Part shown: one piece after another, positions 1 to 64,000 of the stretch
Position numbering within the stretch: the stretch's first letter is position 1
How the letters are laid out: each line of letters starts with the position of its first letter
NCBI RefSeq assembly: GCF_021184045.1
Contig: NZ_CP073710.1
Location: 1,126,685 to 1,190,684 of the forward strand
Source of the DNA: Methanococcoides orientis
GTDB lineage: Archaea; Halobacteriota; Methanosarcinia; Methanosarcinales; Methanosarcinaceae
DNA length: 64,000 bases
Direction of reading: 5' to 3'
Program-made: the position numbers and the translations under genes
The notes under the pieces: model-generated
Told to the model about the DNA's origin: nothing
Database searches by the model: none
The model's input: only the letters and a program-made list of their open reading frames with translations

Positions 1-288
1 CTCAAATTCGGACACCGCGGAGCAAACCAGCCGGTCAAGGACCTGGAATCCGGAATTGTCCACATAACATCACAGAATCACGGCTTCGCCGTTGAAGGTG
101 ACACATTTGATGATACAGATGTGACTGTCACACAGATCAACACTAATGATAATACAGTAGAGGGGATCGAACACAACGATCTTGACATCTTCAGTGTCCA
201 GTACCATCCGGAAGCACATGCCGGACCAAGGGACACGGAGAAAATATTCTTTGGAAAGGTCATGAAAGCTATGGGAGGCAGGGTATAA
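1..288 (+). CDS. carA: Carbamoyl-phosphate synthase small subunit, C-terminal end (partial)
   Basis: This is the 3' end of the glutamine amidotransferase subunit that supplies ammonia to CarB for carbamoyl phosphate synthesis. The reading frame is open from base 1 and ends at TAA 286-288, giving 95 residues. The class I GATase signature around [10 protein letters not shown] contains the catalytic His and Glu; the nucleophile Cys lies upstream of the window. The stop overlaps the carB start by one base (TAATG), and a GGAGG ribosome site for carB sits at about 273-277 inside carA, so the two are translationally linked. The identification rests on this fragment plus the adjacent carB. Confidence 0.95.
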
Positions 289-3200
289 TGACAAAACGAA
301 CAGATATTAAAAAGATCCTGCTGATAGGCTCCGGACCGATCATGATCGGACAGGGAGCAGAATTCGATTTCTCAGGAAGCCAGGCTTGCAGGTCATTAAG
401 AGAAGAAGGATATGAAGTAGTCCTTGTAAACTCCAATCCGGCAACCATTATGACAGATCCGGAGATGGCAGATGCTGTTTACATCGAACCCCTTGAAGCA
501 AAGATAATCGCAAAGATAATCGAGAAGGAACTCCCCGACGGCATCATTGCAGGTATCGGTGGTCAGACCGGACTAAACCTTACAAGTGAACTTGCTGATA
601 TGGGAGTTTTCGAAAAGTTCAATGTCGAACTGCTTGGAACATCTCTTGAAGCCATCAAGAACACCGAGGACCGTGAGCTTTTCAAGAAGAAGATGGAAGA
701 GATCGGGGAAAAGGTCCCTAGAAGTGTGGCAGTTTCCACACTTAAAGAAGCTGAAGCGCTCATTGAAGAGCTTGGACTTCCACTCATCATTCGCCCCGCA
801 TACACCCTTGGTGGTGCCGGTGGCGGTATCGCATACACAAGAGAACAGCTTCTCGAGATAAGTGAAAGAGGACTGCGCCGCAGCAGGATCAACCAGGTGC
901 TTATCGAAGAGAGCGTACTTGGCTGGAAAGAGTTCGAATACGAGGTCATGCGTGACTCCAACGACACATGTATCGTTATCTGTAACATGGAGAACCTCGA
1001 CCCGATGGGAGTTCACACCGGTGAGTCCATTGTGGTAACACCATCCCAGACACTGAACGATATCGAACACCAGATGCTGAGAACAGCAGCTATCAAGATC
1101 ATACGTGCTTTAGGAATTGAAGGTGGATGTAACATCCAGTTCGCTGCAAAAGACGGTGAATACAGGATCGTAGAGGTCAACCCGCGTGTTTCAAGATCAT
1201 CAGCCCTTGCATCAAAGGCAACCGGTTACCCGATCGCCAGGGTAACGGCTAAGATCGCTATCGGCATGACACTGGACCAGATCCTCAACGATGTCACAAA
1301 GAAGACACCTGCATCCTTTGAACCTACCATTGACTATGTAGTTACAAAGATCCCAAGGTGGCCTTTCGACAAGTTCGTGACCGCGGACAAGACATTGACA
1401 ACCGCTATGAAGAGTACAGGTGAGGTCATGTCCATCGGACGCACCATTGAGGAATCACTCCAGAAAGCAGTCCGTTCCCTTGATATCGGAATGAAGTTCG
1501 GAAGCAAAGTATGGGATCAGGCAGAAGCCAAAACCCTGCTAAAAACACCTACCAGTGAGAGGCTTTTCGTTATCTTCGATGCATTGAAGAATGGTATGAG
1601 CGTTGAAGAGGTCTCAGAACTTTCAGGCTATGATATATTCTTCGTAACAAAAATCAACAACATCGTCGAGATGGAGAAGGAACTTGAGAACAGGCTTTTC
1701 GCAGGTGAGCCGGACATTGAGATGCTCAGGTCTGCCAAGCAGATGGGATTCACCGATGACAGGATCGCAGAACTCACAGGCAAGAGCCGCGAGGAGATCA
1801 ATGATCTTCGCCGTGAGAACATCAGTGCTACCTACAAGATGGTAGATACCTGTGCTGCAGAGTTCGCTGCAGAAACTCCTTACTATTATTCATGCTATGA
1901 GACCATGTGCGAAGACCAGCCAACGGACAGGAAGAAGATCCTGATCCTTGGTGCAGGTCCTATACGAATCGGTCAAGGTATCGAGTTCGACTACTGTACC
2001 GTCCACGCTGTTACAGCCATCCGTGATGAAGGCCTTGAGGCACACATCATCAACAACAACCCTGAGACGGTATCAACTGACTACGATACATCCGACAAGC
2101 TGTTCTTCGAGCCTCTGACACTCGAGGACGTCATGAACGTTATCGATCGTGAGAAACCATACGGTGTACTTGTCCAGTTCGGTGGACAGACATCTGTCAA
2201 CCTTGCAATGCCACTCCAGAAAGAGCTTGACCGCCGTGATGATATCGATACGATAATTCTCGGAACATCTCCGGAAGACATCGACATGGCAGAGGACAGG
2301 GAGAAGTTCAACCTGATGATGAGCAAGCTTGACGTTGCACAGCCTGAAGCAGGTTATGCAACATCCGAAGAAGATGCCATTGCGATCGCAACACGAATCG
2401 GGTACCCTGTACTTGTCAGGCCATCATACGTTCTCGGTGGACGTGCAATGGAGATCGTCTATGAACAGTCTGACCTTGAACGCTACATGATAGAAGCAGT
2501 CCGTGTGTCCCCTGAGCACCCGATCCTTATTGACGATTTCCTTGAGGGAGCAGTAGAAATCGATGTTGATGCTGTCTGTGACGGCAAGGACGTGCTTATC
2601 GGTGCTATCATGGAACACATCGAAGAAGCAGGTGTGCACTCCGGTGACTCTGCATGTGTGATTCCACCATACTCACTCTCCGAGGAAACTCTCGCAACAG
2701 TACGTGATTATACCCGCAAGATCGCACTTTCGCTCAATGTTAAGGGACTTATCAACATACAGATGGCAGAGCAGAATGGCAAGGTCTATGTGCTTGAAGC
2801 AAACCCACGTTCCAGCCGAACGATACCATTTGTATCAAAAGCAGTAGGAATTCCACTTGCCAAGATAGCTGCACAGGTCATTATCGGACATACCCTTGAA
2901 GACCTTGGTTATACAGAACTTGATGAGACACCTGTAAAACATTACTCTGTCAAGGAAGTATTACTTCCATTCGACAAGTTGCCAGGTGCAGACCCTGTGC
3001 TCAGCCCCGAGATGAAGAGTACTGGAGAGGTCATGGGAGTTGACTATGATTTCGGACGTGCTTTCTTCAAGGCACAGATCAGTGCAGACAATATACTGCC
3101 ACTTAGCGGTTACGTTTTCATGTCCATCAGACAGAACGACAAGGAAGCTTTTGTTGAAACCGCCCGCAAGATGCAGGATGCAGGACTTAAGCTCATCGGT

Positions 3201-3515
3201 ACCAAAGGTACTGTGAACTTTTTGGCCGAGAAAGGCATCAATATGGAAGCAGTGATGAAGGTGCACGAGGGAAGCCCTAATGTCATCGACATGATGCGCA
3301 GGGATGAGGTCGCACTCATTGTGAACACCCCAACAGGAAGGCAGTCACGAAAGGACGGATACACTATCCGCCGTGCAGCAGTGGACTTCAAGGTGCCGTA
3401 TATCACCACAATCCAGTCTGCAAAAGCTGCGGCTGATGCTATTGTCTCAATGAAGGAAGGAGACCTTGCCATCAAGTCCATCAATGAATATCACAAAGAG
3501 ATCGTCAGGAACTAA
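288..3515 (+). CDS. carB: Carbamoyl-phosphate synthase large subunit
   Basis: The 1075-residue enzyme makes carbamoyl phosphate from bicarbonate, ammonia and two ATP for arginine and pyrimidine synthesis. It has the usual duplicated layout: N-terminal carboxyphosphate domain (IGSGPIMIGQGAEFDFSG near residue 13), central oligomerisation region, second ATP-grasp half beginning near residue 545 (ILGAGPIRIGQGIEFDY), and a C-terminal MGS-like regulatory domain near 935-1075. Length matches single-chain CarB; some archaea split this protein and this one does not. It overlaps carA by one base and is followed 24 bases later by argG, so carA-carB-argG probably form one arginine/pyrimidine operon. Confidence 0.98.
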   Translation: MTKRTDIKKILLIGSGPIMIGQGAEFDFSGSQACRSLREEGYEVVLVNSNPATIMTDPEMADAVYIEPLEAKIIAKIIEKELPDGIIAGIGGQTGLNLTSELADMGVFEKFNVELLGTSLEAIKNTEDRELFKKKMEEIGEKVPRSVAVSTLKEAEALIEELGLPLIIRPAYTLGGAGGGIAYTREQLLEISERGLRRSRINQVLIEESVLGWKEFEYEVMRDSNDTCIVICNMENLDPMGVHTGESIVVTPSQTLNDIEHQMLRTAAIKIIRALGIEGGCNIQFAAKDGEYRIVEVNPRVSRSSALASKATGYPIARVTAKIAIGMTLDQILNDVTKKTPASFEPTIDYVVTKIPRWPFDKFVTADKTLTTAMKSTGEVMSIGRTIEESLQKAVRSLDIGMKFGSKVWDQAEAKTLLKTPTSERLFVIFDALKNGMSVEEVSELSGYDIFFVTKINNIVEMEKELENRLFAGEPDIEMLRSAKQMGFTDDRIAELTGKSREEINDLRRENISATYKMVDTCAAEFAAETPYYYSCYETMCEDQPTDRKKILILGAGPIRIGQGIEFDYCTVHAVTAIRDEGLEAHIINNNPETVSTDYDTSDKLFFEPLTLEDVMNVIDREKPYGVLVQFGGQTSVNLAMPLQKELDRRDDIDTIILGTSPEDIDMAEDREKFNLMMSKLDVAQPEAGYATSEEDAIAIATRIGYPVLVRPSYVLGGRAMEIVYEQSDLERYMIEAVRVSPEHPILIDDFLEGAVEIDVDAVCDGKDVLIGAIMEHIEEAGVHSGDSACVIPPYSLSEETLATVRDYTRKIALSLNVKGLINIQMAEQNGKVYVLEANPRSSRTIPFVSKAVGIPLAKIAAQVIIGHTLEDLGYTELDETPVKHYSVKEVLLPFDKLPGADPVLSPEMKSTGEVMGVDYDFGRAFFKAQISADNILPLSGYVFMSIRQNDKEAFVETARKMQDAGLKLIGTKGTVNFLAEKGINMEAVMKVHEGSPNVIDMMRRDEVALIVNTPTGRQSRKDGYTIRRAAVDFKVPYITTIQSAKAAADAIVSMKEGDLAIKSINEYHKEIVRN

Positions 3516-3539
3516 TTATCAATTAAGGAACGAACTAAC

Positions 3540-4724
3540 ATGTCAAAGAAAGTAGTACTTGCTTATTCCGGAGGACTGGACACATCTATCTGTATCCCCC
3601 TCCTCAAAGAAGAATACGGATACGACGAAGTCATAACCGTAGCAGTCGATGTAGGACAGCCAAAGGAAGATGTCGCACAGGCAGAAGAGAAGGCAAAGAA
3701 GATCAGTGACCTTCATTTCACCCTTGATGTTCGCGAAGAGTTCGTGAACGACTACATATTCCCTTTGATAAGAGCCAATGGTGATTATGAAGGATATGTT
3801 ATGGGAACATCCATCGCCCGCCCGCTTATCGCCAAAAAGGTCGTCGAGATCGCTGAGCAGGAAGGCGCTGTTGCACTTGCACACGGCTGTACCGGCAAAG
3901 GCAACGACCAGCTTCGTTTCGAGGCTGTGTTCAGGCTCACTGATATGGATGTCATCGCACCTATGAGAGAGATGAACCTGACCCGTGAATGGGAGATCGA
4001 ATACGCAAAGGAACATGGCATCCCAGTAGGTGTCACAACTGCAAAGCCATGGAGCGTTGACGAGAACATCTGGAGCAGAAGCATCGAGGGCGGAAAGCTC
4101 GAAGACCCTGGATACATCCCACCTGAGGAGATCTACAAATGGACAGCTTCACCTGAAGACGCACCTGATGCACAGACCATCGTGATCGGTTTCGAGAACG
4201 GTGTCCCAGTATCACTTGATGGTGAGAAGATGGACGGTGTTGAGCTCATTGAGAAGATGAACGTCATTGCAGGCACCCACGGTGTCGGACGTACTGACAT
4301 GATCGAAGACCGTGTCCTCGGACTCAAAGCACGTGAAAACTACGAGCACCCTGCAGCAACCGTACTCCTTGCAGCACACAGGGATCTTGAAAAACTGGTC
4401 CTCACCCGCTCTGAGCTCAAGTTCAAGGCAATGGTGGACGAACAGTGGTCCGAACTCGCATACTACGGTCTTGTAGACGAACCACTCTACGATGACCTGA
4501 ATGCATTCATTAACAAAACACAGGTACGTGTAAACGGTACAGTAACCATGAAACTGTACAAGGGAAGCCTCACAATCCTTGCAAGGACATCCCCGGCAGC
4601 ACTCTATTCAGAAGAACTTGTATCCTTTGATGGAACAAGTATTGACCAGAAGGACGCTGAAGGATTTGCTAAATATCACGGTTTCCAGGCACGCCTGTTC
4701 AGGAAATTCGTTGATAAGAACTAA
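3540..4724 (+). CDS. argG: Argininosuccinate synthase
   Basis: The 394-residue protein joins citrulline and aspartate with ATP in arginine synthesis. The N-terminal PP-loop [16 protein letters not shown] and the family block GNDQLRFE near residue 122 are intact, and length is typical. An AAGGA-like ribosome site precedes ATG 3540 and the gene follows carB closely, so carbamoyl phosphate supply and its use toward arginine are co-located. A strong hairpin/T-tract follows immediately, ending the operon. Confidence 0.97.
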
Positions 4725-4736
4725 AAGTGATTTTCT

Positions 4737-4778
4737 CGTATGCGGTTGTCGCATACGGGCTTCTTTTATCTTTTTTTC
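4737..4778 (+). terminator. Hairpin plus T-tract after argG
   Basis: CGTATGCG (4737-4744) pairs perfectly with CGCATACG (4750-4757) around a five-base loop, followed by T-rich sequence with a run of seven T at about 4771-4777. It lies 12 bases after the argG stop and probably ends the carA-carB-argG transcript. Confidence 0.75.
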
Positions 4779-4897
4779 TATTGTTGATCTTGATTTGATT
4801 CAGCCCAATCTTTAACATCTGTTCTTTTTAACTAATATTATCAATTGTTATTGACTATACGCTATATAGTTCAAATTATCCTTCGAGATGATAGTAA

Positions 4898-5311
4898 ATG
4901 GAAAGAAGATACAAACTGATCAAGCAGATTCCAACTGTTGAAGAATATCAAACACTTCGTGAAGCGGTTGGATGGGATAGAATAGCTGATCCAAAAGCAG
5001 CTGATGTCGGTTTGAATAACTCACTGTTTTGTGTCTGTGCCGTTTCAGATAACAAAGTTATCGGATGTGGCAGGGTTATCGGAGACATGGGAATTTACTA
5101 TTACGTCCAGGATATCATAGTCTTACCCAAGTTTCAGGGGAAGGGTCTGGGTAAAAATATCATGGATATAATTATCGACTATCTAGAAGAACATGCTTCA
5201 CCAGGTTCTTTTGTCGGATTAATGGCTGCAAAAGGTCTTTCCGGATTTTATGAGCGCTATGGATTTACAAAAAGACCATCTGACGGACCCGGGATGTTCA
5301 GAATGATGTGA
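4898..5311 (+). CDS. GNAT-family N-acetyltransferase
   Basis: A 137-residue single-domain GNAT protein. The acetyl-CoA binding motif is visible as VLPKFQGKGLGKNIM around residues 80-95, followed by the typical C-terminal GFYERYGF strand-helix region. The substrate (small molecule or protein amine) cannot be told from sequence. It stands alone between the argG terminator and an A+T-rich gap, with no clear operon partner. Confidence 0.85.
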   Translation: MERRYKLIKQIPTVEEYQTLREAVGWDRIADPKAADVGLNNSLFCVCAVSDNKVIGCGRVIGDMGIYYYVQDIIVLPKFQGKGLGKNIMDIIIDYLEEHASPGSFVGLMAAKGLSGFYERYGFTKRPSDGPGMFRMM

Positions 5312-5587
5312 AAATGGTAAGCTGGAGATGCTTGCTGCTTCTTTAAGATTTAAGCTAAAATATCGGTCTCCAATTTATTCTATTTCTATCAAATCATTAA
5401 AATAAGGTTTACAATACTAAACAAAAAATTCGAATATTCCCTCCTTACATGCAATGTTGTTGAAAATCATTTTTGATATGGAAATCCAATTATTATCAAT
5501 TTTTAAGTTGCTTTCAAGTTATATTTAGAATATCCAAAAATACTAAATAGTGACGACACCCAATTTTTAATGTGGAAGTGGTGTGGA

Positions 5588-6295
5588 ATGGCAGAAAGAA
5601 AAGAACTATCAAACCCTGACAGAAAGACAGCAATAATCGTAGGAATATTGTTCATAATTGCTACTGCGTTTCTTTTTATCGGAGAGGCATTTTACAAACC
5701 AATACTAAGTTCTTCCAATTATCTGGATATTGCATACCCAAACAGGACACTTGTAATAATTGGAATGCTTCTTGAATTTGTCTGTGTTCTTGCAATACCA
5801 CTCATCGCCATATTCCTTTATCCTGTTCTAAGGAGATATAGTGAAACATTGGCCATTGGATATGTTGTCTTCAGATTCTTTGAAGCGGTTTTATTTGTTG
5901 ATTCTGAGATAAACAAACTCTCACTGATCGGCCTAAGTCAGCAGTATTTAAATAATGAAGTAGTCGATGCTTCATATTTCCATATCATAGGCAGTTCAAT
6001 TCAACATACGAACGAGTGGAATTTTTTGATCTATGTAATGATCTTTTGTTTCGGAGCCTTAATGCTCTACTATGTACTATATACCTCAGAACTTGTACCT
6101 CGTTTTATATCTGTCTGGGGATTTGCTGCTGCTTTATTTTTGTTGGCGGGCACAGTAATGACTCTGGTAGGAGGATTTATTGGATTTTCAGAACTGAATT
6201 TTGAACTAATCTTTGCTCCACCGATCGCTGTGAATGAAATGGTTCTGGCACTATGGTTGATCGTAAAAGGATTCAATCCATCTGCCAAACCCTAA
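5588..6295 (+). CDS. DUF4386-family membrane protein
   Basis: About 235 residues with six or so hydrophobic segments, e.g. residues near 15-30 (AIIVGILFIIATAFLF), 55-80, 95-115, 145-165, 175-200 and 210-228. The pattern matches my recollection of the DUF4386 family, whose function is unknown. The frame is open from ATG 5570, but ATG 5588 gives the more usual N-terminus (MAERKELSNPD). The next gene, also a small multi-pass protein, starts 57 bases downstream. Confidence 0.7.
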   Translation: MAERKELSNPDRKTAIIVGILFIIATAFLFIGEAFYKPILSSSNYLDIAYPNRTLVIIGMLLEFVCVLAIPLIAIFLYPVLRRYSETLAIGYVVFRFFEAVLFVDSEINKLSLIGLSQQYLNNEVVDASYFHIIGSSIQHTNEWNFLIYVMIFCFGALMLYYVLYTSELVPRFISVWGFAAALFLLAGTVMTLVGGFIGFSELNFELIFAPPIAVNEMVLALWLIVKGFNPSAKP

Positions 6296-6351
6296 ATAAA
6301 ATCCCGAAGTTGATTCATTACAGCATTTGACAAAAAAATAGAGGTGACAAA

Positions 6352-6783
6352 ATGAACTCAGATGAAAATACTCCCACATTCTTAGAAGATGTGAAGATAA
6401 ATGTGAAGATAAAGCTTTCAGCATTATGGGCAACTTTAATGTTTTTATATCTGTATTTGGATTTTTTCAAATTGTATGAACCAGGGTCTATAGAGGAAAT
6501 CCTGGCGGGAAGAGTATGGGAATTTGAAATTACTCAGGCATGGGCGTTGTCAGCTATGGTACTAATGACAATTCCAAGTCTTATGGTCTTCCTGTCCATG
6601 GCATTACCAGCTAAAGCGAATCGCTTGACAAACATCATACTGGGTGCATTATATGTTGTTGTTGGGATAGGAACTATGATAGGAGAGACCTGGGTTTTTT
6701 ATATATTTGGTCATAGTCTAGGAATTATACTTCTTTTACTGATTGTCTGGCATGCGTGGAATTGGCCTAAGCAGGAAGCGTGA
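6352..6783 (+). CDS. DUF6326-like small membrane protein
   Basis: A 143-residue protein with a hydrophilic N-terminus and four predicted membrane spans (about residues 28-45, 65-85, 92-115, 118-138). The block KLSALWATLMFLYLYLDFF with a following EIL.G motif resembles the DUF6326 family, assigned from memory. A GAGGTGAC ribosome site lies just before the ATG. It sits directly behind the DUF4386-like gene, suggesting co-transcription. No function can be inferred. Confidence 0.65.
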   Translation: MNSDENTPTFLEDVKINVKIKLSALWATLMFLYLYLDFFKLYEPGSIEEILAGRVWEFEITQAWALSAMVLMTIPSLMVFLSMALPAKANRLTNIILGALYVVVGIGTMIGETWVFYIFGHSLGIILLLLIVWHAWNWPKQEA

Positions 6784-6799
6784 CTCGCTTCCTTTTTTT
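6773..6799 (+). terminator. Hairpin terminator overlapping the stop codon at 6781
   Basis: AGGAAGCG (6773-6780) pairs perfectly with CGCTTCCT (6786-6793), with the TGA stop of the preceding gene in the loop, followed by a run of seven T. Confidence 0.75.
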
Positions 6800-7273
6800 A
6801 AGATTTCTGTGACTTCGCACTATTTTTGTGAGCTATATACAAAGCTAACAATGTGTACGCAAATTTGTGGTGAATTTAAGTGAAAGGATCTCAGTTTCGG
6901 TATGTATTGGCTTTCAACAAAATGCTTATTGATACAAAATAAATAGCTTTCACATGGTAATGACCCAAAAACCAAGTATGCGATCAGCCAAAGTCACTGA
7001 GTGTATAAACGCAACAGCATTTTAATTACTCGAGAAACATCCAGAAGGACTGCGCTGGTCAGAACATCTCTCAATGATCAGGGCATCAGATCCTCAGGAA
7101 CTGTTCTTCATCCTGTACTCTATCTTGCCGTTAACCATATCATCTTCATAAGCATGGTATTTAGCAAACCTTTTTTGATACTCGATACATTTTTATCGAA
7201 CATCACTTAATGAGTATATTGTAAAATTTGCAAATAGTGCAAGTTTAACCAACCTAAATGGGAGAAAATAATA
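6800..7273. other. Intergenic region, no supported gene
   Basis: About 470 A+T-rich bases between a terminator and the ferredoxin gene. Short open frames (for example 7001-7210 on +) match nothing I recognise and have no convincing ribosome site. The last 50 bases presumably hold the ferredoxin promoter and leader, including GGGAG just before its start. Confidence 0.5.
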
Positions 7274-7450
7274 ATGGTAGCTATAATTAAAAGGGACGAC
7301 TGCGTAGGATGTGGAGTATGTGTAGATGACTGCCCGGCCGAAGCAATTTCAATGGACGGCGACAACATCGCTGTAGTAGATGCTGACGCATGCACTGAAT
7401 GTGGTATATGTGTGGACTCCTGTCCATCCGAAGCAATTTCAATGGAATAA
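7274..7450 (+). CDS. 2[4Fe-4S] ferredoxin
   Basis: A 58-residue clostridial-type ferredoxin starting MVAIIKRDDC. Two cluster motifs are complete: CVGCGVCVDDCP near residues 10-21 and CTECGICVDSCP near 40-51. It is a soluble low-potential electron carrier, plausibly serving methanogenic or biosynthetic redox enzymes. GGGAG about 10 bases upstream supports ATG 7274. Both halves end in the same coding sequence for EAISM: 19 identical bases (CCGAAGCAATTTCAATGGA) occur in each, preserving the ancestral internal duplication at DNA level. Confidence 0.93.
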   Translation: MVAIIKRDDCVGCGVCVDDCPAEAISMDGDNIAVVDADACTECGICVDSCPSEAISME

Positions 7451-7480
7451 GCAGTTTTATTCCATTTATTTTTCTATTTT
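7442..7480 (+). terminator. Hairpin terminator of the ferredoxin gene
   Basis: ATGGAATAA (7442-7450, including the stop codon) pairs perfectly with TTATTCCAT (7457-7465), followed by T-rich sequence. It may also slow transcripts of the opposing CDGSH gene. Confidence 0.65.
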
Positions 7481-7523
7481 TAATATTCAGTAGTTTGTTT
7501 CCAATTCCTGTCTACCTGTTGAT

Positions 7524-8159
7524 TTAATTCTTCCTATCCTTAAATTTAGCATTGGAGTGCTGGCCGTCACAGAATGGTTTATTTCGGGATTCACCGCATC
7601 TGCATAGAGCATAATGGTCCTGGGTTTCAGGTACTGAACCATCAGAGTCATCAAGACTGACTCCTGTAACATTGTAAGGTCCATCTTTCAGAACAAAAAT
7701 TTCCGGACCATGTGAATAATCCTTATACAATTTTCCATTAACAGTATAACTCAATGCGCCAGAAGGACAGGTTCTGATGAGTTTTGCTATCTCTTCCGGG
7801 TCTGCAGCATCCGGATCTGCCCAGGGTTCTTCACCCTTTCTGAAAACAGAAGGTAGATTACGAACACAATGACCTACGTGAGAACACACATCTCTGTTAC
7901 GATGAATGGTAATATGTTTTCCGACGTAAGTATCAACCCTATCAGGAACACGGTCTTTTTCTTTTTCACCGGAAAAATCGTTCTTTACATGTGTTCCATC
8001 ACAAAATGGCATATTTGTCGACCCTCCACATCTGCAAAGTGCCATAGCAGGTTTTGTCTCGATAAAAACACCCTTTGAATTCCTGAGTGTTTTAAGGTCT
8101 TTCACAATATATGGTCCATTTTTTGATACTTTTATTGAAGGCCTGACTTCTTTCTCCAC
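7524..8159 (-). CDS. Iron-sulfur protein with two CDGSH motifs and a central 4Fe-4S-like domain
   Basis: A 211-residue protein. Two CDGSH-type [2Fe-2S] motifs are visible: CRCGGSTNMPFCDGTH near residues 42-57 and CRCGESRNKPFCDGQH near 186-201. Between them is a Fer4_19-like divergent cluster domain with Cys at VCSHVGHCV (about 91-98) and IRTCPSGAL (about 128-136). This mitoNEET-like/Fer4_19 combination is known in bacteria and archaea; a redox or cluster-transfer role is likely but unproven. The start is GTG 8159, supported by GAGGTG eight bases upstream. It is convergent with the ferredoxin gene. Confidence 0.85.
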   Translation of the reverse strand: MEKEVRPSIKVSKNGPYIVKDLKTLRNSKGVFIETKPAMALCRCGGSTNMPFCDGTHVKNDFSGEKEKDRVPDRVDTYVGKHITIHRNRDVCSHVGHCVRNLPSVFRKGEEPWADPDAADPEEIAKLIRTCPSGALSYTVNGKLYKDYSHGPEIFVLKDGPYNVTGVSLDDSDGSVPETQDHYALCRCGESRNKPFCDGQHSNAKFKDRKN

Positions 8160-8262
8160 TCAAACACCTCTGTAATAAGAAATCTGTGTACATCGGATTT
8201 CTAATTATTGTAAGGAACAGTTTTTGTAACAAAAATCAAGTTAATTATTAGACCTTCAGCGA

Positions 8263-9438
8263 TCATCCATTCAGGAAAGCATCGAGCCTCTTCATTCCCT
8301 CTTCAATATTCCCCAGATTGTTCGCATAAGAGAACCTGATATACCCTTCAGCACCATCGCCAAAATCAATTCCCGGTGTGACTGCCACGCCTGCTTCATT
8401 CAGTATTGTACGACTCATTTCCAGGGAATCGGTCCCGAACTCACTGGCATCAGCAAGCACATAGAACGCCCCCATTGGTTCGTATCCAACTCTGAAACCG
8501 ATGTCCTTCAGTCTCTTCAGCATGTGTTTCCTGCGTTCGTCATATGTAGCCACCATTTCACCAACATGGTCCTGCGGACCACGAAGTGCAGCAATACCTG
8601 CCTCCTGGACAAAGCTGTTGGCACATATGAAGAAGTTCTGCTGGAGCTTTTGCAGCACCCTCATGCAGTCAAGAGGTGCGATAAGGTATCCAAGCCGCCA
8701 GCCTGTCATGCAATATTTCTTGGAAAATCCATTGAGTACAAAGGCATTGTCAGTGTATTCCAGAATGCTGTGGTCCTTTCCGCCATAGATAAGACCCTGA
8801 TAGATCTCATCAGAGATTATCGGGATATTGCCTTTATTTTCTGCTATCTCTGCTATTCCCTGCATCTCCCCTGAGGACATCACATAGCCTGTAGGATTGG
8901 AGGGACTATTGATCAGGATCGCACTGGTATCAGCATCAATATTCTCAGATACAAGCTCAGGGGTCAAGCCAAATCCATTCTCTTCGGATGTGTATGCAAA
9001 GTTCGATCTGCACCCAAGAGCACTGACGAAATTCGGATAGCATGCATAATGAGGATTTGACATAAGGACTCCATCACCCTGATCCAGCAATGCCATGAAG
9101 GTTAGCATCAATGCAGGGCTTGTTCCGGATGTCACAAGGACCTGCTCAGGAACAAGGTCAAGCCCGAAGCGGTTGTTATAATCATCCACGATGGCACTTC
9201 TCAGTTCAGGCAGGCCCAGACTATGAGTATAGCGGGTATTGCAGGATGCAAGGGATCGGTCCGCTGCATCACAAATATGAGGTGCTGTCGGGAAATCAGG
9301 CTCTCCTATCTCAAGATGGATTATATCCCTGCCGGCTTGTTCCAGCTTCTGGGCACTTTCCAGCACCTCCATGACATAGAAAGGAGGTATATTCATGGAT
9401 CTTTCAGATAACGATAAAGAGGCAGGTGGATGTGACAT
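8263..9438 (-). CDS. Class I/II pyridoxal-phosphate aminotransferase
   Basis: A 391-residue fold-type I aminotransferase. Visible landmarks are EIGEPDFPT near residue 43, the PLP phosphate region TSGTSPAL near 104, SPSNPTGYV near 174, ISDEIYQGL near 205, the Schiff-base Lys in NGFSKKYCMTGWRLGY near 234, and the substrate-carboxylate Arg near GYIRFSYAN at the C-terminus. It belongs to the aspartate/aromatic aminotransferase group; the substrate cannot be fixed. Transcribed alone on the minus strand. Confidence 0.9.
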   Translation of the reverse strand: MSHPPASLSLSERSMNIPPFYVMEVLESAQKLEQAGRDIIHLEIGEPDFPTAPHICDAADRSLASCNTRYTHSLGLPELRSAIVDDYNNRFGLDLVPEQVLVTSGTSPALMLTFMALLDQGDGVLMSNPHYACYPNFVSALGCRSNFAYTSEENGFGLTPELVSENIDADTSAILINSPSNPTGYVMSSGEMQGIAEIAENKGNIPIISDEIYQGLIYGGKDHSILEYTDNAFVLNGFSKKYCMTGWRLGYLIAPLDCMRVLQKLQQNFFICANSFVQEAGIAALRGPQDHVGEMVATYDERRKHMLKRLKDIGFRVGYEPMGAFYVLADASEFGTDSLEMSRTILNEAGVAVTPGIDFGDGAEGYIRFSYANNLGNIEEGMKRLDAFLNG

Positions 9439-9557
9439 TCTTGGTAGCTCCTGATCCTGGGTTTTTAATGTGTATTCTCTTGAGGTTTATGCAAGGATAA
9501 TTTATAATACATATGATAGAAGAAGATATTTCTTAACCAAAAATAAGGGATGATAAT

Positions 9558-9875
9558 ATGACAAAGATAACTGTCGATTCGACAATATGTGCATTTACCC
9601 ATACTATTACCGGCCAGTTGGAAGGCGATAAGGTCATCATAGATATCGATACACCGTGTGAAAAGATCAAAGAACTTTCCCACATGGAAGTCCCTACGAT
9701 GGAGATATTCGGGATCGATGATAACTATGTCATCAGGAAAGCAAAGGATGCAAAATGCAGCTCTACTTGCCTGATCCCTTGTGCAGTACTTCACATGTGC
9801 AATCTGGAAGCAGGTTTTCTGTCAAAGAACCTGGCAGAGAAGTCCGGAAGTATCAGTATAAATTTTGAACCGTGA
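9558..9875 (+). CDS. Small cysteine-rich conserved-looking protein, function unknown
   Basis: A 105-residue protein with Cys at residues 11 and 34 and a cluster near 72-86 (CSSTCLIPCAVLHMC). The spacing suggests a metal or Fe-S site. It resembles small proteins of the DUF6951 type in methanogens, but that match is from memory and weak. It has its own upstream region and lies between a divergent aminotransferase gene and the convergent gpgS. Confidence 0.7.
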   Translation: MTKITVDSTICAFTHTITGQLEGDKVIIDIDTPCEKIKELSHMEVPTMEIFGIDDNYVIRKAKDAKCSSTCLIPCAVLHMCNLEAGFLSKNLAEKSGSISINFEP

Positions 9876-9930
9876 AGATCCTCCTGCTCACAAAATAAGA
9901 GAATATTTTACCATTCATTACAAGGTTCCA

Positions 9931-11142
9931 TCACTTATTGCAATATTCTTTTTCATCAGCAAGACAGGCTTCATATAGCTGTTCACGAAGGTCCGGCATA
10001 GCTGAAAGGGCACGGGTCCAATCAGGCATGAGTACGTCTGAAGGATGTTCAAGGTAATCTTCACCAGATCTCCTGATAACATTTGCGAACATATCCACAT
10101 ATAGCTCTTCCGCATGCCTGTTATAGCACAGACCATTGCAAAGGGCATCAGCATGATACCTGCGTATAAGGTCCTGACCGAGGCGCTTGTATTTTACATG
10201 GATACCATGCAGGTAAGAAGGTGAAATTATATTATCCGTGGATTCCGTTGTGATCCTCATAAAGGTCGTGAAGATATCACCGACCATTTTGCATAGACCT
10301 TCTGATCTGTTGGAACCTACATCCTGATGCTTATGATCATAGTAACCAAGATCAGTCTGGCAGATCTTCTTAGTTGTTGTGTTTCTGTAGACCTCTGCAA
10401 GAAGACCGACTTCAAGTCCCCAATCTGCAGGGATCCGTATGTTCATGGCAAGATCACTCGTCATAGCAAATTCACCTGCAAGAGTATACCTGAAAGCAAG
10501 AAGATACCGAAGTATATCAGCCTTGGAATCCATCTGTAAAGTGTCGAGCAAAGGACGTACAAAAAGCCTGAAAACACGACCGTGCATGGTCTTTGTCTCC
10601 ATATTTATCCTTGCATAATAACCTTTGTTGAAAAAGAAATTAAGTTCCGGTTCCACAATAGGATACAATAACTTTGCCGGGAAATCCTTGGAATAAGTGA
10701 CAATATCAGCATCATGATAAGCGATAGCATAGGAATCAAGGGTGGCGATCCCCGTGGCCAGCCAAACATCTTTCCCTTTACCCTTATAAGAAGTAATATC
10801 GATCCCCATCTTTTTCATAGTGAATAAAATGTGTTGGGCCCTGGGGCCATCACACCATACCACAATGTGAGGAGTTTTCAATTCTTTGAAAAATTCCACC
10901 ACATGAACATATTCTTCTTCAGTTTCAGCTGCAAGGGCGATAACGACCTGATTAAGGCAAGTACACTCATTGAGATTGGAAATTATGTTCTTAAGAGGGG
11001 GATTATTAACCTCTTCATACAAGATAGGAATTATGAGTGATGCAGGTCTGCGAGTTTTAAGTTCATGTATTCTTTTGATAAGTCGTTCTTTATCAATACT
11101 AAAATCATGAATTGTCGTAATATATTCTTGGTAAAAATCCAT
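9931..11142 (-). CDS. gpgS: Glucosyl-3-phosphoglycerate synthase
   Basis: A 403-residue GT81-type glycosyltransferase that condenses an NDP-glucose with 3-phosphoglycerate, the first step to the compatible solute glucosylglycerate. Visible features are a nucleotide-sugar region with GKGKDVWLATG near residue 160, a DxD-like metal motif YHDADIVTYS near 180, and the acceptor region toward the C-terminus. The same enzyme is characterised in Methanococcoides burtonii. A GGGGAG site four bases before ATG 11142 supports the start. It diverges from gpgP across a 240-base promoter region, forming a two-step pathway locus. Confidence 0.9.
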   Translation of the reverse strand: MDFYQEYITTIHDFSIDKERLIKRIHELKTRRPASLIIPILYEEVNNPPLKNIISNLNECTCLNQVVIALAAETEEEYVHVVEFFKELKTPHIVVWCDGPRAQHILFTMKKMGIDITSYKGKGKDVWLATGIATLDSYAIAYHDADIVTYSKDFPAKLLYPIVEPELNFFFNKGYYARINMETKTMHGRVFRLFVRPLLDTLQMDSKADILRYLLAFRYTLAGEFAMTSDLAMNIRIPADWGLEVGLLAEVYRNTTTKKICQTDLGYYDHKHQDVGSNRSEGLCKMVGDIFTTFMRITTESTDNIISPSYLHGIHVKYKRLGQDLIRRYHADALCNGLCYNRHAEELYVDMFANVIRRSGEDYLEHPSDVLMPDWTRALSAMPDLREQLYEACLADEKEYCNK

Positions 11143-11385
11143 CTAACTCCCCAGTAGATCTGATAGGCTGCAAAGTGTTCATAGTCCGGAATAAAGACTG
11201 GATCGAAACGCATTCCCCCACCTGTAGATGCACACCAATATTCCCGTTATGATATGTTGAATATCTATATATAGAACATTTAATATAAGCTTTTATACAG
11301 ACGGAGAATTCAAAACTGGTATCGGTAGACTAAAACATTTACTTGCTACCAAATATTTTTAAAACTGCTGGCAGGGGGAATGATC

Positions 11386-12207
11386 TTGGGGTATATTATA
11401 TTTACAGATCTTGATGGCACCTTAATAGACCACGCCACTTATTCTTATGAGGCAGCAAGACCTGCACTTAGCCTGCTCAAACAAAAAGGTATACCTCTAA
11501 TATTCTGTACCAGCAAGACCCGTGCAGAGATCGAGGTCTATGTTGAGGAACTGGACTGTCGCCATCCATTCATATCAGAAAATGGAGGAGGCATCTTCAT
11601 ACCGGAAGGATATTTTGATATTGATCTGAAGTTTGATCACAAGATCGGTGACTATAATGTCATAGAACTTGGAACCAGCTATTCCAATCTAAAAGATACC
11701 CTCTTGGAGATCAGCAAGAATTTCGATATTGAGATAATTAATTTTGGTAACATGACCACTGAAGAAGTAAGTGAGGATACAGGACTCGATATTCACTCTG
11801 CAGGACTTGCAAAGCTACGCGAGTATGATGAGGTCTTCCGGATAATCGATGAAACTGAAGAAAAAGCTTCCCGGATGATGGAACTTATAAGCTCTGCAGG
11901 GTACAACCACACCAGAGGTGGTAGATACTGGCATATTATCGGGAACAACGATAAAGGCAAAGCTGTCAGGATGCTAAGTGACATCTACAGAAAGCAGTTC
12001 ACTGAGATCACCACAATAGGTCTTGGCGATAGCCTGAATGACCTGCCAATGCTGGGATCTGTGGATATACCTGTTCTTGTACAAAAGCCGGGCAGCTTAC
12101 ACGACCCTTCAATAACCGATCCGAAAATAAAGCGTGTAAAGGGTATCGGACCCATAGGGTGGAACAATGCGGTCAGCGAGATAATAGAGAAGGGATCCGG
12201 AATTTAA
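11386..12207 (+). CDS. gpgP: Glucosyl-3-phosphoglycerate (mannosyl-3-phosphoglycerate-type) phosphatase
   Basis: A roughly 273-residue HAD-IIB phosphatase that removes the phosphate made by GpgS to yield glucosylglycerate. HAD motif I is FTDLDGTLID at the N-terminus (nucleophile and acid Asp), motif II is FCTSKTRAE, and motif IV is LGDSLNDLPML near residue 210. It falls with the MpgP group that also covers GpgP. The ribosome site GGGGG (11374-11378) is only one base from ATG 11380 but seven from TTG 11386, so I prefer the TTG start; the difference is two residues. Confidence 0.88.
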   Translation: MGYIIFTDLDGTLIDHATYSYEAARPALSLLKQKGIPLIFCTSKTRAEIEVYVEELDCRHPFISENGGGIFIPEGYFDIDLKFDHKIGDYNVIELGTSYSNLKDTLLEISKNFDIEIINFGNMTTEEVSEDTGLDIHSAGLAKLREYDEVFRIIDETEEKASRMMELISSAGYNHTRGGRYWHIIGNNDKGKAVRMLSDIYRKQFTEITTIGLGDSLNDLPMLGSVDIPVLVQKPGSLHDPSITDPKIKRVKGIGPIGWNNAVSEIIEKGSGI

Positions 12208-12234
12208 TTTTAAGAACATAAAGGGGTACATGGA

Positions 12235-12765
12235 ATGATACGAATTGAGAATATGATATCAAGAGCCTTTTTGATAGGAATTATCAAGATGGTGGACAAG
12301 AATGGGGTCCAGAATGCTCTGGAATGGTTACGTGAGATCGGGGAAGAATTAGCTGAGATCGAAGGACCTGGATTTGAAGGTGCTCGTGAAGATGACATTA
12401 ACTATTTGCCAGTCTGTCCGTTCTCAAACACTCTCCTTGATTTTATAGCGATATATGGAGAGAGACCTTCACAATTCGTAGAACTTGTAAACCTTTCCAA
12501 CAAGCAAATGAGGGAAGCTGAGGACGGTTGGGAATATCCGGCACTTACAACGGTCACAGGCATACTTCATCACAGCTACATAAAAAGAAGGGGAAAACTG
12601 GCAGGTGTTGAACTTCTTAATGTGGGATCAAGATGCCCTCGTACCAACAATATAGTCTACAACGAGAAAGCCCTTGAGAAGGCAAATATGACAAAAGAAG
12701 ACGTGGATAAGTATCTTGAGAAAGCATATTACGTTTGTAAGATCAATTACCTTAAAAAGGAGTGA
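12235..12765 (+). CDS. Unrecognised 176-residue protein in the glucosylglycerate locus
   Basis: I do not recognise this protein. It is soluble-looking, with an acidic N-terminal half, a motif NYLPVCPFSNTLLDFI near residues 58-73, and further Cys residues near 140 and 166. A GGGG site eight bases before ATG 12235 supports the start. It begins 27 bases after gpgP and its stop abuts the hydrolase gene, so it is probably co-transcribed with both. A role tied to glucosylglycerate or glycogen turnover is guilt by association only. Confidence 0.75.
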   Translation: MIRIENMISRAFLIGIIKMVDKNGVQNALEWLREIGEELAEIEGPGFEGAREDDINYLPVCPFSNTLLDFIAIYGERPSQFVELVNLSNKQMREAEDGWEYPALTTVTGILHHSYIKRRGKLAGVELLNVGSRCPRTNNIVYNEKALEKANMTKEDVDKYLEKAYYVCKINYLKKE

Positions 12766-12770
12766 ATTCT

Positions 12771-13994
12771 TTGAACCTGATCGAAGCTGAAAAACTCTAC
12801 GAGAACAGCGTAAAGATCCTGAAGAACAACCAGCATGAAAAAGGAGGATTTTATGCAAGTCCGCCAGGAACACGTTATCCTTTTATCTACCCCAGAGACC
12901 ACTCGGTGGCAATACTTGGCTGCATTGATGCCGAAATGCTGGACGAGGCCAGAAGAGGTCTTGAATTTGTCCTGAACTCCCAAAAGCCCCTGGGAGAATT
13001 TTCCCAGAGATATGATGTTGACGGAAATGACGCTAGCTACAAGGACCTGCAGATCGATGGGAACGGCCTGGTCCTTTTTTCAATGGGAAAATATTTCGAA
13101 GCAACGGGCGGACTCTTCTTTGAATCGATGGCTGACAGGATTTTTGTGGAAAAACACTGGGAAACTGTCAAGAAAGCTGTTGAGTTCATATTGCTGAACA
13201 AGAACGAAGAGGTCGACCTGATTCATACTGTGAACAGCATCCACGAATATCCCGCCTACGAGCATGGTTTTGAGATCTATGCCAACTCTGCCTGTTGTGC
13301 AGGGATCCTCGCAGCAGTAAAAATGGGAGAAGCCCTTGGTGAAGATGTCGCCAACTGGAAAGCTGAGGCTGAAAAGATAAGGGAAGCCATTCTTACACGG
13401 ATGTATAGCCCGCGTAGGCGCTCATTTATCAAATGTATCCGTGTAAAAGAGAAAAGCAGCAACCCTATCGGATACGATGCCTTTGCCTCAAGCGTAATCG
13501 ATGTGGATGTTGTGGAATACGCACCTGCATACTTTGAGCTCATAGACCAGCATGACATCAAGAATCGCTATACTGTCCGGAGGATACATGATAGGCTCTG
13601 GGACAAGGAGATCGGAGGCTTAAACCGCTATCCGGAAATGTGGGACAGGAATAACGGAGGATATGGACCATGGTGCCACTTCACCTGCCAGCTTGCAAAC
13701 CATTATGTTGCTATTGATGACCAGGATATGGCAGAGATGTATATGGGATGGGTAGTGGACATGGCACACAACTACCTCCTGCCCGAACATATCTCAACAA
13801 TTGAAAGGTTTGAGATATGGCATGAAGACTATACCAACGCAAAGATTCTCAGGGATAGTAAACTTACTATGATCGAAAATGTGCGTAACCATCCAAAATG
13901 GAAAGATGGAATGGCATACGTGACTATACCACTCATATGGCCTCACGCAGAATATGTCAGGACTTATAAGAACTACATGGAGAAGTTTGGCTGA
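12771..13994 (+). CDS. GH15-type glycoside hydrolase (glucoamylase-like)
   Basis: About 407 residues with an (alpha/alpha)6-barrel look. Landmarks are the GH15-like FIYPRDHSVAILGC near residue 35, DLQIDGNGLVLFSMG near 85, and a C-terminal LPEHISTIERFEIW region whose Glu fits a catalytic base position. No signal peptide, so it acts in the cytoplasm. AGGAG at 12758-12762 is eight bases from TTG 12771, favouring that start over the GTG overlapping the previous stop. Context suggests it may hydrolyse glucosylglycerate or a related glucoside, though a polysaccharide substrate is equally possible from sequence. Confidence 0.78.
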   Translation: MNLIEAEKLYENSVKILKNNQHEKGGFYASPPGTRYPFIYPRDHSVAILGCIDAEMLDEARRGLEFVLNSQKPLGEFSQRYDVDGNDASYKDLQIDGNGLVLFSMGKYFEATGGLFFESMADRIFVEKHWETVKKAVEFILLNKNEEVDLIHTVNSIHEYPAYEHGFEIYANSACCAGILAAVKMGEALGEDVANWKAEAEKIREAILTRMYSPRRRSFIKCIRVKEKSSNPIGYDAFASSVIDVDVVEYAPAYFELIDQHDIKNRYTVRRIHDRLWDKEIGGLNRYPEMWDRNNGGYGPWCHFTCQLANHYVAIDDQDMAEMYMGWVVDMAHNYLLPEHISTIERFEIWHEDYTNAKILRDSKLTMIENVRNHPKWKDGMAYVTIPLIWPHAEYVRTYKNYMEKFG

Positions 13995-14166
13995 ATAAGT
14001 TCTTGTATGATCTTTGAAGATGCCATTTTGTAAAAGCAAAAGTTGTGCCGGCATATTGCTGAAATCTGTCAGAAAATGCCTGCACTGCTCCCTGAGCAAA
14101 TCTATTATTTTAACTTTCCATTTTTTTAATTAAGCCCTCATTCTTCTGAGGACACATTGTCAACGA

Positions 14167-15921
14167 TCATTTTTCAGAAGTCTCCACCTCTTCTCCTATG
14201 GGAGAAACAAGACTGAAACTATCCACATCAAAAAGTCCCATGTCAGTAAGTCTCAACGAAGGGATCACCGGAAGAGCAATGAAAGAATGGGTTATAAATG
14301 GTGCCGGAAGGGTGCAGCCAATACTTTTTACTGCCATGTGTAGGTCGTTCAATCTTTTTTCAACCTCTTCGACCGGAAGAGTGCTTAACAAACCGGCAAA
14401 AGGCAGTTCAAGCTTATCCACAACCTTGCCATCACTGACAACACAGATACCGCCATTCATACCCCGAATGGTGTTGGCACACAATGCCATATCCGAATGG
14501 TTATCTCCTGTGACTACAACGTTGTGGCTGTCATGCCCTATGCTCTGACCGATAGCACCATTTCTGATACCTATTCCTTTGATAAAACCAAGACCTATGT
14601 TACCCGTCCTGCCATGTCTTTCGATCACAGCGACACTCAGGACATCATTATCGATATCCGGAAGCAACGTACCGTCCTGATCTGAATGAAGTATGGCATT
14701 CTCTTTTTCTGTCAGGATCAGATCAGGCAGGACTTTTATCGCTGAGACCCTGTAGTCCCTTTCAGGATCTGCTTTTAATTGAAGGTCAGATGCATCGACC
14801 TCTGAGAAACTGACAGTATTAAAGACGAGATCAGGATATTCGTAAGATGGAACAAAGCCTTCAACCAGCTTTCCTGCTGCGTAGACCGAATCTATGCTGA
14901 AGGCATCAAGGTCATCAAGCACAATAATATCTGCTTTTCTGCCGATCGAAATGGAACCAACCTGGTTGTCAAGATGGTAATGCTTTGCAGTATTGATGGT
15001 GGCCATGCAGATCGCATCGATCGGGGAAAGTCCCATTGCTATAGCTCTCCTGACGATCACATCCATATAGCCTTTCATCAGGTCGGATGGATGCTTGTCA
15101 TCGGTTACAAAGAAAACGTTCTCAAGGGAAACTCCATCCTCAATAAGTCTTGGAAGGAACCTATCAAGGGCTTTAGCTGCAGATCCTTCCCTTATCATAA
15201 GCTTCATTCCAAGACGCAGTTTCTCCAGTGCCTCTTCATATTCAATGGATTCGTGGTCCGTGGAAATTCCGGCTGCCATGTAGCCCCACAGTTGCTCTCC
15301 TGAAATTGCGGGACAGTGACCATCGACCACGAGCCTGTCCTTAAGTGCAGCCTTTATCATGGACAACTTGTTCTCATCCCCGAACAATACGCCGGGATAG
15401 TCCATCATCTCACCAAGGCCAACAACATTCTCGTTATCGATCAGCGAATTAATATCATCTGCACTGATGGATGCACCTGCTGTTTCAAAAGTGGTAGCAG
15501 GAACACACGATGATATCGCTACAAAAGCATTCAAAGGCAGTGATGACGCTTCTTCAAGCACAAGTTCGATACCTTTTTTACCAAGGACATTGGCTATCTC
15601 ATGAGGATCGATCACAACGGATGTCGTGCCGTGTTCCAGAGCAGGTGCTGAGAACTGGCTCAGGGTTACCATACTGGATTCAAAATGAACATGACCATCG
15701 ATCAATCCGGGACAGATGTAACGACCGCTTACATCGATGAGTTGAGTATCATCACCTTTAAGGCAGGAAACATCACCGATGCCTGCAATATAGCCTCCCT
15801 TTACCGCAATGTCCCTATCCAATATCTCTTTTGTATTGACATTGACAACATGACCGCCGGTAAAAATAGTATCTGCTTTAATTTTGCCTGTAGCTGCAAA
15901 TATCCTGTCCCTTATGTCCAT
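14167..15921 (-). CDS. ade: Adenine deaminase
   Basis: An amidohydrolase-superfamily enzyme converting adenine to hypoxanthine for purine salvage. The metal motif GLIDGHVHFESS near residue 72, DPHEIANVLG near 103, VDGHCP near 200, STDHES near 218 and TDDKHPSDL near 270 match the AdeC family. ATG 15921 gives 584 residues and an N-terminus of family length; the frame is also open to GTG 15981, which overlaps the helicase stop by four bases, and that longer start cannot be excluded. It is the last gene of a four-gene minus-strand operon. Confidence 0.92.
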   Translation of the reverse strand: MDIRDRIFAATGKIKADTIFTGGHVVNVNTKEILDRDIAVKGGYIAGIGDVSCLKGDDTQLIDVSGRYICPGLIDGHVHFESSMVTLSQFSAPALEHGTTSVVIDPHEIANVLGKKGIELVLEEASSLPLNAFVAISSCVPATTFETAGASISADDINSLIDNENVVGLGEMMDYPGVLFGDENKLSMIKAALKDRLVVDGHCPAISGEQLWGYMAAGISTDHESIEYEEALEKLRLGMKLMIREGSAAKALDRFLPRLIEDGVSLENVFFVTDDKHPSDLMKGYMDVIVRRAIAMGLSPIDAICMATINTAKHYHLDNQVGSISIGRKADIIVLDDLDAFSIDSVYAAGKLVEGFVPSYEYPDLVFNTVSFSEVDASDLQLKADPERDYRVSAIKVLPDLILTEKENAILHSDQDGTLLPDIDNDVLSVAVIERHGRTGNIGLGFIKGIGIRNGAIGQSIGHDSHNVVVTGDNHSDMALCANTIRGMNGGICVVSDGKVVDKLELPFAGLLSTLPVEEVEKRLNDLHMAVKSIGCTLPAPFITHSFIALPVIPSLRLTDMGLFDVDSFSLVSPIGEEVETSEK

Positions 15922-15977
15922 GAAAGATTTCTTGGATGTACAAAGTATAAGAGAATTGCGCCATAGAACCCTGATTT

Positions 15978-18812
15978 TCACTTCCAGAACTGCTTGTTCT
16001 TGGCATAGTTCCTTTCTGCAGCCATGATATCCCTGTAGAAGGTTTCCTCATCCACACGCATCTTTTCGATCACACGTGAAGCGGTATCAGGACCAATACC
16101 ACGACTTGCAAGAGCTATGACCGCAAGCTTTCCGTTACCCATCACGATGCCGGCATTTCGATATACCCGCTGAATGCGCTTCACATCTTCCTTTGCAGTT
16201 ACCTTATCCTGCTTACGGACAAGCTTGATCTCTTCCTCTTCCCACGGTTTAAGGGCAGCCACCATTCTGGAATCACACACCGGGCACTGGATCTCATCTG
16301 GAACGTTCATAACCTTCCGACGTGACACCCATTTCTTGCAATGCACACAGAATAATATGATCCGATCGTGCATGATCCTGTCCTTCAGAGCAAGGACAAT
16401 GGACCTGTCGGCTTTCTCCGGAGCTACAAGATCACGTCGCATTGCAAATCCTGCAGAACCAATGGGTGTTGGCATAGGGCTGACCAGTATGACCATCTCC
16501 TCTGAAGCTATGCGCGAAAGAACATCCCTTGCCCGGTCCACATCCAGCATGTTGTGGAAGATCTCACGCATGACCTCATCATACATGGAAGTGTCCTTGT
16601 AGATCTCGAGCAGTTTTTTCATGCTGATGCGATCATAATCAATATCCTTGCTCAATGCACCGAACTTCCGTGCCACATGAACCATCTTCCATTTCATCAC
16701 AGAAGTGTTCTTCAGAGTCATCTCAATGATCGGCTCAATGTGCTCCGGCTGGATCTCGTAGATCATTTCCTGAATATGCAAAGCCTTCATACGCCTCGGG
16801 AGCTGCATCCTTATCCTGTAAGGATCGATCTCCTGACTCACACTGCTTCCAAAACGTGCAGCAAGAAGGGAAGTTATCACTTTCCCAATGGTCTCATTGG
16901 TAGTGTGCCCGAAACATGAATTGATTATGACAGCTTCGCCTTCATCCTCAATTACGATCGTATCATTATCAGGAAGCGGATAACCCTTTGAGATGTGTTC
17001 TTTTATGAGCTCTATGACTGCAAGTGCACTGTGAATATCAACAGGATATTCTTCCATCAGTGCTTCAACGATCTCCTCATCACTTTTCCCATCGTGTATC
17101 AGGAACGATACCCTGAAACGAATGCGACCAACCTGCTGTGCAACTTCGAACGGGACCGGGATCTCCTCACCAACCCAGCTTGGGATCTCACCCATGGTCT
17201 TGACAGGCTCCACTTTTATCCGGTCACGATCGGTGTTCATCTCAATGACACGCCACATGTCACCCTTGGTAATAAAAACTGCACCGGGAGATGCAAAATT
17301 AACAACAAAAGCCTCATCCAGCATTCCCACTGACCTGCCGGAGACAATATCGTAGATCTCGAACTTCCTTTCATCAGGGATCATTGAAAGATTTTCGTAG
17401 TAATATTGCCAGCTCTTCTTTCGCCTGCTAATGCTACTGGAACCCTCATCACGCCAGACCATGCGGTAGTCTGTAACCTGTTCAACGACACGTTCAAGCT
17501 GCTCTATGGAAAGATCCCTGAAAGGATAGGTCCGTCTTAGTATGGAATGGATCTTCTTTATCTCAACATCACCAAAATCGATCACCATTCCGGATATCTG
17601 GTTTGCCACAACATCTAGGGAACCACTGTGGGGAATTATATTCTCAACTTTGCCTTCCATTGCAGCCTTTGTAATCGCCATACTCTCCACAATGTCATCG
17701 GAGCCCATTGCAAGGATCGTACCCCTGGAAACCTCGTGTATCCTGTGTCCTGCACGTCCTACACGCTGGAGCAGGCGCGAGACCTGTCTCGGAGAACCAT
17801 ACTGGACAACGTGGTCAACTTTACCGATATCAATACCAAGCTCCATTGATGAAGTACATATCAGTCCTTTTATATCGCCTGCCTTGAACGATTCTTCAGC
17901 CTCGATACGTGCATCCACAGAAAGGGAACCGTGATGTACCCCTATTGAAGCTTCCAGTATCTTAAAACCCGATGCAAGGGCTTCGGCACTTTGTCTTGTA
18001 TTAACGAAAATAAGAGTTGATAAGTGACCCTCCACGATCTCACGTATACAACGCAGATGAGATGCAAACTCCGGCTCACAGCCGATCTTTCTCCCAAGCT
18101 CAACATCTTCATCGGTAACCTGCGGACTGATAACATTGAATTCCAGCAGGCTTATCATGGAAACCTGTACAACGGATACGTCCCTGCCTGAACCTACAAG
18201 GAATTGAGAGACAACATCAGGATTACCCACGGTGGCTGAAAGCCCTACCCTCAGAAACTCACCGGATATCTCCACAAGCCTTTCAAGTCCCACGGAAAGC
18301 TGTGCACCCCTTTTGGATGATGCAAGTTCATGGATCTCATCCACGACAACATAACTGACACACTCGAGGTTCTTCCGAAGCCGGGAACCTGTGAACATTG
18401 CCTGAAGTGTTTCAGGAGTTGTTATCAGTAGGTCAGGAGGGTTCTTGGATTGTTTCTGCCTCTGATAAGGAGTAGTATCCCCATGGCGCACCTGTACGGT
18501 TATCCCTAACTCTTTACCCCATGTCTGGATACGTGTGAGCATATCACGGTTGAGCGCACGCAGTGGCGTTATATAAAGAGCAGAAATACCTGTGCGCCCT
18601 TCTTCACTTTTGCGAAGAATGTGATCGAACATCGGAAGAACTGCAGATTCAGTCTTTCCGGAGCCTGTGGGTGCGATCAGGAATGTATGCTCCCCTGCAA
18701 GGATATGTGGGAAACACATATTCTGTGGTTTGGTGGGAGCAGTGAAACCCATTTTCACAAGGGTTTCCTGAATGGCAGGATGAAAAACATCAAATTGGTT
18801 TCCAAAGCTCAT
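15978..18812 (-). CDS. lhr: Lhr-type ATP-dependent DNA helicase
   Basis: A 944-residue superfamily 2 helicase of the archaeal Lhr-core group, thought to act on branched or forked DNA in repair. Motif I is APTGSGKTE near residue 42, motif II is VVVDEIHEL near 160, and motif VI is QRVGRAGHR near 350. The Lhr winged-helix and domain 4 region follows, then a C-terminal zinc-binding segment with CVHCKKW and CPVCDSRM near 850-880. Its start overlaps the stop of the upstream phosphoesterase gene by four bases, so the pair is translationally coupled. Confidence 0.93.
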
Positions 18813-19753
18813 TTTCCAGTCTCCTTTGAGGTTTTCTTTGTGGAATTGCCCTTTTGCTTATTCTCTTTTGACCCAATACTGCTGCTTTTATTGTTTTCAT
18901 TTTTAGTTTTCTTTTTCTTACTTCTACGATTTCTGCTTCGATCGGAACGGGTTTCCTCCAGTTTCCTGATATTCTTCAGTATTCCCAGATACGTACCGTC
19001 CAGCAGATAGATATCAGAATTATCAATGTCGAGTGCACCAGATGAAAATATCGGTCCTAAAAGGTCGTCACGTACGGACTCATTGAAAGCCACTCCGCCA
19101 CAAAGTTCGTTGAAAGCCGGAACCACTACTACATCAGGATCAGACCAGGCATCACTTTCCGGAGAGAGGTCAGCACTCTTGAAGTGGGCTGCAAGTACTT
19201 CCCTTTCAAGTCTTGCCCTTATCCATACCTGCTCCACCACCGAGTAACCCATAGCATCCGTGAACCGCACTGTTGGGTGGTTATGAGCAACGATCACATG
19301 CTCAGCAGACAACAATTCCACCGATGGCCACGTGTGACCATGAAAATAACCGACACCATCGATCACATCACCACGAGCTGAATAGACATTTACATCACTG
19401 TCCGAAGGAAGGAGAAACTCGATCCCACCGTCATGGTTTCCGGGGAAGATATCAACAATGGCCTTCTCTGCAAGACTGCAAATAAAATACGGGATCTCAT
19501 CACGTTCCTGCCAGGAGACCTGTGGCACGTTATGTTTTACATCACCAAGCAGCACGATTCGGTCTGGCTTCTCCTGCTCTACAAGTTTCATGATACGTTC
19601 AAGTCGCTGCTCTATCTGGCTTGGTATGGAAAAACCACTCCTGTAAAGGTCCCATTCGATTCCAAGATGGATATCTGCCAGTACAAGAGCCTTTGTATCG
19701 CCTGAAACTAAGAGTGCAGGCTCATTGATCACAGGTTCGACCGTTATCGTCAT
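18809..19753 (-). CDS. Metallophosphoesterase (calcineurin-like) with basic tail
   Basis: A 314-residue protein with the dinuclear-metal phosphoesterase motifs ADIHLG near residue 31, LLGDVKHN near 69 and FPGNHDGG near 103, and a later GHTW...AHNHP pattern near 137-157. The last 50 residues are rich in Lys, Arg, Ser and Asn and are probably disordered and nucleic-acid binding. This phosphoesterase/Lhr neighbourship is common in archaea and suggests a joint DNA-repair role, possibly as a nuclease. It overlaps lhr by four bases. Confidence 0.88.
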
Positions 19754-19755
19754 TA

Positions 19756-20160
19756 TTATTTCTGTCCTTCTTTGCTTAAGCTATCTACCTTTTCCTGCAA
19801 CTCCTTTACCATGGACTGCATCTCACGCATTTCATCATGCATCTGCACCAGGCGGTTATACATGGGACTCCTGTCATCCTTTACCGCCTGCTCCTGGGAG
19901 AACTTCTGTTTGCTCGGAAAAATATAAACATAGGTAAGCCACATCCCTATGAAAGCTACGATGAACATTGATAAAAGGAAGAAATAATATTCCGGAAAGA
20001 TCGTTCTGGCAAACGAATCACCGGAACTGTAATACTGAAGCCGGGTGATCATCATAAAATTCAGGATCGAGAACAGGAACATGGTCTCACCTACAAGGAT
20101 CAGGATCCCTCCAAGACGGGTGGAAGTTGCCCTCTGTTTAGGAATTAGTCTTTCAAGCAT
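19756..20160 (-). CDS. Small membrane protein with C-terminal coiled coil
   Basis: A 134-residue protein with two predicted membrane spans (about residues 17-37 and 58-80) and a heptad-like C-terminal helix from about 100 (VQMHDEMREMQSMVKELQEKV). I recognise no family. It ends two bases before the phosphoesterase start on the same strand and probably opens the four-gene operon reading into the Lhr and adenine deaminase genes. Confidence 0.75.
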   Translation of the reverse strand: MLERLIPKQRATSTRLGGILILVGETMFLFSILNFMMITRLQYYSSGDSFARTIFPEYYFFLLSMFIVAFIGMWLTYVYIFPSKQKFSQEQAVKDDRSPMYNRLVQMHDEMREMQSMVKELQEKVDSLSKEGQK

Positions 20161-20361
20161 ATCGGTGCCTCGATTAAAGATAGGTAATCGTTGTTAAACT
20201 CATTTATCAAAAATGTTATTTGAAACTACTGAATTGAATATTGCATAAAAGTCCTTTCCCAAGTGAATTAAAGCTAATGGATAAGGTTAGGAAAACATAG
20301 AGCTGAATAAAATATAAAAGAAGGAAAAAGTGAAGAAGGTATATACAGAAACAACTGCAAT

Positions 20362-21549
20362 TTATCTCCTTCTGGCAAACAGTAGTGCTAACAGTGATAA
20401 AACTAGTATTAGACCTACATTCTGATCAAGATTATTATCTTCTTCAGGAAGCTCATCAACTTCTGCTACTTCCGCAATGACCTCTTCTGAAATATCTCCT
20501 ACGATCACAAATGGAGAAAATTCAGTCGTTTTAGATTTAAAATTAACATAACTGCTTGTCTCACTGATCTTCGTTGTTGGAAGAGGTATCCAGGTGTCCT
20601 GTTCATAACGATATAACATTACAGAGTTATCAGATATGCGGTTGTCTTCAAACCATGAATTGTCAACCCTGAAGCCGATAACTGCATCTTTAATATCCTC
20701 TTCTGTGCCATACCCGGGCTTCCCCAGCCAGATATTCACATTCTTGTAGACAATTCCGGGAGGATCAGACGAAACAAAACGAGAAGGTGCATTAAGGACT
20801 TCGATCGTTGCGATCACGTTGCCGGCATTTGTGAGAGATTCATAATTGATATAAATAATGGGATTTTCAGGCTTATCGAACTGATAGGAAACCTGAGAGC
20901 CAAGATACACAGCCTGAGTAGATCTCTCCATCATCTCAAATTCCTGATAGGATCCGCTTGTGGTCGTAATTATACCAGATTCAGGATCATCCTTGTCACT
21001 TGTCTTAGATCTAGTAGATGAAGCTGTAGCAGCTCCGATAGAAACTGATCCATCGACGACATCTATCGGTATGATCTGCCCTTGAGTATCACTAACTACA
21101 ACATTAGAGAGCTCCAGAGAACTTATACCGGATCTATTGCCACCGGTCATCTGGATGATAGCAAAATATCCCGGTTCTGTAACGCTTGTCTTGTCAAGTA
21201 TCAGGCCATACACAGAATTAATATTCCCATTTGAACTTTCGATCTTACCGGGATTGAACCAGACAAGAACACCTTCCTGTCTTAAGAATTCACCTTCTGA
21301 GACCTGAACAACCTTTACAAGTTCATTATCATAAGACAAGTCGAACTGGACACCAGCAACCGGATTATCAGGATCCAGATATACACCCACTGAAAAGTTC
21401 TGTCCTTCATCTACTGATTGAGAAATAGGCATTATGCTTACGGTTGTACTGGCAACGGCAATGCCACTAAGGAAGATAATAGTAAACAAATAAAAAAATA
21501 GTAAGGAATAAAATTTACTTATTCCAGAGATGAAAATATACTTTTCCAT
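20362..21549 (-). CDS. Secreted cohesin-domain protein with PGF-pre-PGF-like domain and C-terminal anchor
   Basis: A 395-residue surface protein. Residues 12-32 form a signal-anchor segment. A cohesin-type domain follows (TVSIMPISQSVDEGQNFSV, then GVQFDLSYD near 68) to about residue 170. A second domain near 200-350 resembles the PGF-pre-PGF module of methanogen surface proteins. The tail has an acidic stretch, a hydrophobic segment and terminal RRR, like sorting/anchoring tails, though no clear PGF motif is present. Probably anchored outside the cell and transcribed after the cohesin-dockerin gene 20 bases upstream. Confidence 0.82.
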   Translation of the reverse strand: MEKYIFISGISKFYSLLFFYLFTIIFLSGIAVASTTVSIMPISQSVDEGQNFSVGVYLDPDNPVAGVQFDLSYDNELVKVVQVSEGEFLRQEGVLVWFNPGKIESSNGNINSVYGLILDKTSVTEPGYFAIIQMTGGNRSGISSLELSNVVVSDTQGQIIPIDVVDGSVSIGAATASSTRSKTSDKDDPESGIITTTSGSYQEFEMMERSTQAVYLGSQVSYQFDKPENPIIYINYESLTNAGNVIATIEVLNAPSRFVSSDPPGIVYKNVNIWLGKPGYGTEEDIKDAVIGFRVDNSWFEDNRISDNSVMLYRYEQDTWIPLPTTKISETSSYVNFKSKTTEFSPFVIVGDISEEVIAEVAEVDELPEEDNNLDQNVGLILVLSLLALLFARRR

Positions 21550-21568
21550 CAGTACACCTCACCATTAA

Positions 21569-22225
21569 TCATTCCATATGTGACAATACCAACATCATAT
21601 CAAGGACATTTACAATATTGTCCTGATTTACATCCCATAGAGGATAAGGATATGAGGTGGTTTCATCGAAATGTTGTTCAACCAGACCATAATCGTCAAA
21701 GTTAACCACATTATCCTGATTTATATCAAAAATCAAGACTGATATCACTGTATTTGTTAATTCAAGATCCACAGAATTACCTTCCGGATCACTTATTATA
21801 ACATCTTTCAGGACTAATTCTGATTTTCCATTTGCCTGTTCAGTTGCGGTTAACGTGATGGTAGCAAAAGTTGCTGGTGTTGCTACATCTGAAGCACCGA
21901 GAATGCAACCATACGCATCATTTATAGAACCTGAATTTACAGAACCTGAAACAAAAAATGTATCCATACCACTTTGTTTGAACAGGCTTCCTTCACTCAC
22001 ATCTGATATTTGGAACTGAGAACTATCAAAAAGCAAATCGAACTGTATCCCTGCAATATCAACATCAGGAGAAACAAAGATATCGACTGTGAAAGTTTCC
22101 CCCGGTGCAATGGCCTGCGATGATGGATTTAAAGTTACATCTGAGGCAGCTGCAGAAACATTAGTTAGACCTACTAGCAATGTGATTATAGTTGCTACTA
22201 TCAAGATCATTTTTATGCTAGACAT
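21569..22225 (-). CDS. Secreted cohesin plus dockerin type I protein
   Basis: A 218-residue protein: signal peptide (about 1-26), a cohesin-type domain (about 28-165, with AGIQFDLLFDSSQF near 62) and a C-terminal dockerin with two calcium-binding loops, DINQDNVVNFDDYG near 168 and DVNQDNIVNVLDMM near 198. Dockerins bind cohesins in cellulosome-like assemblies; here both modules lie in one chain and the next gene carries another cohesin, so polymerisation or pairing on the cell surface is plausible. Co-transcribed with that gene. Confidence 0.85.
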   Translation of the reverse strand: MSSIKMILIVATIITLLVGLTNVSAAASDVTLNPSSQAIAPGETFTVDIFVSPDVDIAGIQFDLLFDSSQFQISDVSEGSLFKQSGMDTFFVSGSVNSGSINDAYGCILGASDVATPATFATITLTATEQANGKSELVLKDVIISDPEGNSVDLELTNTVISVLIFDINQDNVVNFDDYGLVEQHFDETTSYPYPLWDVNQDNIVNVLDMMLVLSHME

Positions 22226-22699
22226 GTTTTTTCCTTTATTTTGAAATGCATTTGATGAGTCATACTGACTTGATTCTAATCACCAAAATCCAAAATCCCC
22301 ATATTTCAAAAGGTGTTGGTACTATAAAAACATTATGAAAAAAACAAATATGTCATTACAATCATTATTATGAGATGTTTATAATAGTCATATATAATAT
22401 GATTGAATAAAGGTTTGTGCATATAAAAGGATGCATTTTCAAAAGAGAATTTTCCAGAATGACCTCGAACCATAGCCTTGTAAAAATACTTATAGTCACA
22501 AAAACTAATGTAACAACAACCAACTGTGAGATCACATAACTAGCTTAAAATTAATCAGAGACATAAGGATATTCGTTCACAACGATATCATAAAGAAATG
22601 GATCGATACCTGCTAACCTAACTTGAACCATAGAGATTTACAAACCTGATCATTGCCTGCTATGCTCTTTGTTACCACTATAAACCAAAAGGTAATTTC
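22226..22699. other. A+T-rich divergent intergenic region
   Basis: About 470 bases between the divergently transcribed surface-protein pair and the carrier-protein cluster. I see no open frame with family resemblance or RNA gene. Several TATA-like stretches are present (for example around 22390-22410) and the region should hold promoters for both directions. Confidence 0.5.
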
Positions 22700-23383
22700 A
22701 TGGTCATTAAAACATTACTGTCGTTAGCTTCTCCGCCTCCTATATCGATCCATGAAGCATGGGACACTAACGATGCTCTTATTTTTTTGATCGATCTGGA
22801 AATGGATGATCAATTAGAGTTATCAGATCTAAGCAGCGATGAAAAAGAATATCTGAACACACTTAAAACAAATTATTTTAAAAAAAGGTTCATTGCATCT
22901 CGGTCGTCCCTTAAATTTATTCTTTAGCACATACTTAAAAAAAAATCGTTATTAGATATATCTCTCTATCGAAATGATAGCGGGCGTGTGTGCGTACACA
23001 AACATGACGATATTTTTATCTGTATCTCATACACCAACAGTCTTATTGCTATTTCGATATCAAAAACGAAAACAGGAATTGATATTGAATATATAAGAAC
23101 GATACATTTAAGAAATTTTGCGGAAATTTTGCGGAATACAGAAGCTAAAAGAGATATGCTTCAAAAAGACAATGTTGATACACTGAAAAATTGGACATTG
23201 AGGGAAGCATATTGTAAACTGACAGATCAGAGTATGCTAGCATGTTTGAATAAAGAAATTGACTTCAATGACATCTATCATCAAGAACTTGTCATAAATA
23301 ACAGATATGTATTATCTGTTGCTTTTGCTTCAAAAAATAACAAGATCAATATATGCCATTTCCAAAAGAGCATTATCACTTAA
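22700..23383 (+). CDS. Sfp-type 4'-phosphopantetheinyl transferase with in-frame TAG (possible pyrrolysine)
   Basis: The enzyme family adds the phosphopantetheine arm to carrier proteins. Two open segments in the same frame, 22700-22924 and 22928-23383, are separated only by TAG 22925-22927 (residue 76 of 227). The N-terminal part ends with the family's F..R..L..IL pattern (KRFIASRSSLKFIL); the C-terminal part has the Mg/CoA motif TGIDIEYI and the downstream WTLREAYCKL. Neither half alone is a complete transferase. No frameshift is needed. In Methanosarcinales UAG can encode pyrrolysine, and this window otherwise avoids TAG stops, so readthrough is a real possibility; a nonsense-mutated pseudogene is the alternative. 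It lies upstream of an acyl carrier protein gene. Confidence 0.72.
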
Positions 23384-23670
23384 ATAGCGAAATGACTCTT
23401 AAAATGTATAAACTTATTATATATAAATCAATAAATTTTGATAAATGGCTACCTAATTCGATAGTAGAGATAAATCATTGGCAGATAGAAGAAATTGTTT
23501 GCTATAAGAATATCTTATATACGATTGAAGTTATTTTGTTTATGGGGAAGTAGTTCAAACAGCTATGAAGCATAGAGTATTCCTTATGCTCATACTACGT
23601 GGATTTGTTGAATCAATGCTACATAATTATAGCTATTTAAATAATAAATAATTTGAGTGGGTTGACAAGC

Positions 23671-23916
23671 ATGGATGAAATTAAAGAAGATATAACGAGA
23701 TATTTGCAAAATAAGTCTTTTATGGACAGTAATACACAATTGAACGATGATGATTCTTTAACAATGAAAGGAATCATAGACTCAATTGGATTGATCGAAT
23801 TCATAGATTTTATTTCTGAAAAGTATTCCATTGAGATTCCTGAAGACCTATTAACTCCAGATAATTTTGATTCAATCAACGGAATTGTAAAACTTGTCCA
23901 AAAATTGACAAAGTGA
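23671..23916 (+). CDS. Acyl carrier protein
   Basis: An 81-residue acidic carrier protein. The phosphopantetheine attachment Ser lies in MKGIIDSIGLIEFIDF, the equivalent of the DSL motif, followed by a typical helix III/IV. I use ATG 23671; the frame opens at TTG 23653 but the family N-terminus and the GAGTGG upstream favour ATG. It is four bases ahead of the adenylate-forming ligase gene. Methanogens make isoprenoid lipids and rarely need fatty-acid ACP, so a secondary-metabolite or modification role is likely. Confidence 0.85.
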   Translation: MDEIKEDITRYLQNKSFMDSNTQLNDDDSLTMKGIIDSIGLIEFIDFISEKYSIEIPEDLLTPDNFDSINGIVKLVQKLTK

Positions 23917-23920
23917 TGTT

Positions 23921-25399
23921 ATGAGAATTGATGAATATATTGCAAAACATGCTAAAGAAGCTCCTCAAAAAACTGCACTGGAAGAGAAGGACAGATCAAT
24001 ATCTTATAGTCTTCTTGATGAAGCTATAAACACTATAACAGCAGAAATTGATGATTTTGATCATTGCAAATTTGCGATCTTTGCCGAATCAGGTATAGAA
24101 TATATTCAGGCCCTAATGGCAGTTTACCGATCGAATAACATCGCTGTACCCCTCCCAGTGGAACTGACAGAATCTAATATTAGAGAGATACTTAATGCTA
24201 ACCAGATCAATAATATTATTGTCACCGAACAGCAATATTCGAGATTTGAAGGCAACTTCTTTGAAGACTTCACTACCATAATCCACATTTCAAAGGATTC
24301 CTCTGTGAATTCTTTGCGCAAAAATGTTATCAGTGAAACCAATAATGATCAACTACGACTTGTAATGTACACATCCGGCACTACAGGAGCTCCAAAAGGA
24401 GTCATGTTAAGTGATGAAAATCTAATAGCAAATGCAAATTCCATAATAGAAGTACTTAGCATAACACCAAAAGACAAAGCTGCACAAGTAATATCTCCAC
24501 ACCATGCTTTTGGAAACTCAATAATAAATTCCCAGTTGGTTGCAGGTGGTTCTATTAAGATAGGTAGCCTTACTTTTCTAGAATCAACCTTTAAACTTGT
24601 AGAATCGGGAGTAACTATATTTTATGGGGTTCCAAGTACCTACCGCATTCTTCTAAAATATCCTTCCAGCTTCCAGAGATCATTCAGGAACGTCCGACTT
24701 GCTGCATCTGCAGGTGGTGCTATGGAAGTCGAAATTATAGATCAGATCAAGCAGTTGAATGATAGGATCGAAATAATACCAATGTATGGACAGACGGAAG
24801 CAACAGCAAGACTTTCCTACCTCCCATCCAAAGACCTGGAAAAATACCCTGATGCGATAGGCAGACCTATCCCAGGTGTTGAACTTGATGTGGTTGATGA
24901 TAACAAAAAACCAGTTGAACCCGGCGTTACAGGAGAATTGATCGCCAGGGGAAACAACATACTGATAGGTTATCTTAATGACGAAGAAGCTACCAGTAAA
25001 AAAGTTATCGACGGCTGGATGTACACCGGCGACCTGGCAAAAAAGTTGCCAAATGGTTACTTTAAATTATTAGGTCGTAAGGATGACCTGATCAAAGTTG
25101 CTGATCATCGCATAAATCCAAGAGAAGTTGAAAAATATATTGGGAAAAATAATGAAGTTTCAGACGTATTCATCGTCCCGGTCGATCACGAGTACCTTGG
25201 AAATGCGATCAGTCTAATGGTGATCCCAACTCAGGATACAGAAGTTGAAGCATTATATTCTTTTTGCAGGAAAAATCTGCCTGGTTTCCTGTGTCCACTG
25301 GAAATAATTCTTATCGAGAACTTGCCACTGAGTAAAAGTGGAAAAATATCTAACAGGTCTATAATAGAGGAGTATCAAAATGTCAAAGCTAACATGTAA
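23921..25399 (+). CDS. Adenylate-forming acyl/aminoacyl ligase (AMP-dependent synthetase)
   Basis: A 492-residue ANL-superfamily enzyme. The AMP-binding motif MYTSGTTGAPKGVMLS is near residue 149, the YGQTEATARL motif near 289, YTGDLAKKL near 368, GRKDDLIKVADHRINP near 385 and the catalytic Lys motif LPLSKSGKIS near 467. It should activate a carboxylic or amino acid with ATP and load it on the adjacent carrier protein; the substrate is unknown. It starts four bases after the ACP stop and overlaps the next gene by 20 bases, so the three are tightly coupled. Confidence 0.88.
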   Translation: MRIDEYIAKHAKEAPQKTALEEKDRSISYSLLDEAINTITAEIDDFDHCKFAIFAESGIEYIQALMAVYRSNNIAVPLPVELTESNIREILNANQINNIIVTEQQYSRFEGNFFEDFTTIIHISKDSSVNSLRKNVISETNNDQLRLVMYTSGTTGAPKGVMLSDENLIANANSIIEVLSITPKDKAAQVISPHHAFGNSIINSQLVAGGSIKIGSLTFLESTFKLVESGVTIFYGVPSTYRILLKYPSSFQRSFRNVRLAASAGGAMEVEIIDQIKQLNDRIEIIPMYGQTEATARLSYLPSKDLEKYPDAIGRPIPGVELDVVDDNKKPVEPGVTGELIARGNNILIGYLNDEEATSKKVIDGWMYTGDLAKKLPNGYFKLLGRKDDLIKVADHRINPREVEKYIGKNNEVSDVFIVPVDHEYLGNAISLMVIPTQDTEVEALYSFCRKNLPGFLCPLEIILIENLPLSKSGKISNRSIIEEYQNVKANM

Positions 25400-26393
25400 G
25401 AAATGTATTTTAGATTCAGACATTCCTGGTATAACAATAAACGAGGAAAGTGGCCTTTGCCAGTTCTGTGAGAGCTATAAACCCATATCTCCTGATGAAA
25501 AGAAGGAATATTTGGAAATCATAGGAAAAATGCTTGAAGAAAACAGTGGAAAAGGAGAATATGATGTTATTTTTGCACTTTCCGGTGGAAAAGACTCCTC
25601 ATATGGACTCTATAAGCTGAAAAAGGAGTATCCATTCCTTAACATCCTTGCAATTCAGTTTGATAATGCCTTCATTTCAGAAGCTGCTGTCGCTAATGCA
25701 AAAAAGATGTGTGAGATCGTTGGCTGCGACTTTTTTAAGCTGACAATGAAAGAAGAAGCACTTTGCGATACTTTTCGAAAAGCAGCCGGATCTACCAATG
25801 CATATTCAAAATTTGCCAGATATCGAGCCAGTGATATCTGCAACACATGCATTAGTATCATCAAACAGAAGCTGATAGAACAGGCAATTATTCATAAAGC
25901 ACCATTCATTGTTTTTGCTTTCACATCAGGCCAGGCCCCTAATCCCATAATTGACCTTAAGCCCAGTTTCATAAAGTGGTCCCGGGATCTTTTTGAGAAG
26001 CAGCTCCAAAATATAGGTGTAGAAGACAGGGATGAGAGTTTCCTTCTAAAAAATGAGATTATAAAAAGCATCGATAAAGACGCTACTCCAGTTATTTTAC
26101 ACCCAATGTGCCTGTGGGATTATAATGAAGAGAAGATCGTGGAGAAGCTAATTGATCTCGGATGGATGCCTCCAAAGATCAATGACAGTAATTCAACAAA
26201 CTGCCTTTTAAATGCATTTGCCTGTCAGAATCATATCAATAAATATGATATCCATCCATACGCTTTCGACATAGCAGGCCTTGTGAGAAGCGGGGATATG
26301 ACCCGGGAAGAAGGACTGGAGAAATTGCATAAAGAATTGTCAGAGCCATTGATAGAAATGGCTGCAAAGAAACTTGAAATGGACCTGGAATAA
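25380..26393 (+). CDS. PP-loop ATP pyrophosphatase, N-acetyl-sugar amidotransferase-like
   Basis: A 337-residue protein with a zinc-ribbon-like start (CKKCILDSDIP, then CQFC near residue 29), the PP-loop ALSGGKDSSYGLY near 64, and a conserved CNTCI near 157. It resembles the WbpG/PseA group of amidotransferases that form amidines on sugars using ammonia, and also ExsB/TtuA-like PP-loop enzymes. It probably adenylates a carboxyl or amide group for N or S transfer. A GAGGAG site supports ATG 25380 inside the ligase gene. Its precise reaction is open. Confidence 0.8.
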   Translation: MSKLTCKKCILDSDIPGITINEESGLCQFCESYKPISPDEKKEYLEIIGKMLEENSGKGEYDVIFALSGGKDSSYGLYKLKKEYPFLNILAIQFDNAFISEAAVANAKKMCEIVGCDFFKLTMKEEALCDTFRKAAGSTNAYSKFARYRASDICNTCISIIKQKLIEQAIIHKAPFIVFAFTSGQAPNPIIDLKPSFIKWSRDLFEKQLQNIGVEDRDESFLLKNEIIKSIDKDATPVILHPMCLWDYNEEKIVEKLIDLGWMPPKINDSNSTNCLLNAFACQNHINKYDIHPYAFDIAGLVRSGDMTREEGLEKLHKELSEPLIEMAAKKLEMDLE

Positions 26394-26473
26394 ACTTCCA
26401 TACAAATGGGGACGTATCAATATTCTAAACCAGACAACATCACATCGTGCAAATTATTCCAGAGGGGGACATT

Positions 26474-27442
26474 ATGAAAATAATTGATGAACTAAACAAA
26501 GATGCAGAAAAGAACGCATCTCAGATCAGGACATTCATTGAAGATAGAGTAAAGGACTTTAAGAAAAAGGGGATTGTCGTAGGAGTTTCAGGTGGAATTG
26601 ATTCTGCGGTTATACTTGCACTGGCAGTTCAGGCCGTAGGTAAGGAGAATGTTTACGGATTAATACTTCCTGAAGAGGAATCAGCTGCATCCAGCAAAGA
26701 ACTTGGAGCAAGACTTTGTGAATCAATGGATGTTTCCTATGAAGAAGTCCCGATTACCCCAATATTGCAAGCACTTGACACATACAGTAAAAAGGATCAG
26801 ATAATAAAGAGAACCTGTCCGGAATATGATCCGAATATCCATAAGACCTCACTGGTCCTGCCCAGTCTCTTAGAGAATGATATGTTGACCATTCCATCCA
26901 TAAGGCTGGTAAAAGATGATGAAGTGGTTGCAAAGAACAGATTGAAAGCAAAGGACTATCTCGAACTAATCGGCATCCAGAATGTAAAACAAAGATCAAG
27001 AATGATGATCCAGTATCTATACGCGGAAAAGAATAATTATCTTGTGTGTGGTACCACTAATAAGACCGAATATCTTCTGGGTCAGTTCGTGAAATATGGG
27101 GATGGTGGAGTGGATATCGAACCTCTGTCAGACTGTTACAAGACCCAGGTCTATGCATTGGCAAATTTCCTTGGCATAGACAAGGAAATAATAGAAAGGC
27201 CACCAAGCGCTGATACGTGGAGTAGCTTCACGTCTGATGAGGACTTCTTCTGGCGTATGCCCATACATGTCATGGACCAGCTGTTATATTCACAGGAACA
27301 TGACCTGCCCATGGAAATAATTGAAAAGAATACAGAACTGTCAGAAGAAAAGATAAACAACGTAAAAAGAGGCATTGACAAAATAAAGAGTGCTTCCAAA
27401 TACATCACATCAGCGCCTCCTATTTGTTATCTTGATAACTGA
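26474..27442 (+). CDS. NadE-like NAD synthase or amidating paralogue
   Basis: A 322-residue N-type ATP pyrophosphatase with VVGVSGGIDSAVILAL near residue 35 and GTTNKTEYLLGQFVKYGDGGVDI near 193, both hallmarks of NadE. It is longer than typical ammonia-dependent archaeal NadE, with an insert around residues 100-175, and sits inside a carrier-protein cluster, so it may be a pathway-specific amidating enzyme rather than the housekeeping NAD synthase. GAGGGGG just before ATG 26474 decides the start over the upstream frame opening at 26447. Confidence 0.82.
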   Translation: MKIIDELNKDAEKNASQIRTFIEDRVKDFKKKGIVVGVSGGIDSAVILALAVQAVGKENVYGLILPEEESAASSKELGARLCESMDVSYEEVPITPILQALDTYSKKDQIIKRTCPEYDPNIHKTSLVLPSLLENDMLTIPSIRLVKDDEVVAKNRLKAKDYLELIGIQNVKQRSRMMIQYLYAEKNNYLVCGTTNKTEYLLGQFVKYGDGGVDIEPLSDCYKTQVYALANFLGIDKEIIERPPSADTWSSFTSDEDFFWRMPIHVMDQLLYSQEHDLPMEIIEKNTELSEEKINNVKRGIDKIKSASKYITSAPPICYLDN

Positions 27443-27536
27443 TCCCGCATAAAGCTAAAAATATCAAAGCTAAAGATATCGGATTATGATGGTTCAAACT
27501 TGAACTATTCAAAGAAAGAGAGGAAGGAAGGAAAAC

Positions 27537-28277
27537 ATGCTCAAAGATAAAGTCGTACTGATCACAGGAGCCAGCCGCGGGATTGGAAGAGCTACAGCTT
27601 TATTGGCAGCAGAGAACCATGCACACGTAATTATTAACTACAAAGAAAGTGAAGATAAAGCAGCTGAACTTGTAGATAATATTACTGAGAAAGGACTTCA
27701 TGCTACCATGATAAAAGCAGATGTTTCTGTTGAGAATGAAGTCAAAGAAATGTTTGAGTTGATTAAAGAGCGATATTCCAAACTTGATGTCCTTGTTAAC
27801 AATGCCGGAATATTGAAAAGTAATCTGTTGGCGATGACAAGTACTGAGTTATTCGATCAGACTATCGATGTTAATTTAAAAGGAACCTTTCTATGTAGTC
27901 GATACGCCTCAAACATTATGAGAAGAAAAAGATCAGGAAAGATAATTAATCTCTCATCGGTGATAGGCTTAAACGGAAATGCAGGCCAAACAGTATATTC
28001 GGCAAGCAAAGCAGGGGTAATCGGATTTACAAAGTCTGCAGCAAAAGAACTTGGCAGATATGGAATTACTGTTAATGCTATTGCACCAGGTTTCATTGAA
28101 ACTGATCTGACCAGAGATGTAAAAGAAGAAGTTCGCGAAAAATTGATAGCAAACATAGCTCTTGGTCGAAGTGGTAACCCAGAGGATGTTGCAAAAGTGG
28201 TTCTGTTTTTAAGCTCAGATCTTGGGAATTACATCAGTGGCCAGGTAATATCTGTTGATGGATGTCAGACGATCTGA
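27537..28277 (+). CDS. 3-oxoacyl-ACP reductase-like short-chain dehydrogenase
   Basis: A 246-residue SDR of the FabG type: TGASRGIGRA near residue 9, NNAGIL near 87, catalytic Ser in NLSSVIGLNG, and YSASKAG near 153 with the Tyr-x3-Lys pair. A strong purine-rich ribosome site (GAGAGGAAGGAAGG) precedes ATG 27537. Following the ACP, ligase, PP-loop and NadE-like genes, it likely reduces a keto group on a carrier-bound intermediate. It may have its own promoter in the 94-base gap after the NadE-like gene. Confidence 0.87.
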   Translation: MLKDKVVLITGASRGIGRATALLAAENHAHVIINYKESEDKAAELVDNITEKGLHATMIKADVSVENEVKEMFELIKERYSKLDVLVNNAGILKSNLLAMTSTELFDQTIDVNLKGTFLCSRYASNIMRRKRSGKIINLSSVIGLNGNAGQTVYSASKAGVIGFTKSAAKELGRYGITVNAIAPGFIETDLTRDVKEEVREKLIANIALGRSGNPEDVAKVVLFLSSDLGNYISGQVISVDGCQTI

Positions 28278-28342
28278 ACAACTGATAAGTTCAAATTGAC
28301 CACAGATGATCGAATATGTAATTGATCAGATATCCATAGATA

Positions 28343-29266
28343 TCACAGTTTTAATTTTGCAATCCCCTCGCGTACAGACATAGCAGACCTTGAAAATGCC
28401 TGCTGCTGGTTTTCGGTCAATTCAAGCTCGATGACCTTTTCCACTCCGTTCTTACCTAAAATAACAGGCACTCCTAAATACAGGCCATTCTCACCATATT
28501 CTCCCTGCAAGTAAGCGGCTGCAGGAAGAACTCGTTTCTGGTCATTAATTACGGATTCTACCATGGCTGCAATGGCTGCTGCCGGGGCATAGAAAGAACT
28601 GCCAGTCTTAAGATATTCAACAATTTCAGTTCCGGCGTTGACAGTGCGCTGTACCAGCCTATCGATCGTTTCTTCAGGAAGTAATTCTGGCAGCGGAACT
28701 CCTGATACTGTAGTGTATTGCGGCAATGCGACCATGGAATCTCCATGTCCTCCAAGTACCAGTGCAGAAACGTCCTTTACTGAAATTCCAAGTTCCATTG
28801 CAATGAATGCTGCAAACCGGCTTGAATCCAGTACTCCACTCATTCCAAATACCCGATTCGTTTCCAATCCGGTATATTTCTGTGTTGCATAGGTCATTAT
28901 ATCCAGAGGATTAGAGACAGTTATAACTATGGCTTCCGGTGCATATATTGCTATATTTTCACAGACCTCTTTTACGATATTTGCATTGATCTTCATGAGG
29001 TCGTCCCTTACCATTCCCTTTTTACGGGCAATTCCTGCAGTAATGATCACAATATCAGAACCTGCAATGTCAGCATAATCTGTTGTGCCCAGGATGTCAA
29101 CATCGTATCCAAGAACTGGAGCAGCCTCAATAATATCAAGTGCTTTCCCTTCAGGAAGACCAGCAACAACATCGGTCATAACAATATGCCCAAGTTCAAG
29201 TTCTGCGAGACGTTGAACCGTAGTAGCGCCAACATTTCCTGATCCTATGACTGTAATTTTCTTCAT
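28343..29266 (-). CDS. mdh: Malate dehydrogenase (LDH/MDH superfamily)
   Basis: A 307-residue NAD-linked dehydrogenase. The Rossmann glycine motif GSGNVGATT is at the N-terminus, an Asp after strand 2 (MTDVVAGLPEG) favours NAD, ARKKGMVRDDL near residue 80 carries the Arg typical of malate rather than lactate specificity, and GGHGDSM near 173 has the catalytic His. It interconverts malate and oxaloacetate in the partial citrate cycle of methanogens. Monocistronic, convergent with the fabG-like gene. Confidence 0.93.
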   Translation of the reverse strand: MKKITVIGSGNVGATTVQRLAELELGHIVMTDVVAGLPEGKALDIIEAAPVLGYDVDILGTTDYADIAGSDIVIITAGIARKKGMVRDDLMKINANIVKEVCENIAIYAPEAIVITVSNPLDIMTYATQKYTGLETNRVFGMSGVLDSSRFAAFIAMELGISVKDVSALVLGGHGDSMVALPQYTTVSGVPLPELLPEETIDRLVQRTVNAGTEIVEYLKTGSSFYAPAAAIAAMVESVINDQKRVLPAAAYLQGEYGENGLYLGVPVILGKNGVEKVIELELTENQQQAFSRSAMSVREGIAKLKL

Positions 29267-29485
29267 TAACTAACAACCCCCATTTGATTAGACATCTCTA
29301 ATAATCAGTGCAATGTGATCTAAACTATAATCTAAGTTTGAAGTTCAAAATTAATATATCTTTCTTCGTTTTGTTAGGGTTTTGTTTGAATCTACCAAGA
29401 TATAAACCAGTATAAGAAACTCCAGATCAAAACAACCTTACTCTAACATTTATATCCTCAAAGACCAATCTACCACCGATCAGCC

Positions 29486-30538
29486 ATGGAAATAGAGAAG
29501 CTACTTGAAAAGTTATCCAATGCACACGGCATATCCGGATATGAGAATGACGTTAAACAGATAATGGAAGAAGAAATAAAACCATTTGTTGATGAAACAA
29601 AGACCGACAAGATGGGAAATCTTATTGCCACAAAGAATGGGGAAGGCCCTACCATCATGCTGGCAGCACACATGGATGAGATCGGACTTATGGTGCAGTA
29701 CATCGATGACAACGGATTCCTGCGCTTTGTTAAGATCGGAGGATGGTTCGACCAGACACTTCACAGCCAGAGAGTGGTCGTTCACGGAAGCAACGGACCA
29801 CTTCCGGGAGTTATCGGATCAAAGCCACCGCATGTCATGAAAGATGAAGACAGGAAACAACCTGTAAAGGCAGAGGACATGTTCATCGACATAGGTGCAA
29901 AGGACAAAGAGGATGCCATGAACATGGGAGTGGACGTCGGAACTGCCATTTCCATTGACAGGGATTATACCCCTCTTGCCAACGGAATTGTCACATGTAA
30001 AGCCTTTGACAACCGTGCAGGTGTTGCAATGCTTATCGATGCAATGAAACAGTTATCCGAAAGTGATGTAAATGCAACTATCCATGCTGTAGGAACCGTG
30101 CAGGAAGAGGTAGGTCTCAAAGGTGCACGCACATCCGCATTCGGCTTAAACCCTGATGTTGCAATAGCAGTTGATGTCACATTCCCGGGAGATCACCCAG
30201 GAATCGAAAAGAAGGATTCCGCACTTGAGATGGGAAAAGGTGCGGTCATTACAGTTGTTGATGCATCCGGAAGAGGTCTCATTGCAGATAAAAATGTAGT
30301 GAAGTGGCTGAAAGAGACAGCTGAGGAAAATGAGATACCATACCAGCTCAACGTAGGCGGTGGCGGTACCACAGATGCTACTGCAATACACCTGACACGT
30401 GAAGGCATTCCTTCAAGCACCATCAGTGTACCTACAAGATACATTCATTCGCCTGTTGAGGTATTGTCCCTTGAGGATCTTAAGGCCTGTGCAGATCTTA
30501 TCACAAAAGCAGTACTTAATGTTGACAAGTATTTCTGA
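29486..30538 (+). CDS. M42-family metallopeptidase (tetrahedral aminopeptidase type)
   Basis: A 350-residue co-catalytic zinc peptidase. Metal-binding and catalytic residues are visible in LAAHMDEIG near residue 67, KAFDNRAG near 174, VQEEVGLKGA near 208, and AVDVTFPGDHPG near 230; a late His lies in TRYIHSPVE near 318. TET-type enzymes assemble into dodecamers and clear peptides after proteasome action. It stands alone with a terminator directly at its stop. Confidence 0.92.
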   Translation: MEIEKLLEKLSNAHGISGYENDVKQIMEEEIKPFVDETKTDKMGNLIATKNGEGPTIMLAAHMDEIGLMVQYIDDNGFLRFVKIGGWFDQTLHSQRVVVHGSNGPLPGVIGSKPPHVMKDEDRKQPVKAEDMFIDIGAKDKEDAMNMGVDVGTAISIDRDYTPLANGIVTCKAFDNRAGVAMLIDAMKQLSESDVNATIHAVGTVQEEVGLKGARTSAFGLNPDVAIAVDVTFPGDHPGIEKKDSALEMGKGAVITVVDASGRGLIADKNVVKWLKETAEENEIPYQLNVGGGGTTDATAIHLTREGIPSSTISVPTRYIHSPVEVLSLEDLKACADLITKAVLNVDKYF

Positions 30539-30577
30539 TGCCTTTTTTGGCATCTCTTGTTTTATTTTGTTTTATTT
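30537..30577 (+). terminator. Hairpin and T-rich terminator after the M42 peptidase
   Basis: GATGCC (30537-30542) pairs with GGCATC (30549-30554) around a six-T loop, followed by TCTTGTTTTATTTTGTTTT. The hairpin begins inside the stop codon. Confidence 0.65.
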
Positions 30578-30865
30578 CATCAACCTGTGGTGTCTGAATT
30601 TACCATCTATGCATAATAGGTACAAAAGCAATAATTGATCTGAACGGGAGACAGGATCATGCAAACTCCACACCAAAAGTACTAAAACCAATAGAAGTAT
30701 TCTTTTGGCTGTTATAGTCAGCGACATGCATCTATAAATAACATCTTGATTATTAGTGATAAATCTTAAAATGATGATCATAAGATCACGATCGAAAAAA
30801 GACATATTTCGCTGAAATACAAAAAATACAAATGAGGGATTGCATTATTCGAAAATATCCGGTTT

Positions 30866-32323
30866 TTGGACACAACTTTACGAGACGGTGAACAGACACC
30901 TGGTGTCGCACTGAAAACAGAAGAGAAAGTCTGGATCGCACGCAAGCTTGACGATCTGGGAGTAGACATCATCGAAGCAGGCTCAGCCATCACTTCAGAA
31001 GGCGAGCGAGAAGCCATTCGTGCTGTGGCAGCTGAAGGGCTGGACGCGGAGATCTGTAGCTACTGCCGCATCATGAAGCAGGATGTGGACTATGCCTTAG
31101 AATGCGATGTGGATTCCATTCACCTCGTAGCACCTGTATCAGACCTTCACATCAGTGTAAAGCTCAAGAAGGACAGGGAAGCACTAAAGGAAATGGCATT
31201 AAGCACCACAGAGTATGCAAAGGACCACGGTCTTATAGTGGAGCTTAGCGGAGAGGATGCATCCAGGGCAGATCTGGATTTCTTAAAGGACCTGTACAAA
31301 GCAGGCGTGGAAGTCGGTGCTGACAGGGTATGTTTCTGTGACACAGTAGGATTGCTTGTGCCGGAAAAGACGACCGAGATATTCAAAGAACTCACATCAG
31401 CTATCGATGTACCCGTGGCCATTCACTGCCATAATGACTTCGGCCTTGCGGTATCTAACACCATCGCAGCATTGAATGGCGGTGCAAGAGAAGCACATAT
31501 GACGATCAATGGTATCGGTGAAAGGGCAGGAAATACAGCACTTGAAGAGGTCATAATGGCCCTTGAGTGGCTATACAAATACGACACAGGCATCAAGACC
31601 AATGAGCTTTACAAGGTCTCAAGGCTTGTCAGCCGTCTGACCGGACTCGCGGTAGCACCTAACAAGTCCCTTGTTGGTGGTAATGCATTCACCCATGAAG
31701 CCGGAATCCACGTACATGGATTGCTGGCAGATACTTCCACATATGAGCCAATCACTCCTGAGAGCATTGGACGTGAAAGGCAAATCGTACTTGGAAAGCA
31801 TGCAGGGAAGAGTTCTGTAACACTTGCATTGAAAGAACTGGGACTTGATGTTGATGAGTCACAACTGAACGAGATAGTAGCCCGTGTCAAGGAATTGGGC
31901 GACCATGGCAAACGTGTCACAGATGCTGACCTCCAGACAATCGCTGAGACTGTGCTTGATATATATCGCGAATCAAAGGTCAAGCTCGAAGAATTCACTG
32001 TTGTTTCAGGTAACAAGGCAATACCAACAGCTTCCGTAAGACTTACAGTTGATGGAAAAGAGGTAGTTGAAGCAGGAATCGGAGACGGACCTGTGGATGC
32101 AACCTTTGAAGGAATTCGTAAGGCTGTGTCAGGTGTTGCAGATATTCATCTTGAAGAATATCATGTGGATTCGATCACCGGAGGAACCGATGCACTTGTA
32201 GAAGTACTTGTCAAACTTTCAAAGGAAGGAAAGATGGTCACTTCAAGAGGTGCACGTACCGACATAATCATGGCTTCTGTGGAAGCCGTCATTAACGGGA
32301 TCAACCAGCTAATACAGGACTGA
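30866..32323 (+). CDS. leuA: 2-isopropylmalate/citramalate synthase family enzyme
   Basis: A DRE-TIM metallolyase of about 485 residues that condenses acetyl-CoA with a 2-keto acid for leucine or isoleucine synthesis. [13 protein letters not shown] opens the catalytic barrel, [13 protein letters not shown] is near residue 190, NGIGERAGN near 213, HEAGIHVHG near 275, and a C-terminal LeuA allosteric domain follows from about 370. LeuA and CimA cannot be separated safely by eye. The start is odd: the frame is open only from 30836, has no ATG, and TTG 30866 falls inside the conserved N-terminus; see findings. It heads the ilv cluster. Confidence 0.87.
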
Positions 32324-32433
32324 ACATTCACATACAGGAATGAGCAGCCATAATAAAAAACAACAAACTGAAAAACAAAGATCTTAAACATATATTGATA
32401 ATATCTTACCGATCAATCAAAGGAAAAGATAGC

Positions 32434-34125
32434 ATGACCGGAAAACCAGAAAGAATGACAGGCGCAAGAGCATTCGTCGAGTGCCTGTACAGGGAAAATG
32501 TCGATGTTATATTCGGATATCCAGGCGGCGTGCTGCTCCCTATCTATGATGAACTCTATGATGCACACCTGCACCATCTGCTTGTCAGGCATGAGCAGGC
32601 AGCAGTCCATGCAGCCGAAGGATATGCAAGAGCCACAGGTAAAGTAGGTGTCTGCCTGGCAACATCAGGCCCGGGAGCAACAAACCTTGTCACAGGTATA
32701 GCAAACGCATACATGGATTCAATTCCAATGGTAGCTTTCACCGGACAGGTACCAAGCTCAATGTTAGGCAACGATGCCTTCCAGGAAGCTAACATCACAG
32801 GCATTACAATGCCTATAACAAAACACAATTATCTTGTACAGGATGCAAAGGACCTTCCAAGGATCATCAAGGAAGCATTCCATATTGCTTCCACCGGCAG
32901 GCCGGGACCTGTACTTATTGATATGCCTAAGGATGTCACGACCGATGTGATCGATTTTGTATATCCTGATAAGGTCGAGCTTCGCGGTTACAAGCCTACC
33001 TACAAAGGCAACACCCAGCAGGTCAAAAGAGCTGCATCAGCTATAGCAAAATCAACAAGACCTGTCATCTATGCAGGTGGCGGTGTTATCGGATCAAACG
33101 CAAGCAAGGAGCTACTCGCCTTTGCTGAGAAGATCAAGGCACCTGTCACAAGTACATTGACCGGTATAGGCGGATTCCCAAATGATAATGACCTTTACCT
33201 TGGGATGCTGGGAATGCATGGTACCAAGTACGCCAATTATGCAGTACAGGAATCAGACCTTTTGATCGCTGTCGGAGCACGTTTTGATGACAGGGTCACC
33301 GGAAAGCTACAGTCATTTGCACCAAATGCGAAGATCATCCACATTGATATCGATCCGGCAGAGATCTCAAAGAATATCACTGTAGACATACCTATCGTTG
33401 GAGATGCAAAAGATATTCTCAAGTCGCTTCTGACATATGTCAATGAGTGTGACACAAAAGAGTGGCTTGACAAGATCGCCATATGGAAGCGGGACTTCCC
33501 CCTCTACTACGTCAACAGGGAAGATGTCATCAAGCCTCAGTACATCATTGAGCAGATCAATGAGGCATGTCCTGATGCAATCGTCGTAACAGAGGTCGGA
33601 CAGCACCAGATGTGGGCTGCCCAGTACTTCAAGTACAAAGAGCCACGTACATTCATAACCTCAGGCGGACTGGGAACCATGGGATACGGATTTCCGGCAG
33701 CTATCGGTGCAAAGCTTGGAAGACCTGACAAGGTCGTATTCGATATTTCCGGTGACGGCTCGTTCCAGATGAACTCACAGGAAATGGCAACTATCGTACA
33801 GAACGATATTCCGATCATCATCGCATTGTTCAACAACGGATATCTTGGAATGGTCAGGCAGTGGCAGGCATTGTTCTTCGAACACCGCTACTCACACACC
33901 ACCATAGAGGACAGCGTGGACTTTGTCAAGCTGGCAGAAGCCTACGGTGCACTTGGAATTCGCGTGGAAAAGCCATCAGAGGTCAGACCTGCAATTGAAA
34001 AGGCAATTGAAGCAAACAGGCCTGTTATCATCGACTTCATCGTTGAACGAGAGGAGAATGTATCACCAATGGTACCAGCAGGTGCAGCAATCAACGAAAT
34101 ACTTGATCTGGAGAAGACACAATGA
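32434..34125 (+). CDS. ilvB: Acetolactate synthase, large (catalytic) subunit
   Basis: A 563-residue ThDP-dependent enzyme making acetolactate or acetohydroxybutyrate for valine, leucine and isoleucine. Markers are [14 protein letters not shown] near residue 30, the catalytic Glu in [17 protein letters not shown] near 55, and the ThDP motif [21 protein letters not shown] near 440 ending in NN. ATG 32434, preceded by an AGGAAAAG site, is chosen over the frame opening at 32395 because family proteins begin near this point. It overlaps ilvN by four bases. Confidence 0.95.
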
Positions 34126-34607
34126 AACACACACTTGCAGTTCTGGTAGAGAACAAATATGGAGTACTGGCAAGGGTTGCAGGGCTCTTTTCACGACGTG
34201 GTTTCAATATTGACAGCCTTGCTGTGGGAATCACGGAAGACCCAACGATATCAAGAATGACAATTGTTGTTCGTGGTGATGACCACGTGCTTGAACAGGT
34301 CACAAAGCAACTTAACAAGCTTATAGATGTCATTCGAGTTACAGACCTGGGTTCAGAGGAATCTGTTGAAAGGGAGCTGGCACTCATAAAAGTAAATTCC
34401 GATGACAGCAACCGTTCAGAGATCATACAGATCGTGGACATCTTCAGGGCAAGGATAATTGACGTTGCTTCAAAATCAGTTACAGTTGAGGTCACCGGAG
34501 ATTCCAATAAGATCAAGGCGATCCAGACATTGCTGAAGCCTTTCGGAATCAAGGAAATGGCAAGGACCGGTAAGGTAGCACTTACAAGAGGTTCTAAAAG
34601 TTCATAA
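34122..34607 (+). CDS. ilvN: Acetolactate synthase, small (regulatory) subunit
   Basis: A 161-residue regulatory subunit with an N-terminal ACT domain ([20 protein letters not shown], then NIDSLAVG near residue 30) and the usual C-terminal domain with [18 protein letters not shown] near 95. It confers valine feedback control on the large subunit. Its ATG overlaps the ilvB stop (ATGA), ensuring coupled synthesis of the two subunits. Confidence 0.95.
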
Positions 34608-34645
34608 TTGAATTATTTTGATTTATAATACACGGAGAAATAAAT

Positions 34646-35653
34646 ATGGTAGAAATGTTCTATGACAAAGACGCCGATCTTGGCGCACTTAAAGGTAAGA
34701 CAGTAGCTGTAATGGGTTATGGAAGCCAGGGACACGCACAGGCCCAGAACCTTCACGACTCAGGTCTTGATGTTGTAATTGGTCTCAGAGAAGGCAGCCG
34801 TCGCTGGGCACAGGCAGAGAACGATGGTCTTAAGGTAATGACAGTTGCAGATGCTGCAAAGGCTGCAGATGTCATCCAGATCCTCCTCCCTGACGAGATC
34901 CAGTCAAAGGTATACTACGCAGAGATCGAGCCAGGACTTGAAGCAGGCAATGCGCTTGTATTCTCCCACGGATTCAACATCCACTACAACCAGATCGTGC
35001 CATCAAAAGATGTGGACGTATACATGGTCGCACCAAAGAGCCCGGGCCACCTTGTAAGAAGGACCTACAATGAAGGAGCTGGTGTACCAGGCCTTATCGC
35101 TATCTACCAGGATGCAACAGGCAATGCACATGAAATGGCACTCGCACACGCAAAGGGTGTCGGATGTACAAGAGCCGGTGTCATCGAGACAACCTTCCGT
35201 GAGGAGACCGAGACAGACCTGTTCGGTGAGCAGGTAGACCTCTGTGGTGGTGTCGCAAGCCTCATCAAGACATCCTTTGAAGTACTTGTCGAAGCAGGAT
35301 ACCAGCCTGAGATGGCATACTTTGAGACACTCCACGAGCTCAAGCTCATCGTTGACCTCATCCACGAGGGCGGTCTTGAGAAGATGTGGTATTCAGTTTC
35401 CAACACAGCAGAGTACGGTGGTCTCACAGTCGGTCCACAGGTCATCAACGAAGAGTCCCGTGAAGCAATGTACATTGCACTCGAGAGGATCCAGAACGGT
35501 GAGTTCGCACGTGAGTTCGTCCTTGAAGGACAGACAAACCACGCTGTACTTACCTCCATGGAGCGCCTGGAGAACGAGCACCCTGTAGAGGTCGTTGGTA
35601 AGAAGCTCAGGGCAATGATGCCATGGCTCAACAGCGAGCTCAACGAAGAGTAA
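34646..35653 (+). CDS. ilvC: Ketol-acid reductoisomerase
   Basis: A 335-residue class I enzyme that isomerises and reduces acetolactate in branched-chain amino acid synthesis. The NAD(P) motif [13 protein letters not shown] is near residue 25, SHGFNIHY near 107, KSPGHLVRR near 130, and the metal-binding Asp/Glu residues in [12 protein letters not shown] near 190 and the later ELHLIHE-like helix. A GGAG site precedes ATG 34646. It ends the leuA-ilvB-ilvN-ilvC run, closed by a perfect hairpin terminator. Confidence 0.97.
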
Positions 35654-35674
35654 GCTAAAAATCGTAAAATACAT

Positions 35675-35712
35675 TTTTCAGGACACACGTCCTGAAAACC
35701 CATTCTTTTTTT
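35675..35712 (+). terminator. Strong hairpin terminator after ilvC
   Basis: TTTTCAGGAC (35675-35684) pairs perfectly over ten bases with GTCCTGAAAA (35689-35698) around a four-base loop, and a run of seven T follows at 35706-35712. Confidence 0.8.
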
Positions 35713-35729
35713 GATGATCCTGTGATAAC

Positions 35730-36263
35730 ATGTCAGCTACTATAGAGACCATACTTGCACGCAGAAGCATCAGGGAATACACAGAAGACCCTGTAAGCAA
35801 CGATGAGATCAACACTATCCTTGAATGTGGCAGATGGGCACCTTCAGGCCTTAACAACCAGCCCTGGAAGTTTATCATCGTCCGGAACGAAGATACCATC
35901 AAAAAACTGGCAGACTGCACGCATTACTCAAAGATAGTTTTGCAGGCAAAGGTGCTGATCGCAATATATCTTGATCAGGAGACCATGTACCATCATGACA
36001 AGGATGTGCTTGCCATCGGTGCTTCCATACAGAACATGCTTCTCGCATGCGAGGATCTCGGTCTTGGAGCTGTGTGGCTTGGCGAGATCCTCAAAAAGAG
36101 CGAGCAAGTAAATGACCTCCTTGAAGTACCGGAAAGTCTTGAGCTTATGGCAGTCCTTGCAATCGGCCACCCAGTAGAAAAGGAACGCTCATCAACAAGG
36201 AAAACTATTGATGAGATCACATTCAACGAGAAGTATGGTGAAAAATGGACAGGTGAAAACTAA
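35730..36263 (+). CDS. Nitroreductase-family FMN oxidoreductase
   Basis: A 177-residue NADH:FMN oxidoreductase-like protein. FMN-binding residues are seen in RRSIREYTEDPV near residue 11 and APSGLNNQPWKFIIV near 38, and the C-terminal AIGHPVEK near 148. The single-domain length is typical. The substrate is unknown; it lies behind the ilvC terminator and before the convergent topoisomerase gene. Confidence 0.9.
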   Translation: MSATIETILARRSIREYTEDPVSNDEINTILECGRWAPSGLNNQPWKFIIVRNEDTIKKLADCTHYSKIVLQAKVLIAIYLDQETMYHHDKDVLAIGASIQNMLLACEDLGLGAVWLGEILKKSEQVNDLLEVPESLELMAVLAIGHPVEKERSSTRKTIDEITFNEKYGEKWTGEN

Positions 36264-36341
36264 GACCTGCCACCTTTTGAACTTTAAGCTTTAAACATTA
36301 TATTTTAAATTTTAAGCTTTATATTACAAATATTAAATTTT

Positions 36342-38696
36342 TCATTTTTCCCTGGCTTTCCTGATAGCATCTTTGCGAGCTGCAGCTGCTGCATCACATT
36401 TGCGGTTAGCACAGTATTCCTTGGCATCCTTCCCCTGTTCTTTAACCCTTATGAAGTGCCAGCCACAGCCATCACAGACCTTGTCCGTAACGGTGAGCCG
36501 TCCTTTCTTGGGTACCGATTGAGTATGCCCACAGCGTTTGGTGCATCCCAGGAAACGAGAGTCCTTTGTAGCAATAAGGAACATCTGGCCATCACAGGAT
36601 GGGCAAGGACCTATCACTTCAGGAGGAAAGCATTCCTTTTCCAGTTCACATGAGAAACAGGGACCGATGCCGATCGACCAGAAGTATTTGTTCCCCACTT
36701 TGATAACGGCAATGCCATCCTTTTTGCACTTCCTGGACCGCTGTACAGCCAGTGCACCTGCCTTTGGAAGCGGGTATGTGTTCTTACACTGTGGATATCC
36801 CGTACATCCCACAAAACGACCCTTGTCCGTAATGACCATGCGAAGCATGCGACCACATTCAGGACATGTGCCGACGTGGTTCTTCTTGTCCGCTGCAACC
36901 GCCTCATCTGTGATCGTACCTGCGATCTGGGAGACCATAAGTTCACGGTTCTTCAGCAGCTGGGAATACATCTCCTTGATAAGGGCAGTGCCTTCCTCAA
37001 GAGCTTGTGGGAACTTCTTTGTCCCGTCCTCCACTTCCTGAATGAGGGATTCTATCCGGGCACGGATATCCGGTTTGACAAGTATGGGCACAGAGCTGTT
37101 CAGCGCATCCATCAGGGTGAAACCTGTATCCATTATTGCAATGGTCTTACCCTTTGTCTCAAAATAACCACGTTTCTTGTTCGTTTCAATATGAGAAGGT
37201 GCGGTTGCCTTGGTACCGATACCATGCTTGTCCATAAGGGTCAGCAACTCTGCTTCCGTAAGTTTCTTTGGAGGCATTGTCTGTGACTTTACATTGTTGA
37301 TCTTCTTCACATCTATAACATCAAGCTCTTCGAGATCAGGTAAGAGCTTATCCTTTGGCTTTTCAAAAGGATATACTGCAAGCCAGCCTGCGCTCTTCTG
37401 GATAGAACCTGTGGAATCGAACAGCTCATCACCTACTGTGAGCTCAAAGCGTGTCTTCTCAAAGACAGCTTCAGGCAGCAGGTTTGCAATAAAGTGCCTT
37501 ACGATAAAGTCATAGATATCCCATGCATGAGGCATCTTGACCGCCTTTTCCACTTCTGCACGGGAACCAGCCTTGATCGGATGAATAGGAGGGTGGTCAT
37601 GACCATCTTTCTTCCCGTTACGGGGAGTTATCGTGTTCTGAGAGAGAAGCAACAGTGCGAAGTCCTGATAATCGCCTCTGGTAAATCCTTTTAGGATCTT
37701 CTTGAAATCCATATCATCGGCATACTTGTTGGTCTCTGTCCTGGGATAACTTGTAAAACCGGAAAGGTAAAGCTGCTCTGCGACCTCCAGAGCCTTTTCA
37801 GGACTTACTCCGAGGAATTTGGATGAACGTTTCAGGAACTCGTTGGTGTTAAGCGGGAAAGGAGCATTGGTCTTCATTTCCTTTACAGTCTTCTTTGATA
37901 CCAACGCGGTCTTACAGGCTTTGATCTTGCTGAATATAGCATCTGCTTTTTCCTTTTCATAGATGTGACCGCCACGGTGAGCTCCTGCAAAATCGGTTCC
38001 TTTTCCGATAAAAAATCCTTCTATCTTCCAAAAGTCCTTCGAATCGAACTTTCGTATGGCAAGTTCACGCTCATAGACGAAACCACATGTAGGTGTCTGG
38101 CAGGGACCTACAGACAGCACCCCTTTGGTCCTAGCACGCTCTCTCACGGAAAGGGTCACAAAACGAGTGAATGCTGCACCCATCTTCAGATCAAGAATCT
38201 GCCTTGCCTCTGCGGACATTGCCATGTTCTCATCAGGCTCCACAAGATCGGTAAAGGCTTTCTCGATCTCACTTTTTGAAAGAGAAGAGAACCTTGCCCT
38301 CTTGACGGTCGACTTTGATACCTTTTCAGCGATGGATTTGGCCTCAAACCCTATATTTTCCCCTTCCCTGTCAAAATCGCAGGCAAGAACAAGAAGATCT
38401 GCGTCCTGGGAAAGCTTCAGTATCGCATTGCCAAACTGGGCTTTTGTTATCTGTTTTACCGGTTCGGTGTCCAGAAGCAAAGCAGGATCGACATCCCTCC
38501 AGTTATTGAACTCCTCCGGATAATCATAGCCCATGATATGTCCTGCAAGTCCCATTATTTTCCAGGGGACACCGTTCCTCTGGAATTCATAAACAGGAAC
38601 CCCGGCTACAATTGTTCGTCTGGCCGAGCCGCCGGCTAATATGTTCGATATCTGAGCTGCAGCTTTGTTCTTCTCTGTGAATACGACTGTGGTCAT
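36342..38696 (-). CDS. topA: DNA topoisomerase I (type IA)
   Basis: A 784-residue topoisomerase relaxing negative supercoils through a 5'-phosphotyrosine link. The TOPRIM domain starts at the N-terminus (VFTEKNKAAAQ, acidic motif ACDFDREGENIG near residue 112), the catalytic Tyr is in GFTSYPRTETNKY near 310, and the C-terminus carries Cys-rich zinc modules: CPECGRML...GCTGYPQC near 605-635, CKKDG with CFSC near 655-680, CPSCDGQMF...CTKRCGH near 690-715, and CDGCGWHF...CANRKC near 730-765. ATG 38696 is chosen over a TTG five codons upstream. Confidence 0.94.
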   Translation of the reverse strand: MTTVVFTEKNKAAAQISNILAGGSARRTIVAGVPVYEFQRNGVPWKIMGLAGHIMGYDYPEEFNNWRDVDPALLLDTEPVKQITKAQFGNAILKLSQDADLLVLACDFDREGENIGFEAKSIAEKVSKSTVKRARFSSLSKSEIEKAFTDLVEPDENMAMSAEARQILDLKMGAAFTRFVTLSVRERARTKGVLSVGPCQTPTCGFVYERELAIRKFDSKDFWKIEGFFIGKGTDFAGAHRGGHIYEKEKADAIFSKIKACKTALVSKKTVKEMKTNAPFPLNTNEFLKRSSKFLGVSPEKALEVAEQLYLSGFTSYPRTETNKYADDMDFKKILKGFTRGDYQDFALLLLSQNTITPRNGKKDGHDHPPIHPIKAGSRAEVEKAVKMPHAWDIYDFIVRHFIANLLPEAVFEKTRFELTVGDELFDSTGSIQKSAGWLAVYPFEKPKDKLLPDLEELDVIDVKKINNVKSQTMPPKKLTEAELLTLMDKHGIGTKATAPSHIETNKKRGYFETKGKTIAIMDTGFTLMDALNSSVPILVKPDIRARIESLIQEVEDGTKKFPQALEEGTALIKEMYSQLLKNRELMVSQIAGTITDEAVAADKKNHVGTCPECGRMLRMVITDKGRFVGCTGYPQCKNTYPLPKAGALAVQRSRKCKKDGIAVIKVGNKYFWSIGIGPCFSCELEKECFPPEVIGPCPSCDGQMFLIATKDSRFLGCTKRCGHTQSVPKKGRLTVTDKVCDGCGWHFIRVKEQGKDAKEYCANRKCDAAAAARKDAIRKAREK

Positions 38697-38943
38697 GGAA
38701 ATCAAAGGCAAATAACGTTTTCAAATGGCGATACTGTTCCTAAAAAAGGTGTGACATAAAATGGTACTAACAGTACATTAATTATCGTATTCGATTATCA
38801 AACTTGATCATCATATAGATCAGGCTCATAAGGAAAGGCTCAGATACGTTTTCCCAAAGATAACTAAGAGGTGATGGAAAACGAATGCAACCTCATCAAA
38901 AACTTCATAAATATACAAACCAATCTAATATTGGAGGGTAACT

Positions 38944-39150
38944 ATGCAATGTACTGTTTGTGGAGTTGAAACTGAAAACAAATATTGTAACGATTGTGAA
39001 AAGATACTGGAAGAAATAATCCAGAAGGTCGGAGAAAAGCGCTGGAGTGCAATTGACGACTGCTCATACATCTATCCCATGATAAAAAGGGCAGCCAAAG
39101 GAGAACTGACCGTCAATGACATAATCAACGCAATGGAAGTTGAAGATTAA
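38944..39150 (+). CDS. Small zinc-ribbon protein
   Basis: A 68-residue protein with two CxxC pairs in its first 18 residues (CTVCGVETENKYCNDCEK) that can form one zinc site, followed by a helical domain. A strong GGAGGG lies just before ATG 38944. I do not recognise a function; small zinc-ribbon proteins of this kind are common in methanogens. It diverges from topA and stands alone. Confidence 0.75.
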   Translation: MQCTVCGVETENKYCNDCEKILEEIIQKVGEKRWSAIDDCSYIYPMIKRAAKGELTVNDIINAMEVED

Positions 39151-39369
39151 AACTAAATAATATTTCGAGGGATATGGAACCAAATGGTTCCTTAACCACT
39201 CATACGATTCTCACGGCTTACTTTTTTAAGAACAATCGCTACTGTCGATCCGGTAGAGATCAACTATTCGGAAATTTATTCTTTAATAGTTAAGCCATAA
39301 AGGAAATAAAAAAACCGGATTTGAGAAATTTCGGAGATCAAAGAGATCAAAAGTGGTGAGCCAGAAAGC

Positions 39370-39816
39370 TCACTTTGAGACCATGACATCTACCTTGGAG
39401 TGACGCAATACTTCCTCTGCAACACTTCCAAGAAGCAATCTTGTAAGTCCCGTCTTTCCGAGGCTGCCCATTACAATAAGGTCCATTTTGTTCTCTTCTG
39501 CATACTTGATGATCTCTTCTGCCGGATGGCCCTCAAGGACTAAGGTTTCAACCGCAACGCCACTCGAAGAGCAGGCATCTGCGACCTGTTCAACAGCCTT
39601 TCTAGCTTCTTCCATCATGACCTTGAATGGTACTTCCCACTGCATCATCCTGGAACCTATAGGCATTGAAGAAGATGGGTGCGTAGGTACTACACAAACT
39701 GCATATACCTTTGCATCAAGTTTTTTTGCAATATCTATACCGGATAAAACTGCACTATCCGCATTTTCTGATCCGTCAGTAGCTATCAGGATCTTTTTAT
39801 ATTCATTACCAGTCAC
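39370..39816 (-). CDS. Universal stress protein (UspA family)
   Basis: About 148 residues with a Rossmann-like USP fold: KKILIATDGSENADSAV at the N-terminus and the ATP-binding tail MGSLGKTGLTRLLLGSVAEEVLRHS, a GxxG-x9-GS/T-like pattern that suggests a nucleotide-binding type. GGGGG seven bases before GTG 39816 decides this start; an ATG twelve codons upstream lacks a site. Single gene, probably stress-related and cytoplasmic. Confidence 0.9.
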   Translation of the reverse strand: MTGNEYKKILIATDGSENADSAVLSGIDIAKKLDAKVYAVCVVPTHPSSSMPIGSRMMQWEVPFKVMMEEARKAVEQVADACSSSGVAVETLVLEGHPAEEIIKYAEENKMDLIVMGSLGKTGLTRLLLGSVAEEVLRHSKVDVMVSK

Positions 39817-40019
39817 ACAATTACCCCCTTTGTTGATCTGTAAGCCGTGCATGGTGCACTTTGTTAATTAAATATAAACTTCAATAATATATCAACTTTC
39901 CCAAAACATGACAAGAGACTGACATTCTTAAGAGTATGAAACATATATATGTATCATTGCTGTATTGAATCCTAAGAACCGGCTATAATCATGCTTAAAA
40001 TCATTTTTTCGGAGTTACA

Positions 40020-41318
40020 ATGACGTTAATGGAAGATGCAAATAAGGGCCTTATCACTCCAGAGATAGAACGTGTGGCAGAGGTAGAAGGTATCGATGCA
40101 GATACAGTTAGATCCTGCGTTGCAAAAGGGCTTGTAACGATCCCAAATAACATCAAGGGAAAATCCCGGGCATTCGGTATCGGGAAATATATGAGCGTAA
40201 AGATCAACGCCAATATCGGTACCTCAAGAGACTTTGTAGACATTGAGGATGAAGTTGAGAAAGCTAAGGTCGCTGTTGCTTACGGTGCTGACACGATCAT
40301 GGACCTATCCACAGGCGGAGACCTTGACCTGATACGTGCAAGGATCATGGATGCGGTAGATGTGCCAATAGGTACCGTGCCAATATACCAGGCTGCAGCT
40401 TCCCACAAGACCGTAGTTGACATGACATCCGATGACATGTTCAATGCCGTGCGCAAGCATGCTGAGGACGGAGTGGACTTTGTCACCGTCCATGCAGGTG
40501 TCAACTACAATGCGATCGAGAGACTCAAGAACAGCGACAGGATCACAAATATGGTCAGTCGTGGCGGTTCATTTACCTTTGCATGGATGACACACAACGA
40601 ACAGGAAAATCCTTTCTATGCAGAGTATGACTATCTTGTTGAGATCGCAAAGGAGTATGACCTTACCTTAAGCCTTGGAGATGGAATGAGACCGGGGTGC
40701 ATACACGATGCATCTGACGGACCAAAGTTCATGGAATTTATCACACTCGGCGAGCTTGTGAGCAAAGCAAGGCAGTCTAACGTACAGACCTTTGTCGAAG
40801 GTCCGGGACATGTGCCATTGAACGAAGTTGAGCTCAGCGTAAAAGCAATGAAAGAATTATGCCACCAGGCACCACTTTACCTGCTTGGCCCACTTGTTAC
40901 TGACATTGCACCAGGTTTTGATCACATCACAGGTGCTATCGGAGGAACACTTGCCGGCATGTGTGGCGCAGATTTCCTCTGCATGACAACACCTGCAGAG
41001 CATCTCGCACTTCCAACTGTCGAGGACATCCGAGAGGGAGCAACTGTCACTAAAATAGCAGCCCATGCTGCAGACCTGACACGCGATGGTCAGAAAGAGC
41101 AGGCACGTGCACTGGATAACAAAATGGCAGTCGCTCGTGCAGAGCTTGACTGGGATACACAGTATGAGATCGCAATTGACAGCGAAAGGGCTCGCACCAT
41201 CAGGGAGAGCAGGTACAGCGGAAGCGATGCATGTTCCATGTGCGGCGAACTATGTGCAATGAAGATCGTAAAGAGCGCACTTGAAGAGAGCAGGCAGAAG
41301 AACAATTCTTCTTCCTGA
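40020..41318 (+). CDS. thiC: Phosphomethylpyrimidine synthase ThiC
   Basis: A 432-residue radical SAM enzyme converting aminoimidazole ribotide to the HMP phosphate moiety of thiamine. It has the ThiC barrel with GTVPIYQA near residue 119, DFVTVHAG near 158, SRGGSF near 180 and [13 protein letters not shown] near 259, and the C-terminal 4Fe-4S motif [12 protein letters not shown] near 408-419. An in-frame ATG three codons in (40029) is an alternative start. I see no TPP riboswitch upstream. Methanogens often carry more than one ThiC-like copy; this one has all active-site motifs. Confidence 0.95.
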
Positions 41319-41654
41319 TCATCTTTTTCTATTTACCATATTTTTCATTTCGATCATTTCTTTACTTCTATTATTTTTATTTCAGTTAGTCTCACTTCAG
41401 TTAATGTTTACTTTAATCATTAATTTAATACTTCATTTTCAATGCTCCTTCCACTGATATGTCCTTCTTTGTTTTTTTACTTCGATCTAGCTACATTTTT
41501 CGTATAACTCTAGCTTCCTCCTTGGACAAGCAGTTAATACATAATTGTTCTTGTAGTCAAACCTGACGAAATATCGAAACGTTTAAATTAGTTGAACTTC
41601 ATAAAGTGACTTGTCGATAAATCGACGGATTTGCAGATATTCGGAGATGATGCA
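41319..41654. other. Intergenic region upstream of the transporter cassette
   Basis: About 330 T-rich bases after thiC. The first 150 are pyrimidine-rich and could terminate thiC transcription in the archaeal way. The last 50 hold a perfect short palindrome (41613-41626) and the GGAG ribosome site of the ATPase gene. No gene seen. Confidence 0.5.
41613..41626. promoter_or_regulatory. Palindrome GTCGAT-AA-ATCGAC ahead of the transporter genes
   Basis: A perfect six-base inverted repeat with a two-base spacer, about 28 bases before ATG 41655. It could be an operator for the winged-helix regulator encoded at the end of the cassette, or lie in a short leader. Function is inferred only from position and symmetry. 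Confidence 0.4.
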
Positions 41655-42362
41655 ATGAGCATTACGGTTGATCAGGACATAAAAGAAAAAGAGACAGTTA
41701 TCGAAACCATTGGTCTGAAAAAGAGCTACTACCTGACGGATGTTGAAGTCCCCATACTTCACGGTATCAATATCAACGTGAAAAAGGGTGATTTCGTAGC
41801 AATAATGGGTCCATCAGGTTCCGGTAAAAGCACTCTTATGAACATGCTTGGATGTCTTGACAGGCCCACTGAAGGTCATGTGATGATCATGGGGATGGAC
41901 ATCAACATAATCTCCGATATGGAACTGGCAAAGCTCAGAGGAATGGAGATAGGGTTCGTGTTCCAGAACTTCAGCCTTGTCTCCAGGCTTTCAGCCCTTC
42001 AGAATGTCCTTTTGCCAACCTATGCAAACCGCAGACCGGACATCGATGTGAATGAACGTGCCAGGCAACTCCTCGATCTTGTGGGACTCTCAGACCGCAT
42101 GGACCACAAGCCAACTGAGCTATCCGGAGGGCAATCACAGAGGGTTGCCATTGCCAGGGCACTGATCAACGATCCTGCCATAATCCTTGCAGACGAGCCT
42201 ACGGGAAACCTTGACTCAAAGACAAGTATCGAGATCATGGAGCTTTTTTCAGAACTACACAAGAAAGGAAGTACAATAATCATGATCACACACGATCCTG
42301 AAACCTCAGCATATGCTGACAGGACGATCCATGTCAAGGACGGCTATATCGAAAATAACTAA
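41655..42362 (+). CDS. ABC transporter ATP-binding protein, MacB/LolD type
   Basis: A 235-residue ATPase. Walker A GPSGSGKSTLMNMLG is near residue 47, the Q-loop in FVFQNFSL near 97, signature LSGGQSQRVAIARAL near 152, Walker B AIILADEPTGNLDS near 173, and the switch His in MITHDPE near 210. It groups with ATPases that power MacB/LolCDE-type permeases, which do mechanical rather than transport-cycle work. GGAG eight bases upstream selects ATG 41655. First gene of a cassette with a secreted protein and an FtsX-like permease. Confidence 0.92.
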   Translation: MSITVDQDIKEKETVIETIGLKKSYYLTDVEVPILHGININVKKGDFVAIMGPSGSGKSTLMNMLGCLDRPTEGHVMIMGMDINIISDMELAKLRGMEIGFVFQNFSLVSRLSALQNVLLPTYANRRPDIDVNERARQLLDLVGLSDRMDHKPTELSGGQSQRVAIARALINDPAIILADEPTGNLDSKTSIEIMELFSELHKKGSTIIMITHDPETSAYADRTIHVKDGYIENN

Positions 42363-42372
42363 GGTGATGATA

Positions 42373-43608
42373 ATGCAAAGAAGAAACCTGAAGATAACAA
42401 AAGAATTACCCACACTTGCAATCCTCCTGGTGCTGTTGACAATTATGTTGACCCCGGTATCAGGACAGGAGAGCAGTGCAACAAGCCTTGACGTGGACGT
42501 CCAGAAATATGAACCATATCCAGCGGAGATAGGACAATATGTTGACGTCTGGATCAAAGTGGAGAACTTCCGTTCAGGACAATCCGATGATGTATCTATA
42601 AGACTTGTACCCGAATATCCACTCTCCCTCGATTCCGAGAACAATGCTATCAAAAATATCGGCATACTCTCCCCTGATACTGCATCCGTACAGGAATACC
42701 GCCTGTATGTGGATGAAAATGCAAAACCGGGAACAGCTTCTTTTGATGTATACTACAGAGGTGATAGCGATAGCCCCTGGGTAAAAGATACTTTTGAAAT
42801 GAAGGTTGGGTCTACTACTTTTGAAAGCAAGGGAACACTTGAACTGGAAGATATTACAGCTAATCCCGGAGTATTCAGCCCAGGAGATATCGGAACCGTC
42901 AGTTTCACGCTTACCAATACTGCCACAGAGAACACAATAACGTTCGAAGGCAAAGATTACGATACTAATGCACGTGTCCAATCCGCAACTCTTTCAGGCT
43001 CTGAGATCATCCGGACCACAAGCGTAGAACAGGATGCAGGAATAATCGGACCGGGAAATTCAGTAACACTGACATTTAATGTGGAAGTTCCTGAAGATAC
43101 ACCGGAAGGTACCTACTACCTTGACCTTTCAGTTATCGGAAATTCACACTCATACAATAATAACTGGAGAGTTCCACTTACAGTTGACAGCTCATCCCTC
43201 AAGATGATACCATCAAAACCAATGACACTTACTAACGGTGAAGGGAAGATCCAGTTCGATGTGGCAAACCTTCATCCAAATACACTTTCATCCGTAAGTA
43301 TCAGACCGGAAGCAGAAGGCATTAAATTCTCACCGGCAGAGTATTTTATCGGGACCATGAAGCCTGATGAACTTTTTACCATAGAGTTCACTGCAGTGGT
43401 GGAAGATGAAGAAGCATTAACCCCTCTTACACTGGATGCAGAATACAGGAATGGGTTCAACGACCACACAACCTCCGAAGAGGTCGGTAGTTTTGACCTT
43501 ACAGAAGAAGATAATGGGAATGGCGTCACAAGCGCTGCTGCAGCCCTTGGACTGGCGGTAGTCGCCGGATCGACACTCTTTGTCTACAGAAAGAAGAAAA
43601 AGGATTAA
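42373..43608 (+). CDS. Secreted S-layer-like (COG1361-type) protein of an ABC cassette
   Basis: A 411-residue exported protein: N-terminal hydrophobic signal (LPTLAILLVLLTIMLTPVSG near residues 11-30), then repeated beta-sandwich modules of the CARDB/COG1361 kind (e.g. NPGVFSPGDIGTVSFTLTNT near 175), and a C-terminal membrane span with lysine tail (AAALGLAVVAGSTLFVYRKKKK). It sits between the ATPase and permease genes, where bacterial systems have a MacA-type adaptor, so it may be an extracytoplasmic partner. GGTGA before ATG 42373 fixes the start. Confidence 0.85.
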   Translation: MQRRNLKITKELPTLAILLVLLTIMLTPVSGQESSATSLDVDVQKYEPYPAEIGQYVDVWIKVENFRSGQSDDVSIRLVPEYPLSLDSENNAIKNIGILSPDTASVQEYRLYVDENAKPGTASFDVYYRGDSDSPWVKDTFEMKVGSTTFESKGTLELEDITANPGVFSPGDIGTVSFTLTNTATENTITFEGKDYDTNARVQSATLSGSEIIRTTSVEQDAGIIGPGNSVTLTFNVEVPEDTPEGTYYLDLSVIGNSHSYNNNWRVPLTVDSSSLKMIPSKPMTLTNGEGKIQFDVANLHPNTLSSVSIRPEAEGIKFSPAEYFIGTMKPDELFTIEFTAVVEDEEALTPLTLDAEYRNGFNDHTTSEEVGSFDLTEEDNGNGVTSAAAALGLAVVAGSTLFVYRKKKKD

Positions 43609-43625
43609 TTCCAGGAGTGATGGAC

Positions 43626-44846
43626 ATGGTCAACCTCAGGCAGTCACTTGAGATCGCAACAGGAAGCATCTTCAACTCAAAGCTTCGTTCCACCCTTACA
43701 ACCCTTGGCATAGTTATCGGTGTAGCTGCCGTTATAGCAAATGTTGCTATTGGTGCGAGCTTTAACCAGTACTTTGACGAGGAGATAGGGACCATTGGAT
43801 CCAATTTCATATATGTAGGAGCGGGAGCAAACGAGGCGAACGTCCTGTTCGATAATGAACTGGAGGTAGTCAGGAACACACCCGGTGTTGTCAGGGCATC
43901 CCCACTCAATGAGCAGGTCGCTGAGGTGACATACATGTCGGACTCGAGAAGGGTGACGGTCATTGGAGTGACAGGCGACTATGATGAGGTCGCCAACATC
44001 CAGCTCAGTGAAGGAAGCTTCATCAAGGACAATGACCAGTACGTTGCTGTTATTGGAAATGAGGTCTCAGAGGATACTTTTGAGCGCAGGCTTGCAAACA
44101 AGAATTCCATAGATATAACTTTCCGAACCCGTGATGGCGAGGAGATCACGCAGACCTTCCAGGTAAAAGGAATTGTCGAAAAATCCGAAGCAAGTTTCAT
44201 TTCAACAGGACTGGACTCTGATACAAGTATATTCGTTCCAATTTCCACAATGAACGAGATCCTGTCAGTAAACGATTATTCCGGAATATTTGCAGAAGGC
44301 GAATCCATAGATACGGTCACCGAGACCTCTGATGAGATCGATAAGAGACTAGGACGCTATATGGGGATCTCTTCGAGGGATATGGAAAAGGATGATATCA
44401 AACCCTACTTTATCGTGGACCAGCAGGAGTTGCTCGAAGAGGCCGGAAGTCTCTCAGATGCCCTTACTGCACTTCTTACAGCGGTTGCATTGATCTCACT
44501 TGTTGTGGGATCCATTGGTATCATGAACATCATGTTAGTAACGGTGACAGAACGCACATCCGAGATAGGTTTGATGAAAGCTATCGGATACTCCAATTAT
44601 GATGTCCTGACAATGTTCATCGTGGAATCCGCTGTTGTGGGAACCATCGGGGGAGTAATTGGCGTGGTCCTCGGTTGCGTTGGAGCATATGGTGCTGCAA
44701 CCTTCATGGGCCTGCCTGTTGTTCTACCTGCAACAAAGATATTCGCAGGGTTTGTGATCTCAATACTTGTAGGGTTGATCGCAGGCGCTTATCCCGCTAA
44801 CAAAGCTGCAAAGATGAAGCCGGTAGATGCATTGAGACATGACTGA
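43626..44846 (+). CDS. ABC transporter permease, MacB/FtsX type
   Basis: About 406 residues with one N-terminal membrane span (about residues 20-42), a large extracytoplasmic MacB-PCD domain (about 45-270), and three C-terminal spans in an FtsX domain (about 280-395, with GSIGIMNIMLVTVTERTSEIGLMKA near 295). AGGAG eight bases before ATG 43626 decides the start over GTG and ATG a few bases upstream. It pairs with the ATPase two genes earlier to form an efflux or envelope-stress machine. Confidence 0.92.
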   Translation: MVNLRQSLEIATGSIFNSKLRSTLTTLGIVIGVAAVIANVAIGASFNQYFDEEIGTIGSNFIYVGAGANEANVLFDNELEVVRNTPGVVRASPLNEQVAEVTYMSDSRRVTVIGVTGDYDEVANIQLSEGSFIKDNDQYVAVIGNEVSEDTFERRLANKNSIDITFRTRDGEEITQTFQVKGIVEKSEASFISTGLDSDTSIFVPISTMNEILSVNDYSGIFAEGESIDTVTETSDEIDKRLGRYMGISSRDMEKDDIKPYFIVDQQELLEEAGSLSDALTALLTAVALISLVVGSIGIMNIMLVTVTERTSEIGLMKAIGYSNYDVLTMFIVESAVVGTIGGVIGVVLGCVGAYGAATFMGLPVVLPATKIFAGFVISILVGLIAGAYPANKAAKMKPVDALRHD

Positions 44847-44944
44847 AAAATTATCAGAATAAAAGATGAGATCAAAAATGCTGACAATGATAGAGATAAA
44901 AATAGAAGCAAACTCGAAATTGAAAGAGAACAAGGTGAACAAAA

Positions 44945-45199
44945 ATGCTTGATAGCTGGATATTTTTCCCGATAAACGCAATAATGTTCCTGATGTTTGC
45001 AGGACTTGCAATAGCAAGTACATTATTCTGGCTCTGGATGCTTATCGATTGTGTAATGAACGAACCATCACAGGGAAATGATAAGCTTATATGGGTAATT
45101 ATAATAGTCTTTACTCAGTTATTGGGAGCAGTGATCTATTTCTTCTTCAGAAGACCAAAACGGATCGCACAGGAAATTTCAATGAGTTCAGAAAATTAA
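44945..45199 (+). CDS. Small membrane protein with PLDc_N domain
   Basis: An 84-residue protein with two membrane spans (about 7-33 and 47-67) and the phospholipase-D-nuclease N-terminal pattern LFWLWMLIDCVMNEP and FFFRRPKR. Despite the domain name it has no catalytic part; such proteins are small envelope components. AAGGTGA precedes ATG 44945. It lies between the permease and sensor-domain genes and probably shares their transcript. Confidence 0.85.
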   Translation: MLDSWIFFPINAIMFLMFAGLAIASTLFWLWMLIDCVMNEPSQGNDKLIWVIIIVFTQLLGAVIYFFFRRPKRIAQEISMSSEN

Positions 45200-45222
45200 T
45201 AAGTATATAGGAGGGGGAACGT

Positions 45223-46053
45223 ATGGTGGAAAGAAGCATGAAAAGTATGATACGGGATTTTTTTGGAGTGGTCACACGTAAACAGACCTATCTGAACCTC
45301 ACATACCTGTTGTTCTCTTTTCCGCTTGGAACAGCATATTTCATTTTCCTTGTGACAGGACTTTCAATGGGTTTGAGCCTGTCTATAACCCTTATCGGCA
45401 TTCCAATACTCCTATTGATGCTTGTGGCATGGTGGGAACTGGCATCATTTGAGAGGCAGCTTGCCATCTGGCTTCTGGGAATTGATATCCCGCCAATGGA
45501 ATCACGGAAGTTCACAAACCAGAAGATGACAGAGAAGCTCAAAGGGTATATCATGAACCCGGTTACATGGAAAGGACTGGTTTTCCTGTTCATCAAGTTC
45601 CCACTGGGAATATTCACGCTAATAGTTTCATTCACGCTAATAACACTCACAATAACCCTGTTAGCAGTACCATTTATCTATAAGACCGCCTACATGGACC
45701 TGGGAGAATACCAGTTCGATTCTCCCGAGATCGCCATTGCGATAATGTTTGGTGGCCTGCTTCTAGGGATCATTTCACTGCACATCATGAACGGGCTTGC
45801 AAAGCTTTCCGGAGTTCTGGCCTATCACCTGCTTGGAAGCACCGGGTCTGCAGGTATCGATGAGAATGATTATACATACATCGATGATGTCGAGATCGAA
45901 GATGATGTAGATTATGTAGAAAATGATAAAGAAGAGAATACAGAAAACGAAACAGAAGAAGACACTCCAGATACGATACCCAAAACAGTGGTAAAAGCAC
46001 CAGCAGAAATAGAAGATGCTGTGGATAGAACTGAAGAAGATCCACAGAATTGA
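45223..46053 (+). CDS. Sensor-domain (PF13796-like) membrane protein with acidic tail
   Basis: A 276-residue protein with four membrane spans in two hairpins (about residues 24-70 and 110-200), each starting with a KQTYLNLTYLLFSFPLG or NPVTWKGLVFLFIKFPLG motif, an internal duplication typical of the Sensor family. The last 65 residues are strongly acidic. No kinase domain follows. A GGAGGGGG site precedes the ATG. Neighbouring transporter genes suggest envelope-stress sensing, by context only. Confidence 0.82.
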   Translation: MVERSMKSMIRDFFGVVTRKQTYLNLTYLLFSFPLGTAYFIFLVTGLSMGLSLSITLIGIPILLLMLVAWWELASFERQLAIWLLGIDIPPMESRKFTNQKMTEKLKGYIMNPVTWKGLVFLFIKFPLGIFTLIVSFTLITLTITLLAVPFIYKTAYMDLGEYQFDSPEIAIAIMFGGLLLGIISLHIMNGLAKLSGVLAYHLLGSTGSAGIDENDYTYIDDVEIEDDVDYVENDKEENTENETEEDTPDTIPKTVVKAPAEIEDAVDRTEEDPQN

Positions 46054-46161
46054 GATGGTTTTAGAGATGGTGTTTGAAATCGTATTTGAAACGTTTTTAG
46101 AGAATAATTTGTGTTTTCGTATAATGAAGATAATATCAGGTCAATATCGATCGACCTAAGA

Positions 46162-46455
46162 TCAAACTTTCATTTTGGCCAGATCACCGTAGAAGTCAAG
46201 TACCAATAATGTTAGCTTATTGTCAAGGTTCAGGCTAAAGGTGCGTATCTGTTTACCAAGGCGTTTCTCGGTCACGATGTTCGCTTCAAGCAAAGGTTCG
46301 ATGACCCTTGCGACACTTGAATGGGAAAGGCCGGTCTCTTCCGCAATACCTGATAAGTAGGTGGACTCACCTTTGTGGTGGATAAGGTTCTTCAGAACAG
46401 TTATCTGTGCAGTCTTTCCGAATATTTTTTCAAGAGCATCCATTAATATCATCAT
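46162..46455 (-). CDS. Small winged-helix transcriptional regulator
   Basis: A 97-residue protein with an ArsR/MarR-like winged helix: helix-turn-helix STYLSGIAEETGLSHSSVARVI near residues 32-53, then a wing (KRLGKQIRTFSLN). The real start may be ATG 46443, MDALEKIFGK. It faces the transporter cassette and lies divergent to the two-component genes, so it could control either; no ligand domain is present. Confidence 0.82.
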   Translation of the reverse strand: MMILMDALEKIFGKTAQITVLKNLIHHKGESTYLSGIAEETGLSHSSVARVIEPLLEANIVTEKRLGKQIRTFSLNLDNKLTLLVLDFYGDLAKMKV

Positions 46456-46594
46456 TAAATATACAATTATAACTTATAAGACTTTCTAATAATTGGCTGG
46501 TAGATTCAAAATATGAATAGACCTTATCATATTTAGAAAGGCTTTAATAATATCATTCGTTTATATTTAGATATATTTCAAAGTTGTGGTATAT

Positions 46595-47107
46595 ATGGAA
46601 AAGGAAACGCTTGACAAAGACATCATGAGACTTCTCGAGGAACAGCCGGATATCAGCACCAAGGAAATTGCAGAAAAACTATCTGTTTCTGAAGACGTGG
46701 TGGCAAAAAGAGTAGAGACCCTTTCAGATACCCGAGAGAAGATCCTTATCGTGGATGATGAACCTGATGCTGTCATGGCTACCAAAAGAGCACTTGAGGC
46801 AGATGGATACAATGTCATCGATGCAGGAAATGGTGCCATGGCATTCGATCTCCTGAGGTCCGATATCCCGGACGTTATACTTCTCGATGTAATGATGCCG
46901 GATATGGATGGCTTCGAGGTATGTAAGAGGTTAAAAGAAGATCCTGCATACAGGAACATACCTGTCATAATGCTTACTGCAAAGGGAGAGATCGATGACA
47001 AGGTCGGCGGTCTTGATATCGGGGCAGATGACTACGTAACAAAACCTTTCAACCTGAAGGAACTCAAAGCAAGGATCAAAACGGTGCTAAGAAGAGCACA
47101 GGACTGA
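46595..47107 (+). CDS. Response regulator with N-terminal helix-turn-helix
   Basis: A 170-residue protein. Residues 1-45 form a small helix-turn-helix (DISTKEIAEKLSVSEDVVAKRV), and a REC domain follows (KILIVDDEPDAV, phospho-acceptor Asp near residue 98 in ILLDVMMPDMDGF, and Lys in DDYVTKPFN). The HTH-REC order is the reverse of most bacterial regulators. ATG 46595 lacks a ribosome site but lies about 30 bases after a TATATTTA stretch, so the transcript may be leaderless. It precedes its probable partner kinase. Confidence 0.87.
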   Translation: MEKETLDKDIMRLLEEQPDISTKEIAEKLSVSEDVVAKRVETLSDTREKILIVDDEPDAVMATKRALEADGYNVIDAGNGAMAFDLLRSDIPDVILLDVMMPDMDGFEVCKRLKEDPAYRNIPVIMLTAKGEIDDKVGGLDIGADDYVTKPFNLKELKARIKTVLRRAQD

Positions 47108-47139
47108 TAATTATAACGCACTTTTTGTGCTGACCCCTT

Positions 47140-48918
47140 ATGTTTGCCAGAAAAAGCAGATGGAACGCGATCATCGTTCTTTTCATAACGATGCTCTTTA
47201 TCAGCTCGATCCTATTTTTAGGGATCAGGGCAAACACCGAGGTCGAAGAGCAGTTCATCGAGCAATATACCCAGGGACAAACATCACAGGCACAGCAGAT
47301 CTCTACCGGCATAACCACCTTCCTCAATGAGAAGGTTACCATGCTGGAGGTCCTTTCCATACAACCCCACCAGATACCGGACGATAATTTTGAAAGCACC
47401 TTTGCCAACATATACGAAAAATCAAAGGGCTTTTACGTTATTGAATATGTGGACAAGAATGGAACTATAGTATCAGGGTATCCCGAAGAGAACACACCGC
47501 TAAGATACAACTTGTACGAGAATGAAAACAATATCCCTTTTGATATAATACAGCAGACCGGTGAAACTTATATTACCGATCCACTCACCACATTTGAGGA
47601 CGAGCTGGCAATATATGTTTGGGTGCCTGTATACGTTGGTGAAAATGACTTTGAAGGCGCCTTTATTGCAGTTATCGAGATCGATGAGATCGCTGAAGAG
47701 ACGATAAAAACGGAAAATCCTGCAGGATATATCTACCTGATCAACGACCATGCAAGACTTCTCTACGATAGTGCTGAAACAGAACTTATTGGAAAGAACT
47801 ACTTTGACATTGTGAACGAGCCTGATGTAAGCCGCCTTGAAATAATCGGAATGCAGACAGAGGGGCTTTCCGGCAGTGGCAGTTTTTCGGAAAGGAACGA
47901 GAATGGTTTCCTGGAGCAGAAGATCATATCCTACGAACCTGTGATATGGAAGAACCAGCAGTGGTCCGTGGGTGTTGTTACACCACTTTGGTATGTGGAA
48001 TCACTGGTCCAGTCAATATACATTAAGCAGGGACTCTTTGCAATGATCTCTGTTGCATTCATCCTCTTCATAGGCTCATTTATAGCACTGATCCTGTTCT
48101 CCTGGAACAAGACCCTTGAGGGTGAAGTAAAGAACAAGACATCAGAGCTGGAAAGATCCAACGAATACCTGCAAAATGCTAACCGGAAGCTTAAGGAGCT
48201 TGACAGGCTCAAGAACGATTTCGTGTCAATGGTATCACATGAGCTGAAAACACCATTGACCGCCATGAAGACCTCCAGTGAGTTCATGAAGGAAACTGAA
48301 TGCAACCCCGAGGTCAAGGAAGAGATGCTTGACCTTATAATAAGAAACATCGATCGACAGGCAAGAATGGTGGATGACCTACTGGACATCTCACGCATTG
48401 AGTCAGGCAAGATGAAGTTCAATCCGGAAGACGTGAACATAAGGGAGATCGTCGAGACATCCCTGCAGACAGTTGAAAAGCAGGCAAAGGACAAAGGAAT
48501 TAATATCAAGGTAGGATATCCTGAAGAGAGCCTTACCATCAAAACGGATAAAGACAAGCTTATCAGGGTCTTTGTGAACCTCCTGACGAATGCCATCAAG
48601 TTCACACCACATGATGGAGAGGTGGAGATCAGCGTAACGGATGCTGGAAACCACATCCAGGCAAGTATCAAGGACAATGGTATCGGCATACCCCCTGAGA
48701 AACGGGAGAAGATATTCGATAAGTTCTACCAGGTGGACAGTACCGCTACAAGAAAAGCAGGCGGAACAGGACTTGGACTTGCGATCATCAAAGGAATTAT
48801 AGATGGACAAGGCGGCAGCATATTCGTGGAAAGCGAGGCCAACAAGGGCAGTACTTTCACATTCAGATTACCAAAAGAGCTAAAGGAAGAAGACTTTACA
48901 GAGATAGAGCAGTATTAA
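47140..48918 (+). CDS. Membrane sensor histidine kinase with Cache-like sensor
   Basis: A 592-residue kinase. One membrane span near 12-29, an extracytoplasmic Cache-like double-PAS sensor to about residue 295 (FYVIEYVDKNGTIVSGYP near 98), a second span near 300-325, a coiled linker, HisKA with the phospho-His at 367 in MVSHELKTPL, and a HATPase with NLLTNAIKFT, DNGIGIPPE and GGTGLGLAI. It should phosphorylate the response regulator 32 bases upstream. The signal is unknown. Confidence 0.93.
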   Translation: MFARKSRWNAIIVLFITMLFISSILFLGIRANTEVEEQFIEQYTQGQTSQAQQISTGITTFLNEKVTMLEVLSIQPHQIPDDNFESTFANIYEKSKGFYVIEYVDKNGTIVSGYPEENTPLRYNLYENENNIPFDIIQQTGETYITDPLTTFEDELAIYVWVPVYVGENDFEGAFIAVIEIDEIAEETIKTENPAGYIYLINDHARLLYDSAETELIGKNYFDIVNEPDVSRLEIIGMQTEGLSGSGSFSERNENGFLEQKIISYEPVIWKNQQWSVGVVTPLWYVESLVQSIYIKQGLFAMISVAFILFIGSFIALILFSWNKTLEGEVKNKTSELERSNEYLQNANRKLKELDRLKNDFVSMVSHELKTPLTAMKTSSEFMKETECNPEVKEEMLDLIIRNIDRQARMVDDLLDISRIESGKMKFNPEDVNIREIVETSLQTVEKQAKDKGINIKVGYPEESLTIKTDKDKLIRVFVNLLTNAIKFTPHDGEVEISVTDAGNHIQASIKDNGIGIPPEKREKIFDKFYQVDSTATRKAGGTGLGLAIIKGIIDGQGGSIFVESEANKGSTFTFRLPKELKEEDFTEIEQY

Positions 48919-48927
48919 GGGTGAAAC

Positions 48928-49389
48928 ATGAAATTAAAGATAAAAGCATTATTGGTTCTCATCATCGCAGTAGCGATATTCCAGAGTGGATGTACATCCA
49001 TAGATGAAGAAAGCTTCAATGCCGATATTGAGGGATACGCAGACCCTATTGCAGAAAATGCACTCCAAGCCATCAATGAGAAGAACTACACCAAATTCTC
49101 CGCCGACCTGGACCCTACGATGAAAAAGGCATTCACGGAAGAGATCTTTCTGAAGTCAGCAAACATAGTTCAGGATGAGCTTGGCAACTATACTTCAAAG
49201 GAACTGCTGGACATCAATGCTGCCGAAAGGCATACTGTTGTGATATACCAGGCAAACTTCGAGAAACAGACCGATGATGTGATCTTACGCTTGATATTCG
49301 TAAATTCAGACGGTCAGGTGGAACTCAGGGGAATCTGGCTTGAATCCTCACAATTAAAGAAACGTATGGCTCTGGAAGAGAGAATATAA
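48928..49389 (+). CDS. DUF3887-type secreted lipoprotein-like protein
   Basis: A 153-residue protein with a signal peptide ending in a lipobox-like FQSGCTS (Cys 22), then a DUF3887-like alpha/beta domain (NEKNYTKFSADLDPTMKKAF near residue 50). It likely sits on the outer face of the membrane. GGGTGA precedes ATG 48928, ten bases after the kinase stop, so it may be an accessory sensor for that kinase; this is inferred from context. Confidence 0.8.
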   Translation: MKLKIKALLVLIIAVAIFQSGCTSIDEESFNADIEGYADPIAENALQAINEKNYTKFSADLDPTMKKAFTEEIFLKSANIVQDELGNYTSKELLDINAAERHTVVIYQANFEKQTDDVILRLIFVNSDGQVELRGIWLESSQLKKRMALEERI

Positions 49390-49867
49390 TCCCATATATT
49401 CTTTTTTGCTCTTCTCCTTCCCCCTTCTTCTTTTACCTTCTTTTTTTCTGATCGAAGTTCAGTTCAAGCTGCAACCTACTACCGTAAGGTATCAAAATAA
49501 AGCATAAAGGCATCAGGCCAGCAGAAATACAAGGATTCCCTTTTAAAATATGAACAAAAAGATAGCATCAGAAGAGAACTTCGAGTTGGAAGGGAGTATG
49601 TGGTGTTTGCATGTGTGTTAGGGTAGTGACTCATCAGTTGTCAAGTAACTACTCAAAGTTCTCTGCCAATGTACAATACAATGGATGCACGAATTATACA
49701 TAAACCTTTCTATATATGGGCGAGTTTTTTGAAATATTTCTAGTTTTATAACTGCATCAATAATTAATTGCCGTTAACCTTATAGCCCATCAAGTATATG
49801 TGATGGTTCAGTGGCACCTGAAAATTGAAGAAGATCAAGATATCAGGTATCCAATATTAAACAAAAT
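49390..49867. other. Intergenic region before tRNA-Val
   Basis: About 480 bases. The first 60 are pyrimidine-rich (CTTCTTC and T runs) and probably terminate the two-component operon. TATA-like stretches near 49710-49720 (TATATATGG) and just before the tRNA could drive it. No gene supported. Confidence 0.5.
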
Positions 49868-49941
49868 GGGCTCGTGGTCTAGCTGGTTATGACGTTGCCT
49901 TCACACGGCAGAGGTCGGGTGTTCGAATCTCCCCGGGCCCA
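49868..49941 (+). tRNA. tRNA-Val (anticodon CAC)
   Basis: A 74-base cloverleaf: acceptor GGGCTCG pairs with CGGGCCC, the anticodon stem TTGCC/GGCAG encloses loop TTCACAC (anticodon CAC), and the T-loop is TTCGAAT. One T-T mismatch appears in the T-stem as I fold it. CCA is not encoded. A minus-strand ORF runs into this gene and an integrase lies to the right, so it probably served as an integration site. Confidence 0.93.
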
Positions 49942-50237
49942 TCATTATTTTCCACGTCTTGTGGTAGCGTTTTTTCTATATCGTGAAGCTTATTTTCTAT
50001 CGAAGAGAGCCTCACTTCGAGGTCTGGTTGGGCAGAGGGTTGTATAACTTCTATGTTGCCGTTGAATTCATCATCCAAGGAAATTACAAACAAAGGCTTT
50101 CCATTGTTATCGATTTCAAAGATGTGGGCTATTTCGCCTGCAAGATGTGCGTGTGACTGTGGTAATCGAAGCAAAGGATATTCTATGTTTTTCTTGGGTC
50201 GAAGCCTTGTGATTTTTGATTTCCCTATGTATCTCAT
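49887..50237 (-). CDS. Small element protein whose 3' end reads into tRNA-Val
   Basis: About 116 residues. The first 95 look real: a basic N-terminus (MRYIGKSKITRLRPKKN), a beta-rich middle with VISLDDEFNG, and a short coiled segment (EVRLSSIENKLHDIEKTL). The last 20 residues are only the antisense of the tRNA gene, a known artefact of elements inserted at tRNA genes. GAG about nine bases before ATG 50237 supports that start over a TTG three codons upstream. Tandem palindromes lie upstream, so it may be a self-regulating DNA-binding protein; family unrecognised. Confidence 0.55.
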   Translation of the reverse strand: MRYIGKSKITRLRPKKNIEYPLLRLPQSHAHLAGEIAHIFEIDNNGKPLFVISLDDEFNGNIEVIQPSAQPDLEVRLSSIENKLHDIEKTLPQDVENNDGPGEIRTPDLCRVKATS

Positions 50238-50262
50238 GATTACCAACTCTTTATGAAAAATA

Positions 50263-50317
50263 GTTGTATAACTTTATACAACCTTGTTGTACAACATTAT
50301 ATAACCCTGTTGTTTAA
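50263..50317. promoter_or_regulatory. Tandem inverted repeats in the promoter of the 50237 gene
   Basis: Three symmetric sites: GTTGTATAA-CT-TTATACAAC (50263-50282, perfect), GTTGTACAAC (50286-50295, perfect) and TTATATAAC-CCT-GTTGTTTAA (50297-50317, seven of nine pairs). They share the half-site GTTGT. On the minus strand they lie 26-80 bases before ATG 50237 and cover a TATA-like TTATATAAT, the arrangement of an autorepressor operator. Confidence 0.55.
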
Positions 50318-50752
50318 CCTTGAAATCGTGCATAATATTGATGATGTTCCCAATAGATAATCATCAGAGGCGGCCGCGACACGAAGAATGACATCACCAG
50401 TTCTTCTGGAAGAGCTCGAACAAAATATTCATGCCTGCAGGTTTAACCTTCACATTGCGACACGAATTACAGACAATGTTGCATATGATCATGTAAGAGA
50501 GTAGGGCAAATATATTATGGAGATTCTAGTTATTTTCGAACATATGCCTGTCAGAAATGTTCAATTAAGTTCAATTATTTGAATCCTAGAAGTAACTCTT
50601 CGGTGTTACCCTTATACTTCGACAGGGATATTTCTAACTTGGGAAAGAAAAGGACATCTATAGTTTATAGTGACCCTTTTCTTCAGTTATTAAGTACTTC
50701 GTGTGAAGGAAATGAATTGGTAGAATTTTTTACTTGTTTAAAGTTAGTCTTT
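50318..50752. other. Intergenic region, no supported gene
   Basis: About 430 bases between two minus-strand genes. Open frames here (e.g. 50579-50854 on +) overlap the nuclease gene and resemble nothing. Possibly degenerate element DNA. Confidence 0.45.
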
Positions 50753-51802
50753 CTAATCCAAAAAACCATCATTCCAAATGAAATTTTGGTATGGGTCAAA
50801 TTCATAATTTTCAAAAATGCTTGGATAGAGGGTTGGATATTCCGCTTTTTCTAGTGGTATACAAAACAACCTGTCTGGACTTAAGGGTGATCCACCAAGA
50901 CCAATTACAACAAAAAAAGGAATCTTTTTCTGATAGGCATATGATAAGTATCGATTTATTTGCTTATCAGTTGACCAGTTAAGTTTTCCATTATATAATG
51001 AAGATCTAAATTTACACTCTACTGCAAATTCAGTTCTACTTGAATCATCTCGCATTAGTAGATCAGGATGTGTATCAGATTCAACATAACGGTTATGTTT
51101 ACGTAACATATCTGTAGTCCACTCGACAACTGTAAAATAACGTTCATCAAACTTATCTACAACATAACGTTCAAAATCGTTTCCTTTCTGTTCCAAATCT
51201 TCGGCAACAGGCATGTTATTAGTAATATTTTGAGGAAATGTGTATGATTTATGAGTACCATGCATCATTGCACTCTTTGCTAAAGTACCACTATATCTCA
51301 AACCAAGTTTTGATTTTACTACTTCTTCACCTGCATGCGCTAAACCCAAAGCAGCTGTCTGAACAATCTTATTAGCAAAAGCGTTGTTTTGCTTATTGGT
51401 TGAAGCAGCATCCACATTCAAAATGTTAATGGATGGATTTAACTCATGAATGGAGGTCACAAATTTTGTTACAAAATCATTACTTCGGTCTGTAATTGTG
51501 ACAACTTCCTCATTTTTTCCAATATTAAATAGCGATAAATAGCTTGCATCTTTTCCAATGGGTACAAACCTGACATATCCTCCAATATAGCGGCCTGCAT
51601 ATTTCACGTGCATTTCTGAAATATTTGAAAGAGCTACTTTGTATTCTACGGGTAATTTATTCCTCAGTCTCTTTCGAATATGTTGACGATCAATAACAAG
51701 ATAATCATCAAAAAGATCAATGTATCCATTGTACCCCTTGAACTGAAGTAGTGGTTCAGGGTTATTATCACAATTGGAGAATAAGCGATTCAAGAATTTC
51801 AT
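50753..51802 (-). CDS. PH-like plus PD-(D/E)XK-nuclease-like protein
   Basis: About 349 residues. The N-terminal 110 residues form a beta-rich region (YNGYIDLFDDYLVIDR, then YIGGYVRFVP) like a short PH-type domain. From about 210 a restriction-endonuclease-like core is visible: KGNDFERYVVDKF, then PDLLM and EFAVECKFRS, giving the D and ExK-type ECK residues. GGAAG before ATG 51802 fixes the start. It stops at TAG, unlike nearly every other gene here, with TAA two codons later. A role in DNA cleavage or defence is inferred. Confidence 0.75.
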   Translation of the reverse strand: MKFLNRLFSNCDNNPEPLLQFKGYNGYIDLFDDYLVIDRQHIRKRLRNKLPVEYKVALSNISEMHVKYAGRYIGGYVRFVPIGKDASYLSLFNIGKNEEVVTITDRSNDFVTKFVTSIHELNPSINILNVDAASTNKQNNAFANKIVQTAALGLAHAGEEVVKSKLGLRYSGTLAKSAMMHGTHKSYTFPQNITNNMPVAEDLEQKGNDFERYVVDKFDERYFTVVEWTTDMLRKHNRYVESDTHPDLLMRDDSSRTEFAVECKFRSSLYNGKLNWSTDKQINRYLSYAYQKKIPFFVVIGLGGSPLSPDRLFCIPLEKAEYPTLYPSIFENYEFDPYQNFIWNDGFLD

Positions 51803-52321
51803 TGGTTTAACTTCCACAATTAATAAACTCATTATACAATATAAATTTTTCATACATACCTTTGATAGAATATATGGCGTCTATTTATTGTTTTTAAAAT
51901 ACATTTTCACGTCAATTGAATGCGAAGCAACTTCTGTTTTAACAAAATTGCATTGTGTTTCATCAATTGGGGGTTATAATCAAGATATTATGCGAATAAA
52001 CCATATGGACGAAGACTTCAATAGCTCCGTAACCTCGTTCTTATGTTGTTCAAATGTTTTTAGTTGGATTATATCAGATGTATTTTTATCCTATGTATAT
52101 AGGATGAACTTTTTCATTTTGTAGATTTTCTTTGCTGGACGAAAGCCCTTTCACGGTTTTAATAATGTCTGTAAATTCAATTGTCTCTTGAGTCGAATCA
52201 CCACAACCCTATAATGTCAAGGTTGTGATGACCATGAATATAAAAATCAAAACATATTTATATTAAAACTAATACTGTTGGATATATTCCCAATTTATTT
52301 TTAATGTAGTATGGTAGTAAT
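51803..52321. other. Divergent intergenic region between the nuclease gene and the seven-gene operon
   Basis: About 520 A+T-rich bases. A short + frame (51774-52124) overlaps the nuclease start and has no family resemblance. The right part holds an inverted repeat (52198-52231) and a TATA-like ATATTTATATTA near 52253-52264, placing a promoter about 60-70 bases before the operon. Confidence 0.5.
52198..52231. promoter_or_regulatory. Inverted repeat upstream of the seven-gene operon
   Basis: TCACCACAACC (52198-52208) and GGTTGTGATGA (52221-52231) pair in ten of eleven positions around a 12-base spacer. It lies about 20 bases before the TATA-like sequence and 91 before the first ATG; the half-site shares GTTGT with the palindromes at 50263-50317, hinting at one regulator. 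Confidence 0.45.
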
Positions 52322-53932
52322 ATGAATATTGATACTAAAATCACGAATCTGATTAAATCTGGTGCTCCAATTATTCAGATTATCAGCTATGAAACATTAA
52401 GGATTCATGCATCTTTGATTAAGGCTGCTTCTAAAACTGGAAGAACTGTTTATGTATGGAATCGAACAGAGGGATTGTCAGAATTGGATCAAAATGGGCA
52501 ATTAAATGAAAAAGATGAAGATATGCGTGATCCATCATCGATTCTTGAATGGTTTGTTGACAATGACTCTGACAATTTATTATTATTACTTGAGGACTTT
52601 CATCCAGATCTTACAGAACAACAGCCTCATATTATCAATAGACTTAGGTGCATTGCACGCTCTTGTTTATCTCAAAAACTAATAAATCGTACTTTATTAT
52701 TATCACAACCAATCAAACATTTGCCTGTTGAACTTGAGAAAGATGTACAGGTTGTGGAATTGCCCTTGCCAAGTACTAATGAGATTAAGCAGATTATGAA
52801 AAGTGTTCGTCAACGTTTTGATTTGCATGAGCGTGATTATCAGGAATCATCTCGTTTAACAGAAGCAGCTCTTGGTCTTACTACAACTGAAGCATCACTT
52901 GCTTTCTCAATGGCCGCAGTGGGAAATAAAAGATTAACTGATGCTGAAGTTCCTTTGATTGCAGCTGAAAAAGAACAGGTCATAAGAAAACGTGGTCATC
53001 TTGAATTTTATCAACCAGATCAAGGGTTGGACGAGATTGGTGGGCTTGATAAACTAAAAGATTGGTTAGGGCGTAGAGAAAGAGCTTTTACTGAAGATGC
53101 AAGAGATTTTGGTCTTGAATCACCAAGGGGAATTTTACTTCTTGGTTTGCCAGGTACTGGTAAAAGTCTTGCTGCAAAAGCGGTTTCCAACGCATGGCAA
53201 TTGCCTCTTTTAAGGTTGGATATGGGTCGTGTATTTGGTGGTATTGTTGGGCAATCTGAAGAAAACATTCGATCTGCTCTAAATACTGCTGAAGCATTAG
53301 CACCCTGTATTCTTTGGATAGACGAAATTGAAAAAGGAATGGCTGGTGCACAAAGTTCGGGTGCAACCGATGGCGGAACTACTTCTCGTGTTCTTGGAAC
53401 GTTTTTGACATGGATGCAGGAAAAGACAAAACCCGTATTTGTGCTCGCAACAGCAAACAATATTTCCCAGCTACCACCTGAATTATTAAGGAAAGGTCGA
53501 GTTGATGAAATTTTCTTTGTAGATCTTCCTGATTCCAACGATAGAAAAGACATAATTCGTATTCATCTTCGCAAGCGTAAACGAAGTCCAACTCACTTCA
53601 CAGATATTGAACTAGATCATCTTGTCGAAATTTCTCGTGGGTTTACTGGTGCTGAACTTGAAGAAGCTGTAAAAGAAGCAATGTTCAGATCGTTTGATTA
53701 TGGAAGGGATATAACTGCTGATGATCTAGAAGACGCGATTAATGATACAACTCCTCTTTCTCATACTATGAGAGAAGTCATCGAATCAACTCGTCAATGG
53801 GCAAAAGGACGTGCAGTTCCTGCAAGTGACAGAGCTCCAGAGGTTCTTGATAAAATTGATATTAGATCAAAACAACCAAGGTTACGTCAAGAAATAGAAA
53901 ATCCATTTATATCTGATATTGAGGGTCAATAA
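52322..53932 (+). CDS. Ycf46-like AAA+ ATPase
   Basis: A 536-residue protein with the two-part Ycf46 layout: a degenerate N-terminal ATPase-like domain (about 1-230, e.g. TVYVWNRTEGL near 40, LLLLLEDFHPDL near 82, ELEKDVQVVELPLP near 141) and a C-terminal AAA+ domain. In the latter Walker A is LLGLPGTGKSLAAKA near 272, Walker B CILWIDEIEKGMAG near 324, sensor 1 VLATANNISQLPPEL near 380 and arginine finger region LLRKGRVDEIFFVDLP. It is the first gene of the operon and probably its remodelling ATPase. One base of spacing to the next gene (TAA then ATG). Confidence 0.9.
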   Translation: MNIDTKITNLIKSGAPIIQIISYETLRIHASLIKAASKTGRTVYVWNRTEGLSELDQNGQLNEKDEDMRDPSSILEWFVDNDSDNLLLLLEDFHPDLTEQQPHIINRLRCIARSCLSQKLINRTLLLSQPIKHLPVELEKDVQVVELPLPSTNEIKQIMKSVRQRFDLHERDYQESSRLTEAALGLTTTEASLAFSMAAVGNKRLTDAEVPLIAAEKEQVIRKRGHLEFYQPDQGLDEIGGLDKLKDWLGRRERAFTEDARDFGLESPRGILLLGLPGTGKSLAAKAVSNAWQLPLLRLDMGRVFGGIVGQSEENIRSALNTAEALAPCILWIDEIEKGMAGAQSSGATDGGTTSRVLGTFLTWMQEKTKPVFVLATANNISQLPPELLRKGRVDEIFFVDLPDSNDRKDIIRIHLRKRKRSPTHFTDIELDHLVEISRGFTGAELEEAVKEAMFRSFDYGRDITADDLEDAINDTTPLSHTMREVIESTRQWAKGRAVPASDRAPEVLDKIDIRSKQPRLRQEIENPFISDIEGQ

Positions 53933-56900
53933 ATGGTCTTGTCGACTGGGCATTATGTTGCACTTGGCGTAGATGATCCATCTTCACTAATGGGATCAAC
54001 CAAAAAGGGACTAAATCCCTTTATTGGCTATTTGATGAATTCAATAAAGTCTTTGGAGAACAAAGAGGTAAGTTGTAAATGGGAAAGAGTTGAAAAAGAA
54101 CGTTTTATCTTGAAAGTTTTGAATAAAATATATGAGATTCGCCCTCAGACATTGGTTGAAATCGAACCTCCTGAAATGGGTTGGTTTAATGTGGAAGCAT
54201 TAGATCTGGATGTAGATGATGAGTTTGATCCTGACCCTGAAGATGAATTGATTATTGGAAGGGGGAAAAAAGCCGATCGTCTGAAACTTTCAGATAAAAA
54301 TGTTCGACAATCTTATGGAAGGACTTGGCAGATCAAAATTGAAGAATCCAGTAAAGTAGATAACAAAATCAATTGGTCTGGTTATGACATCAAACTTAAT
54401 AGAATAGTATCTCCACTTGAAAGTGATGATCTGATTTTCAAACTTAATAGTGAGAAACTAAAATTTCATAGGGATGATAGTGAATGGAAATTTTGGCTGG
54501 ATACTGATTTGATTTTAGGGAAAAGTTTAGAGATTAATGGGGCAGAATGCAAGTATAAAGTAATTCGCCGTTTTAATAAAGACACTTTTCAAAAGCAATA
54601 TCCCCTATCTCAACAATTAGGTAACTATTGGAGGGTAACTTGTGAAAATAAACCACAGTTTGCCTGTGCGAATGTTGTCGAAATAACTAACGACCTAATG
54701 AGAGAGATATCAATTCAAGATCTTGATATTGATTTGCAATCTTTTATTCATGACGAATGGGATATTCTGAAAGGAAATGGTAAAAACGAATGGATTTTGA
54801 TATACAAAGGAAATGCTGAAGATATAACGCTTCCCGAGAAGTTTGCTCACAAATCTATGAAGGATATGTTGTTTTCATGCCATAAAAAACAAGTCAAAGA
54901 TAAGTGGATACAATTAGTAGAATCTGGGGAAGAAAATGAGATAAATCCTTCTGATTCAATACTTGAACACTTTTTTAGTGAAAATGTGTTACTACATGAT
55001 TCAGATAAGTTTGAGAAAAACAATCAGTTGTATATTCTTAAACGCAACTATGAAGAAAAACAACTTCTTTTATCATATGGTAGAAAGGATAAACCTGCCT
55101 TTCCAAAAAGATCTTCTCTTCATCTAAAAGCAGATGTTTTTCAGATGAGAAATCAACAAAGATCTATTTATCAGTTATTAGATTATCCAGTTTCTGATCA
55201 TCTTCCTCTTCTTGATCTTTTCAAACTACGAGATGAAATTCAGTGGCCAATATTCGATAATTTTCCTGAAGAAGACATTGATTGGAAAGTTTTGACTGAT
55301 CTTTCTTTTAAAGGTTGTGACAAGCAAAGAGAATTTGTTTGCAAAGCTCTTGCAACTCCAGATTTTGCAATCATGAGTGGTCCTCCTGGAACGGGAAAAA
55401 CAACTACTATACTTGAACTCATCCTTCAACTTACAAGCAGAGGAAAACGTGTCCTTCTTGCAGCATCTACACATGCAGCAATAAATAATGTCCTTGAGAG
55501 GTTGGAAGAAAGGGGTCATACTGAAAATGTGCACGCAACACGTGTAGGTCTTGAAGATCGAGCTGTTGGTCTTGAACATTTTGTGTACGATCGACAGGTG
55601 AATAATTGGAGTAGTAGCTTAGGTCTGAATGAAGGTGATACCCGTAAGCTTGTAATGGAAAGTGCAAATCTTGTTTGTGGTACAACTATGGGGATACACA
55701 GTTTACTGCGAAAAAAGAATGGATTAGATCTTGAAAGAAATGGTCCACCATTTGATATCATGATTATCGACGAATGCAGTAAAACTACATTCCATGAGTT
55801 TATGGTTCCAGCGAGACTTGCAAAGCGTTGGATACTTGTTGGTGATGTCCGTCAACTTTCCCCTTTTACTGACCGTGAGCAGATAACCTCCAATTTAAAA
55901 GTACTTGATCTTTCTGTAAAAGATGGACCTGCCAAGCATCTTTCAAGTGAACTCCAAGAAGCATGCAAATTGCTTCTGATCTTGTGGCCTTACAAAACTC
56001 GGTTTGTTGTTCCAGTTTCTGAAAAGGTTGCAGAAAAAATTGTTGACGAAATTGATGCACGATTAGATGATGGGGATAGTTCTATAGTTGATGATCTTAG
56101 ACGAATTTTAGTAATATCAGATAAATTTGATCTCATAAATATTAATGCATTATACGAACATAATGTTGTTTTTATTGAACAAAATCTACTAAATAAATAT
56201 CGGGAGTGGATGCCAAACGATTCTGTCATTCTTGAGAAGAATTGGTTGCTATCCGCACATGCCTATAGACATTTTGCAAATAATGATTGGTACTTTGGGC
56301 ATGACTATCGTCCTCGTGGGAATAACACTTATAAGAGAGCAAATGAAGTTTACAAAGAATGCTCTCGGTCTCTTGAAACATCATGGGCAGATGAGGTTTG
56401 CTGGAGGTTGGAACGTGAATACTGGTTACGTTTTCTTTCAGGGAATAAAAGAAGATTACTGTCTTATCAGAAGCAACTTGAACGCTTATTTCCACAGAGT
56501 GAAAATGCAACTGGACGAATTTATACCTTGAGAAATATTGCATTCCCCTCAATTCTTGAAGCACTTTCTGGCAGTGGTTTGATTAAACGAAAGAGTGATG
56601 GTTTGACAACACTCAATCAAGGATTCAATAAAGAAGAACGTGACTGTCGTCATACTACATTGAGTTATCAACATCGTATGCACCCAGATATCTCAGCTTT
56701 ACCTCGTGAATTGTTTTATTCATTGGATAGAAAGAATGTTTCCTTGCTTGATGGTGATCAGGTTTGCAATAAACTTAATTGGAGTTACGATCGCTATCAG
56801 AAGCATAGGGTATGGCTGGATATCAAAGGTGACGTGAAAGGTAATGCTAATGAAAAAGAAGCTGCTGCCATAGATAAAGAATTAACGTCATTTATAGAAT

Positions 56901-57292
56901 GGACTAAACAAAATCCAAAAGCTGATGGGAGTTTTTGGGAGGTAGCAATACTAACATTTTACAAAGGGCAAGAAAAATGTTTACGTGAACACTTGAGGAA
57001 GCTTACAGGCGATAGCAGTCGGCACAGTCGGTTTGAAAAGGATAATGTTCACATTAAACTGGCAACGGTAGACTTTTTCCAAGGGCAGGAAGCAGATGTA
57101 GTATTTTTATCGATGGTAAATACCCAGAGGGATGGCTTCCTTGATAGTCCTAATCGCCTTAATGTTGCTATAACAAGAGCTAGGTATCAATTAGTGGTTG
57201 TTGGCTACCACGATTATTTTTTGAATAGATCATCGAATGAATTAAAAAAGCTGGCAAAGAATAGCTTAAAGGTGGATGTACATGGAAATTGA
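53933..57292 (+). CDS. Large UPF1/Dna2-like superfamily 1 helicase
   Basis: An 1119-residue protein. The first 450 residues are an unrecognised N-terminal region. The helicase core has Walker A SGPPGTGKTTTILEL near 481, motif Ia-like AASTHAAINNV near 507, DECS Walker B near 612, GDVRQLSPFTD near 640, then after an unusual helical insert of about 250 residues (660-900) the second lobe: LSYQHRMHPDISALPREL near 908, VDFFQGQEADVVFLSMV near 1045 and NVAITRARYQLVVVG near 1075. All motor motifs are intact, so it should translocate on RNA or DNA with 5'-3' polarity typical of the family. Confidence 0.9.
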   Translation: MVLSTGHYVALGVDDPSSLMGSTKKGLNPFIGYLMNSIKSLENKEVSCKWERVEKERFILKVLNKIYEIRPQTLVEIEPPEMGWFNVEALDLDVDDEFDPDPEDELIIGRGKKADRLKLSDKNVRQSYGRTWQIKIEESSKVDNKINWSGYDIKLNRIVSPLESDDLIFKLNSEKLKFHRDDSEWKFWLDTDLILGKSLEINGAECKYKVIRRFNKDTFQKQYPLSQQLGNYWRVTCENKPQFACANVVEITNDLMREISIQDLDIDLQSFIHDEWDILKGNGKNEWILIYKGNAEDITLPEKFAHKSMKDMLFSCHKKQVKDKWIQLVESGEENEINPSDSILEHFFSENVLLHDSDKFEKNNQLYILKRNYEEKQLLLSYGRKDKPAFPKRSSLHLKADVFQMRNQQRSIYQLLDYPVSDHLPLLDLFKLRDEIQWPIFDNFPEEDIDWKVLTDLSFKGCDKQREFVCKALATPDFAIMSGPPGTGKTTTILELILQLTSRGKRVLLAASTHAAINNVLERLEERGHTENVHATRVGLEDRAVGLEHFVYDRQVNNWSSSLGLNEGDTRKLVMESANLVCGTTMGIHSLLRKKNGLDLERNGPPFDIMIIDECSKTTFHEFMVPARLAKRWILVGDVRQLSPFTDREQITSNLKVLDLSVKDGPAKHLSSELQEACKLLLILWPYKTRFVVPVSEKVAEKIVDEIDARLDDGDSSIVDDLRRILVISDKFDLININALYEHNVVFIEQNLLNKYREWMPNDSVILEKNWLLSAHAYRHFANNDWYFGHDYRPRGNNTYKRANEVYKECSRSLETSWADEVCWRLEREYWLRFLSGNKRRLLSYQKQLERLFPQSENATGRIYTLRNIAFPSILEALSGSGLIKRKSDGLTTLNQGFNKEERDCRHTTLSYQHRMHPDISALPRELFYSLDRKNVSLLDGDQVCNKLNWSYDRYQKHRVWLDIKGDVKGNANEKEAAAIDKELTSFIEWTKQNPKADGSFWEVAILTFYKGQEKCLREHLRKLTGDSSRHSRFEKDNVHIKLATVDFFQGQEADVVFLSMVNTQRDGFLDSPNRLNVAITRARYQLVVVGYHDYFLNRSSNELKKLAKNSLKVDVHGN

Positions 57293-58808
57293 ACTGGAAC
57301 GTTCTATAAAGATGGAACGTTGTGAGATTATTGGGAGAATGGTAGTCGAGCAAGAACGTACCGATCTGAAACAATTACTTGTTCGTCTAAATGAAGGGGA
57401 TATTTCAGACATTCCAAAGAGACTAGAGTATCTACTGTCAAAGTTGAAACTATATGAATCAGGTTCAATACTTGAAGCAGGAAATGAACTGCTTGAGAAA
57501 GGAACAGTGTTTTCTGAAGAATACGGACACTACGAGATATGGTATCTATTAAATGATGCATGGTTGGGTTCGCGTCCATTATGTATTCGTCGAATTCAAG
57601 CTAATAACAAAAAAGAGAATGGAAATAAGAAGCGAAGTGATAAATGGAGCAAAGAGGTATCTCCTGATAAATATTATTCTTCAGACAATACTCCTGCACA
57701 ATTTTCTAAAGAAAAGGTATGCAATTTATCTTATTTAATCCCTGATTCAATATCACAGCATAAAAAGTATGATAATGGACATTTCTTATGCAAACTTGAT
57801 TCTGATGACACTTCTTCCATTGAGGTATCAGCAAGTGTAAAATGGAGTTCTGATAACTCTAACGAGAATTTTTTAGTAAATATTGATTGGTATTCTACAA
57901 GAGTCTATGATCTTCTTTCTGATTTTGCTGAGAACTTAAATGTAGCATGGGATGCTAATAATGATGCTTTCCTTTTGGATGAGCCACCAGTCGATGAAAA
58001 TGAACTAATTAACTTCCAAAGGAGTAAAGTCGTAATCTCAAATATTGACACAATAAGTGGTGGTTTATTTGAAACCGTTAGTATGAAAAATGTTCCATTA
58101 CGTGCAAATTCAAACAGATGTGCAAAGGAGTGGTTACAAAAATTAATGATCAATAAATGGTCAAACTCATATGTTTCAACTGCTTCGTCTCTTGAGGATC
58201 AAAAAGAATGGCTTGCGTCTATTGCTTTAAAAGATCATGAACTTGAAACAGTGGAAGGTGAAAATCTTTTATCTTTCATGGATAAAGATAGCTCTAACAG
58301 AGCTTATTGGCATGTTGCTTCAATGCAGGATATAATTCCTTCTGGAGTTAAAGTAAAACCTTCTCCTTTTAAACTTAATGAGAATGATCTAGATCCCATA
58401 GGTAGTATTGCTTCAAGACTTGGTGTCGAGCAAGAAATAAGTGAATTTCGTGTGATTGATCGATATGTAATACACGGTGGACACATTAAGACAATTCAAC
58501 AGATTTCTCAGAGTATTGGTGCAAAAAGCGTTTCTGTTGTAGCATTAAAGATGCCAAATTCTTTCCCTGATACATGGAATTATTTTCCTATGGGGCATAA
58601 AGAGAAAATGAATCATGATCGATATTGGTGTGTTAACAATAATGGCACATGGAATGTATGGAGCTGTACCGATTCTTCCGATTTTTTGAAAACGAGCGGA
58701 GGAAATACGCATATTGAAGGCTCTCCTACTTTTACACCTCTTGAAATTAAAGATCTCCCTAGTCTGATTAATGATTATTTGAACATGTCCAAGGAGGTTC
58801 AGAAATGA
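57282..58808 (+). CDS. Unrecognised 508-residue protein of the Ycf46/helicase operon
   Basis: I recognise no family. It starts with a helical region (to about 80), has a mixed middle rich in Ser/Asn/Asp, and ends in a domain with VIDRYVIHGGHIKTIQQISQ near 390 and DTWNYFPMGHKEKMNHDRYW near 430, which has a nuclease- or phosphodiesterase-like look (Asp, His and Lys residues) but no motif I can name. AAGGTG seven bases before ATG 57282 selects that start; it overlaps the helicase gene by 11 bases and the next gene by four. Confidence 0.8.
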   Translation: MEIELERSIKMERCEIIGRMVVEQERTDLKQLLVRLNEGDISDIPKRLEYLLSKLKLYESGSILEAGNELLEKGTVFSEEYGHYEIWYLLNDAWLGSRPLCIRRIQANNKKENGNKKRSDKWSKEVSPDKYYSSDNTPAQFSKEKVCNLSYLIPDSISQHKKYDNGHFLCKLDSDDTSSIEVSASVKWSSDNSNENFLVNIDWYSTRVYDLLSDFAENLNVAWDANNDAFLLDEPPVDENELINFQRSKVVISNIDTISGGLFETVSMKNVPLRANSNRCAKEWLQKLMINKWSNSYVSTASSLEDQKEWLASIALKDHELETVEGENLLSFMDKDSSNRAYWHVASMQDIIPSGVKVKPSPFKLNENDLDPIGSIASRLGVEQEISEFRVIDRYVIHGGHIKTIQQISQSIGAKSVSVVALKMPNSFPDTWNYFPMGHKEKMNHDRYWCVNNNGTWNVWSCTDSSDFLKTSGGNTHIEGSPTFTPLEIKDLPSLINDYLNMSKEVQK

Positions 58809-60820
58809 TTAATGCAAAAGAAAAAACAATTACTGTTGATCAATCAGAACAAAAGATCTCACATATATTTTTGCCACTATCTTCTCAAGCATCCGATAGT
58901 CATAATCAAATTACCATCTCGGAACCATCACCAAAACAAACTCTATTTTTGGCTACAGATAAACTTGAAAGTGAGGAAATGATACGTGATCTCCAAAAGA
59001 AAGCTGATTCAGGAATTCGTGTCTATCTTCTATTAGGCAATCCTTACATAAATTCGGAATCAATTACACGATTGTCTGGTAGATGTATGATTCGTGCAGG
59101 TGTTCCTCAAACAGGATGCTTGATTTTGAGTGATATAAATACTACTGATCGTCATGGATGTGTCATATTTAACCAAGACACAATTCGAGGTTATGATCTT
59201 GATAGTATGCAATGTAATGATTTTTATCGTACATTTTGTTATCTTTTCTGGAATAAAGCAACTCATGAATGTTTGGATCAAAATGGGTATTTTTCAGAAG
59301 TTGATAACTGTCCAACAGGTGTGATTTCCCTCAATGAAAAATATAATCTTCCAGGAAAACTTTCTGATTATATTCTGAGATCTCTTGATGAACAAAGTGT
59401 AATTAGTATTCAGGATTATTCTAACAATTTACTTTGGGATCTATTACCCCTAGAGAAAATAAGTGGGTCATTAATGTTGCAGTTGTCTGGTAAGCAGTAT
59501 CTTTCATCTTTAGATGAACTTTGTTTAAATAGGGATGTAAATGTACGTTTGACAGATAGGCCCGTAAATAATGCTGTTTTCTCATCGAAAGGTTGCTGGC
59601 TTTTACCAAATATCATTGACAACGATGTGGTAAACTGGTGCATTCGTGAAAATGATCTTCAAAATAATAGTTATTTGAATTCATTTAAGGCTGAATGGGG
59701 TTTATGCCAATGGGAGCTTGCTAGGGATATATCTTTAAGAGACATTAATGGAAATGTGCGTTTTGCTGATGAACCAGAAAATATTTGTGACTTTGTGAAG
59801 GATATGTCTATAGATTTAGATTCAATCTCATCTCCTGATTTTGATTCATTCCTTGATCCCGATTTTGAGAATCTTTTTGCAGACCAGATACAGTTTGATA
59901 AAGATCGGTTAGCGCACAAAATAGAGTACAACGCTACACTTTATCCTCCATTTTTGCCAGACAAAGCAATGCCTGATCCTCTTGTGCAGACATGGAATGA
60001 AAAACAGGAAGAGTGGTCTGAAAATATCTCTATCTTAAAGAGAATGGTCGATGAGCTTGAAAACTATGAAGGTGGCCTAAGTGAAAAAATCAGAGGTATG
60101 TTACGCTCTCGGTTAGCTGCACAGGGCCAAAAAATTGTAGAGTATAGGTCCAAACTTAGTAAATTAGAAGCTGCTGACCTTGGTAGAAGCTCTCCAGCAG
60201 ATCTCGAAGGGTGGACTCATGATCTCATTGAACTGAATAAAGATATTGAAAAACGTATTATGGGTAACAGTAGAGAAAAAGAGCGAGTATCTAAAGAGAT
60301 CGAGTGGAAAGACAAGTGTTGTCAATTAGATGATAAAATTTTAAAACTTGTGGAAAGTAGTTCAATTAAAGAATCTGAAATCAAAGAAGTTGAACATAAG
60401 ATTAAGGATCTAGAAGAGCAACTTAGCGTTTTCTCGGATAAGAAACAAGAGAAAAATCTAAGAAAAGATTTGGACAAATCAAAAAAGAGGAAAAATTCCG
60501 CAATTTCATCTTTGAATAAATATACTGAACAGATATCAAAATTAAGATCTCAACGAGAGGATCTTGGTGAACACTTTGTTCCACAACTCAAAAATGATGG
60601 GGGGGATGGAGCTGAACTTGGTCGTATTCTTGGTAATAAAAATGTAGATATTTCGTTTAATTTCGAATGGCCTACTGAGTTCCTTCCAGCCGAGGGGATA
60701 GAACTCTTTTTTTCTGAAGGGATTAGGTGGATTGTCATTGATGATCTTGAACAAGTAAAAAAAGCCAAAAAATCGGCTGTTGAACTTAATGGTAAAATAT
60801 GTGCTAGAAGAGGTGAGTGA
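58805..60820 (+). CDS. Unrecognised 671-residue protein with PLD-like N-terminus and coiled coil
   Basis: The N-terminal 300 residues have a phospholipase-D-like rhythm (LFLATDKLESEEMIRDLQKK then SGIRVYLLLGNPYI, later a second similar unit near 195-270), but no HxK motifs, so any PLD fold would be inactive. Residues 395-590 are almost entirely charged coiled coil (KRMVDELENYEGGLSEKIRG onward). The C-terminal 80 residues are globular. A strong AAGGAGG precedes the ATG, which overlaps the previous stop (ATGA). Structural or scaffold role is possible. Confidence 0.8.
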   Translation: MINAKEKTITVDQSEQKISHIFLPLSSQASDSHNQITISEPSPKQTLFLATDKLESEEMIRDLQKKADSGIRVYLLLGNPYINSESITRLSGRCMIRAGVPQTGCLILSDINTTDRHGCVIFNQDTIRGYDLDSMQCNDFYRTFCYLFWNKATHECLDQNGYFSEVDNCPTGVISLNEKYNLPGKLSDYILRSLDEQSVISIQDYSNNLLWDLLPLEKISGSLMLQLSGKQYLSSLDELCLNRDVNVRLTDRPVNNAVFSSKGCWLLPNIIDNDVVNWCIRENDLQNNSYLNSFKAEWGLCQWELARDISLRDINGNVRFADEPENICDFVKDMSIDLDSISSPDFDSFLDPDFENLFADQIQFDKDRLAHKIEYNATLYPPFLPDKAMPDPLVQTWNEKQEEWSENISILKRMVDELENYEGGLSEKIRGMLRSRLAAQGQKIVEYRSKLSKLEAADLGRSSPADLEGWTHDLIELNKDIEKRIMGNSREKERVSKEIEWKDKCCQLDDKILKLVESSSIKESEIKEVEHKIKDLEEQLSVFSDKKQEKNLRKDLDKSKKRKNSAISSLNKYTEQISKLRSQREDLGEHFVPQLKNDGGDGAELGRILGNKNVDISFNFEWPTEFLPAEGIELFFSEGIRWIVIDDLEQVKKAKKSAVELNGKICARRGE

Positions 60821-60822
60821 TT

Positions 60823-61029
60823 TTGGCAGAACAAAGGATTACTATTGAAATAGATGAAGAAGGCAAAATTGTAGCAAAAACCTCTGGATTTAAGGGGGAG
60901 GCATGTATGGACGAACTTCAGAAGTTACTTGATGGGGAAGTTTGTCCTTCCACATTAAAACCAACAGACGATTTCCATCAGAAAAAGACAGTAAATTCTC
61001 AGCAGAAGCAATCTTTGGGAGGTAAATAA
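60823..61029 (+). CDS. DUF2997 protein
   Basis: About 68 residues with the short DUF2997 pattern: a beta hairpin RITIEIDEEGKIVAKTSGF, then GEACMDELQKLLDG with a conserved Cys, and a polar tail. AGGTGA at 60811-60816 is six bases from TTG 60823, favouring that start over GTG 60817 which overlaps the previous stop. DUF2997 genes are commonly next to DUF1257 genes, as here. Function unknown. Confidence 0.8.
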   Translation: MAEQRITIEIDEEGKIVAKTSGFKGEACMDELQKLLDGEVCPSTLKPTDDFHQKKTVNSQQKQSLGGK

Positions 61030-61031
61030 TT

Positions 61032-61502
61032 ATGAGTGCAATAGTTAAAACTACAACTGCGTTTACTAACAAAGCTCTTCTTCTGGAGACCTTGGATGAA
61101 ATGGGCGTTGGATACGAATTAAAGGGTAATAAAGTTGTCACGGATAGAATGGACTATTATGGTCACCAATGTTTTGAATATGGTAAGAATGGTTCCTTTA
61201 ATTTCCAACATGATTCAAGCGCAGAAAAGATGAACTATCCTTGGCGATCGATTAATTTCCGAGAGTGGAAAACGGTTACGAGTTTTTTGGAAGCGGTTGA
61301 AGTTGGATACAAGGGTGCTTATACTCGAATGTTGGAGAGGTTAGCAGAGGAAGAAAGGTTGCGTGAAGAAGAGAGAAGGAAGCAATATGTTGAAAGTGTG
61401 CGCAATGAAACAATAGAACGTGCTAAATCACAGGGTTATATTGTAAAAGAAACGCGTCAGGACAACAAGATCAAACTTGTTCTTAGTAGAACAACCTATT
61501 GA
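61032..61502 (+). CDS. DUF1257 (Ycf35-like) protein
   Basis: A 156-residue protein. The first 100 residues match the DUF1257/Ycf35 pattern (MSAIVKTTTAFTNKALLLETLDEMG, DYYGHQCFEYGKNGSFNF near 45); the last 50 form a charged helix (LAEEERLREEERRKQYVE) and a short strand. GGGAGG before the ATG is a strong site. Ycf35 and Ycf46 were named from algal plastid and cyanobacterial genomes; finding both homologues in one archaeal operon suggests that they work together. Confidence 0.83.
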   Translation: MSAIVKTTTAFTNKALLLETLDEMGVGYELKGNKVVTDRMDYYGHQCFEYGKNGSFNFQHDSSAEKMNYPWRSINFREWKTVTSFLEAVEVGYKGAYTRMLERLAEEERLREEERRKQYVESVRNETIERAKSQGYIVKETRQDNKIKLVLSRTTY

Positions 61503-61515
61503 AAGGTGATTTTTG

Positions 61516-62100
61516 ATGAGGGACTATGGGACATGTTTTAATGTTGCACATATTGAATATGGGAGTCAAATATATGGACCTGGTAATCGGCTAGTGGTCT
61601 GGTTTCAAGGTTGTTCTCTTGCATGTTCAGGTTGTTGGAATAAAAGCATGTGGAGCTTTGAGTCATGTAAACTGATTGAAAGAAAACATCTTTTTGATTC
61701 TATTCAAGATCATTCGGAATTTGATGGAGTGACATTTCTTGGTGGAGAACCTCTTGATCAAATACAAAATTTGTCTTGGTTGATCACTGAGCTTAATCGT
61801 AATGACATCAGTATTATGTTATATACGGGATATGAGGTGGAAGAGATAAGGGGTGATACTTCAAAATCAGATATTTGTGAGATGGTTGACATTCTGGTTA
61901 CTGGAAGGTACAGGGAAGAAGAACGTGATATTTTCTTAAGGTGGCGAGGTTCACAGAATCAAAAATTAATTATCAAAAACAACAAGTCCCCAAATCTTGA
62001 TTTTGCTGATGGAACAAATCAAGTGGAGATTGTAATTGATGAATATGGTTCAACTAGCATTTTTGGTTATCCTGATGATGAAATCTGTCCAACATTATAA
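61516..62100 (+). CDS. NrdG-like radical SAM activase
   Basis: A 194-residue radical SAM protein with the short activase fold. The cluster motif is CSLACSGC (Cys 33, 37 and 40), with FQG just before it and SAM-binding FLGGEPLDQ near 77. It resembles the anaerobic ribonucleotide reductase activase NrdG and relatives, but no glycyl-radical reductase gene is nearby. AAAGGTGAT supports ATG 61516. It is the last gene of the seven-gene operon, so its target is probably one of the other products or a nucleotide. Confidence 0.87.
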   Translation: MRDYGTCFNVAHIEYGSQIYGPGNRLVVWFQGCSLACSGCWNKSMWSFESCKLIERKHLFDSIQDHSEFDGVTFLGGEPLDQIQNLSWLITELNRNDISIMLYTGYEVEEIRGDTSKSDICEMVDILVTGRYREEERDIFLRWRGSQNQKLIIKNNKSPNLDFADGTNQVEIVIDEYGSTSIFGYPDDEICPTL

Positions 62101-63470
62101 AAACATAATGTAAAAATTGATACCTGTTCTACAATACTAAAAAATGACTCGTCATAATCTTGAAATTTATTTCCGAGATACCTGTTTCTTTTCATTTTAG
62201 GAAGAGAAATTATTCGAATTCCGATGTTCAACAAGTAGGCTTCCAATTAATGTAGTTATGGTCTATATCTCATGTGAATTAGAATTGATATCATCTATAG
62301 ATATGCCATCATTCAACACGAAAAGCTTCTGTCTCTTTCGGACATGTGTGTTTCAAATCGTCCAGTTGAGCTAAACCATTTGAATCTTCAGAATTAGTAA
62401 GATATTGAGCGCATAAACCACATAACAAAAGTCAGAGATTCATGCACCCAGTTTTTACACATAGACCACGTGACAAATGTCCGAGATATATGCGCAAATT
62501 TCGTCCATATACCACAAATCAAACGATTTAGGTATAATGATTACACAACCACTCTCCAAGCATTACAGCGGGCAAATATGACTATATTAACACGGCAAGC
62601 TCGGGAAATTGACTCTTAAACTAGACTTGAAGAGGCATCACCCTGTAGAGTTTTTAGCAGTCATGTTATTGAATGGGTGGAGCATTTATCTAATTGTCAT
62701 TGATCTGATAAATGGATAGCACCACAACTGTAGCACCTTATTTTCCAGAATTAGCAGCACACATAATCTCTGATCAGCGTGCATTCAGTATGTCCAATTA
62801 TAACATGGGCCTTCATTTGTATATATTAATTTCTATGAAATAAAACCAGCATCATTCAATTATTTTCACATACCTGCGATGCAAGGAATTGATGTCATGC
62901 ATGCGATGCATGGATCGACACAATACCCATGCATTTTTCAAAAACAACAGCTGACATCATCTCAAGAAATCAGGACAAGTCTACATTGAAGTTAACCCAG
63001 GCAAACGTGGCGGAGTTGGACATGATTCACATGGAAAATGTGAATCCAACTTCTCAAAATTAAACCGAATATATTTGCAAAATGATAGGGTGATTATAGT
63101 TAATGTAATCTCCATTCACCAGCACACCAAGTTAACTTCAACTTCTCAAATGGCCAAGATATGTTGCAACTCCTGCGACACAAGGAAAATATCATCAATT
63201 CATGAAATTTTATGGATAGATCTTATTCTACATTTCTTAAAATTAGTAATTAGTTCTCGATCGCAGAATTGTTGTGGATACTCGAAATGTCGGGGAATTT
63301 GTATTACCAAAATCAGGGAAAAGGACAGCCCATCAAAGGACATATCCTACAATCAAATGCCTGCGGGCTTGATGCTTTAATTGGCGACACAATGGAGATT
63401 ATCTCAACTTTGTACGAAGTTCCTATGGAATTTACCATGATCACTCCGATGATGTGAGTCCAGTAATTAT
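62101..63470. other. Long A+T-rich region without supported genes
   Basis: About 1.4 kb between the operon and the convergent integrase. Short frames (63075-63380 and 63269-63457 on +) lack ribosome sites and family resemblance; the second begins with a faint alpha/beta-hydrolase-like LYYQNQGKGQPI and may be a decayed fragment. Degenerate repeats occur at 62412-62530. The region looks like decayed element DNA, possibly with regulatory or attachment functions. Confidence 0.5.
62412..62530. repeat. Three degenerate tandem repeats, about 46-48 base period
   Basis: CATA(A/G/T)ACCAC starts copies at 62412, 62460 and 62506. The first two stay similar for about 40 bases (ACAAA-GTC-GAGA-TATGC pattern); the third decays after about 15. 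They could be remnants of a larger array or protein-binding iterons. Confidence 0.5.
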
Positions 63471-64000
63471 TCAAACAGGGAACACATCAATGAGCTTTTT
63501 GTATTCCTTTTTTGCTTGTCCCACTTTGTTGAGGTAATGTGCACTTCCAACAGTCGTCGCAGCACGTCCCTGGATAAAGTCAGCTACACTCTCTGTGACT
63601 CCTTCCCTTATCATAACATTGAGATGCCATTTGCGTATTGTCTTTGCAGATACCCGATCGTAGCGGATCTTTTCAGTAATGTTGTAATAACATCTTGGCT
63701 TACCAATAGCTTTTAGCTCTGGAATAAATGAGGTCGGGAAAAAGACCTGGAATGTCTTCTTCGTACCTTCAGCGAATGAAGCCGTTGGATAACAAGCTAC
63801 ATCACCATCTACAATGATATTACGTTCATCGAAATTCTCCAACATTTTATGAATGTGTCTAGCCCTGCTTCCTGAATAAGTAAGCAAGCGAAATACTGGT
63901 TTCAATACTTCAGGGCAAGCATTGTAAGCTTCTTTGACCTCTTCATCCGTAACATATATCTCAACAACTCCCGATTTCCTAATTTTTACAAATCGTCTCC
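63471..64000 (-). CDS. Archaeal tyrosine integrase, C-terminal part (partial)
   Basis: The frame is open from the stop at 63471 to the window edge, about 176 residues. Catalytic-domain residues are visible: the first Arg in LLTYSGSRARHIHKML, a WHLNVMIREGV segment in place of the usual H-x-x-R box, and the presumed nucleophile Tyr in TVGSAHYLNK. It resembles SSV-type and methanogen element integrases. The N-terminal part lies beyond 64000. It is convergent with the seven-gene operon and supports reading the region as an integrated element. Confidence 0.82.
   Translation of the reverse strand, partial: RRFVKIRKSGVVEIYVTDEEVKEAYNACPEVLKPVFRLLTYSGSRARHIHKMLENFDERNIIVDGDVACYPTASFAEGTKKTFQVFFPTSFIPELKAIGKPRCYYNITEKIRYDRVSAKTIRKWHLNVMIREGVTESVADFIQGRAATTVGSAHYLNKVGQAKKEYKKLIDVFPV

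What the first reader, a model, noticed from the sequence alone, without database searches (positions are those of the whole stretch)
52322..62100. Seven-gene Ycf46/UPF1-helicase/DUF2997/DUF1257/radical-SAM operon: candidate undescribed defence or quality-control system
Seen: seven same-strand genes with junctions of -11 to about +13 bases, each with its own ribosome site, inside an A+T-rich element. Known: Ycf46 (AAA+) and Ycf35/DUF1257 are plastid/cyanobacterial proteins of unclear role; DUF2997 commonly neighbours DUF1257; UPF1-like helicases are frequent in anti-phage systems. Inference: the AAA+ ATPase, helicase, two large unknown proteins, two small DUFs and a radical SAM enzyme form one machine, most likely conflict-related because it rides on a mobile element. 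I know of no named system with this exact composition.
Basis: partly seen in the sequence, partly recalled or inferred. Interest (0 to 1): 0.85.

Follow-up and report, generated by a model that had tools for sequence, protein, structure and literature searches.

The report
Mobile seven-gene helicase/pseudo-PLD defence-like cassette
A methanogen chromosome carries a 14.4-kb integrated element whose main cargo is a seven-gene machine (helicase, two PLD-fold proteins, an AAA+ motor and a radical-SAM enzyme); the same genes in nearly always the same order sit in unrelated bacteria, in some beside known anti-virus genes, so it is probably an undescribed defence system.

Summary
The seven genes (52322-62100) are the main cargo of a 14,415-bp element integrated in a tRNA-Val gene: 48-bp att repeats at 49898-49945 and 64313-64360, with an integrase beside attR. 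Sister species have the empty site. The same seven genes in the same order occur in Gammaproteobacteria, Bacteroidota and Helicobacter (cut by the contig in an alphaproteobacterium), and rearranged in Fibrobacterota and Myxococcota. They are co-inherited, form one helicase clade, and lie next to BREX, Druantia-like and McrBC-like genes in three genomes. The operon joins two modules. The first is a three-gene core: UPF1-like helicase, winged-helix protein P4, tandem-PLD protein P5; elsewhere it often comes with an RtcR/CARF regulator. The second is an AAA+/DUF1257/DUF2997/NrdG-like radical-SAM cassette, also found on plasmids and in large phage contigs. The joined form has a striking signature: every P5 has lost both HKD catalytic motifs, and P4 has gained a C-terminal PLD-fold (MITD1-like) domain with a conserved H-x-R. 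The signature held in loci found later. No described system I could find has this composition; nearest are Mokosh and CoCoNuT CnuHE. Function is inferred, not shown.

The parts
49898..49945 (+). attL: 3' half of tRNA-Val(cac), 48 bp, exact copy at 64313-64360 (attR, just outside the window)
   Evidence: empty site contiguous in sister genomes
50753..51853 (-). Passenger: PD-(D/E)xK-like nuclease (PDLLMRDD..EFAVECK) with N-terminal domain whose homologue also flanks the operon in two Methanococcoides genomes
   Evidence: weak Pfam PDDEXK hits below cut-off, sequence motif by eye, tblastn to L011/L012
52322..53932 (+). AAA+ ATPase, Ycf46-like; Walker A GLPGTGKS, RKGRVDE
53933..57292 (+). UPF1-like SF1 helicase, 1119 aa, motifs intact; longer in its N-terminal half than core relatives
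57282..58808 (+). P4: winged helix + beta region + C-terminal PLD-fold (MITD1-like) domain with conserved H-x-R
58805..60820 (+). P5: tandem PLD fold with both HKD motifs lost, ~190-aa coiled coil, small C-terminal domain
60817..61029 (+). DUF2997 protein with G-x-x-C motif (GFKGEAC)
61032..61502 (+). Divergent DUF1257 (Ycf35-like) protein
61513..62100 (+). NrdG/PflA-type radical SAM enzyme, CSLACSGC, GGEP
63474..64000 (-). Tyrosine-recombinase-like integrase of the element (runs on to 64319 in the genome)
   Evidence: ORF; identity read by eye from the R..H..Y stretch, no profile was run on it

Best explanation
A horizontally mobile helicase/PLD-fold conflict system, most likely anti-virus or anti-plasmid. 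Shown: seven co-inherited genes on an integrated element, with intact helicase, AAA+ and radical-SAM motifs, a P5 whose PLD active sites are gone, and a P4 that carries a PLD-fold domain with a conserved H-x-R. Inferred mechanism: the UPF1-like helicase and the P4 winged helix load on foreign nucleic acid. P5 serves as a pseudo-PLD/coiled-coil scaffold. The P4 C-terminal domain supplies the phosphodiesterase activity that P5 lost. The AAA+/DUF1257/DUF2997/radical-SAM cassette is a control or maturation device in which the radical-SAM activase modifies its small partner (candidate: the DUF2997 G-x-x-C motif) and the AAA+ motor remodels or licenses the effector complex, replacing the RtcR/CARF transcriptional control of many core relatives.
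For: Same order in Methanococcoides, Amphritea, Photobacterium, Shewanella, Bacteroidetes and Helicobacter, with contig-cut copies in Thalassovita and Alteromonas; six further loci of the Shewanella order found by an independent search, five complete and one cut by the contig end. Helicases form one clade (support 97) across six phyla; AAA likewise (98/95). Distance correlations among the seven genes 0.84-0.98. tRNA-Val att repeats, integrase, empty site in sister species. 3 of 112 family genomes have it, and P4 and AAA occur in the same three. Neighbours: BrxC and PDC-S02 (L012), PDC-S37/Hhe helicase (L011), DruE-like, GajB-like, PDC-S69 and WYL (L013); conjugation genes (L015). HKD loss in every joined-form P5 against retention in core relatives; H-x-R in all aligned joined-form P4 and the H-[DG]-R-[YF] motif in none of 44 other P4. 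PLD folds by Foldseek. P4/P5 diverge fastest (50% identity against AAA 86%), as expected of parts facing an antagonist.
Against: No functional data. Several joined-form loci sit among ordinary chromosomal genes (L016, L020, L021), and neighbours were tested in only some loci, without a background rate. The P4 PLD domain has one H-x-R, not H-x-K, and its closest solved relative MITD1 is not known to me as a nuclease, so catalysis is unproven; Foldseek E-values for P4 are weak (best 1.7e-3). Modification of DUF2997 is speculation from motif conservation.
Confidence: 0.58

Rival explanations
1. A stress-induced RNA quality-control or RNA-repair-linked machine, not defence: many core relatives sit beside an RtcR-like gene, RtcR answers to damaged tRNA, and the helicase is UPF1-like.
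For: RtcR-like CARF-AAA-HTH gene beside many core loci; UPF1 is the best solved relative; RtcR senses RNA damage (PMC7790460, PMC9650030, abstracts).
Against: The joined form itself lacks RtcR; patchy, mobile distribution with empty sites; neighbours in three loci are restriction/BREX/Druantia genes.
Confidence: 0.18
2. A defence system in which P4/P5 only sense or bind, and cutting is done by something else, such as the PD-(D/E)xK protein carried upstream.
For: P5 active sites lost; a PD-(D/E)xK-like gene rides on the element and its N-terminal homologue flanks the operon in two relatives.
Against: The nuclease part is not matched in those two relatives (matches stop at query residues 223 and 192) and no homologue was found beside the bacterial loci; H-x-R of P4 is conserved in all aligned members.
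Confidence: 0.15
3. A divergent Mokosh system.
For: Helicase hits PADLOC MkoA at 1.3e-79; PLD domains are listed for Mokosh types I and II (PMC10952713).
Against: No kinase domain found in the helicase protein, no MkoB hit for P5, HKD lost, and five additional conserved genes.
Confidence: 0.06
4. A selfish maintenance or transfer module of the integrated element itself.
For: It rides with an integrase.
Against: Homologous operons sit in different backgrounds without a tRNA gene within the stretches held.
Confidence: 0.03

Closest known systems
Mokosh (MkoA/MkoB, MkoC)
   Same: UPF1/COG1112-type helicase paired with a PLD-fold protein; helicase hits MkoA at 1.3e-79
   Different: No kinase domain, P5 does not hit MkoB, PLD active sites lost, extra P4, AAA+, DUF1257-like, DUF2997 and radical-SAM genes
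CoCoNuT CnuH/CnuE pair (PMC11090510)
   Same: UPF1-like helicase followed by an elongated winged-helix protein with an effector; type III-C effector is tandem PLD; association with RtcR
   Different: No McrB/McrC-type (CnuB/CnuC) genes in the window operon; winged helix and tandem PLD are separate proteins; no AAA+/radical-SAM cassette in the passages I read
Helicase + P4 + tandem PLD (+ RtcR) core found here
   Same: Homologous three genes in the same order
   Different: Catalytic-looking PLD, short P4 without the PLD domain, no AAA+/DUF1257/DUF2997/radical SAM; I found no published name for it
Cyanobacterial DUF2997-Ycf35-Fed7 cluster (PMC4284462)
   Same: DUF2997 and DUF1257 neighbours next to an iron-sulphur protein
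   Different: Ferredoxin instead of radical SAM; no helicase core
PLD nucleases of restriction/DISARM systems (SauUSI, DrmC)
   Same: PLD fold in a restriction setting; bacterial core PLDs hit DrmC; SauUSI among the P4 fold hits
   Different: Different helicases and partners; no DISARM genes in the operon

Membership tests
Mokosh | Helicase related to MkoA | tested here: met
   PADLOC MkoA 1.3e-79, but matched in separate stretches
Mokosh | PLD-domain partner recognised as MkoB | tested here: not met
   P5 has no MkoB hit; HKD motifs absent
Mokosh | Kinase domain (type I) or PLD fused to the helicase (type II) | tested here: not met
   No such Pfam domain in the helicase protein; this definition is partly from memory
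CoCoNuT | McrB-type GTPase CnuB and CnuC in the operon | tested here: not met
   None among the seven proteins
CoCoNuT | UPF1-like helicase plus winged-helix protein | tested here: met
   winged-helix call rests on weak profile hits in relatives and the alignment
Catalytic PLD superfamily (P5) | PLD fold | tested here: met
   Foldseek: PPK1, Zucchini, Nuc, NucT, Tdp1
Catalytic PLD superfamily (P5) | H-x-K-x4-D motifs | tested here: not met
   Absent from the PLD part of all joined-form P5
MITD1-like PLD domain (P4 C-terminus) | PLD-like fold | tested here: met
   Best PDB hits 2ymb/4a5z, weak E-values; Pfam MIT_C 0.034 in the best member
MITD1-like PLD domain (P4 C-terminus) | Nuclease activity | not testable with these tools
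   Needs protein
DUF2997 | Pfam PF11211 over cut-off | tested here: met
   25.8 bits against 24.1
DUF1257 | Pfam PF06868 over cut-off | tested here: not met
   No hit; remote profile relation only
NrdG | TIGR02491 cut-off | tested here: not met
   120.7 bits against 126.1: NrdG-like, not NrdG
Ycf46 | Closest to a verified plastid/cyanobacterial Ycf46 | not tested
   Label rests on similarity to cyanobacterial AAA proteins near DUF1257/DUF2997
Integrated genetic element | att repeats, integrase, empty site | tested here: met

The most novel reading that the evidence does not exclude
A new class of immune system in which a glycyl-radical-type activase and an AAA+ motor post-translationally arm a helicase/PLD complex, with catalysis handed from a degenerate tandem PLD protein to a newly acquired MITD1-like PLD domain; the control cassette is shared with large phages.
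Probability: 0.2. Interest if true: 0.92.

Novelty: new variant of a known kind. Interest (0 to 1): 0.76.

Why it matters
It would be a defence system shared between archaea and bacteria that brings radical-SAM chemistry and the long-puzzling DUF1257/DUF2997/Ycf46-like proteins into immunity, giving those families a testable function outside photosynthetic lineages. The coincident loss of one PLD active site and gain of another PLD domain is a clean, falsifiable prediction about where catalysis lies. The same cassette in large phage contigs suggests a part traded between hosts and viruses.

Tried and rejected
Single-protein searches with P4, P5 and the DUF1257-like protein found nothing in plasmids or viral contigs, nor P4 elsewhere in a 393-genome phylum draw: too divergent for one sequence. 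The name PLuB from NCBIfam gave no paper. Papers on DUF2997/DUF1257/Ycf46 gave no defence system. The CARF classification paper was not held. Joined-form P4 from Shewanella found no match in plasmids or phages. Two IMG/VR contigs (L119, L120) carry all seven, but look bacterial (long RHS-like repeat protein upstream, read by eye), so I do not count them as viral. Considered and set aside: viperin-like radical SAM (only a weak PADLOC hit) and chance gene order.
Full report
What is there. The seven ORFs are real and at the stated places, tightly packed on one strand. Profiles confirm an AAA+ ATPase, a UPF1-like helicase, DUF2997 and an NrdG/PflA-type radical-SAM enzyme. The DUF1257 label holds only at the level of remote profile similarity. 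P4 and P5 had no Pfam assignment above cut-off.

The element. A 48-bp exact repeat of the tRNA-Val 3' end occurs at 49898-49945 and again at 64313-64360, 14,415 bp apart. An integrase lies at 63474-64319 on the minus strand (recognised by eye, not by a profile). Joined flanks match as one contiguous stretch in sister species, best at 93% in G095 and also in G032, G295 and G048. Besides the operon and integrase the element holds a PD-(D/E)xK-like gene and small ORFs. The window genome belongs with Methanococcoides: genomes G393 and G395, called the same genus as G000, are the ones behind L012 and L011, since contig coordinates agree. Three of 112 family genomes carry the P4 family, all in that genus, and the AAA gene occurs in exactly the same three. 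The two relatives hold it without a tRNA nearby and in other surroundings.

Related loci. A helicase-profile scan of genome contigs gave the same gene order in two Methanococcoides, Amphritea, Photobacterium, Shewanella, Bacteroidetes UBA2322 and a Helicobacter MAG; contig-cut copies in Thalassovita and Alteromonas; and variants in Fibrobacter and Myxococcales. A separate profile search of 395 genomes of the Shewanella order found six more with full-length P4 besides Shewanella itself; five show all seven genes in order and the sixth starts inside the helicase at a contig end.

Two modules joined. A three-gene core (helicase, short P4, tandem PLD) occurs in about forty other loci, more than half of them with an RtcR-like CARF regulator (regulator identity). 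An AAA+/DUF1257/DUF2997/radical-SAM cassette occurs on plasmids of several phyla without the core, in part or whole. Of 80 viral contigs with this AAA, 25 have at least one partner nearby, including the two doubtful seven-gene ones. In some large contigs the cassette is compact and accompanied by a RecA-like gene (my reading of the sequence). A device found in phages is unlikely to be anti-phage by itself, which is why I read it as a general maturation or control unit recruited by the core.

The signature. Every P5 of the joined form lacks both H-x-K-x4-D motifs in its PLD part, while the core PLDs keep at least one and usually two (one regex hit in L017 lies outside the aligned active-site positions). 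The later loci agree (one regex hit in L200 at residue 638 lies beyond the PLD part). The P5 model (pLDDT 85) still matches PPK1, Zucchini, Nuc and Tdp1. P4 of the joined form has about 150 extra C-terminal residues; its model (pLDDT 87) best matches MITD1, with SauUSI, Tdp1 and NucT following. H447 and R449 are invariant in the joined-form alignment. The motif H-[DG]-R-[YF] is in 0 of 44 other P4. L026, grouped with the joined form in the tree, has no usable P4 motif because its ORF call is unsound, and it shows no cassette genes in the stretch held.

History. Joined-form helicases form one clade (97) across Methanobacteriota, Pseudomonadota, Bacteroidota, Campylobacterota, Fibrobacterota and Myxococcota (a quick tree with some long branches); AAA proteins of joined loci likewise (98/95). 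Pairwise distances of the seven genes correlate at 0.84-0.98 in ten loci. Between the window and L011, AAA is 86% identical and P4/P5 50%.

Setting. PADLOC profiles find BrxC and PDC-S02 beside L012, PDC-S37/Hhe helicase beside L011, and DruE-like, GajB-like, PDC-S69 and WYL proteins beside L013; the McrC-like gene beside L011 is my reading of its sequence. L015 lies by TrbI/TraK conjugation genes. Others lie among ordinary genes. I did not run a background rate, so this is association, not enrichment.

Reading. The most probable function is defence against mobile genetic elements, with P4 as the candidate catalytic PLD and P5 as scaffold. The steps from cassette to effector are inference. Literature reach was limited to open papers; absence of a name there is not proof of novelty.

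Noticed in passing
L006, L007, L010, L023-L064: Three-gene core (UPF1-like helicase, winged-helix P4, catalytic-looking tandem PLD) often followed by RtcR-like CARF-AAA-HTH: looks like a separate, possibly unnamed system.
   Followed up: partly
L127, L136-L139, L133, L173: Large viral contigs carry the AAA+/DUF2997/radical-SAM/DUF1257 cassette, some with a RecA-like gene between AAA and DUF2997.
   Followed up: partly
window 50753-51853 (-): PD-(D/E)xK-like protein whose N-terminal part has homologues beside the operon in L011 and L012, where the nuclease part is not matched.
   Followed up: partly
L017:6599-8554 and 8932-10989: Two similar-looking neighbouring proteins; the first matches Pfam PF06128.
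   Followed up: no
L002 (Treponema pTRESU01): AAA and radical-SAM genes sit among contractile-injection/baseplate-like genes.
   Followed up: no
L119, L120: IMG/VR contigs with all seven genes that look bacterial rather than viral.
   Followed up: partly
L033:7423-8952 (-): A second PLD-like gene on the opposite strand next to a core locus.
   Followed up: no
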